35,356 nt of DNA, from contig JAFTQR010000035.1 of assembly GCA_017462645.1 (NCBI GenBank), positions 1-35,356 of the forward strand, read 5' to 3'. The notes beneath the pieces were generated by a model. The model saw only the letters and a list, made by a program, of their open reading frames with translations, was not told where the DNA came from and did not search any database. Source of the stretch: Acholeplasmatales bacterium. Lineage in GTDB: Bacteria > Bacillota_I > Bacilli_A > Acholeplasmatales > Anaeroplasmataceae. Every line of letters starts with the position of its first letter. Within the stretch, counting starts at the first letter, position 1. Shown one piece after another: positions 1 to 35,356 of the stretch. The position numbers and the translations under genes were made by a program.

Positions 1-138
1 ATCGCATGCTATATCCAGCATGAGGGTGGATATGATGAATATCTTAAAATAATTGATCAACTAAATATTAACAATATTAAATATGAAATAGAGGATGTAT
101 CTGAATCTAAGGAATTATTAATTATTGTATGTAAGTAA
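1..138 (+). CDS. C-terminal end of a SAM-dependent methyltransferase (YtqB/MnmM-like), partial
   Basis: Frame 1 is open from the first base to a TAA at 136-138, giving 45 residues that begin IACYIQHEGG and end LLIIVCK. The HEGG(Y/K)(D/E)E motif followed by a short helix and a hydrophobic final strand ending in Lys resembles the last strands of the small Rossmann methyltransferases of the rRNA_methylase/YtqB family. B. subtilis YtqB was renamed MnmM and methylates the tRNA wobble uridine. The catalytic SAM-binding part lies outside the window, so the family call rests on this tail alone. No terminator is evident before the next promoter at 188. Confidence 0.45.
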   Translation: MACYIQHEGGYDEYLKIIDQLNINNIKYEIEDVSESKELLIIVCK

Positions 139-187
139 TTACAGTAATAATATATAAAAAAATAACATATATTATAAATGTAATATC

Positions 188-216
188 TTGACATAATTAT
201 ATAATTTTTATATAAT
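188..216 (+). promoter_or_regulatory. Sigma-A promoter of the Mn-riboswitch/ATPase operon
   Basis: A consensus TTGACA (188-193) and TATAAT (211-216) are separated by exactly 17 bases. The predicted transcript would start near 223, about 20 bases before the riboswitch aptamer. Confidence 0.85.
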
Positions 217-242
217 TTAGTTCGTAAATAAATAATTCCTTT

Positions 243-341
243 AAAAAGGGGAGTAGCTGTTAGTATTTTACTAACTTCTATAATCGTCATCACGATATTT
301 TATCCGGTTATAGAGATCATTTATGATTTGCAAGACCTTTG
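243..341 (+). ncRNA. yybP-ykoY family manganese riboswitch
   Basis: The conserved landmarks appear in order: AAAGGGGAGUAGC at 245-257, a P2 hairpin (GTTAGT/ACTAAC), a P3 helix (TCTATAA/TTATAGA) enclosing UCGUCAUCACGA and CCGG, a P4 hairpin (TCAT/ATGA) and the closing GCAAGACCUUU ending at 340. This matches the four-way-junction aptamer of RF00080, which binds Mn2+ between loops L1 and L3. The 3' strand of P1 is also the 5' strand of the terminator at 332-367. Ligand binding should therefore prevent termination, making an ON switch that activates the downstream cation ATPase at high Mn2+. Confidence 0.93.
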
Positions 342-367
342 TCAATCGTTTGACGGAGGTCTTTTTT
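332..367 (+). terminator. Riboswitch expression platform (intrinsic terminator)
   Basis: AAGACCTTTGTCAA (332-345) pairs through a TCGT loop with 350-363, with two G-U pairs, and is followed by a T run. It shares bases 332-340 with the aptamer P1 helix, so terminator and aptamer are mutually exclusive. Confidence 0.9.
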
Positions 368-393
368 ATTTTCAATATTTTAGGAGGAAAGAT

Positions 394-2991
394 ATGGAAA
401 AGAAATTAGAAGAACTAGAAGTAGAATTTGGTACTAGTTTAGAGGGCGGTTTAACTGACGCTCAAGTTGAAGCGAATCGTGAAAAGTACGGTAAGAATCA
501 ATTAGAAGAGAAAAAGAAAACTCCTACAATTGTTAAATTCTTATTACAATTTAAGGATCCGCTAATTATCATTTTAATTGTTGCTGCAATTATTTCAGTA
601 ATTGTAGAGCCAGGCGAGTGGATTGAATCAGTTATTATTATGGTTGTAGTATTAATTAATGCTATTCTTGGTTTATATCAAGAGAACAAGGCTGAAAAGA
701 GCTTAGAGGCATTAAAGAAGATGAGTGCTGCTAGCTGTAAGGTGTTTAGAAATAATAGTATTCAAACAATTGATGCTGTTGACTTAGTTGTTGGAGATAT
801 TATTTTTGTTGAGGCTGGTGATTCAATTCCAGCTGATGCTAGAATTATTGAATGTAGTAATTTAAAGGTGGAGGAAGCAGCATTAACAGGTGAATCTGTT
901 CCTGTTGATAAGAATTCAGATTATATTGAATCTGAGGATATCCCATTAGGTGATAAGAAGAACTGCTTATTCTCATCAACATATGTTACTAATGGTAAGG
1001 CTAAGGCAGTTGTTACTGCAGTTGGTATGAAGACTGAAATCGGTAAGATTGCTGGTATGCTAAGTGAACAAAAGGATGAATTAACACCTTTACAACACAA
1101 GCTAAACTTTGTTGGTAATGTTATTGGTATTATGGCTTTAGCTATTTGTGCTGTTGTATTTGTTTTAGAGATGGCTACATTTAATTGGGTTTGGGATTAC
1201 TTTAGTGAAGCATTTATTACAGCTGTTGCGTTAGCTGTTGCCGCAATCCCTGAGGGTCTTGCTACAGTTGTTACAATCGTATTATCAATTGGTGTTACTA
1301 AGATGAGTAAGAGAAATGCTATTGTTAAGAAGCTTCCTGCTGTTGAAACATTAGGCTCTTGTAATGTAATTTGTTCTGATAAGACAGGTACATTAACTCA
1401 AAATAAGATGACTGTAACTAAGCTTTATTTAAATGAAGTTAAGGACATTAAGGACTTAACATTTGAAGAAAGAAAAATGATTACTTATTTTGCTGTATGC
1501 TGCGATGCATCAATTGAAACTAAGAATGGTAATTTAGTTAGAATTGGTGATCCAACAGAATTAGCATTATTAGATGTTAATATTGCATATGGCGAGGATA
1601 TTAAAAAGTATAATAGATTATTAGATTTACCTTTCGATAGTGATAGAAAGCTTATGACTACTGTAATTAAGGATGGAGATAAGTATATTTCTATTACTAA
1701 GGGTGCTCCAGATAGAGTAATTAATTTATCTATTAATGCAGATGAAGTTAAGCAAAATGCATTAAATGCTAATAGCGATATGGCAACTAATGCTTTACGT
1801 GTTTTAGCTTTAGGTATTCAAGAATTTGATTCTATGCCTAATGCAGATGATTTAGAAAAGAATTTAAATTTAATTGGTCTTGTTGGTATGATAGACCCTG
1901 CTAGACCTGAGGTTAAGGAATCTATTAGAGTTGCAACAAAGGCTGGTATTAAAACTGTTATGATTACAGGTGACCATATTGTTACAGCCTCTGCAATTGC
2001 TAAGGAATTAGGTATTCTAAGAGAAGGTGACCGTGCTATTACATCTCAAGAGCTTGATGGCTTAAGTGATGAATATTTAGCTGAGCATATTCATGAATTC
2101 TCAGTATTTGCACGTGTTGCTCCTAAGGATAAGGTAAGAATTGTTGAAGCATGGCAAAAACGCGATGCAATTGTTGCTATGACAGGCGATGGTGTAAACG
2201 ATGCTCCAGCACTTAAAAAGGCTGAAATCGGTTGTGCAATGGGTATTACAGGTACAGACGTATCAAAAGAAGCAGCTGATATGATTTTAACAGACGATAA
2301 CTTCTCTACAATTGTTTCTGCAGTTAAAGAGGGTCGTGGTATTTATGATAATATTCGTAAGTGTGTTAAATATTTATTATCATCAAATATTGGTGAGGTT
2401 ATCACAATCTTTGTTGCTTCATTATTAACTGCATTCACAAGCATTAATCTAGGTACACCACTTGCCGCAATGCATTTATTATGGATTAACTTAATTACTG
2501 ACTCACTACCAGCCTTCGGTATTGGTATGGAAGAGGCAGAAGATACAATTATGGATGAAAAGCCAAGACATAAGAAGGAAGGCTTCTTTGCTAATGGCTA
2601 TGCTTGGAAGATTGTAATTGAGGGTATTATTATTGGTGCTGTAACATTAATTGCTTATGCAATTGGTCAATATGCAGATGTTGCTGATGCACATGGATTA
2701 GGTCAAACTATGGCATTCCTAACATTATCTTCAACTCAATTATTCCATGCTTATAATGTTAAGTCTAAGCATTCTGTATTTAGTCCAAAGAGCTATAAGA
2801 ATAAGTTTATGAACTTTGCATTTATAGTTGGCTTTGCATTACAAATTTTAGTAATTTATACTCCAGGTGTTCAAGATTTATTTGAATTTGTTCCTATGGA
2901 CTTTAAGTATTTTGCTATTTGTATGGGCTTATCATTAGTAATGGTTGTTATAATGGAGATTTCTAAACTAGTAAATAGATTAAAAAAATAA
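394..2991 (+). CDS. P2A-type cation-transporting P-type ATPase (Ca2+/Mn2+ exporter)
   Basis: This 865-residue protein pumps divalent cations out of the cytoplasm using ATP. It has the phosphorylation motif DKTGT (D329), a GDGVNDAPAL hinge and ten predicted membrane spans. The SERCA-like ion ligands are present: PEGL in M4 (E287), N665 and E668 in M5, and N699, T702 and D703 in M6. P2A pumps transport Ca2+ and often Mn2+. The riboswitch upstream makes Mn2+ efflux the likely physiological role, as for Lactococcus YoaB. An in-frame ATG exists at 328, but it lies inside the riboswitch terminator. The true start is the ATG at 394, preceded by TAGGAGGAAA (381-390) at normal spacing. The gene is probably co-transcribed with the DUF368 gene 10 bases downstream. 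Confidence 0.93.
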   Translation: MEKKLEELEVEFGTSLEGGLTDAQVEANREKYGKNQLEEKKKTPTIVKFLLQFKDPLIIILIVAAIISVIVEPGEWIESVIIMVVVLINAILGLYQENKAEKSLEALKKMSAASCKVFRNNSIQTIDAVDLVVGDIIFVEAGDSIPADARIIECSNLKVEEAALTGESVPVDKNSDYIESEDIPLGDKKNCLFSSTYVTNGKAKAVVTAVGMKTEIGKIAGMLSEQKDELTPLQHKLNFVGNVIGIMALAICAVVFVLEMATFNWVWDYFSEAFITAVALAVAAIPEGLATVVTIVLSIGVTKMSKRNAIVKKLPAVETLGSCNVICSDKTGTLTQNKMTVTKLYLNEVKDIKDLTFEERKMITYFAVCCDASIETKNGNLVRIGDPTELALLDVNIAYGEDIKKYNRLLDLPFDSDRKLMTTVIKDGDKYISITKGAPDRVINLSINADEVKQNALNANSDMATNALRVLALGIQEFDSMPNADDLEKNLNLIGLVGMIDPARPEVKESIRVATKAGIKTVMITGDHIVTASAIAKELGILREGDRAITSQELDGLSDEYLAEHIHEFSVFARVAPKDKVRIVEAWQKRDAIVAMTGDGVNDAPALKKAEIGCAMGITGTDVSKEAADMILTDDNFSTIVSAVKEGRGIYDNIRKCVKYLLSSNIGEVITIFVASLLTAFTSINLGTPLAAMHLLWINLITDSLPAFGIGMEEAEDTIMDEKPRHKKEGFFANGYAWKIVIEGIIIGAVTLIAYAIGQYADVADAHGLGQTMAFLTLSSTQLFHAYNVKSKHSVFSPKSYKNKFMNFAFIVGFALQILVIYTPGVQDLFEFVPMDFKYFAICMGLSLVMVVIMEISKLVNRLKK

Positions 2992-3001
2992 GGATAATTT
3001 T

Positions 3002-3892
3002 ATGGAAGATCTAAAATACAAAAATAAATCCGAGGGATTTAAGGCATCCATATTAGGCTTTCTAATAGGATTAGCCGTTATAATCCCTGGGATTAGCGGT
3101 TCTACAATATCTATAATGTTTAAGCTATATGAAAAGCTTTTATACGCAATGGGAAATATATTTAAAAAATTTAAGGCATGCTTTATCTTTTTATTACCAA
3201 TTGTTATAGGAGCGGTAGTAGGATTATTAGTTGGCTTTTTAACAATAAGAGAGCTATTAAACACAATACCATTCCTTGTAATATTGCTTTTCATAGGTTT
3301 AATGATTGGAGCCTTCCCTGTTGTAAATAATGAAATAAAGGGAGAAGCTAAAACACCAAAAAGAATAATATTATATATTTTAGGTCTAATAATTCCAGTC
3401 GCTTTAGCATTATCATCTCTTTATCTTTTTAAGGGTGATAGAAGCTTAGCTGATATAGGAATTATGGATTATATAATATTCTTTATACTTGGCTATTTAA
3501 TAAGTGTTACACAGCTAGTTCCTGGCTTAAGTGCGACAGCACTATTAATGGCTTTAGGCTATTTTAATGTTATTATTAACGCAATAAGTGTAAGCTATCT
3601 ATTAGATAATTTAAATGTATTATTCTTATTTGTAATAATGTTTATTGGTGTATTAGTTGGTTTAATAACATTCTCAAAACTAATGAATTTTGGCTTTGCT
3701 AAAGCGAAAAAGACATTATATTTTTTAATAAATGGCTTATCCTTAGGCTCAATTATAGCAATGTTTATGACAGAGGATATTATTGCCTGCTATAAGAATA
3801 TGGAGGCTTGGCAGCTAATTTGTGGTATCGTTTTAATGGTTTTAGGCTTTGGAATATCATATTATTTTGCAAAAAAAGAGATAAAAGGTTAG
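3002..3892 (+). CDS. DUF368 polyprenyl-phosphate translocase (PopT-like)
   Basis: This 296-residue integral membrane protein has about eight to nine hydrophobic segments. Both DUF368 repeat signatures are visible: IIPGISGST with P29-G30, and LVPGLSAT with P174. DUF368 proteins (PopT) were shown in other bacteria to return undecaprenyl phosphate from the outer to the inner leaflet for reuse in wall synthesis. The ATG lies 10 bases after the ATPase stop, with AAGGA overlapping that stop and no terminator between them. It should therefore share the ATPase promoter and riboswitch. A Mn2+-controlled lipid-carrier recycler would be unusual. A strong terminator follows directly. The family assignment is firm and substrate identity is inferred from the family. 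Confidence 0.88.
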   Translation: MEDLKYKNKSEGFKASILGFLIGLAVIIPGISGSTISIMFKLYEKLLYAMGNIFKKFKACFIFLLPIVIGAVVGLLVGFLTIRELLNTIPFLVILLFIGLMIGAFPVVNNEIKGEAKTPKRIILYILGLIIPVALALSSLYLFKGDRSLADIGIMDYIIFFILGYLISVTQLVPGLSATALLMALGYFNVIINAISVSYLLDNLNVLFLFVIMFIGVLVGLITFSKLMNFGFAKAKKTLYFLINGLSLGSIIAMFMTEDIIACYKNMEAWQLICGIVLMVLGFGISYYFAKKEIKG

Positions 3893-3919
3893 ATTTTTTA
3901 CAATCTAATCTTTTTTTTT
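3887..3919 (+). terminator. Intrinsic terminator after the DUF368 gene
   Basis: GGTTAGATT (3887-3895) pairs with AATCTAATC (3902-3910) and is followed by nine T. The stem includes the gene's own TAG stop codon. Confidence 0.9.
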
Positions 3920-3930
3920 CTTTATTTTAA

Positions 3931-3939
3931 TGTTATAAT
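3931..3939 (+). promoter_or_regulatory. Extended -10 promoter for the GH105 gene
   Basis: TGTTATAAT is an exact extended -10 (TGn plus TATAAT at 3934-3939). The -35 region lies in the preceding terminator T tract and is poor. The same TGTTATAAT arrangement precedes the CE12 esterase at 10126. Confidence 0.6.
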
Positions 3940-3993
3940 ATTAACAATAATTTTCGATTTATTTTTTAATAAGCAGTTAGGAAGTGTTTCAAT

Positions 3994-5190
3994 ATGATTA
4001 ATTATATTAATAACTTGATTGAAAAGACCGAAAGCTATATTCCGGCCTGGAACCAAGAAAATTTTAAGGGTAGATGGAATTACATTGATGGTGTATTTTT
4101 AAATGCTATCGTTAATTTATACAAAAATACTGGTGATGAAAAATATAAGAATTTCTTTATAAATTATATAAATTATTATATTACTTCAGAGGGAGTGTTT
4201 GTTAATCCAAAAACTGGAGAACCAACTGGCTTTAGAGGTGGAGAGTTAGATTCTATTTGCGAATCAAGAATTTTATTTGATGCATATGAAATGACAAATG
4301 ATAATAGATATTTAGTTGCTATCGAGACAACATACAAGGAACTATTAAATGTTCCTAAAACAATAAATTGTATTAACTATTCACATAAGGTTACATATCC
4401 AAATCAAATATGGCTTGATGGTATGTATATGTATGTTCCATTCTATACTAGATATGCTATTAAAAATAGAATGGATGAGGTATTTGATGAAATAACAAAG
4501 GCCTATAAATATATTAGAGATAATGTATTCGACGAGAAAAAGAAGCTTTATTATCATTGCCATGATGTTAGTAAATCTATTTTCTGGGCAGATAAGGAAA
4601 CTGGTAATAGTAGTTCATTCTGGATTAGAGCGTGTGGTTGGTTTATCGTTTCATTAGTTGATGTTATCGAATATTTCCCTAATGGTGATAACCAAGATTA
4701 TTTAAAGGGTTTATTAAAGGAAGCATTAGAAGGAATTATCCAATATCAAAATACAGATTATAAGATGTTCTATCAGGTAGTTGATAAGGGTCCTGTTTCT
4801 ATTTCAGTTAAAAAGGAATATTTAAAGAAAATTAATAATAGAGAATATTTATTAAATGAAACATATGAGGATAGAGTTGTTTCTAATTACTTAGAATCTT
4901 CTGGCTCATCAATGATTGCTTATTCATTAATGAAGGCTGCTAGATTAGGATATATAGATTCTGATTATGCTCAAATGGGTGCTGAGGTTTATGAATCTAT
5001 ATATAAATATAATTACAAGGATTTAACCCTTAATAATATCTGTATTTCTGCAGGATTAGGTCCTGAGGATAAGGAATATAGAGATGGCTCTTTAGAATAT
5101 TATCTTGCTGAAAAGGTAGGAAGTAATGATGCTAAGGGTATAGGCCCATTCATCATGGCTTATATTGAATATTCAATGCTAAATAAATAA
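3994..5190 (+). CDS. GH105 unsaturated rhamnogalacturonyl hydrolase (YteR/YesR-like)
   Basis: This 398-residue (alpha/alpha)6-barrel enzyme removes the unsaturated galacturonic acid left at the non-reducing end of rhamnogalacturonan-I oligosaccharides by lyases, releasing rhamnose-ended products. Family landmarks are IWLDGMYM with D142 (equivalent to the catalytic Asp143 of B. subtilis YteR), the segment FWIRACGWFIVSLVDV and SSGSSMIAYSLMKAARLGY near the C terminus. There is no signal peptide, so it acts in the cytoplasm on imported oligosaccharides. The ATG has TAGGAAG about nine bases upstream. It stands alone between two terminators. It belongs functionally with the acetylesterase at 10156 and the rhamnose genes from 24431. 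GH88 is a related alternative, but the overall pattern fits GH105 better. Confidence 0.9.
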   Translation: MINYINNLIEKTESYIPAWNQENFKGRWNYIDGVFLNAIVNLYKNTGDEKYKNFFINYINYYITSEGVFVNPKTGEPTGFRGGELDSICESRILFDAYEMTNDNRYLVAIETTYKELLNVPKTINCINYSHKVTYPNQIWLDGMYMYVPFYTRYAIKNRMDEVFDEITKAYKYIRDNVFDEKKKLYYHCHDVSKSIFWADKETGNSSSFWIRACGWFIVSLVDVIEYFPNGDNQDYLKGLLKEALEGIIQYQNTDYKMFYQVVDKGPVSISVKKEYLKKINNREYLLNETYEDRVVSNYLESSGSSMIAYSLMKAARLGYIDSDYAQMGAEVYESIYKYNYKDLTLNNICISAGLGPEDKEYRDGSLEYYLAEKVGSNDAKGIGPFIMAYIEYSMLNK

Positions 5191-5196
5191 TATTAT

Positions 5197-5226
5197 GGCT
5201 AATCAAAAAGATTAGCCTTTTATTTT
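5197..5226 (+). terminator. Intrinsic terminator after the GH105 gene
   Basis: GGCTAATC (5197-5204) and GATTAGCC (5210-5217) form a perfect stem with an AAAAA loop, followed by TTTTATTTTT. Confidence 0.92.
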
Positions 5227-5240
5227 TCTAACTAATAATG

Positions 5241-5246
5241 TATAAT
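5241..5246 (+). promoter_or_regulatory. Probable -10 element for the RluA gene
   Basis: A perfect TATAAT (5241-5246) lies 27 bases before the ATG. No good -35 is seen because the region overlaps the terminator tail. Confidence 0.45.
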
Positions 5247-5267
5247 AATTAGGTCTGAGGTATTATT

Positions 5268-6215
5268 ATGAGAAGAGATAATAGAAATATTAAAAGGATA
5301 GAGAATAAACTTGAAATTACAGCTACATATAAGGTTAATAGAAGTGATGAATTATTAGAATTTTTATTAAAAAAATGTAATACATCAAGAAATAATGTAA
5401 AAAAGCTTTTAAGTAATCATCAGGTATTAGTAAATGGAAGTGTAGTTACTCAATTTAACTTACCATTGGCTAAGGATGATGAAATTAAAATTTCTAAAAA
5501 CCCAGTAACTGATAATAATAAAAAAAGTGATTTCATTAGAGAAAAAAGAAAATTTTATACATTTAATGTTTTATATGAGGATGATGATTTCATTGCCATA
5601 GATAAGCCTCATGGTCTATTATCAGTTGAAAGTGATAAGGAAACAGAATGTGCATTCTCTTATGTATTACAATATCTACAAAATAAAAATAAAGCATTAA
5701 GGCCATTTGTTTTACATAGAATTGATAAAGAAACATCTGGTGTATTAGTATTTGCGAAAAACACTAAAATTCATTCTATGCTAAAGCTTAATTGGAATGA
5801 ATATGTAAGAGTTAGAGAATATACTGCAGTTGTTGAAGGTGTTATGGAGGAGAAGAATAAAACTATTTCTAGCTATTTATTTGAAAATACTAATAATTTA
5901 GTTTATTCCTCTACAAATCCTAATGGTCAAAAGGCAATTACACATTATACTGTTTTAAAACAAAACCCTCAATATAGCTTATTAAAAGTAAATATTGATA
6001 CAGGTAGAAAAAATCAAATACGTGTGCATATGCAAGAGCTAGGCCATCCAATTGTTGGTGATGATAAATATGGATGTACTAAAAATCCATTTAAGAGACT
6101 AGGTCTTCATGCATCTAAATTAGAATTTATTCATCCTATAACTAAGGAATTAATCTCTATATCAGCTCCAGTGCCTGGTGTATTTAAGGGGCCATTTGAA
6201 AAGGACAAGAAATAG
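5268..6215 (+). CDS. RluA-family pseudouridine synthase with S4 domain
   Basis: This 315-residue enzyme isomerises specific uridines of rRNA or tRNA to pseudouridine. Residues about 22-75 form an S4 RNA-binding domain (SRNNVKKLLSNHQVLVNG). The catalytic domain follows, with the signature HRIDKETSGVLVFAKN carrying the catalytic D153 and the later motif GRKNQIRVHMQELGHPIVGD. Length and order are those of RluD/YlyB-type proteins. The exact target uridine cannot be told from sequence. The ATG is preceded by GAGGT at suitable spacing. It is a single-gene unit between terminators. Its sugar-catabolic neighbours say nothing about its role, and it is probably housekeeping. Confidence 0.92.
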   Translation: MRRDNRNIKRIENKLEITATYKVNRSDELLEFLLKKCNTSRNNVKKLLSNHQVLVNGSVVTQFNLPLAKDDEIKISKNPVTDNNKKSDFIREKRKFYTFNVLYEDDDFIAIDKPHGLLSVESDKETECAFSYVLQYLQNKNKALRPFVLHRIDKETSGVLVFAKNTKIHSMLKLNWNEYVRVREYTAVVEGVMEEKNKTISSYLFENTNNLVYSSTNPNGQKAITHYTVLKQNPQYSLLKVNIDTGRKNQIRVHMQELGHPIVGDDKYGCTKNPFKRLGLHASKLEFIHPITKELISISAPVPGVFKGPFEKDKK

Positions 6216-6236
6216 CAAATTATTGCTATTTTTTTC
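6211..6236 (+). terminator. Intrinsic terminator after the RluA gene
   Basis: AATAGCAA (6211-6218) pairs with TTGCTATT (6223-6230), followed by a T run. The stem overlaps the TAG stop codon. Confidence 0.85.
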
Positions 6237-6253
6237 TTTTTCATTTTAACTTA

Positions 6254-6282
6254 TTGACATTGCAAATTTATAATGTTATGTT
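6254..6282 (+). promoter_or_regulatory. Promoter of the MBG-repeat surface protein
   Basis: TTGACA (6254-6259) and TATGTT (6277-6282) are spaced 17 bases apart. A perfect TATAAT at 6269 is too close to this -35 to pair with it. Confidence 0.65.
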
Positions 6283-6321
6283 AGACTTGTAGGATGATAA
6301 ATTATATGAGGAGGAATGCAT

Positions 6322-9300
6322 ATGTTTAAAAGGTGCTTTAAGGTAATATCATTTATGATATTATTTATTTGTTTTATGATAAATAGCTTTAATATTATTG
6401 CCTCATATAATGATAATAATTTAAATACTACTATACAGCCTAGATGGTGGTTTAATTATTATAGAGGATATATTACTTTATATGAATCAAATGCTACAAT
6501 ATCTTATGGAAATTATGATGATATTAGTGCTTATTATCATGATAATAACTGTCATGATATAGCTATTATGAATAGTAGTGGCCCTATTTCTGCAAGCTCT
6601 TCAATAGAAATATTAGAATTCGAGGTTGAAGAGGTTAGTGATTCTATTAATGGTGAGATTGCTATTGTTCATGTTAAAAATGTAGATAAGCTACCTGTAG
6701 GATCATATGAAATAACTGTAACCTCTGGTCAAAAGGTTGTAGGTAGTGATGTATATTTACAAGCTAATACGCTTTATACATTAAATGTAGAACCATTAGA
6801 AATTAATATTGAATATACTGAAGATGATCTAATATTAAATTATATCGGAGCTCATTTAGCTCCACAGCCATCAATTATTAAAGATATTAATGGCAATATG
6901 GTAGAGGATGATGATTTAAATATTATTTATAATGAGGATAATAATATTACTATAGGCAATCATAGTGCTACTATTACTGGAGTTAATAATGATAATTATA
7001 TTTTAAATAGCGAATGTATTAATACATCTATTAGCTATTATATTGATAGACCTAAGCTATCTATAAATATTGATGATATTAATATTACCTATGGTGATTC
7101 AGTTAATATTAGTGATGTAACATATACTTATGAAGGATTGATTATTGGAGATAATATAGATGACTATATTAACCAGGATAATATTTCAATAAATATTGGA
7201 TATAATCAATATGATTCTATTTATGATAATAATGGAGATAAGATAAATTATTATATCGAAATGAGCTATGAAGGCTTTGATGGTGGAGATTCTGAGACAG
7301 GATATATATTAGAGATTAATAATGGTAGGATTAATATTTCTCCAGTATCTGTATATGTAGAATGGGAAGAAGCTGAGCTTATTTATAATGGATTAAATCA
7401 ATCAATTGATTATAATTTATATACTATTAACAACGAAGAACGTATCTATTTAGATAATTTAAAGCTTGAGATAGATAATATTGATACAATACATGCTGGA
7501 AATTATTCTATTAATATAAATGGGTTAAATAATTCTAATTATCAATTAGTTGATTGCCCTGATACATTAGATTTTGAGATTTTAAAGGCACCTATTTATA
7601 TTAGACCTAATGATTTAGATATAACATATGGCGATAAGCTTGATTTTGCAAAATTCGGTTATTCATATGAAATTGGAACTACAATCGAAGGCTTAACAAA
7701 TGCTGAAATATTTGATTATTACGTAAAAATTAATGAGCTAAGTTATAAGTCTACATATGATTATTTAGATCCTGTTTTTGATGATAGTAATAGCCTTATA
7801 ACATATACATTAGAATTTTCAAATAATTCATTTGAGATAAATCCAGCATTAGAATATCAGGATTTTGATATAGTATATAGATATAATAGCTTTACTGTAA
7901 ATCCTAGATTAATAGATATTAATACTAGTGTTAATAAAATTAAATATAATGGTTTAGAAAGAGAATTTTATCCAACATTAATTAATTCAGCACCATTAGC
8001 TGATCCAGGCCTAATAATAGATGGTAATATTGCAACTAATGTAGGTATATATGAATGTCATATTACAGGCTTAACTAATGTTAATTATATATTAGCTCAA
8101 GATAGCTATTCGTTTTATTGGGAAATAGAAAAGGGTGACCTAAGCTTTAGTATAAATGATTTAGAGATAACATATGACGGAACACCTCATATGCTATATG
8201 TTAATGAGGATATACCTAATGGAGTAACTGTTCATTATTATTGTAATGATGAATTATTTGATGGGGCAAAGGATGCAGGAACATATAATATAATCGCAAA
8301 ATTTGATGTTGATGATAATTATAATTCTGTTGATTCGATTGATGCGGTATTAGTAATTAAGCCTATAGAAATTACTGTATCATTTAGTGGATATGAAAAT
8401 TTATCATTTAAGGATATGCAACAGGCTATTGATGTTCAATTTAATGGTAATATTATTGATGGCGACTCATTAAATCCTATAATTAGTGGAAATACTGGAA
8501 CTAATGCAGGTAATTATACATGTACTGTTGAAGGACTTGGAAATAATAATTATGTATTAGTTGGTTCTGTTACTCAGAATTGGGGAATTAATAAAGGAGA
8601 GGTTCCTGATTTTGAAATAAGTGATGATAATGTTATATATAATGGAGAATCATATAAAATAAAGGATGAGCTTCCTGAGGGAGTTATCGATATTGAATAT
8701 GGCTATATATTAGATGGTGAAGAGGTAGAGGAAGCCGTTGATGCAGGAGAATATAAGGTAATTGTTGATTATATTGTAGATGAAAACTACGAGGATATTG
8801 AATCAGATGAAATTATTGTTATAATTAATCCACAAGAGGTAACAGTTAAGTTTGATAGCTTTAGTGGATTTATATATAACGGACAAATTCAAGAAATTGA
8901 TATTGTGTTTGAGGGCGTTGCTGAAAATGATAAAAATACTGTAAAACCAATAATTACAGGTAATTCTGGTAAGGATGCTGGTACATATAAATGTGTTGTT
9001 TCTGGTATTGAAAGTAAAAATTATTATCTTGCACAGGATGAATATAGCTTTGATTGGGTAATAAGCCCTAAGGATATAACAGTTGAATTTGATTATAATA
9101 ATGATATTATTTATGATGGTAACAACCATGAAATTAATATAAACTTAATTGGCGTTGTTGATGGTGATGATATTCAATATACAGCATCAGGGATCAGTGG
9201 ATTAAAGGCTAGAGAATATGAATGTGTAATTGGGACAATAAGTAATAAGAATTATGTTATTAGTGGTGTTACTGCATTAAAATGGGAAATAAAGCCTAAG

Positions 9301-10080
9301 AAGGCTTATATAGAATTTTCTAATTATAATAATATTATTTATAATAAAATGGAGCAGGGTATAAATATCAAGGTTAATGGCATTATAAATAATGATATAG
9401 TAAATCCTATAGCCTCTAATTTTAAGGGAATTAACGCAGGAGAATATGAATGTATTGTAACAGGATTAGATAATTCTGATTATGTATTAGCTGAGGAAAA
9501 ATACACTCAAAAATGGATTATTAATAAGGCTGATATTAATGATTTTAGCTTACCTGATGTATCAAGAGATTATACAGGTATCGAATATATTTATAATATT
9601 TCTCATATTGATGGAATAGTTGATTTTGAATTAACCTACTATAAAAATAATGAGGTAGTTGATAAAGCCATTGATGCTGGTACCTATACTGTTGTAGCTG
9701 AATTTACAGTAGATTCAAATTATAACGAAATTAAACCTAAGGAATCAAAGCTTAGAATTAATCCTAAAAATATTGATATAACATTTAATAATAAAATAGT
9801 TAATGGAAAGATTAATTCTGTAACGGCTATAGTAACTGGCTATGGTGATCCAATTGAAATAGAAATTCCTATTGAGGAAATAGATAATAAGGATGAATAT
9901 ATATTTAATGCCTTAGGACTTAGTAAGGATAATTATCAATTAGATGATGTTGTTAATAATGATGTAATTCAAAGCGAAAAGGATAATAGCTATATTGGCT
10001 ATATTGTAGGCATTTCAATAGCTTTAGTATTATGCTTAGGAATAGGTATATTTGCATATAAGCGTAAGAAAATACATTAA
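6322..10080 (+). CDS. Large secreted surface protein of MBG/YDG-like Ig-type repeats, membrane-anchored
   Basis: This 1252-residue protein has an N-terminal signal peptide (about residues 1-28: MFKRC followed by a hydrophobic core). A long array of beta-sandwich modules follows. Each has the pattern Y(N/D)G near its start, an (N)AG(T/E/N)Y(T/E)C turn, a G(L/I)-x-N-x-NY-x-L strand and an I(N/K/S)P linker. About ten such modules of two alternating types are recognisable, typical of MBG and YDG domains in bacterial adhesins. The end is a single membrane span (YIVGISIALVLCLGIGIF) with a basic tail, but no LPXTG motif precedes it. The protein therefore looks membrane-tethered rather than sortase-linked. 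An ATG at 6316 is only one base from GAGGAGGA (6308-6315), while the ATG at 6322 has correct spacing and was chosen. Binding target is unknown. Confidence 0.85.
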   Translation: MFKRCFKVISFMILFICFMINSFNIIASYNDNNLNTTIQPRWWFNYYRGYITLYESNATISYGNYDDISAYYHDNNCHDIAIMNSSGPISASSSIEILEFEVEEVSDSINGEIAIVHVKNVDKLPVGSYEITVTSGQKVVGSDVYLQANTLYTLNVEPLEINIEYTEDDLILNYIGAHLAPQPSIIKDINGNMVEDDDLNIIYNEDNNITIGNHSATITGVNNDNYILNSECINTSISYYIDRPKLSINIDDINITYGDSVNISDVTYTYEGLIIGDNIDDYINQDNISINIGYNQYDSIYDNNGDKINYYIEMSYEGFDGGDSETGYILEINNGRINISPVSVYVEWEEAELIYNGLNQSIDYNLYTINNEERIYLDNLKLEIDNIDTIHAGNYSININGLNNSNYQLVDCPDTLDFEILKAPIYIRPNDLDITYGDKLDFAKFGYSYEIGTTIEGLTNAEIFDYYVKINELSYKSTYDYLDPVFDDSNSLITYTLEFSNNSFEINPALEYQDFDIVYRYNSFTVNPRLIDINTSVNKIKYNGLEREFYPTLINSAPLADPGLIIDGNIATNVGIYECHITGLTNVNYILAQDSYSFYWEIEKGDLSFSINDLEITYDGTPHMLYVNEDIPNGVTVHYYCNDELFDGAKDAGTYNIIAKFDVDDNYNSVDSIDAVLVIKPIEITVSFSGYENLSFKDMQQAIDVQFNGNIIDGDSLNPIISGNTGTNAGNYTCTVEGLGNNNYVLVGSVTQNWGINKGEVPDFEISDDNVIYNGESYKIKDELPEGVIDIEYGYILDGEEVEEAVDAGEYKVIVDYIVDENYEDIESDEIIVIINPQEVTVKFDSFSGFIYNGQIQEIDIVFEGVAENDKNTVKPIITGNSGKDAGTYKCVVSGIESKNYYLAQDEYSFDWVISPKDITVEFDYNNDIIYDGNNHEININLIGVVDGDDIQYTASGISGLKAREYECVIGTISNKNYVISGVTALKWEIKPKKAYIEFSNYNNIIYNKMEQGINIKVNGIINNDIVNPIASNFKGINAGEYECIVTGLDNSDYVLAEEKYTQKWIINKADINDFSLPDVSRDYTGIEYIYNISHIDGIVDFELTYYKNNEVVDKAIDAGTYTVVAEFTVDSNYNEIKPKESKLRINPKNIDITFNNKIVNGKINSVTAIVTGYGDPIEIEIPIEEIDNKDEYIFNALGLSKDNYQLDDVVNNDVIQSEKDNSYIGYIVGISIALVLCLGIGIFAYKRKKIH

Positions 10081-10086
10081 TATAAT

Positions 10087-10117
10087 AAAGAATGATGATA
10101 TCATCATTCTTTTTTTT
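10087..10117 (+). terminator. Intrinsic terminator after the surface-protein gene
   Basis: A perfect palindrome, AAAGAATGATGAT mirrored by ATCATCATTCTTT, is followed by further T residues to 10117. Confidence 0.88.
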
Positions 10118-10125
10118 CATATTTA

Positions 10126-10134
10126 TGTTATAAT
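10126..10134 (+). promoter_or_regulatory. Extended -10 promoter for the CE12 esterase
   Basis: TGTTATAAT (TATAAT at 10129-10134) has the extended -10 TG. The -35 position falls in the terminator tail and is weak. Confidence 0.6.
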
Positions 10135-10155
10135 ATCTAATGGTGGTGATTAAAT

Positions 10156-11649
10156 ATGTGTAAAAACACATTATATATTGTTGGCTATTCAACTTTAAGT
10201 AAATTTAATGATACAACATATTATTATCCTAGATACGGCTATGGTACTCAGCTATATAATTATTTGAAGGATATTAATATTGTTAATTTAGCTTTATCAG
10301 GAAGAAGCTCTAAAAGCTTTTTAACAGAAGATAACTATAAAATATTAACAAATTCAATTAAGAGTGGTGACTATTTATTAATTGGATTTGGACACAATAA
10401 TGAAAAAAGTGATGATTTCATGCGTTTTACAAGTGCAAATAAATCAATTGATGATGAAAGCTCATTCCATTATAGTCTATATAATTATTATATTAAGCTT
10501 GCGAAAGATAGAGGCGCTACACCAATTTTATGTACACCAATAGTTAGATTAGATTTAAATAATGACTTTAGTGGTAACGCAGGTCATATTACACCAAATG
10601 GTGATTATAGAAAATCAATAATAGATTTAGCTAATATGTTTAATATTGATTATGTAGATTTAACAACATTAACTAAGAATTTATTTTTAGAAATTGGTGT
10701 TAATGAGGCATGCCTACATCATGCGATTACTGCAGCTGATATGATTAATGGAGAAATAAAACCAAGATTATCATCTGTTGATAAGGCTCATTTAAATATT
10801 TATGGTGCAAAATATGCAGCATATTTTGTAGCAAATGAGCTAAAGAAAACAAGTAATAGTATTAACAAATATTTAATAGATAATATTGAAGAGCCTAAAA
10901 AGGATATTGATTTATATCCAAATCCTGATTTTAAAATAATTGAATATAAGGCTCCAGACTTTGATTCATATAAGGAATATGATAATTTTAGTACATTAGA
11001 TAGCGAATGGTATGCCACTGCGATAGGTGATTTATGTGTTAATCCTTTAGATGCTAATTCTGGCTTTATTGCTAAAGAGGTAGAAAAGGGTATATACCAT
11101 GTTGGTCAATATGGAGAAGAGCTTAATGGAAGATTTCATGCCTCAACAGATGGATTTGCCTATATTTTTAGACAAATACCAATTACTAAAAATTTTAGAT
11201 TAAAGGCTAATGCTAAAATTATTAAATCTGTTCCAACTAAGCAAACAGCCTTTGGCTTAATGCTTAGAGATGATGCTTATTTAAATCAAGTAGAAAAGTA
11301 TGCTCCAGTTATGAATAATTATATTTCTGCAGGCTTTTTAACATTTACGTCATCTACATGTATTATTTATAGTAGAGAATGCACAACTGAGCTTAAGATG
11401 GAGGATAATATATTCGAAGGATATCCTATGGAAAATGATACCTTTGAATTATCGATTGAAAGATTAGGACAAGCTGTTACTGCAAGAGTTATATATAAGG
11501 ATAAGCTTTATGAAAAGATATTTATAGATTTTGATTTAGTTGCTATAGATAATGATTATATGTATGTAGGTATGTATTCTACTAAAGGTAATATTTTAGA
11601 ATTCAATAATGTAGAATTTGAAATAACAGGTGAAGCAAAGGCTGCTTAA
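10156..11649 (+). CDS. Rhamnogalacturonan acetylesterase-like SGNH hydrolase (CE12 type) with C-terminal beta-sandwich
   Basis: Residues 1 to about 230 form an SGNH-hydrolase domain that should deacetylate rhamnogalacturonan-I fragments. The nucleophile is S12 in GYST, NLALSGRSSKSF follows, the oxyanion Asn is N81 in GHNNE, and the catalytic pair is D209/H212 in DKAHLNIYGAKYAA. These match S, N, D and H of the Aspergillus enzyme family. Block I reads GYS rather than the usual GDS, so the Asp next to the nucleophile is Tyr11. Residues about 260-497 form a second domain with alternating strands, probably a concanavalin-like sandwich of unknown role. There is no signal peptide, so it is cytoplasmic and acts on imported oligosaccharides with the GH105 enzyme. 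GGTGGTGAT precedes the ATG. Confidence 0.8.
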   Translation: MCKNTLYIVGYSTLSKFNDTTYYYPRYGYGTQLYNYLKDINIVNLALSGRSSKSFLTEDNYKILTNSIKSGDYLLIGFGHNNEKSDDFMRFTSANKSIDDESSFHYSLYNYYIKLAKDRGATPILCTPIVRLDLNNDFSGNAGHITPNGDYRKSIIDLANMFNIDYVDLTTLTKNLFLEIGVNEACLHHAITAADMINGEIKPRLSSVDKAHLNIYGAKYAAYFVANELKKTSNSINKYLIDNIEEPKKDIDLYPNPDFKIIEYKAPDFDSYKEYDNFSTLDSEWYATAIGDLCVNPLDANSGFIAKEVEKGIYHVGQYGEELNGRFHASTDGFAYIFRQIPITKNFRLKANAKIIKSVPTKQTAFGLMLRDDAYLNQVEKYAPVMNNYISAGFLTFTSSTCIIYSRECTTELKMEDNIFEGYPMENDTFELSIERLGQAVTARVIYKDKLYEKIFIDFDLVAIDNDYMYVGMYSTKGNILEFNNVEFEITGEAKAA

Positions 11650-11667
11650 ACTAGTTATAAATTTATA

Positions 11668-11696
11668 ATGACAATAAATGGTAATTAGTGTATAAT
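11668..11696 (+). promoter_or_regulatory. Promoter of the two-gene membrane-protein unit
   Basis: ATGACA (11668-11673) and TATAAT (11691-11696) are separated by 17 bases. No clear intrinsic terminator separates this from the preceding esterase gene. Confidence 0.75.
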
Positions 11697-11747
11697 ATCA
11701 TTGTTAAACAAGGTTGTAAATAAATATATTTGAAAGGGGGATAAAAT

Positions 11748-12236
11748 ATGTTAGATAAAATTAAAAGTAATATTAATAATATAATTTCTATTGCTTCAAT
11801 AGTTGCCATTGCATTAGTAACTCCTCAATTATTTGATTATGTGTTTGAAGCACAGGATAATATGATTTATGAGGTTGTTTACATTGGTGGATTAATTATA
11901 GCGAATGTGTTAGCATTCCTTATGGCATATAAAAATAAAACTGCTTTATTAAACATTATAGTTGTTGTATTTTTAGGAGTACATATACTAAGCTATTTAG
12001 AAACTGTAATATCAAACGATAGCTACTATAATATTCCTTATTTAGCTTTATATGGAGTAGCGTTAGTAGTATATTTAATTTCTTTAGGTAATGATAAGGT
12101 TAATAAGCTATTATTAGTTTTATTACTAATTTGCTTATGCTTTGCAGCATTAGGAGCTTTATCAGGTGGAGCTGTATCATTAAGCTGCACAATCACATTA
12201 TTAATAATTATGTCTCAGTTATATATCACAAAATAG
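11748..12236 (+). CDS. Small multi-spanning membrane protein, function unknown
   Basis: This 162-residue protein is almost entirely hydrophobic, with about five predicted membrane helices and short polar loops. I recognise no catalytic or transport motif. The ATG follows an AAAGGGGG ribosome site (11733-11740). Its stop codon TAG overlaps the AGGAGG of the next gene, and the two proteins have a similar size and helix layout. They therefore form a translationally coupled pair of related membrane proteins. The first lacks the charged C-terminal tail of its partner. Function cannot be assigned from sequence. Confidence 0.7.
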   Translation: MLDKIKSNINNIISIASIVAIALVTPQLFDYVFEAQDNMIYEVVYIGGLIIANVLAFLMAYKNKTALLNIIVVVFLGVHILSYLETVISNDSYYNIPYLALYGVALVVYLISLGNDKVNKLLLVLLLICLCFAALGALSGGAVSLSCTITLLIIMSQLYITK

Positions 12237-12248
12237 GAGGAATAGGAA

Positions 12249-12917
12249 ATGAAAAAGACAACATTATTATCAGTTTTATCTGCAATTGCCGCAGTAATCG
12301 TTGCTTTAGTTGGCATTATTATGTATATTAAGGATTATAAATCATTTGAGGGTGAAGCACTTGATATGGTGTTACCATTTGTTTCAGCTTTATTATTATT
12401 TATAATTCCGTTAGCGTCAAAGAAAAATGTTTTAATGGTAGTACCTGTATTAGCTACATTTGTTGGCTATTTAACTTTAGATTTAAATGAATTAGTTATT
12501 GGTTCATATGAAACAATTTCATTCATGGCTTTAATTGTTTATGTAGTTGCTGTAATTTTAGCTTCAGTTAAGGGCTGCAAATATTGTAAGATTTATGTTA
12601 TTGCATATACTGCTATTTTAGCTGCAACAACTTATGTTGAGGTTGCAGATTCAATTGCATCATATCCTGAATATGCTTATATTACAGGTAGTTATTTCTT
12701 ATCACTTGTTGCAATTGTTGCTTATTATTGCTCATTTGAAAAGAATGAATGCTGCTGCTGTAATTCTAAAGAAGAAAAAAAGGAAGAGGCTAAGCCAGTT
12801 GAAGAGTCAAAAGCTGAAGAAGTAGTTGCTGCTGTTGAAGAGTCAAAGGCTGAAGAAGTAGTTGCTGCAGTTGAAGAGCCAAAGGCAGAAGAAACTCCAG
12901 TAGTTAACCAAGAATAA
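12249..12917 (+). CDS. Membrane protein with cysteine cluster and acidic Glu/Ala repeat tail
   Basis: This 222-residue protein has about five to six predicted membrane helices in residues 1-165. A run of four cysteines (ECCCCNSKEE) follows, then a highly charged tail of Lys, Glu, Ala and Val. The tail contains two and a half copies of a 12-residue unit (VEESKAEEVVAA) encoded by a 36-base tandem repeat. The ATG is eight bases after AGGAGG (12235-12240), which overlaps the previous stop, so it is coupled to that gene. The cysteines at the membrane edge could bind a metal or be acylated, but that is speculation. A terminator follows. No family recognised. Confidence 0.7.
   Translation: MKKTTLLSVLSAIAAVIVALVGIIMYIKDYKSFEGEALDMVLPFVSALLLFIIPLASKKNVLMVVPVLATFVGYLTLDLNELVIGSYETISFMALIVYVVAVILASVKGCKYCKIYVIAYTAILAATTYVEVADSIASYPEYAYITGSYFLSLVAIVAYYCSFEKNECCCCNSKEEKKEEAKPVEESKAEEVVAAVEESKAEEVVAAVEEPKAEETPVVNQE
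12798..12893 (+). repeat. 36-base in-frame tandem repeat
   Basis: Two nearly identical 36-base units (12798-12833 and 12834-12869) and a partial third copy (12870-12893) encode VEESKAEEVVAA-type repeats in the tail of the preceding membrane protein. Copy number could vary between strains by slippage. Confidence 0.85.
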
Positions 12918-12927
12918 TATAGAAATT

Positions 12928-12950
12928 GCTACCTTAGGGTAGCTTTTTTT
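12928..12950 (+). terminator. Intrinsic terminator after the membrane-protein pair
   Basis: GCTACC (12928-12933), loop TTAG and GGTAGC (12938-12943) are followed by a T run. Confidence 0.85.
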
Positions 12951-13002
12951 AATATTATTTTTAATTTTTGGAATACTATTATAGTAAATAGTTGGTGAAA
13001 TA

Positions 13003-13458
13003 ATGAAAAAATTTATGGATATGGCAATTGAAGAAGCATATATAGGAATTAAAAATGATGAGGGTGGACCATTTGGTACAATTATTGTAAAGAATGGAAT
13101 TGTTATCTCTAAAGGACATAATCAGGTTTTAAAGCTTCAGGACGCAACCTGTCATGGTGAGATACAAGCAATAAGGAATGCGTCTAAGTCTTTAAAAACC
13201 TATGATTTGAGTGGATGTGAGCTTTATTCAACAGCAGAGCCTTGCCCAATGTGTTTAGGGGCTATATTATGGTCTAATATTTCTAAGGTGTATTATGGAT
13301 GTGATATTTTAGACACTGAGATGATAGGCTTTAGAGATAATTTATTTTATAACCTAAATGAGGATATAAAAAAAAGCCTTATGCAGCAATTAGAAAGAGA
13401 TAAGTGCTTAAGGCTTTATGATGATTATTTAAAGCAAAATAAGAAAAATGCATATTAA
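13003..13458 (+). CDS. Guanine deaminase-like nucleoside deaminase (CDA fold)
   Basis: This 151-residue zinc hydrolase belongs to the cytidine-deaminase superfamily. It has GGPFGTIIVKNG near the start, the zinc and proton-shuttle motif CHGE (usually HAE) and PCPMCLGAILW carrying the two zinc cysteines. Compared with tRNA adenosine deaminase TadA, the GGPFG segment, the sequence before the PCxxC motif and the C-terminal (L)YDDYLKQNKKNAY helix resemble B. subtilis GuaD, which turns guanine into xanthine. Length also fits GuaD. TadA remains the alternative. The ribosome site GGTGA is modest. The gene faces ppdK tail to tail across a shared two-way terminator. Confidence 0.8.
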   Translation: MKKFMDMAIEEAYIGIKNDEGGPFGTIIVKNGIVISKGHNQVLKLQDATCHGEIQAIRNASKSLKTYDLSGCELYSTAEPCPMCLGAILWSNISKVYYGCDILDTEMIGFRDNLFYNLNEDIKKSLMQQLERDKCLRLYDDYLKQNKKNAY

Positions 13459-13484
13459 AAGGCTACTTCAAAAGTAGCCATTTT
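13457..13484. terminator. Bidirectional intrinsic terminator
   Basis: AAAA plus GGCTACT (13461-13467) mirrors AGTAGCC (13473-13479) plus a short T run. It sits between the convergent deaminase and ppdK genes, and the flanking A and T runs allow it to act on both strands. Confidence 0.85.
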
Positions 13485-13486
13485 AA

Positions 13487-16114
13487 TTATTTATTGTTTT
13501 TGATTGCAGCCTGTGCAGCAGCTAGCTTAGCTACAGGTACTCTATATGGAGAGCATGAAACATAGTCTAAGCCACAATTATGATAGAATTCAATAGATCT
13601 TGGATCTCCACCAGTTTCACCACATACACCTAAATGAATGTTTTTGTTGCCTTGTCTACCTAATGTAGAAGCCATTTGAATAAGCTTACCAACGCCCTTA
13701 ATATCGACAGTTTGGAATGGATCATCCTCTAAAATCTTATTACTATAGTAATGTGGAAGGAACTTAGAAGAATCATCTCTTGAAAAGCCCATAGTCATTT
13801 GAGTAAGGTCATTAGTACCAAAGCTGAAGAATTCTGCATGCTCTGCAATTTCATCAGCAAGTAATGCTGCTCTAGGAATTTCAATCATTGTACCAATATG
13901 ATAGTTGATTTTGAAGTTTTCCTCATTAATTACCTCATCACATGTAGAAGAAATAATGTTTTTTACAAATTTTATTTCCTTAGGCTCGATAACAAATGGA
14001 ATCATTATTTCTGGCTCTATTTTAATGCCTAGCTCCTTAGAAGCTTCGATTGCAGCTAAAATAATAGCTTTAGCTTGCATACGAGCTATTTCAGGATATG
14101 CGATAGCTAATCTATCACCTCTAAATCCCATCATTGGGTTAAATTCATGTAAATCATTAATTCTTTCTTGAATTTCTTCAGTAGAAATATTTAATGCATC
14201 AGCTAAATCCATAATTGTAGAAATATCCTGTGGAAGGAATTCATGTAGAGGTGGATCTAATAATCTAATGTTAACATTTAAATCCTTCATAGCCATGAAT
14301 AAACCCTTAAAATCATTCTTTTGATATGGTAATAGTTCATTTAATGCAGCCTCTCTATCGGTCTTATTCTTAGCTAAAATCATTTTTCTCATTGAGAAAA
14401 TTCTATCCTCACCAAAGAACATATGCTCAGTTCTACATAAACCTATACCCTCAGCACCAAATTTTAAAGCATTAATAGCATCCTTTGGAGAATCAGCATT
14501 ACATCTTACCTTTAATGCTCTATATTCATCAGCCCATGACATTATTCTTTGGAAATTACCTGATAGTTCTGCTGGAACCATTTCTATTTCCTCAGCATAA
14601 ACCTCACCAGTAAAGCCATTTACAGAGAAAACATCATCTGGACCATATGTTTTACCATTAATTGAAATAATTCTATTTTCTTCATCAATGAATGCTTCAC
14701 TACAGCCTGTAACCGCACATTTACCCATACCACGAGCAACAACTGCAGCATGAGAAGTCATACCACCTCTAGCTGTTAAAACAGCTTGTGCAGCAACCAT
14801 ACCAATAATATCCTCAGGTGATGTTTCTTCACGAACAAGGATTACATTTTCACCCTTATCCTTACGTTCTTTAGCTTCTTGAGCACTAAATGCTAGCTTA
14901 CCAGTACCAGCACCTGGGGAAGCAGGGTTACCCTTTGCAATTACTGTAGCCTTCTTTAAGACTTCAGCCTTAAATGTTGGGTGTAATAAATCATTTAAGG
15001 ATTTAGCATCAATTCTAGATAAAGCCTCCTCCTTTGTAATGATTCCTTCATCAACTAAATCGCAAGCAATCTTTAATGCAGCAGTAGCAGTACGCTTTCC
15101 ATTTCTAGTTTGAAGGAAATATAATTTACCATCCTCAACAGTAAATTCCATATCCTGCATATCCTTATAATGAGCCTCTAAAATTTTAGATGTTTCTACA
15201 TATTGCTTATAAATGGCAGGCTGTTGTTTTTCTAATTCCTCAATACGTAATGGTGTTCTAATACCTGCAACAACATCCTCACCTTGAGCATTAACTAAAT
15301 ACTCAGCGAATATTTGTTTTTCACCAGTAGAAGGATTACGAGAGAATCCAACACCAGTACCTGATGTTTCACCCTTATTACCAAATACCATTGATTGAAC
15401 ATTTACAGCAGTACCCCAATCAGAAGGAATACCATTCATTCTACGGTAGATAATAGCACGTTCGTTATCCCATGAGCTAAATACTGCAGAAACAGCCTCA
15501 ATTAATTGTACCCATGGATCATTAGGAAAATCCTCGCCTACATTTTTCTTATACCATTCTTTATATTTAATAATTAATTCCTTTAAATCCTCAGCTGGAA
15601 TATCACAATCCTGCTTATATCCCTTTTCTTGCTTTATTTCCTCTAGCATACCATCCATTTCTTTTCTAGAAAAACCTTTAGCAATATTAGTAAACATTAA
15701 AATAAATCTTCTATAAGAATCGTAAGCAAATCTTTCGTTATTTGTGATTCTAGCCATAGCTTGAACAGTTTCTTCATTTAATCCTAGATTAAGAATTGTA
15801 TCCATCATACCAGGCATAGAAACTCTAGCACCTGATCTAACTGATACTAATAATGGATTATCAGTTCCACCTAGCTTTTTACCTGTAATATTTTCAAGCT
15901 CGGCTAATTTATTTTTAATTTGATCAATAATTTCACTTGATATTTTCTTACCCTTATTATAATAATCAACACATGCTTCAGTAGTAATAGTAAAGCCCTG
16001 AGGAATTAAAATACCAATGCTAGCCATTTCGGCTAAGCCAGCACCTTTTCCACCTAAAAGCTCTTTACCTAAGCCTTGTGACTCATTAAATAAATAAACA
16101 TATTTCTTAGTCAT
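13487..16114 (-). CDS. ppdK: Pyruvate, phosphate dikinase
   Basis: This 875-residue enzyme interconverts pyruvate + ATP + Pi and PEP + AMP + PPi in the cytoplasm, giving PPi-linked glycolysis in anaerobes. Domain order is ATP-grasp, phosphohistidine swivelling domain and C-terminal PEP/pyruvate TIM barrel. The carrier histidine falls at H455 in GGMTSHAAVVARGMG and the barrel acid/base cysteine at C831 in GVCGETGGDP. Both have the same numbering as the Clostridium symbiosum enzyme, so the protein is full length. LLDPPLHEFLP is also present. The start has GGAGGG (minus strand 16128-16123) eight bases upstream. It is the only complete gene on the minus strand and probably a single-gene unit. No convincing promoter was picked out in the AT-rich region to its right. 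Confidence 0.97.
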   Translation of the reverse strand: MTKKYVYLFNESQGLGKELLGGKGAGLAEMASIGILIPQGFTITTEACVDYYNKGKKISSEIIDQIKNKLAELENITGKKLGGTDNPLLVSVRSGARVSMPGMMDTILNLGLNEETVQAMARITNNERFAYDSYRRFILMFTNIAKGFSRKEMDGMLEEIKQEKGYKQDCDIPAEDLKELIIKYKEWYKKNVGEDFPNDPWVQLIEAVSAVFSSWDNERAIIYRRMNGIPSDWGTAVNVQSMVFGNKGETSGTGVGFSRNPSTGEKQIFAEYLVNAQGEDVVAGIRTPLRIEELEKQQPAIYKQYVETSKILEAHYKDMQDMEFTVEDGKLYFLQTRNGKRTATAALKIACDLVDEGIITKEEALSRIDAKSLNDLLHPTFKAEVLKKATVIAKGNPASPGAGTGKLAFSAQEAKERKDKGENVILVREETSPEDIIGMVAAQAVLTARGGMTSHAAVVARGMGKCAVTGCSEAFIDEENRIISINGKTYGPDDVFSVNGFTGEVYAEEIEMVPAELSGNFQRIMSWADEYRALKVRCNADSPKDAINALKFGAEGIGLCRTEHMFFGEDRIFSMRKMILAKNKTDREAALNELLPYQKNDFKGLFMAMKDLNVNIRLLDPPLHEFLPQDISTIMDLADALNISTEEIQERINDLHEFNPMMGFRGDRLAIAYPEIARMQAKAIILAAIEASKELGIKIEPEIMIPFVIEPKEIKFVKNIISSTCDEVINEENFKINYHIGTMIEIPRAALLADEIAEHAEFFSFGTNDLTQMTMGFSRDDSSKFLPHYYSNKILEDDPFQTVDIKGVGKLIQMASTLGRQGNKNIHLGVCGETGGDPRSIEFYHNCGLDYVSCSPYRVPVAKLAAAQAAIKNNK

Positions 16115-16411
16115 AATACATACCCTCCAAAAAACAACGGACTTTACTATTTTACCATTTATTTTTAGAAAAATAAATAACGATTATGTATAAAATTTCA
16201 TTTTTTAATAATAAAAGTAGCTAATTGTGAATATTGTTCATTTTCAAAACCCTAAAATGTCGTATCCTATACATTAAAATCCATCTAAAACCATTTTTTG
16301 TATATTTTAGATTAATAATTAAAATTTACAAAAAATACCAAAGAAAATTTGTTTTAAGTCTAAAAAAATAGAATAATTCATTATTTTTCTATTTATTTCG
16401 ACTAATGATTA
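16115..16411. other. AT-rich divergent intergenic region between ppdK and ddh
   Basis: About 300 bases of very AT-rich sequence contain no open frame of coding character, tRNA or recognisable riboswitch. It must hold the ppdK promoter on the minus strand, but no pair of hexamers stands out from the A/T background. Confidence 0.6.
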
Positions 16412-16420
16412 TGATAAAAT
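16412..16420 (+). promoter_or_regulatory. Extended -10 promoter of ddh
   Basis: TGATAAAAT fits TGn plus TAAAAT (16415-16420). The -35 is weak. A start near 16427 leaves a short leader holding AAGGGAGGT. Confidence 0.5.
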
Positions 16421-16447
16421 ATTTCTGTGTTAAGGGAGGTATTATTT

Positions 16448-17431
16448 ATGATTAAAATTGGTATTTATGGATATGGAAATTTAGGTAGAGGCGTTGAGGC
16501 TGCAGTATATAATAATCCAGATATGGAATTAGTTGCGGTATTTACAAGACGTAACCCTGATAATGTTAAAATCCAAACTCCAAATGTTAAGGTATATAAT
16601 ACAAATGAAGTGGAAACTTTTAAAGATAAAATAGATGTTATGATTTTATGCGGTGGTAGTGCAACTGACTTACCTACACAAACACCTGCGTTAGCAAAGA
16701 TGTTTAATGTTGTTGATTCATTTGATACTCATGCTAAAATTTATGAGCATTATCAAAATGTTGATAAGGAGGCAAAGGCTTCTAATAAAATTGGTGTAAT
16801 TTCTGTTGGTTGGGACCCTGGTATGTTCTCGCTTAATAGAGCAATTATGAATTCTGTTTTACCATGTGGTAATGATTATACATTCTGGGGTAGAGGCGTA
16901 AGCCAAGGCCATAGTGATGCGATTAGAAGAATTGAGGGTGTTATTGATGCACGTCAATATACTTGTCCAATTGATTCTGCGTTAGAGGCTGTAAGAAGTG
17001 GAGTTAATCCAGAGCTTTCTACAAGACAAAAGCATACTAGAGAATGCTATGTTGTTGTAGAGGATCCTTCTATGGAGGAAAGAGTAGCCAAGGAAATTAA
17101 AGAAATGCCTAATTATTTTGCTGATTATGATACTACAGTAAACTTTATTTCTTTAGAGGAATTAAAGAAAAACCACAATGGTATTCCTCATGGTGGGTTT
17201 GTAATTAGAACTGGTAAAACAGGTATGAATTTAGAAACTAATCATGTTATTGAATATAGCCTTAAGCTTGAATCTAATCCTGAATTTACAGGTAGTGTAT
17301 TAGCTGCATATGCAAGAGCTGCATATAATCTTAATAAAAAGGGTGAATCAGGCTGTCGTACAGTATTTGATATAGCACCTAGAGATATTTCATTATTACC
17401 TTATGATGAAATGCTAAAGCATACATTATAA
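16448..17431 (+). CDS. ddh: meso-Diaminopimelate dehydrogenase
   Basis: This 327-residue NADPH enzyme makes meso-diaminopimelate directly from tetrahydrodipicolinate and ammonia, giving a one-step branch of the lysine and peptidoglycan precursor pathway. The N terminus holds the Rossmann motif GIYGYGNLGRG (residues 5-15). DSFDTH, VGWDPGMFSLNR and the substrate-binding segment FWGRGVSQGHSDA with IEGVIDARQYT are diagnostic of Ddh. A GTG at 16427 is open in frame but lies upstream of the ribosome site. AAGGGAGGT (16432-16440) ends seven bases before the ATG at 16448, which is taken as the start. The only candidate terminator after it is the large hairpin that overlaps the start of the next gene. 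Confidence 0.95.
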   Translation: MIKIGIYGYGNLGRGVEAAVYNNPDMELVAVFTRRNPDNVKIQTPNVKVYNTNEVETFKDKIDVMILCGGSATDLPTQTPALAKMFNVVDSFDTHAKIYEHYQNVDKEAKASNKIGVISVGWDPGMFSLNRAIMNSVLPCGNDYTFWGRGVSQGHSDAIRRIEGVIDARQYTCPIDSALEAVRSGVNPELSTRQKHTRECYVVVEDPSMEERVAKEIKEMPNYFADYDTTVNFISLEELKKNHNGIPHGGFVIRTGKTGMNLETNHVIEYSLKLESNPEFTGSVLAAYARAAYNLNKKGESGCRTVFDIAPRDISLLPYDEMLKHTL

Positions 17432-17445
17432 TAAGAACAAAAATC

Positions 17446-17513
17446 AATGTTGATTCATAATATAATATGGGATGATTGGAGGTCCATATATAGCATATGA
17501 ATCAACATTTTTT
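17446..17513 (+). promoter_or_regulatory. Large two-tier hairpin sequestering the start of the GerE-like gene (possible attenuator/terminator)
   Basis: AATGTTGATTCATA (17446-17459) is perfectly complementary to 17496-17509, which covers the downstream ATG (17497-17499). The 36-base loop holds an inner stem, ATATGG (17465-17470) with CCATAT (17484-17489), that presents GGAGGT (17478-17483) in its loop. Six T residues (17508-17513) follow the outer stem, as in an intrinsic terminator. The structure could end ddh transcription, hide the start codon, or both. The ribosome site is about 14 bases from the ATG in linear sequence, longer than normal. The outer arm also includes AATCAA-TG-TTGATT (17442-17455), a possible protein operator. 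Confidence 0.6.
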
Positions 17514-17703
17514 AACTCCAAGAGAATTGGAAATTTTCGAATTATTAATTGATAATGAAACTACTAAAACAATATCAAACAAATTATCAATTAGTGAAAA
17601 AACGGTTAGAAATCATATATCAAATGTTATAGGTAAGCTTGGAGTTACATCACGTACTCAAGCAATTATAACTTTAATGAAAAATGGCATTATTAACGTA
17701 TAA
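17497..17703 (+). CDS. Stand-alone LuxR/GerE-type HTH regulator
   Basis: This 68-residue protein is only a LuxR_C (GerE-type) helix-turn-helix domain. It starts with LTPREL(E)IFELL and has SISEKTVRNHISNVIGKLGV as the recognition region, ending with the SRTQAI helix. The closest known layout is B. subtilis GerE (74 residues), a DNA-binding regulator with no sensory domain. It should be cytoplasmic and bind DNA as a dimer. An in-frame TAG at 17491-17493 means no earlier start exists. The ATG is buried in the long hairpin described above. The gene follows ddh with no clear promoter of its own, so expression may depend on read-through. Its terminator overlaps its last codons. Confidence 0.85.
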   Translation: MNQHFLTPRELEIFELLIDNETTKTISNKLSISEKTVRNHISNVIGKLGVTSRTQAIITLMKNGIINV

Positions 17704-17716
17704 AATGCCATTTTTA
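17680..17716 (+). terminator. Intrinsic terminator overlapping the end of the GerE-like gene
   Basis: AAAAATGGCAT (17680-17690) pairs with ATGCCATTTTT (17705-17715). The left arm lies inside the last codons of the gene. Confidence 0.88.
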
Positions 17717-17736
17717 TTTTGGATTAATAAAATTAA

Positions 17737-17765
17737 TTTACATTTGACCCCAAATGTTATATAAT
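17737..17765 (+). promoter_or_regulatory. Promoter of the RHH-like/Fic module
   Basis: TTTACA (17737-17742) and TATAAT (17760-17765) have a 17-base spacer. The spacer is occupied by a perfect inverted repeat. Confidence 0.75.
17740..17757 (+). promoter_or_regulatory. Putative operator between -35 and -10
   Basis: ACATTTG (17740-17746), ACCC and CAAATGT (17751-17757) form a perfect 7-base inverted repeat that overlaps the -35 and fills the promoter spacer. This is the expected place for an autorepressor site, and the first gene downstream looks like a ribbon-helix-helix-type protein. Confidence 0.6.
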
Positions 17766-17781
17766 ATAGTTGGGTGGTAAT

Positions 17782-18168
17782 ATGTTTAATCAACAAAAAT
17801 ATATAAACTCTTATATAAAAGATAATTATCGCACAATAAAACTAAGAATTAGAAATGATGATAAAGTATTAATTAATAAGATAAATAATGTAGATAATAT
17901 AAACAAATATATTTTAGAGTTAATAAAAAAAGATATATTAGAAAATAGAATATATAATTATATAGATAATGATATACAAATAGATTTTGAATTATCTATA
18001 ACCATGGAAGATCTAGTAAATAAAGCTGAAGAAGCAGATTTATTAGAGGATTACGGTCTTTATATGAATCTTGCTGAAGCAATAGACTCACAGGGAAAAA
18101 AGGAAGTAAATAATCATATAATTACTGAAACAGAATGGAAAAGACTAACTAGTAGGTATTGTTTATGA
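17782..18168 (+). CDS. Ribbon-helix-helix-like protein, probable antitoxin/autoregulator
   Basis: This 128-residue protein starts MFNQQKYINSYIKDNYRTIKLRIRND and continues through NKYILELIKKDI. A strand carrying alternating residues (YRTIKLRI) is followed by two helices, as in CopG/Arc-type DNA-binding proteins common on Bacillota mobile elements. The C-terminal half is acidic and ends TETEWKRLTSRYC. A TTG at 17770 is open in frame but precedes the GGGTGG ribosome site, so the ATG at 17782 is chosen. The promoter holds an operator-like repeat, and the next gene encodes a Fic protein. Together this suggests a toxin-antitoxin-like pair. The function is inferred from motif and context only. Confidence 0.6.
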   Translation: MFNQQKYINSYIKDNYRTIKLRIRNDDKVLINKINNVDNINKYILELIKKDILENRIYNYIDNDIQIDFELSITMEDLVNKAEEADLLEDYGLYMNLAEAIDSQGKKEVNNHIITETEWKRLTSRYCL

Positions 18169-18186
18169 TTGAATTAATATATTTTC

Positions 18187-18226
18187 TAGGGAACATAATG
18201 TTTTTTTAAAATAGAAATGTTCCCTA
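18187..18226 (+). repeat. 10-base inverted repeat between the RHH-like and Fic genes
   Basis: TAGGGAACAT (18187-18196) and ATGTTCCCTA (18217-18226) are perfect complements with a 20-base spacer. No U run follows the right arm, so this is not a standard terminator. It could be a second operator or an RNA hairpin setting the ratio of the two genes. Confidence 0.6.
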
Positions 18227-18243
18227 AATAAAAGGCGATATAA

Positions 18244-19181
18244 ATGGATAATAATTTTAATGAAATGCAATATTTATTAAGAAATAAAGCTGAATTACAG
18301 GCTCGCTTAAATCTAATTCCATATGAAGGAACAGTAGAAATTAAATCAATAGCTGATAAAAATATTTGTATAGAAAAAGAATAGCCAATAAAGTAAAATC
18401 TATTTATGTTGGTGTGTATTCTGAAGAATTATATAATGTTTTATTAAAACAAGTAAAAGATGCTAAAGATATAAAAAAGAAAATGAGAGAAATTGAAAAA
18501 GAACTTGCTAAATTAAATTACAGTCAAGTAGAACTATCTATTGAAGTGATTTTGAATTTAGATTTTGCTAGAGCTAATATGAAATCTTTAATTTATGATC
18601 AAGCAATATTAGAGGGCATATCAACTACATTCCCTGATATAGAAGCAATTATTGATAATGGGAAAGTTAATGATATGAGCACTGAAGATGTTATGAAAAT
18701 TATAAATTTAAAACATTCATGGGAATTTATTTTAGATAAAGATGTAGTGTTATCTCCAACAAATTATTATGTTAGTCAATACATTGCAAGGTTGATTAAT
18801 GAAGGTTTCTTTTATGAAGGTGGAAGAATAAGACAAATTCCAGTAAATATTGGAGGTTCTACATATAAACCACCACTACCGATTGAAAATGTTGTTAGAG
18901 ACAATATCAATAATATTATTATTTCATCTCTAGATGATATTGATAAAGCTATTGAGCTAACTTTGTTTATTATGAAGACGCAGGTTTTTATAGATGGTAA
19001 TAAAAGAACTGCAATTATATTTGCGAATCATTATTTGATTTCAAAAGGAAGAGGATTGTTAGTTGTGCCGTTTGATTCACTACCAGAATTTAAAAAACTA
19101 TTAATTGATTATTATGAAGATTATGATACAGATACTATTAAAAAGTTTTTGAAAGATAAGTGTTGGCGAAAAATAAATTAA
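18244..19181 (+). pseudogene. Fic-family protein interrupted by a -1 frameshift
   Basis: The ATG at 18244 opens a 46-codon frame, MDNNFNEMQYLLRNKAELQ onward, ending at TAG 18382-18384. A second frame, open from 18366 to 19181, continues with YRKRIANKVKSIYVGVYSEELY. Together they give the layout of a known Bacillota Fic family of about 310 residues, so one base appears to be missing near 18358-18368. The Fic core reads QVFIDGNKRTAIIFANHYL (HxFxDGN(G/K)R in active enzymes), with Gln at the position of the catalytic His. Fic proteins transfer AMP or other phosphate-linked groups onto target side chains, and loss of His makes standard AMPylation doubtful. The 18366 frame begins with TTG and lacks a ribosome site, so it is unlikely to be a separate gene. 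Sequencing error is the main alternative. Confidence 0.75.
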
Positions 19182-19384
19182 TAATTACACAAGTTTATTC
19201 TAAAATGTTTAATGCTAAAATAGAAGAAGTAGAAACAATGCTAGATATTGAATATTCTATTGATAAATAGTTTTACTTTTTAAAATATAGTTATTAAATT
19301 AGAGTTTATAGACTAAAAATGAAATAATATTATATTTAAACGCCTTTTTTAAGGATTATTCAATTAATACGAGGAGGAATTAGT

Positions 19385-19975
19385 ATGAAAAGATCACCTG
19401 TTTATATTGCTAAAATTTTAGTTGCAACAATCATTTCATTTATTATAATTATTTTTACTATTTTAATTATTAATTATGGTAAAAATGAATTAGGTTGGTT
19501 TGATGATTATGATGATTGGCATAAGACAGAAATTCATATGCCTGAGCCTATAGAAGGTGGGACAGTTTATTTACCAAATGAATGGTCTTTAGAATTACAA
19601 GATGATTGGCTAGTTATTATAGATGAAGATAAAAAAATAATAGGAATTCAAATTTATAAGGGATTTTCTTATTATGACGATAAAAAAGAGGAAACTATTT
19701 GGGTTGACTATGAAGAAAATCCAATATTAAATAACTATGGTTATAATGATTTAAGTTTTGATTCATATGAAGGCGGTTCAAATAATTGTGTTCTTGAAAA
19801 AAGTCAAACCTATTATAAATTGTCATTTGTGAATATGTGTAGCATAGAAAATGACCCATATAAAAATGTATCATATTCATTAGAATTCTTAATAGTAGGA
19901 AGCAATGATACTGGTATTTTAAATAAAATTAGAAGATCATATTCATGGGGTGGACATATTTCAGGAATATATTGA
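19385..19975 (+). CDS. Hypothetical membrane-anchored protein
   Basis: This 196-residue protein has one N-terminal membrane helix (about residues 9-30, KILVATIISFIIIIFTILII) and an extracellular domain of about 160 residues rich in Asp, Tyr and Trp. Its strand pattern (PNEWSLELQDDWLVIIDEDKKIIGIQIY) recalls small PsbP-like or immunity-like folds. I do not recognise the family. GAGGAGGA sits just before the ATG. The gene stands between the Fic remnant and a frameshifted immunity-like gene in a run of orphan genes. Lysine codons here are mostly AAA, unlike the AAG-rich core genes, which fits acquired DNA. Confidence 0.65.
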   Translation: MKRSPVYIAKILVATIISFIIIIFTILIINYGKNELGWFDDYDDWHKTEIHMPEPIEGGTVYLPNEWSLELQDDWLVIIDEDKKIIGIQIYKGFSYYDDKKEETIWVDYEENPILNNYGYNDLSFDSYEGGSNNCVLEKSQTYYKLSFVNMCSIENDPYKNVSYSLEFLIVGSNDTGILNKIRRSYSWGGHISGIY

Positions 19976-20065
19976 TAAATTAAGAAAAAATATATGGATA
20001 AATAACATACAAGTTATATAGAATTATATAATAGAAATTTATAGTATATTTGGTGGTGAGTGAAA

Positions 20066-20388
20066 ATGGAAATAGACCAATATTCTAAAGAGAATTTTAT
20101 GACAATGGATTCAATGCATGATTCATATGCGAAGGAAATTAAACTAGAAAATAATTGTTTAATAATAATGTATGATAAACTTGATGAGGGAGTATTAGCT
20201 ACTGATGGTAAGCCTTATTATAAAAATAAGAAATTAACTCTTAGTTTTAGTATACGAAAAGATAATCAATGATAAATATTTTAATTATAAGTATTCCGAA
20301 TTAGAAATAAGATTAGATGCTGTAAATGTAACATACATTTGGGAATAAAGTTAATTATATTTACATTGAATTTAAGATTGTCGTTTAA
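20066..20388 (+). pseudogene. Immunity-like small protein broken by two frameshifts
   Basis: The ATG at 20066 follows GGTGGTGAG at normal spacing. The frame runs for 68 codons (MEIDQYSKENFMTMDSMHDS through KKLTLSFSIR) to TGA at 20270. Reading then continues in another frame as IINDKYFNYKYSELEIRLDA and VTYIWE, and after one more shift as NKVNYIYIEFKIVV, ending TAA 20386-20388. The three pieces join into a plausible single beta-rich protein of about 105 residues, similar in style to small immunity proteins of polymorphic toxin loci (DG-PYY-KKL strands). The presence of coding-like sequence in three frames in a row supports gene decay, although no family was identified firmly. Confidence 0.55.
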
Positions 20389-20402
20389 TGAGAGGTGGTA
20401 GT

Positions 20403-20807
20403 ATGAGTACAGCTAACTTGTATAAAATAATCATACCTTCTATAATTTTGGTTTTAATGATTTGTATTATTGCCATTATAGTTATGATTAAGAAAAAAGA
20501 TAAGAGTTATTATATAATTTGTTCTTCAATTGTGTTAGTGTTTGTTGTATTGACTATTGATTGGATTCAACCATATTATTCCGACTTAACTAATAAAGAA
20601 ACTGAAGAAATTCATGGTGTGTATTTGGAAACTGCAAAACCTAGCATTTTTACTAGACCAATATTCATAAGTAGTTTTGATGAAAGGATATTACTATATG
20701 CTCCATCTTTTTCTGATTATGTAAGTGATGTCTTAGTTGAAGGCGAAGAATATATTTTTACATATTTTGTTAACACTAAAGTTATTTGTAATATTGAGAA
20801 ACTATAA
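20403..20807 (+). CDS. Hypothetical two-helix membrane protein
   Basis: This 134-residue protein has two predicted membrane helices (about residues 8-28 and 37-56) with a short KKKDK loop, then a soluble C-terminal domain of about 75 residues. The ATG at 20388 overlaps the preceding stop but lies before the ribosome site GAGAGGTGG (20390-20398), so the ATG at 20403 is used. No recognised family. It lies in a series of short orphan genes in one direction, each with its own ribosome site, which is typical of immunity or defence cargo clusters. The actual role is unknown. Confidence 0.6.
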   Translation: MSTANLYKIIIPSIILVLMICIIAIIVMIKKKDKSYYIICSSIVLVFVVLTIDWIQPYYSDLTNKETEEIHGVYLETAKPSIFTRPIFISSFDERILLYAPSFSDYVSDVLVEGEEYIFTYFVNTKVICNIEKL

Positions 20808-20846
20808 TTATAGATATTAAAAATACTGGATACATGGAGGGTTAAT

Positions 20847-21227
20847 ATGGTAAATGATTTAGAATTAAATTTTATTAATGATTTTATAGTTAAAGAAAAG
20901 AAGGATAGATTAATTCATGAGTTTTCAAATCCTAAAAAGAGAAAAAATGCTTTAATGAGGTTTTCTCATAATGTTGAAAATATTGTGAATAATAGATTCA
21001 TTCATAATAAATGTAATATTGATAATTTGATTAAATCCGTGGTTTTAACTGGAGATGTTTTACTTATATCTTTAGATAAAATAAATGGTGAAACTTGTAG
21101 CTATAAAGAAGCAATCAATCATTTAAACGAGCAATATATGCCAGTAATTATTATAGGACAAAATACTGCGATTATTAAATCTGAAAACGAAGACGAAAAA
21201 GATAATATATTAATTTTAACGAAATAA
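20847..21227 (+). CDS. Hypothetical soluble protein
   Basis: This 126-residue protein has no membrane segment. It has a charged helical N terminus (ELNFINDFIVKEKKDRLIHEF) and a KKRKNALMRFSHN segment, then alternating strands ending IIIGQNTAIIKSENEDEKDN. I recall similar short proteins of unknown function in toxin-immunity regions of Bacillota, but cannot name the family. The ribosome site GGAGGG is well placed before the ATG. It is followed after 24 bases by the first HExxH gene and may be co-transcribed with it. Confidence 0.6.
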   Translation: MVNDLELNFINDFIVKEKKDRLIHEFSNPKKRKNALMRFSHNVENIVNNRFIHNKCNIDNLIKSVVLTGDVLLISLDKINGETCSYKEAINHLNEQYMPVIIIGQNTAIIKSENEDEKDNILILTK

Positions 21228-21251
21228 TAAGTTGTATTAGGAGCTGATGAT

Positions 21252-21719
21252 ATGATTTCATGGATTGATAAAGAGTATAAGAATGAATATAAAAATTCAG
21301 CTAAAGCTTCTGGTATTAGATATAGATTTTATACTTATGAAATTGAACTTAATAAAGATACTAAATGTAATATAGAACAATTCATTTCCTTTTTAAGAAA
21401 GCATTATTACTTTCCTATTAGATTAAATATTTTGTTTTGTAATACTACATGCTTTAAACATAATATAGATAAGCATATTTATTATGGTTCATTTTATAGC
21501 ATGGATGATGAAAAAAAGAAGACTTATCCTAGAATATCAATAGCTGCTATGGTTAATAAACACAATAGTATAAATGATGTATTATTTACATTAGCGCATG
21601 AAATTACACATTATTATCAATGGTATTTTTTAGAAGAAGATAAAAGGACTAGAAGAAGCTTAGAAATAGAAGCAAATAAATGGGCTAAATATATTTTAGA
21701 TTTATACTTAAATCAGTAG
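21252..21719 (+). CDS. Small HExxH metallopeptidase-like protein A
   Basis: This 155-residue protein has the zinc-binding motif HEITHYYQ (H116, E117, H120) and a likely third ligand, E138, in ExxAN, 18 residues further on. This gluzincin-like pattern suggests a zinc peptidase or a domain derived from one. No signal peptide or membrane segment is present, so it is cytoplasmic. The segment before the motif (FISFLRKHYYFPIRLNILF, then YGSFYS) is shared with the next gene, and the two are clearly paralogues. AGGAGCTGATG provides a ribosome site. Substrate is unknown. Its place in an island with immunity-like genes allows a toxin or defence effector role, but nothing in the sequence proves it. Confidence 0.7.
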   Translation: MISWIDKEYKNEYKNSAKASGIRYRFYTYEIELNKDTKCNIEQFISFLRKHYYFPIRLNILFCNTTCFKHNIDKHIYYGSFYSMDDEKKKTYPRISIAAMVNKHNSINDVLFTLAHEITHYYQWYFLEEDKRTRRSLEIEANKWAKYILDLYLNQ

Positions 21720-21764
21720 TTAATAAATAACTAATAATATTTTATACTTATATGGAGGTAGCAT

Positions 21765-22250
21765 ATGGGTTTATGGAATAGTTTTAAAATTAAGAATAAT
21801 AATGAAATAATAAATGGAGGAATATCCTTACATTTTGAAAAAGGTATTGAAGAAGAGTTAAGAAATGAATATATTGATTTTGTAAAATGGTTAAGAAAAA
21901 AATATATATTTCCAATTCATATAAATGTATATATATTAAATTGTGAAAGAGTTAAATTACTGAACGGAAACTTAGCTTATGGAAGCTTTAGATGGTTTAA
22001 AAAAAGAACACCTATGATTAGAATCCCATCTTTGATTAATTATAATGATTACATAGGATTAACAAAAGAAGAAATTTATATTACTGTAATGTCTTCATTG
22101 ATTCATGAATTGACACATTATTATCAATATGTAAAAAAATTAGAACAAACTGATAAAAATAGTGAAAGACAAGCAGATTATTATAGATTTAGAATTATAG
22201 AGCTTTTTTATGAAGATAAAAAAATTATTAATAGGTTTGAAGCTTATTAA
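21765..22250 (+). CDS. Small HExxH metallopeptidase-like protein B
   Basis: This 161-residue paralogue of the preceding protein shares (L)RKKYIFPIHINVY, the YGSF segment and HELTHYYQ (H114, E115, H118). Its likely third zinc ligand is E134 in ERQAD. The middle differs: basic WFKKRTPMIRIP replaces a DDEKKKTYPRI stretch. Conservation of all candidate zinc ligands in both copies suggests both remain functional rather than one being decayed. ATGGAGGTAGC provides the ribosome site. A strong terminator follows and marks the end of the accessory run. Substrate and role are unknown. Confidence 0.7.
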   Translation: MGLWNSFKIKNNNEIINGGISLHFEKGIEEELRNEYIDFVKWLRKKYIFPIHINVYILNCERVKLLNGNLAYGSFRWFKKRTPMIRIPSLINYNDYIGLTKEEIYITVMSSLIHELTHYYQYVKKLEQTDKNSERQADYYRFRIIELFYEDKKIINRFEAY

Positions 22251-22265
22251 ATTATAACTTTAATT

Positions 22266-22303
22266 AAAAATAGCATTATTTTATATAAAAATGCTATTTT
22301 TTT
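22266..22303 (+). terminator. Intrinsic terminator ending the accessory island
   Basis: AAAAATAGCAT (22266-22276) pairs with ATGCTATTTTT (22291-22301), with further T. Confidence 0.88.
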
Positions 22304-22357
22304 ATCTTTTGATTTAAAAAAATTATAATTATAAATTAAATGTTATTTATTTTATTC

Positions 22358-22386
22358 TTGCTCGAAATGATAAAATACATTATAAT
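22358..22386 (+). promoter_or_regulatory. Promoter of the second riboswitch / PiT operon
   Basis: TTGCTC (22358-22363) and a perfect TATAAT (22381-22386) have a 17-base spacer. The predicted start near 22393 lies about 20 bases before the aptamer, the same geometry as the first riboswitch promoter. Confidence 0.8.
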
Positions 22387-22411
22387 AAAGATAAATATGT
22401 ATATTCATCTG

Positions 22412-22507
22412 AAAAAGGGAGTAGAAGCCATATTAACATATGGAATGTTTTCGTCAGTACAGTGTAATTAAAATACACTCGGATACATTTTGAATTTCAA
22501 GACTTTT
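22412..22507 (+). ncRNA. Second yybP-ykoY-type (Mn2+) riboswitch, divergent variant
   Basis: The order of landmarks matches the first riboswitch: AAAAAGGGAGUAG, P2 (CCATAT/ATATGG), P3 (AATGT/ACATT) enclosing UCGUCA, a GTGTA/TACAC subhairpin and UCGG, then P4 and UCAAGACUUUU closing P1. Differences are GGGAGUAGA for GGGGAGUAGC and UCGG for CCGG. The L1 GGGAGUAG and L3 GUCA elements that form the metal sites are kept. A terminator at 22499-22538 shares the P1 3' strand, as in the first copy. The downstream genes are a phosphate transporter and its partner, which is not a context I know as standard for this family. Confidence 0.8.
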
Positions 22508-22538
22508 ATCTAATAAATGATAGAAGTCTTTATTTTTT
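22499..22538 (+). terminator. Expression platform of the second riboswitch
   Basis: AAGACTTTTATC (22499-22510) pairs with GATAGAAGTCTT (22519-22530) with one G-U pair, followed by TATTTTTT. It is mutually exclusive with aptamer P1. Confidence 0.88.
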
Positions 22539-22617
22539 AGATGGATTAGATGGTAAATTTTGTCAAATATTTAAAAAGATAATATTTCCATTATATATTT
22601 AGTAAAGGAGAATAAAA

Positions 22618-23673
22618 ATGAATTTATTGGATTTTTTTAATCTATTAATAGATAAGCCGATTTTGTTAGTTGTTGTATTACTAGTATCGGCAGTTATCAT
22701 GATTAATGGATGGACTGATGCCCCTAATGCTATTGCTACATGTGTTTCAACAAGAGCAATGTCTCCTAGAGCTGCAATAATAATGGCAGTTATATTTAAT
22801 TTCTTGGGAGTATTAGTAATGACAATGATTAGTAGTAGCGTTACATCTACAATTTCTAATATGGGTAATTTTAACGGTGACTCTCACCAGCAGCTGATAG
22901 CGATATGTGCTGGTATGGTAGGAATTGTATTATGGGCGACTGGTGCGTGGTTTTTTGGTATTCCAACGAGTGAAAGTCATGCGTTAATTGCTGGTATTGC
23001 AGGTGCTGCAGTAGCGTTAAATGGATTAGATGGTTTTAGTGGAACAGGATCAGCGTGGCTTAATGTATTGTATGGTATTCTAATATCTACATTAGTAGGC
23101 TTTGGTCTTTCATTCGTAATTACAAAACTAGTACGAATGGTATTTAGAAAAGTTAATAGACAAAAAGCTAATCGTGTATTTGCGAAAGCTCAAATTTTTG
23201 GTGGTGCATCTATGGCTTTCATGCATGGCGCACAAGATGGCTTAAAATTTATGGGTGTATTTTTACTAGCTACAAGCTTTGTAGAACCTAGTGTAGTAAG
23301 TGCAAGTGGCAGCTTTAATATACCAGTTTGGTTAATGATTTATTGTTCATTAATTATGGGTCTTGGTACTTCAATTGGTGGATATAAAATCATTAAAACA
23401 GTAGGTATGGATATGGTAAAGCTTGAACAATACCAAGGATTTGTATCAGATGTTACAGCTGCAAGCTGTTTATTCTGTTCATCTTTAGCAGGTATTCCAG
23501 TTTCAACAACACATATGAAATCAACATCAATAATGGGTGTTGGTTCTGCTAAAAGATTTAAATCAGTAAATTGGAGCGTTGTTAAGGAAATGGTTATGAC
23601 ATGGGTTTTAACATTCCCAGGCTGTGGTTTATGTGGATTTTTAGTAGCAAAATTATTCTTGATGATATTTTAG
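22618..23673 (+). CDS. PiT-family inorganic phosphate transporter
   Basis: This 351-residue membrane protein has about ten helices in two inverted repeats. The PiT signatures are NGWTDAPNAIAT near residue 31 and GIPVSTTHMKSTSIMG in the second half, with MHGAQDGLKF between. PiT carriers symport phosphate, often as a neutral metal-phosphate complex with Mg2+, Ca2+, Mn2+ or Co2+, using the proton or sodium gradient. The gene is preceded by AAAGGAG and by a yybP-ykoY-type riboswitch. It is followed after 13 bases by a DUF47 partner, the usual pairing. The riboswitch suggests expression rises with Mn2+. The direction of coupling between Mn2+ and phosphate cannot be told from sequence. Confidence 0.92.
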   Translation: MNLLDFFNLLIDKPILLVVVLLVSAVIMINGWTDAPNAIATCVSTRAMSPRAAIIMAVIFNFLGVLVMTMISSSVTSTISNMGNFNGDSHQQLIAICAGMVGIVLWATGAWFFGIPTSESHALIAGIAGAAVALNGLDGFSGTGSAWLNVLYGILISTLVGFGLSFVITKLVRMVFRKVNRQKANRVFAKAQIFGGASMAFMHGAQDGLKFMGVFLLATSFVEPSVVSASGSFNIPVWLMIYCSLIMGLGTSIGGYKIIKTVGMDMVKLEQYQGFVSDVTAASCLFCSSLAGIPVSTTHMKSTSIMGVGSAKRFKSVNWSVVKEMVMTWVLTFPGCGLCGFLVAKLFLMIF

Positions 23674-23686
23674 GAGGTAATCTAAC

Positions 23687-24310
23687 ATGAAAAAGAAAGA
23701 AGTAAATTATTATTTTCAAACATTTACAAATTTATTTAATTTTACAATTGATGCTGCGAATTATTTAGAAAAGGTAGTATTAAATTTTAATGGTGGAATA
23801 ACTGATGAACAAAGAGATGAAATGCATACGATTGAGCATAATGCTGATTTATGCTTACATGAAGCATTAGCTAAATTAGCTAAGGAATTTATTACACCAA
23901 TTGAAAACTCTGACATTTTAGCTATTGTTAAAAAGATTGATGATGCAACAGATACAATTGAGGATGTATTAATTAAATTATATATTCGTAATGTTCAAAA
24001 GCTTACACCTTATGCTAAGGACTTTGTTAATATTATTAAGAGAGAATGTGAAGTATTATCTACTGTATTAACAGAATTCCCTAACTTTAAGAAATCTAGC
24101 ATTATTCGTGATAAGATAATGGAAGTATTATCTATTGAAGAAGAGGGCGATAAACTTTATATGTCTGCAATTAAGGAATTATATCAAACAGAAAATGATC
24201 CAAAAGAGCTTTATATTATGGAAGATGTAATATCTTCATTTGAAGCTTGTTGTGATATAATTGAAGAAATTGCACAAGTTATTGATGAAGCTGTAATGAA
24301 AAATATTTAA
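23687..24310 (+). CDS. DUF47 PhoU-like accessory protein of the PiT transporter
   Basis: This 207-residue, all-helical cytoplasmic protein belongs to the DUF47 family, related to PhoU and regularly encoded beside PiT carriers. Features seen are an N-terminal FQTFTNLFNFTIDAANYL helix, an acidic metal-binding-like EHNAD segment, FITPIENSDILAI and DDATDTIEDVL. PhoU-like proteins bind metal clusters through acidic motifs and modulate phosphate transport. TAGGAGGTAA overlaps the end of the PiT gene, so the two are co-transcribed under the same riboswitch. A terminator follows. Confidence 0.9.
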   Translation: MKKKEVNYYFQTFTNLFNFTIDAANYLEKVVLNFNGGITDEQRDEMHTIEHNADLCLHEALAKLAKEFITPIENSDILAIVKKIDDATDTIEDVLIKLYIRNVQKLTPYAKDFVNIIKRECEVLSTVLTEFPNFKKSSIIRDKIMEVLSIEEEGDKLYMSAIKELYQTENDPKELYIMEDVISSFEACCDIIEEIAQVIDEAVMKNI

Positions 24311-24318
24311 TAGCTAAT

Positions 24319-24354
24319 AACGTCTACATCATATGATGTTGACGTTTTTTTTTC
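24319..24354 (+). terminator. Intrinsic terminator after the PiT-DUF47 operon
   Basis: AACGTC-T-ACATCAT (24319-24332) and its mirror to 24346 pair with one mismatch, followed by a long T run. Confidence 0.9.
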
Positions 24355-24430
24355 TAAATTAAATCTTTTAAATTTATTTATTATATTTTATACTATAGTT
24401 GTATATTATTTCGATTAGGAGGTATCTAAT

Positions 24431-25738
24431 ATGGATTATTTTCTTGCAATTGATATTGGTGCCTCAAGTGGAAGACATATAATTGGATATAAGGATGATA
24501 ATAATAATTTAATTACTGATGAGGTATATAGATTTTCTAATCAAATTGATACCATAAATAATCATTTAATATGGGATATTGATAGAATCTTAAGTGAGGT
24601 TGAAAAGGGTATTAAATTAGCTTTATTAAAATATCCAAATATTAAAAGTATGTCTATAGATACTTGGGGAGTAGATTATGTACTATTAAATAATGATAAG
24701 GAAATTTATCCTGTATATGCCTATAGAGATACTAGAACTAAGGAATCTATAGATAAGGTTCATAGTATTATTCCCTTTGATAGATTATATGAAATAACTG
24801 GCTCTCAATTTCAAGAGTTTAATACTATCTATCAGCTATATTGGGATAAGCTAAATAATAGATTAGATAATGCTACTGATTTTTTATATATTCCAGAATA
24901 TTTAATGTATAAGCTAACAGGCATTAAGGCTTTTGAATATACTAACGCCTCAACATCAGGTATGATGGATGCGATTGATAATATATATTCAAATGAAATA
25001 ATTAATAAGCTAGGCTTTAATAGTTCTTTATTTAAATCTTTAAATAAGCCTGGGTATATAGTTGGTGATTTTAAAGAGGATATTATAAAAGAATTAGGTG
25101 GAAATATTAAGGTTTTATTATGCCCTACTCATGATACTGCAAGTGCAGTAGAGGGAATACCAATGCATGAAAATTCACCATACATTTCAAGTGGTACATG
25201 GTCTTTATTAGGTATAAAGCTACCAAATGCTATTACTAATAATACTGCAAAATATGCAAATTATTCTAATGAATATGGGCCTAATTACATTAGATTTCAA
25301 AAGAATATTATGGGACTTTGGATAATTCAATGTCTATCTAAAGAAATGAATTTAGATTTTCCTACTATGGTTGAAATGGCTAGAAAAAGCTATTATTATG
25401 AAATATATGATGTAAATGCTGAATGCTTTTTAAATAGTAGTAATATGAGGCTTGAAATAATTAATTGGTTTAAAAATAATAATAAGCCTATACCAAATAA
25501 TGATAATGATATTATAAATACTACATATAGATCATTAGCCTATTCTTATAAAATAGCATTAGAAGAATTAGAAAAAATTACTAATAAAAAATATGCTAAT
25601 TTATATATTGTAGGTGGAGGAGCTAAGAATGTTTATTTAAATGAATTAACTCAGGAATTTACTAATAAAAGGATAATTGCATTGCCTATTGAGGCTACTG
25701 CGATTGGCAATTTATTATCACAAATAAAGGAGAATTAA
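24431..25738 (+). CDS. rhaB: L-Rhamnulokinase
   Basis: This 435-residue FGGY-family sugar kinase phosphorylates L-rhamnulose to L-rhamnulose-1-phosphate. The N-terminal phosphate loop IDIGASSGRHIIGY, the sugar-site residues in SIDTWGVDY and the RDTRT segment, STSGMMDA, CPTHDTASAVEGIP and YISSGTWSLLG are typical of RhaB. GGGAKN lies near the C-terminal nucleotide site. It is shorter than E. coli RhaB (489) but complete. TTAGGAGGTAT provides a strong ribosome site. Only one base separates its stop from rhaA, so the rha genes form a tight operon. No local AraC-type regulator is present and the promoter hexamers are unclear. Confidence 0.93.
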   Translation: MDYFLAIDIGASSGRHIIGYKDDNNNLITDEVYRFSNQIDTINNHLIWDIDRILSEVEKGIKLALLKYPNIKSMSIDTWGVDYVLLNNDKEIYPVYAYRDTRTKESIDKVHSIIPFDRLYEITGSQFQEFNTIYQLYWDKLNNRLDNATDFLYIPEYLMYKLTGIKAFEYTNASTSGMMDAIDNIYSNEIINKLGFNSSLFKSLNKPGYIVGDFKEDIIKELGGNIKVLLCPTHDTASAVEGIPMHENSPYISSGTWSLLGIKLPNAITNNTAKYANYSNEYGPNYIRFQKNIMGLWIIQCLSKEMNLDFPTMVEMARKSYYYEIYDVNAECFLNSSNMRLEIINWFKNNNKPIPNNDNDIINTTYRSLAYSYKIALEELEKITNKKYANLYIVGGGAKNVYLNELTQEFTNKRIIALPIEATAIGNLLSQIKEN

Positions 25739-25739
25739 T

Positions 25740-26972
25740 ATGCGTAAAGAGGTTAAAGAAAAATATGCTAAATATGGTATTGATGTAAATAAAGCATTAA
25801 AGGAATTAGCTAAGGTGAAAATTAGCATTCATTGCTGGCAGCTAGATGATGTTAGTGGCTTTGAAAATGCTGGTAGCTTAACTGGAGGTATTCAATCTAC
25901 AGGAGATTATCCAGGTAAGGCTAGAAATTTTAACGAACTAATAAATGATTTAGATGTAGCCTTAAAATACATTCCAGGAAGTAAGAAGATTAATTTACAT
26001 GCATGCTATCAAACAGGTAATATAGTTGATAGAAAAGATGTTAATATAGATCAATTTAAGGCTTGGGTGGATTACGCTAAGGAGCGTAATTTAGGATTAG
26101 ATTATAATCCTACTATTTTTTCATCTCCTATGCTAAAAGATGGCTTAAGCTTATCATCACCTGATAAGGAAATAAGAGATTATTGGATTGAGCATTGTAT
26201 TAATTCATTAAAGATTACAGAATACTTTGGTCGCGAATTAAAACAAAAATCGCTTTGTAATATTTGGATTCCAGATGGTCTTAAGGAGGTTCCTGCAGAT
26301 AGATTAGGTCCAAGAAAAAGATTAAAGGAATCACTAGATAAAATATTGGAATATAAGTATGATAAAAAAGTAATGGATGTATCAGTAGAGTCAAAGGTTT
26401 TTGGTATAGGTGTTGAATCATATACAGTAGGCTCAAATGAGTTTTATCTTAGCTATGCAATGAAAAATAATATATTATGCTTATTAGATACAGGCCATTT
26501 TCATCCAACAGAAAATGTAGCTGATAAAATATCATCTTTAATATTGTTTTCACCAAAGCTTGCTTTCCATGTTTCAAGACCTGTTAGATGGGATAGTGAT
26601 CATGTGCTAAAGCTTAATGATGACCTACAAGATGTTGCGGATGAATTAGTTAAATGTGATATTTTAGATAAGGTATATTTAGGCTTGGATTATTTTGATG
26701 GATCAATTAATAGAGTTGCTGCCTTAATAATTGGTGCTAGAAATATGGAAAAAGCCTTGCTAAAGGCTTTATTAACTCCTTGGAATTTACTTAAGGAAGC
26801 ACAAGATAATTATGATCATACAAGAGTTTTAGCTCTTCAAGAGGAGATTAAAACCTTACCATGGACAGAGGTATGGGATGAATACTGTAAAAAAGAGGGC
26901 TGTCTTGATGAGTCAGGTTGGTATGAAAATGTTATGGAATATGAAAAAGAAATATTATTAAAAAGAGGTTAA
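25740..26972 (+). CDS. rhaA: L-Rhamnose isomerase
   Basis: This 410-residue TIM-barrel, Mn2+-dependent enzyme isomerises L-rhamnose to L-rhamnulose. Diagnostic segments are ISIHCWQLDDVSGFE, LHACYQTG, IWIPDGLKEVPADR with the substrate Asp, LLDTGHFHPTENVADK, and HVSRPVRWDSDHV followed by LGLDYFDGS. These hold the His and Asp metal ligands. Length is close to the E. coli enzyme (419). The start is one base after rhaB and uses AAAGGAG at the end of that gene. Mn2+ use by this enzyme is a minor point of contact with the Mn2+ riboswitches nearby. Confidence 0.96.
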   Translation: MRKEVKEKYAKYGIDVNKALKELAKVKISIHCWQLDDVSGFENAGSLTGGIQSTGDYPGKARNFNELINDLDVALKYIPGSKKINLHACYQTGNIVDRKDVNIDQFKAWVDYAKERNLGLDYNPTIFSSPMLKDGLSLSSPDKEIRDYWIEHCINSLKITEYFGRELKQKSLCNIWIPDGLKEVPADRLGPRKRLKESLDKILEYKYDKKVMDVSVESKVFGIGVESYTVGSNEFYLSYAMKNNILCLLDTGHFHPTENVADKISSLILFSPKLAFHVSRPVRWDSDHVLKLNDDLQDVADELVKCDILDKVYLGLDYFDGSINRVAALIIGARNMEKALLKALLTPWNLLKEAQDNYDHTRVLALQEEIKTLPWTEVWDEYCKKEGCLDESGWYENVMEYEKEILLKRG

Positions 26973-26974
26973 TT

Positions 26975-27766
26975 ATGAGCTGTATAGATGAGGTAACAGA
27001 AATATTAGATTTATTATATAAGCATAATTGGGATGAAAGAAATGGTGGTAATCTTTCTTATATATTAACTGAAGAAGAGGTTAATTTTATTTGTAATCCT
27101 AATAATATAATTCGTGAATTTAAATATTCGTTTGATATGAGTGAATTGGTTGGTAAATATTTTATTATTACAGGAACTGGTAAGTATTTTAAAAATTGCT
27201 TAAAGGATCCAATTAATAACTTAGGTATTATGAAGGTCTTAGATAAAAACACCTTAGGTCTTGTTTGGGGATATTTAGATGGAGGTAGACCTACAAGCGA
27301 GGCACCAACACATTTAAAATGTCATATCGAAAGATTAAAACAAGATAAAGAGCATAGATTAGTAATCCATTGTCATCCTACAAATATAATTTGTATGACA
27401 CATGTACATGATTTAGATTCTAATCACTTTACAGAGGATTTATGGAAAATGCAAACAGAATCTATTGTAGTATTCCCAGAGGGTATTGCAGTATTACCTT
27501 GGATTTTATGTGGTGGAGAAGAAATAGGTATTGCCACAGCAGATAAAATGAAGGAATATCGTTCTGTTGTATGGGCACAGCATGGAATTTTCTGTACAGG
27601 TAAAACATTAGATGAGGTATTTGGTCTTATTGAAACAATAGAAAAGGCTGCAGAAATATATATGAAAATATTTGATAAAAAAATATATCAATCTATTACT
27701 AATGAGCAATTGATTACATTAGCTAAGGCTTTTAATCTAAATTATAGAAAAGGAATAATTGATTAA
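26975..27766 (+). CDS. rhaD: Rhamnulose-1-phosphate aldolase
   Basis: This 263-residue class II zinc aldolase cleaves L-rhamnulose-1-phosphate into dihydroxyacetone phosphate and L-lactaldehyde. It belongs to the aldolase II/RhaD/FucA family: RNGGNLSY near residue 23 forms the phosphate site, VIHCHPTN carries two zinc histidines and AQHGIFCTG the third. It completes the rhaBAD order, starting two bases after rhaA stops. No gene for lactaldehyde reduction or for a microcompartment lies in the window. Confidence 0.94.
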   Translation: MSCIDEVTEILDLLYKHNWDERNGGNLSYILTEEEVNFICNPNNIIREFKYSFDMSELVGKYFIITGTGKYFKNCLKDPINNLGIMKVLDKNTLGLVWGYLDGGRPTSEAPTHLKCHIERLKQDKEHRLVIHCHPTNIICMTHVHDLDSNHFTEDLWKMQTESIVVFPEGIAVLPWILCGGEEIGIATADKMKEYRSVVWAQHGIFCTGKTLDEVFGLIETIEKAAEIYMKIFDKKIYQSITNEQLITLAKAFNLNYRKGIID

Positions 27767-27771
27767 GAATT

Positions 27772-28956
27772 ATGATAAATAGCATTTATAATCAAATTAT
27801 ATTAAAAATCAAAAGAGACCATATAAAATGTATTAATAATATGGATAAGCCATTATTTTTGATTTCCACTGCATATCCAGGTGTATGGCTTGAGCATGTG
27901 TATGATTCAATTATGTATGCAAGGCTATTTAATGATACTAGTATTGCAGTAAATACAATAAATGCTTTTATTGATTTACAGCAAGATGATGGACAATATC
28001 CATATTCAATAAAAGAAAATAATACTGTTGGATATAGCCAAATTCAAGAATGTGTTTCTTTTGCTAAATTAGCCTTTATGGTTTATGAAATGATTTTGGA
28101 TAAATCCTTTTTATTAAAAATTTATGCTTCAGCAAAAAAATGGGTAAGCTGGCTATATAATAATAGAATGACTCTAAATAAAGGTCTTGTTGAAATGTTT
28201 GTTGGTTATGATACAGGTCATGATAATAGTGCTAGATTAGATGGAATGAAATATAAAGGTAATTATTCAATTGGGGACGTTAAGCAAAATGCAGGTATAT
28301 TACCAAAATGTGATGTTGCACCTATTATTGCGGTTGATATGAATTGTAATTTATATGGAACGCTTAAAACAATATCTAAAATGGCTAATATACTTAATTT
28401 AAAGGATGAAGAATTTAAATATAATGAAATGGCTTATGAGCTTAAGGCTAATTTATTTAAATATTGTTATGATGAGGATGATGTATTTTTTTATGATTTA
28501 GATAAATTTTGTAATAAAAGAAAATATCTATCATCAACTATATTTCATTTGTTTTTAGAAGGTGTTTTAGATAAAACTACTGATAAAAATTTAATTGATA
28601 ATTTATTTAAATTACATATTTTAAATGAAAATGAATTTAATACAAGCTATCCTTTTCCTGCAATGGCAATAAATGACTCTGAATGGATTATGCATAAAAT
28701 GCCTAATTCATGGGGCTATTATTCACAGGCTTTAATAGCTATTAGATGTAGCTTATGGATGGATGAGTATGGATATAGTGATTTTTACAATCATATATTA
28801 AGTAAATGGGTAGAAGGCTTAATAAATAATTTTGATAAAAACCCAATGTCACAGGAATTAGATCCTGTTACTGGTATATCCTCAGGAGCATCTACATGGT
28901 ATTCAACATCAATGCTATTATTTATATATGCAGTTAAAAGATTGAAAATGTTATAG
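27772..28956 (+). CDS. Six-hairpin glycoside hydrolase (GH63/GH37-like clan GH-G)
   Basis: This 394-residue cytoplasmic protein has the alternating helix pattern of an (alpha/alpha)6 barrel. Matching segments to clan GH-G enzymes are GVWLEHVYDSIMYARLF near the start, GYDTGHDNSARLDG (about residues 145-158, like the GxDNSPRW loop) and VDMNCNLYGTLKTISKMA, like the DLNAYL helix. The proper substrate is not evident. It starts five bases after rhaD with only a weak ribosome site, so it is probably translationally coupled. The position suggests it releases rhamnose or a neighbouring sugar from pectic oligosaccharides. GH78/GH106-type rhamnosidases share the fold but match less well. Confidence 0.6.
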   Translation: MINSIYNQIILKIKRDHIKCINNMDKPLFLISTAYPGVWLEHVYDSIMYARLFNDTSIAVNTINAFIDLQQDDGQYPYSIKENNTVGYSQIQECVSFAKLAFMVYEMILDKSFLLKIYASAKKWVSWLYNNRMTLNKGLVEMFVGYDTGHDNSARLDGMKYKGNYSIGDVKQNAGILPKCDVAPIIAVDMNCNLYGTLKTISKMANILNLKDEEFKYNEMAYELKANLFKYCYDEDDVFFYDLDKFCNKRKYLSSTIFHLFLEGVLDKTTDKNLIDNLFKLHILNENEFNTSYPFPAMAINDSEWIMHKMPNSWGYYSQALIAIRCSLWMDEYGYSDFYNHILSKWVEGLINNFDKNPMSQELDPVTGISSGASTWYSTSMLLFIYAVKRLKML

Positions 28957-28968
28957 AAGGTTTTGTAT

Positions 28969-29373
28969 ATGAAATATAATAATCCAATAATATTAAGCGA
29001 TTATAGTGATCCGGATGTTATCAGATATAAATCGAATTATTATATGGTTGCATCATCATTTAATCATGTTCCTGGTATTCCAGTATTAAAAAGTAAAAAT
29101 TTAATAAATTGGAAGCAAATAGGATATGTATATAATAATTTGCCATTTGAACGTTTTGAAAATGTTTGTCATGGAGATGGAGCCTGGGCTCCATCATTAA
29201 GATATCATAATGGATTTTTTTATTGTATAGTTTCTTTTTATAAGGAAGGAATATATGTATATAGTTGCACTGATATAGAAAAAGGAGATTGGTCTGAACC
29301 TTGGTGCCTATATAAGGGGGATAATTTTGAAGACCCATGTCCTATTTGGTATGAAGGTTTCAAAACAGTATAA
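28969..29373 (+). pseudogene. N-terminal fragment of a GH43 glycosidase, truncated
   Basis: The 134-residue frame begins MKYNNPIILSDYSDPDVIRY and includes YYMVASSF, the catalytic-base region DPDV and AWAPSLRYHNGFFYCIVSF, ending at EDPCPIWYEGFKTV. These are the first blades of a GH43 beta-propeller (beta-xylosidase/arabinofuranosidase type, usually about 500 residues). The catalytic acid and remaining blades are missing, so it should be inactive. A TTG at 28963 is open, but AGAAGG (28955-28960) spaces correctly to the ATG at 28969. The stop is immediately followed by a 57-base palindromic element, suggesting deletion or insertion there. Confidence 0.82.
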
Positions 29374-29430
29374 TTAAAACTATAAAACTCTATAAAACCA
29401 TGATATACTTAAAGTATATTATAGTTTTAA
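29374..29430. repeat. 57-base element with perfect 12-base terminal inverted repeats (possible mobile-element scar)
   Basis: TTAAAACTATAA (29374-29385) is the exact inverse of 29419-29430. Inside lie a second near-palindrome, ATATACTT-A-AAGTATAT (about 29403-29419), and a direct repeat CTATAAAAC. It starts on the base after the premature stop of the GH43 fragment. No transposase is present. A MITE-like relic or deletion scar is the best guess. Confidence 0.5.
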
Positions 29431-29595
29431 GGAGTTTTTGTAGATGGAAATTTAATAAAATCTTTAATTATAAAAAGTGATTGTTTTATGGATTACACAA
29501 TTCAATTGTCAGGAAATACAAGTTCCTTGTTAACGTTTAAAGTTCCTTTTGAAGAGATTCATATTTTGTCATTTGAAATAATTAATATGATATAA
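29431..29595 (+). pseudogene. Short coding-like remnant downstream of the palindrome
   Basis: The frame GVFVDGNLIKSLIIKSDCFM to EIINMI is open for 54 codons and ends with TAA at 29593, with no start codon and ribosome site at its head. It reads like the C terminus of a beta-rich protein whose beginning has been lost, possibly on the other side of the deletion that cut the GH43 gene. No family recognised, and chance openness is possible. Confidence 0.3.
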
Positions 29596-29619
29596 CATTC
29601 AATAAACTATATTAATTTG

Positions 29620-29650
29620 AACGGAATAATTGAATTTTATTCCGTTTTTT
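29620..29650 (+). terminator. Intrinsic terminator closing the rhamnose region
   Basis: AACGGAATAA (29620-29629) pairs with TTATTCCGTT (29637-29646), followed by T. Confidence 0.9.
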
Positions 29651-29682
29651 GTTTTGATTTGTTAAATATTGTCAATTAGAGG

Positions 29683-29712
29683 TTGATTTTTAATATTAAT
29701 TAAATATATAAT
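29683..29712 (+). promoter_or_regulatory. Promoter of the hydrogenase operon
   Basis: TTGATT (29683-29688) and TATAAT (29707-29712) are spaced by 18 bases. No Rex-type TTGTGAA-N4-TTCACAA box was seen. Confidence 0.6.
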
Positions 29713-29762
29713 ATATTTAAGTGTTGAATTTTTCTTTTAAATTTTACATAATAATATAAACT

Positions 29763-29800
29763 TAAGGAGGGAAAGGTATATTTATACCGATAAGATTATG
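29763..29800 (+). promoter_or_regulatory. Unusual translation start region of hydC: distant ribosome site with intervening hairpin
   Basis: AAGGAGGG ends about 27 bases before the ATG (29798), far beyond normal spacing. Between them GGTATA (29775-29780) and TATACC (29783-29788) form a tight hairpin that could bring the two together. Alternatively, translation could start at the in-frame ATT codon at 29780, which has ideal spacing from GGAGGG. Confidence 0.55.
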
Positions 29801-30274
29801 TTAGAAAAAAGTTATTATGAAAAGGCTGACGAAATAATAGCACATTATGGTGCTTGTCAAGCATCTTTAATTCCTATTATTCAAGATATTCAAACTGAAT
29901 ATAGATATTTACCAAAGGAATTATTAAGCTATGTAGCAGGTAAGATTGGTATTACTGAGGCTAAGGCATTTAGTGTTGCTACATTCTATGAAAATTTCTC
30001 TTTTGAACCAAAGGGAAAATATGTTATTAAGGTTTGTGATGGAACTGCATGTCATGTTAGAAAGTCTTTAACTGTATTAGAAAGAATTTATAGTGATTTA
30101 GGCTTATCTAAGGAAAAGCATACTACAGATGATATGCTATTTACTGTAGAAACAGTTTCATGCTTAGGTGCATGTGGATTAGCACCAGTTGTAATGGTTA
30201 ATGATGATGTTCATCCTTCAATGAACCCAGATGCTGTTACTGAGCTATTAAAGAGCTTAAAGGAGGAGGCTTAA
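29798..30274 (+). CDS. hydC: NADH-linked [FeFe]-hydrogenase subunit HydC (NuoE-like)
   Basis: This 158-residue thioredoxin-fold [2Fe-2S] protein is homologous to NuoE, the 24-kDa subunit of complex I. The cluster cysteines lie in CDGTACHVR and CLGACGLAP, and the N-terminal helical part has the usual LIPIIQDIQTEYRYLP. In trimeric hydrogenases HydC sits on HydB and relays or gates electrons. The conserved part of the family begins close to the ATG at 29798, so this start is kept although the ribosome site is oddly distant. hydB begins just after the stop, within a GGAGGAGG context, so the three genes form one operon. Confidence 0.93.
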   Translation: MLEKSYYEKADEIIAHYGACQASLIPIIQDIQTEYRYLPKELLSYVAGKIGITEAKAFSVATFYENFSFEPKGKYVIKVCDGTACHVRKSLTVLERIYSDLGLSKEKHTTDDMLFTVETVSCLGACGLAPVVMVNDDVHPSMNPDAVTELLKSLKEEA

Positions 30275-30275
30275 T

Positions 30276-32153
30276 ATGGAAAGAATAAGCAATCAAATTA
30301 AGCTAAATCAAATAAAGGAAAATACTATTTTAGAAATTAATAAGACTAGATGTAGAGTTCTTATTTGTGCAGGTACTGGATGCTTAGCAGGTGGGTCTGC
30401 AGAAATTTATAAAAAGATTTGTGAATTAGCTAAGAATGATAAAGATATTGAAATTAGATTTGAGGATGAGGTTCCACATGGTGAAATTACTGTTAAGAAG
30501 AGTGGTTGCCATGGTTTCTGTGAAATGGGTCCTTTAATGAGAATTGAGCCTCAAGGCATTTTATATACTAAGGTTAAATTAAGTGATTGTGAGGAAATTT
30601 ATAATAGTACTATTAAAAACGGTCAAATTGTTAATAGATTATTATACAAGCAAAATGGTGTTGAATACCCTAAGCAATCAGAAATTCCATTCTATAAGAA
30701 GCAAACAAGATTAGTACTAGAAAACTGTGGTACTATCGATGCTGAGCATATTGAAGAGGCTATTGCACATGATGCATATCAAGGCCTTTCAAAGGCATTA
30801 TTTGAAATGACTCCTGCAGATGTTATTAATGTTATTACTGAAGCTAACCTACGTGGTAGAGGAGGCGGCGGCTTCCAAACTGGATATAAGTGGAGTCAGG
30901 TTGCTAGACAAAAGGAAACAATCCGTTATGTAGTATGTAATGGTGATGAGGGTGACCCAGGTGCTTTCATGGACAGAAGTATTATGGAGGGTGACCCACA
31001 TAAGATGATTGAGGGTATGATGATTGCAGCATATGCAGTAGGTGCTCAAGAGGGTTATATCTATGTACGTGCTGAATACCCATTAGCTATTAATAGATTA
31101 AAGCTAGCTATTAAGCAGGCTGAAGAGGCAGGCTTATTAGGTGATAATATTTTAGGTACTGATTTTTCATTTAGATTACATATTAATCGTGGTGCTGGTG
31201 CCTTCGTTTGTGGTGAGGGTAGTGCGTTAACTGCATCTATTGAGGGTAATAGAGGTATGCCACGTGTTAAGCCACCTCGTACTGTTGAGCAAGGCTTATT
31301 TGGTAAACCAACTGTTTTAAATAATGTTGAAACATTTGCTAATGTTCCAATGATTATTAGAAATGGTGCTGAATGGTTTAAAAATATTGGCCCTAAGACA
31401 AGCCCAGGTACTAAGGCGTTTGCCTTAACTGGTACAGTAAATAATACTGGTCTTATTGAGGTACCAATGGGTACAACATTAAGAGAGGTTATCTTTGATA
31501 TCGGTGGTGGTATTAAGGATGGTGCAAACTTTAAGGCTGTACAAATCGGTGGTCCATCTGGTGGATGTTTAGTTGAGGAGCATTTAGGAATTAGCTTAGA
31601 CTTTGATTCATTAAAGAAGGTTGGAGCTATGATTGGTTCAGGTGGTCTTGTTGTTATGGATAATAACACTTGTATGGTTGAGGTTGCTCGCTTCTTTATG
31701 AACTTTACACAAAATGAAAGCTGCGGTAAGTGTGTTCCTTGTAGAGAGGGTACTAAGCGTATGCTTGAAATATTAGAAAGAATTGTTGCTGGAAATGGTA
31801 CTTTAGAGGATTTAGATATACTTGAAGAGCTAGCAAGTACAATTACAGACACTGCATTATGTGGCTTAGGTAAGAGTGCTGCACTTCCTGTTGTTAGTAC
31901 ATTAAAATTATTTAGAGATGAATACGTTGAACACGTTGTTGACAAGAAGTGTCGTTCTAATAACTGCTCTGCATTACGCAAGTTTGTTATTAATCCTGAA
32001 TTATGTAAGGGATGCTCAAAATGTGCTAGAAACTGTCCAGTAGGTGCTATTACAGGACAAATTAAGAATCCATTTACAATCAATACTGAAAAATGTATCA
32101 AGTGTGGTGCATGTATTAGCTCATGTCCATTTGGTGCTATATATACAGAATAG
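30276..32153 (+). CDS. hydB: NADH-linked [FeFe]-hydrogenase subunit HydB (NuoF-like flavoprotein)
   Basis: This 625-residue subunit carries FMN and the NAD(H) site. Domain order is an N-terminal thioredoxin-like [2Fe-2S] domain (CAGTGCLAGG and CHGFCEMGP, about residues 30-90), then the NuoF core with the FMN/NADH loop GRGGGGFQTGYKW near residue 193 and CGEGSALTASIEGNRGMPR. The [4Fe-4S] motif SCGKCVPCREGT follows. A two-cluster ferredoxin domain lies at the end (CKGCSKCARNCPVG and CIKCGACISSCPFG). This full architecture is that of HydB in bifurcating HydABC enzymes, rather than plain NuoF. The stop is followed by AGGAGGT for hydA. Confidence 0.95.
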   Translation: MERISNQIKLNQIKENTILEINKTRCRVLICAGTGCLAGGSAEIYKKICELAKNDKDIEIRFEDEVPHGEITVKKSGCHGFCEMGPLMRIEPQGILYTKVKLSDCEEIYNSTIKNGQIVNRLLYKQNGVEYPKQSEIPFYKKQTRLVLENCGTIDAEHIEEAIAHDAYQGLSKALFEMTPADVINVITEANLRGRGGGGFQTGYKWSQVARQKETIRYVVCNGDEGDPGAFMDRSIMEGDPHKMIEGMMIAAYAVGAQEGYIYVRAEYPLAINRLKLAIKQAEEAGLLGDNILGTDFSFRLHINRGAGAFVCGEGSALTASIEGNRGMPRVKPPRTVEQGLFGKPTVLNNVETFANVPMIIRNGAEWFKNIGPKTSPGTKAFALTGTVNNTGLIEVPMGTTLREVIFDIGGGIKDGANFKAVQIGGPSGGCLVEEHLGISLDFDSLKKVGAMIGSGGLVVMDNNTCMVEVARFFMNFTQNESCGKCVPCREGTKRMLEILERIVAGNGTLEDLDILEELASTITDTALCGLGKSAALPVVSTLKLFRDEYVEHVVDKKCRSNNCSALRKFVINPELCKGCSKCARNCPVGAITGQIKNPFTINTEKCIKCGACISSCPFGAIYTE

Positions 32154-32166
32154 GAGGTAAATATCG

Positions 32167-33858
32167 ATGAAATATATGACTATTAATAACCGCAAGGTTG
32201 CTTTTACAGATGAAAAGAATGTATTATCAGTTATTAGAAACAATGGTATTAATCTTCCTACATTCTGTTATCATTCAGATTTATCTACATATGGTGCATG
32301 TAGAATGTGTGTTGTTGAGGACGATAGAGGAAGAATCTTCGCCACTTGCTCTGAAACACCAAGAGATGGTATGGTGATCTATACTAATTCTCCTAGAATT
32401 CAACATCATAGAAAAATGATTCTTGAATTATTATTATCATCTCACTGTAAGGAGCATACTGACTGTGTAACATGCCATATTAATGGTAAGTGTTCACTTC
32501 AAAAGCTTTCTCAACAATTAGGTGTATATAATGTTAGATTTAAAAATACAAAACCTACATATCCAATTGATTTAAGTTCTGATTCAATTGTTATTGACCC
32601 TAATAAGTGTATCTTATGTGGTGATTGTGTGCGTACATGTGAAGAAATGCAAGGTGTTGGTGTATTAGATTTTGCATATAGAGGCTCTAAGATGCAAGTT
32701 ATGCCAGCATTTGGTAGAAAGCTTGCTGAGACAGACTGTGTTGGCTGTGGTCAATGTCGTGTTGCATGTCCTACAGGTGCAATTACAATTAAGCATAACT
32801 TATCTCCTGTTTGGGAAAAGATTATGGATCCTAATTGTCGTGTAGTAGTTCAAATTGCTCCAGCAGTAAGAGTTGCTGTTGGTGATTTATTTGGTATTCC
32901 TAAGGGTACAAATTCATTAGGTGTATTAACAACTGCACTTAGATTAATTGGCTTTGATGAAATATATGACACTAACTTCGGTGCAGATTTAACAGTTATA
33001 GAAGAATCTAAGGAATTAGTTGAAAGAATTACAAAAAATGAAAATCTTCCATTATTTACATCTTGCTGTCCAGCATGGGTTAAATTCTGTGAAAGAAGAC
33101 ATCCAAATTTAGCTAAGCATATTTCTACTTGTCGTTCACCACAACAAATGTTTGGTGCATTATTAAAGGAAGATGCAAGAATGAATACAGTAGATAAAAG
33201 AGAAACTATTGTTGTATCAATTATGCCATGTACTGCTAAGAAGGCCGAAATTAATCGTCCTGAGCATTATACAGATGGAGTTAAGGATGTTGATTACGTA
33301 ATAACAACTGCTGAGATTAGCCGTATGATTCAATCTGCTGGTATTGACCTATCAACATTACAACCAGAGGCTTTAGATATGCCATTTGGTTTATCATCAG
33401 GTGCTGGTGCAATTTTCGGTGTAACAGGTGGTGTTACTGAAGCAGTATTACGTCATATTGTTGGTACTGAAAGAGATGCTAATATTAATTATGATAGCAT
33501 TAGAGGCGATGAAGAATTTAAGGAAATCTCTATTAATTTAGGTGATAGAGAAGTTAAAATCGCTGTTGTTAGTGGCTTAAAGCGTGCTGATGATTTGATG
33601 AAGCAAATCGAAGCAGGTGAGGTTTATTATGACTTTGTTGAGGTTATGGCTTGTAGAAGAGGCTGTATTGCAGGTGGTGGACAACCACTTCCAATTGGAC
33701 CTAGAACTAAGAAGGCTAGACTTTCAGGTTTATATAGAGTTGATAGTGAATCTCAAATTAAAAAATCAAAGGATAACCCAATTGTAGATTATATATATAA
33801 CGGCTTATTAAAGGGTAAAGAGCATAAGCTTCTACATAATGATAAGCATAATAAGTAA
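32167..33858 (+). CDS. hydA: [FeFe]-hydrogenase catalytic subunit HydA
   Basis: This 563-residue cytoplasmic enzyme makes or consumes H2. The N-terminal [2Fe-2S] domain (YGACRMCVV) is followed by a His/Cys [4Fe-4S] site (HCKEHTDCVTC), two ferredoxin clusters (CILCGDCVRTCEE, CVGCGQCRVACPTG) and the H-cluster domain. H-cluster ligands are C300 (TSCCPAW), C355 (MPCTAKKAE), and C496 and C500 (MACRRGCIAGGGQP). C301 is the likely proton-relay cysteine. With HydB and HydC this fits a group A3 trimeric hydrogenase that couples NADH and reduced ferredoxin to H2 evolution. Maturation genes hydEFG are not in the window. A strong terminator follows. Confidence 0.96.
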   Translation: MKYMTINNRKVAFTDEKNVLSVIRNNGINLPTFCYHSDLSTYGACRMCVVEDDRGRIFATCSETPRDGMVIYTNSPRIQHHRKMILELLLSSHCKEHTDCVTCHINGKCSLQKLSQQLGVYNVRFKNTKPTYPIDLSSDSIVIDPNKCILCGDCVRTCEEMQGVGVLDFAYRGSKMQVMPAFGRKLAETDCVGCGQCRVACPTGAITIKHNLSPVWEKIMDPNCRVVVQIAPAVRVAVGDLFGIPKGTNSLGVLTTALRLIGFDEIYDTNFGADLTVIEESKELVERITKNENLPLFTSCCPAWVKFCERRHPNLAKHISTCRSPQQMFGALLKEDARMNTVDKRETIVVSIMPCTAKKAEINRPEHYTDGVKDVDYVITTAEISRMIQSAGIDLSTLQPEALDMPFGLSSGAGAIFGVTGGVTEAVLRHIVGTERDANINYDSIRGDEEFKEISINLGDREVKIAVVSGLKRADDLMKQIEAGEVYYDFVEVMACRRGCIAGGGQPLPIGPRTKKARLSGLYRVDSESQIKKSKDNPIVDYIYNGLLKGKEHKLLHNDKHNK

Positions 33859-33865
33859 TAATAAT

Positions 33866-33891
33866 AAAAGGGCTGCCTAACAGCCCTTTTA
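33866..33891 (+). terminator. Intrinsic terminator after hydCBA
   Basis: AAAAGGGCTG (33866-33875), loop CCTAA and CAGCCCTTTT (33881-33890) form a perfect 10-base stem. Confidence 0.93.
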
Positions 33892-33911
33892 AGAATTAAG
33901 GAGTGATTTTT

Positions 33912-34850
33912 ATGAAAAAAGGTTTAGTATTTATATTTTTATTAATTTTCTCATTTGTTTTAGTTTCTTGTGGTAAGGAAGAGGCTAAGGATGATTATAA
34001 GTTAAGTGTCGTATCACCAAGTGGAGCACCTGGGATTGCGATTGCAGATATGGCTACAAATAGAGCAGATAGATATGAATTTTCTTTAAATAAAACACCA
34101 GATGTTTTAAGCGCAACATTTTTAGCAAATGAAGAGGATGTAATTATTGCCCCAATAAATATGGGTGCTACAATGTATAATAAAAAAGGACAATATGTTT
34201 TAGCATCAGTATTAACATGGGGAAATCTATATATTGCATCAAGAATAGATAACTTCACATTAGATATGATTGATGATGGTAATGAGGTTATTTTCTTTGG
34301 AAGCGGCACTATTAATCAATATATAGTTAATAAGGTATTAGCTTATAATAATGTAACACCTGAAAATATTACATTTTTAGATTCAACTCAATTAACTCAA
34401 GCACAATTAATTGCAAAGGATAATGTAATTGTATTAATTGCAGAGCCTGCATTAAGTGTTGCAAAAACAAAGGTATCTGATATTACTGCAATATCAGTTC
34501 AGGATTTATATGCTGAAATGTCAGGTGGTTCATCTTATCCTCAAGCAGGCTGCTTTATAAGAAAAGAAACTATTAATAATCATAAGAGTGTTGTTGATGA
34601 TTTTATAAATGATTTAGAAGCATCTGCAAATAATACATCAATTAATGTAGAAGAGGTTGCAGGATATGCAGAAGCCTTAGAAATGGGTGGTAAAAAGCCT
34701 ATTCTTATAAATGCAATTCCTAATTGTAATATTGAATTTAAATCAGCAAGTAATGCAAAAACACAAATTGAAGCTTTATTCAGTGATGCGCAAGCATTAA
34801 CATATTGTGGAGGTAAGCTTCCAGATGAAGGATTCTATTATCAAAAATAA
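33912..34850 (+). CDS. ABC transporter substrate-binding lipoprotein (SsuA/ThiY/NMT1-like)
   Basis: This 312-residue exported lipoprotein has a type II signal peptide with lipobox LVSC (lipidated C20). The mature part begins KLSVVSPSGAPGIAIADMA, where the early glycine/proline loop is typical of the NMT1/SsuA-type periplasmic-binding fold. FFGSGTINQYIVNKVL and LIAEPALSVAK are also seen. Candidates for ligand are sulfonates, nitrate, thiamine precursors or taurine, and the sequence alone does not decide. A GTG at 33903 is open but lies within the ribosome site AAGGAGTG (33898-33905). The ATG at 33912 has six-base spacing and is chosen. The gene overlaps the permease start by 26 bases. Confidence 0.85.
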   Translation: MKKGLVFIFLLIFSFVLVSCGKEEAKDDYKLSVVSPSGAPGIAIADMATNRADRYEFSLNKTPDVLSATFLANEEDVIIAPINMGATMYNKKGQYVLASVLTWGNLYIASRIDNFTLDMIDDGNEVIFFGSGTINQYIVNKVLAYNNVTPENITFLDSTQLTQAQLIAKDNVIVLIAEPALSVAKTKVSDITAISVQDLYAEMSGGSSYPQAGCFIRKETINNHKSVVDDFINDLEASANNTSINVEEVAGYAEALEMGGKKPILINAIPNCNIEFKSASNAKTQIEALFSDAQALTYCGGKLPDEGFYYQK

Positions 34851-35356
34851 TTTATTACATAAAATATTAATATATGTATTATCAATATTTGTATTATATT
34901 TAGCAATAATATTATTATCTAATTCCTATAATAATGAAGTTATATTACCTCATCCTAATTCAATGATTAAGGAATTCTTTAATTTATTAGGTGATGGTGA
35001 TACCTATACCTATATTGGAAATACACTTAAAACACTAATTATATCAATAATTTTTTGTTTTATAATAGGATTGGTCTTAGGTGTTTTAGCAGGTATATTT
35101 AAATATATTAGATATTTTCTTAAGCCATGGATCACTATTATGAGAAGTCTACCTTTAGCATCATTAATTATATTAATTATGCTTTTAGTTGAGCTTGATA
35201 ATACACCATATATTGTTTGTGGTTTAGTTTTAATACCTATTATATACGAGGGAATTTGTAATGCTATAATGGATATTAATAAAGAATACATTGATGTTTA
35301 TAAGCTTGAATCAAATCTTAATTTTAAGGTTATATTTAAGGTTTATTTACCATTAA
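34825..35356 (+). CDS. ABC transporter permease (BPD_transp_1), partial
   Basis: The frame begins at the ATG at 34825, inside the lipoprotein gene and in a different frame, with GGAGGT at 34809-34814, and stays open to the window edge (at least 177 residues). It reads MKDSIIKNNLLHKILIYVLS, then LPHPNSMIKEF and TYIGNTLKTLIISIIFCF. These are the N-terminal helix and first transmembrane segments of SsuC/TauC-like permeases. WITIMRSLPLASLIIL is the familiar segment before the EAA loop, and YIDVYKLESN falls where that loop should begin. The ATPase should follow outside the window. The 26-base overlap suggests translational coupling. Confidence 0.85.
   Translation, partial: MKDSIIKNNLLHKILIYVLSIFVLYLAIILLSNSYNNEVILPHPNSMIKEFFNLLGDGDTYTYIGNTLKTLIISIIFCFIIGLVLGVLAGIFKYIRYFLKPWITIMRSLPLASLIILIMLLVELDNTPYIVCGLVLIPIIYEGICNAIMDINKEYIDVYKLESNLNFKVIFKVYLPL

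Follow-up and report, generated by a model that had tools for sequence, protein, structure and literature searches.

An operon encoding a PiT-family phosphate transporter and its DUF47 partner lies directly downstream of a leader that is, judged from its sequence, a genuine, P4-less member of the yybP-ykoY (Mn2+ riboswitch) class. The locus occupies positions 22358–24354 of the window, the 35,356-nucleotide stretch of DNA that was analyzed as a whole, and consists of a promoter-like site, a structured leader, a 12-bp terminator, the PiT gene and the DUF47 gene, all on the forward strand. The leader probably functions as an ON riboswitch of the Mn2+ class on a transferred PiT–DUF47 operon; PiT would adjust phosphate or metal-phosphate balance under Mn2+ stress. 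The preliminary description did not regard this pairing as an established member of the regulon, and no paper reporting a Mn2+ riboswitch–PiT pairing was found in the literature collection searched. Phosphate transport tied to Mn stress via a riboswitch was likewise not found reported and represents a rare pairing.

The leader begins downstream of a promoter-like site (22358–22386; sequence reading) with a −35 element TTGCTC (22358–22363), a 17-nt spacer and a −10 element TATAAT (22381–22386). The promoter had been called complete, which holds for the perfect −10 element and the spacing but not for the poor −35 element (3/6 matches), and the site was missed by a consensus promoter scan because of the weak −35 element. 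The aptamer (22409–22509), delimited with a hold-out covariance model (R1), is closed by the P1 switch helix, in which the 5′ strand AAAAG (22413–22417) pairs with CUUUU (22503–22507). P1 is followed by the L1 loop GGAGUAG (22418–22424), a P2 hairpin formed by CCAUAU and AUAUGG with a UAAC loop (22428–22433/22438–22443) and a P3 arm (22444–22489) composed of P3 (22444–22453/22480–22489) and P3b (22461–22466/22474–22479). Shorter forms of P2, CCAU..AUGG and CCAU..GUGG, occur in the leaders that precede the exchanger and Trk genes of this genome. The P3 arm carries the L3 element UCGUCA (22451–22456). Both L1 and L3, which had been recognized earlier, are invariant across a 41-leader alignment, as are CGUCA (22452–22456) and CGG (22480–22482). 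A Mn-sensing adenosine has been described for the riboswitch class (PMC6754395), and by analogy the L3 element of the PiT leader presumably holds this residue. None of 200 shuffled sequences folds as well as the PiT leader (z −3.84).

The aptamer runs into an intrinsic terminator (22499–22538) with a 12-bp stem (22499–22510/22519–22530; −13.4 kcal/mol) and a subsequent T-run, TATTTTTT. Downstream of the terminator, the AAAGGAG ribosome-binding site (RBS; 22604–22610; sequence reading) precedes the ATG of the PiT gene (22618–23673; PHO4 domain, PF01384, E 1e-80), which is followed by the gene for the DUF47/PhoU-like partner (23687–24310; PF01865, E 6e-17) and a terminator-like hairpin with a T-run at the operon end (24318–24354; sequence reading). 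No gene intervenes between the leader and the PiT ATG, as previously noted, and the positions of the terminator, RBS and ATG are appropriate; the leader very likely controls PiT–DUF47. Alternatively, the aptamer could be a decayed duplicate, with PiT expressed mainly from a promoter located after the terminator. A promoter-like sequence with 9 of 12 matches at 22570–22599 and a P1 core of only 5 bp would fit such decay, but promoter-like sites are fewer here than in shuffled sequence, all invariant letters of the aptamer are kept and its hold-out score is high, which makes this explanation quite improbable.

The RF00080 covariance model, which the preliminary description had put forward as the check on the class, finds no match in the 390 nt covering the PiT leader, even at E ≤ 10; that test alone would have wrongly failed a genuine member. 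Accepted yybP-ykoY members in the same taxonomic family score merely 20–35 bits with RF00080 against its gathering cut-off of 45 bits, so the cut-off is not discriminating here and RF00080 was rejected as the arbiter. In the RF00080 consensus structure as printed, P1 is unpaired. R1, built from 41 aligned leaders with the PiT, exchanger and Trk leaders of the source genome excluded, scores the PiT leader at 55.3 bits, with E values of 3.7e-14 for the window and 9.7e-13 for the genome, and it also picks up leaders upstream of MntP and P-type ATPase genes. RF00080 misses most leaders of this family, detecting them in 6 of 55 genomes versus 53 of 55 with the lineage model. A search of the genome with the pattern GGGAGTAGN{10,40}CGTCA gave four matches versus none in the reversed control, corresponding to the ATPase leader, the PiT leader and two leaders on contig C41 (exchanger and TrkH). 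In the order, 74 of 160 genomes contained matches to a stricter pattern with CGTCANNAC, and control matches were few. Two further pattern matches, L157 and L159, are without the 3′ element and resemble chance hits within coding sequence.

Covariation supports the proposed helices. P1, P3 and P3b covary strongly across 88 leaders, with standard pairs in 90.9% of the pair cells versus 64.8% in shuffled and at most 47.5% in slid alignments and a covariation score of 0.667 versus 0.199 in the control, a strength that is somewhat inflated by fitting the 88-leader alignment to the model. Six of the seven P1 pairs show two-sided changes in this test, and P3 and P3b are paired in 92.6% and 98.1% of cells, respectively, with the end pair of P3b being G–C in 76 leaders and A–U in 11. 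In a plain MAFFT alignment of 41 leaders, the P1 pair 8–110 is G–C in 24 and A–U in 17 leaders and is broken in none. The switch helix not only covaries but is also placed to compete with the terminator. The 3′ strand of P1 lies wholly within the 5′ arm of the 12-bp terminator, bearing out the mutually exclusive arrangement proposed earlier, and P1 overlaps the terminator in the same manner in 115 of 123 leaders examined. Mn2+ stabilizes P1.1 and blocks terminator formation in the riboswitch class (PMC6754395, PMC11087558), and by this published mechanism an ON switch is expected for the PiT leader. Without metal, the P1 3′ strand would pair into the terminator and transcription would stop before PiT. 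Mn2+ bound between L1 and L3 would hold P1 closed, the terminator could not form and the PiT–DUF47 operon would be transcribed.

The P4 helix is the part of the expected anatomy that is not supported. P1, P2 and P3 are present as had been described, but the P4 region of the PiT leader, a 16-nt linker, forms at best a 4-bp UUGA/UCAA hairpin, and the four-way junction that includes P4 is not found. The nearest leaders come from the same genus and contain an unpaired linker of ∼16 nt between P3 and P1 without P4. A P4 hairpin is present in leaders of other genera of the taxonomic family and in the ATPase leader of the window. P4 is also missing in many family leaders before ordinary Mn genes, and its absence is therefore treated as a subtype difference; in sequence terms, the PiT leader is assigned to a P4-less subtype typical of its own genus and one neighboring genus. 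The missing P4, unlike in the solved four-way-junction aptamers, may alter ligand affinity or selectivity.

The yybP-ykoY class normally turns on Mn exporters, and MntP and P-type ATPases are its usual targets. The first genes downstream of the ∼120 R1-matched leaders encode P-type ATPases (40), MntP (PF02659; 22), Na/Ca exchangers (20) and SPFH proteins (20; 13 flotillin-like and 7 other), while TrkH, PiT, NptA and small membrane or zinc-ribbon proteins are among the single-case targets, PiT occurring once. The exchanger and MntP share one operon at three loci. Because MntP and P-type ATPases are the usual Mn2+ riboswitch targets, Mn2+ is most likely the ligand of the PiT leader. The earlier proposal of Mn2+ as the ligand thereby gains indirect support, from the presence of the same leaders before MntP, P-type ATPases and Na/Ca exchangers and from the retained L1/L3 core. 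Two other readings of the P4-less leaders were considered. It is conceivable, although tentative, that the P4-less branch runs a broad Mn/cation stress regulon in the genus comprising exchangers, SPFH/flotillin proteins, Trk and PiT or NptA phosphate transporters, with the phosphate transporters detoxifying Mn2+ by moving or trapping Mn-phosphate. It is unlikely that a shift in specificity has made the subtype a sensor of a different cation state (Ca2+, Na+/K+ imbalance or general divalent stress), with PiT, Trk, exchanger and SPFH genes forming an ion and membrane stress regulon. A shift would accord with the missing P4, with TrkH, Na/Ca exchangers and flotillin-like SPFH proteins not being classical Mn exporters and with a Mn/Ca-responsive class member in S. 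pneumoniae (PMC11434433). However, the core of L1 and L3 retains its letters, P-type ATPase genes of this taxonomic family are also found behind P4-less leaders, and the shared exchanger–MntP operons are under leaders of the wider family. SPFH loci under leaders include L171, L173, L176, L179, L260 and L261 among others, and L183, L185, L186, L190, L192 and L238; no report of SPFH as a Mn2+ riboswitch target was found. Small membrane and zinc-ribbon genes of unassigned function are found under leaders in the same genus (L166, L167, L170, L172, L175, L178 and L237).

The PiT protein belongs to the PHO4 family by its domain, its DUF47 neighbor and its motifs. It contains GWTDAPN, PTSESH, HGAQD and PVSTTH at the positions of the family motifs GxxDxAN, PxSxxH, HGxND and PxSTTH, and among solved structures it is closest to the phosphate transporter 6L85. 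HGAQD is read throughout the PiT clade, versus the published HGxND (N to Q). The DUF47 protein resembles PhoU-like 3L39, and DUF47 adjoins PiT in 96 of 102 PiT loci. None of the 26 other genomes examined from the genus contains PiT. The nearest copies of PiT, from another family of the class and from an Erysipelotrichaceae bin, are 89% and 84% identical, respectively, and the three copies group together with a support of 100/97; the DUF47 neighbors of the two nearest copies are 69% and 63% identical. DNA similarity to the relative's operon becomes detectable 28 bases upstream of PiT. The leader was not found before PiT at any of 102 other PiT loci, which comprise 22 class-level genomes and 80 named loci, with L109 and L110 checked by pattern only. 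The suggested comparison of leaders across PiT–DUF47 operons of related genomes was thus not feasible, and covariation was evaluated over the leader family. Since PiT is missing in the 26 sister species, matches a gene of another family at 89% and is not preceded by the leader at the 102 loci, the simplest reading of these sequences is that PiT–DUF47 was transferred and then captured under a resident leader. The operon would have been gained by horizontal transfer and then joined to a copy of a leader that already served metal and ion genes of the lineage (Na/Ca exchanger, Trk and P-type ATPase). In a Lachnospiraceae bin (L045, 5686–6078), a Mn-type leader and then a P-type ATPase gene come immediately after PiT–DUF47; this 29-bit leader lies between DUF47 and the ATPase gene and was rejected as a case of PiT control. 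TrkH genes occur near PiT in five Clostridia-type loci (L040, L050, L052, L065 and L067), with a P-type ATPase also nearby in L052. The TrkH of the source genome is at most 74% identical to the TrkH beside PiT in five other genomes and may have a history similar to that of PiT.

The PiT pairing is seen in one genome, a 64%-complete draft bin, and the junction could in principle reflect an assembly chimera or mis-binning that joined a leader-bearing contig end to a foreign PiT operon. The lack of PiT in the other examined genomes of the genus, its 89% identity to the gene of another family and the onset of similarity 28 bases before PiT are compatible with such an artifact. The sequences flanking the operon speak against it: HydB downstream of PiT is 59% identical to that of genome G192 and 57% identical to that of the genus and is not close to the other family, and the tetranucleotide profiles on either side correlate at 0.92–0.98, by which mis-binning from a G192-like donor was judged unlikely. 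Moreover, leaders matching that of PiT occur on a second contig of the genome, and the terminator, RBS and ATG of PiT fit together properly. An artifact is thus very improbable. The two leaders on the other contig (C41, 18732–20001; L118/L119) are 1.2 kb apart and precede genes for a Na/Ca exchanger (PF01699) and TrkH (PF02386); their identities to the PiT leader are 74% (exchanger) and 67% (Trk).

Transfer followed by capture under the resident leader would place phosphate transport under Mn2+ control. PiT proteins can move metal-phosphate. The most likely purpose is that PiT would shift phosphate or metal-phosphate balance under Mn2+ stress, so that phosphate complexes Mn2+ or Mn-phosphate is transported. 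Mn2+ could be sequestered in the cell by phosphate, or Mn-phosphate could be imported or exported through PiT. As a counterpoint, phosphate import is not an obvious response to excess Mn2+. A second phosphate transporter, NptA, is non-homologous to PiT and has its own PhoU domain. In sister species G008, a 58-bit leader precedes an exchanger–NptA operon, and in sister species G003, a weaker leader (30 bits), with UCGACA replacing UCGUCA, precedes NptA–exchanger. This recurring phosphate link is suggestive only; general control of NptA by leaders in the genus was rejected, as only 2 of 30 NptA loci have one. DrPitA of Deinococcus radiodurans, likewise a PiT-family protein, enriches Mn and phosphate and thereby links the two, but its report mentions no riboswitch and no direct Mn2+ control (PMC13188870). 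By analogy, the NptA leaders of the two sister species and DrPitA lend some weight to the proposed buffering or Mn-phosphate purpose.

The PiT leader shares the P1 switch helix, L1 GGAGUAG, L3 CGUCA, P2/P3 arms, P1-competing terminator and expected ON logic with the RF00080 representatives of the yybP-ykoY class (L. lactis yoaB and X. oryzae). It differs in having three helices without a conserved P4 rather than a four-way junction, in preceding PiT–DUF47 rather than a Mn exporter gene and in falling below Rfam detection. The Na+-I riboswitch (DUF1646 motif) is also an ion-sensing leader for cation transporters, some annotated for potassium, but is a different RNA class, while the L1/L3 core of the PiT leader is that of yybP-ykoY. 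The PiT leader and its relatives would extend the Mn2+ riboswitch regulon from exporters to phosphate transport, K+ uptake and SPFH membrane proteins. The locus illustrates that an operon acquired by transfer can be captured by a riboswitch already in residence, and it provides a direct way of testing the proposed bacterial Mn-phosphate link by genetics.

The window contains a second yybP-ykoY leader that was absent from the preliminary description. This four-helix leader (241–342, or 241–372 with its terminator; forward strand), which is part of the R1 training set and scores 23 bits with RF00080 at 236–329, precedes a P-type Ca/Mn ATPase gene (394–2991), a normal target of the class. It resembles the Mn/Ca-responsive riboswitch of S. 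pneumoniae mgtA (P-type ATPase), which belongs to the same class and has a cation target but controls an efflux ATPase, whereas the PiT leader precedes a phosphate transporter gene. A gene for a PopT-like polyprenyl-phosphate transporter (3002–3892) follows the P-type Ca/Mn ATPase gene.
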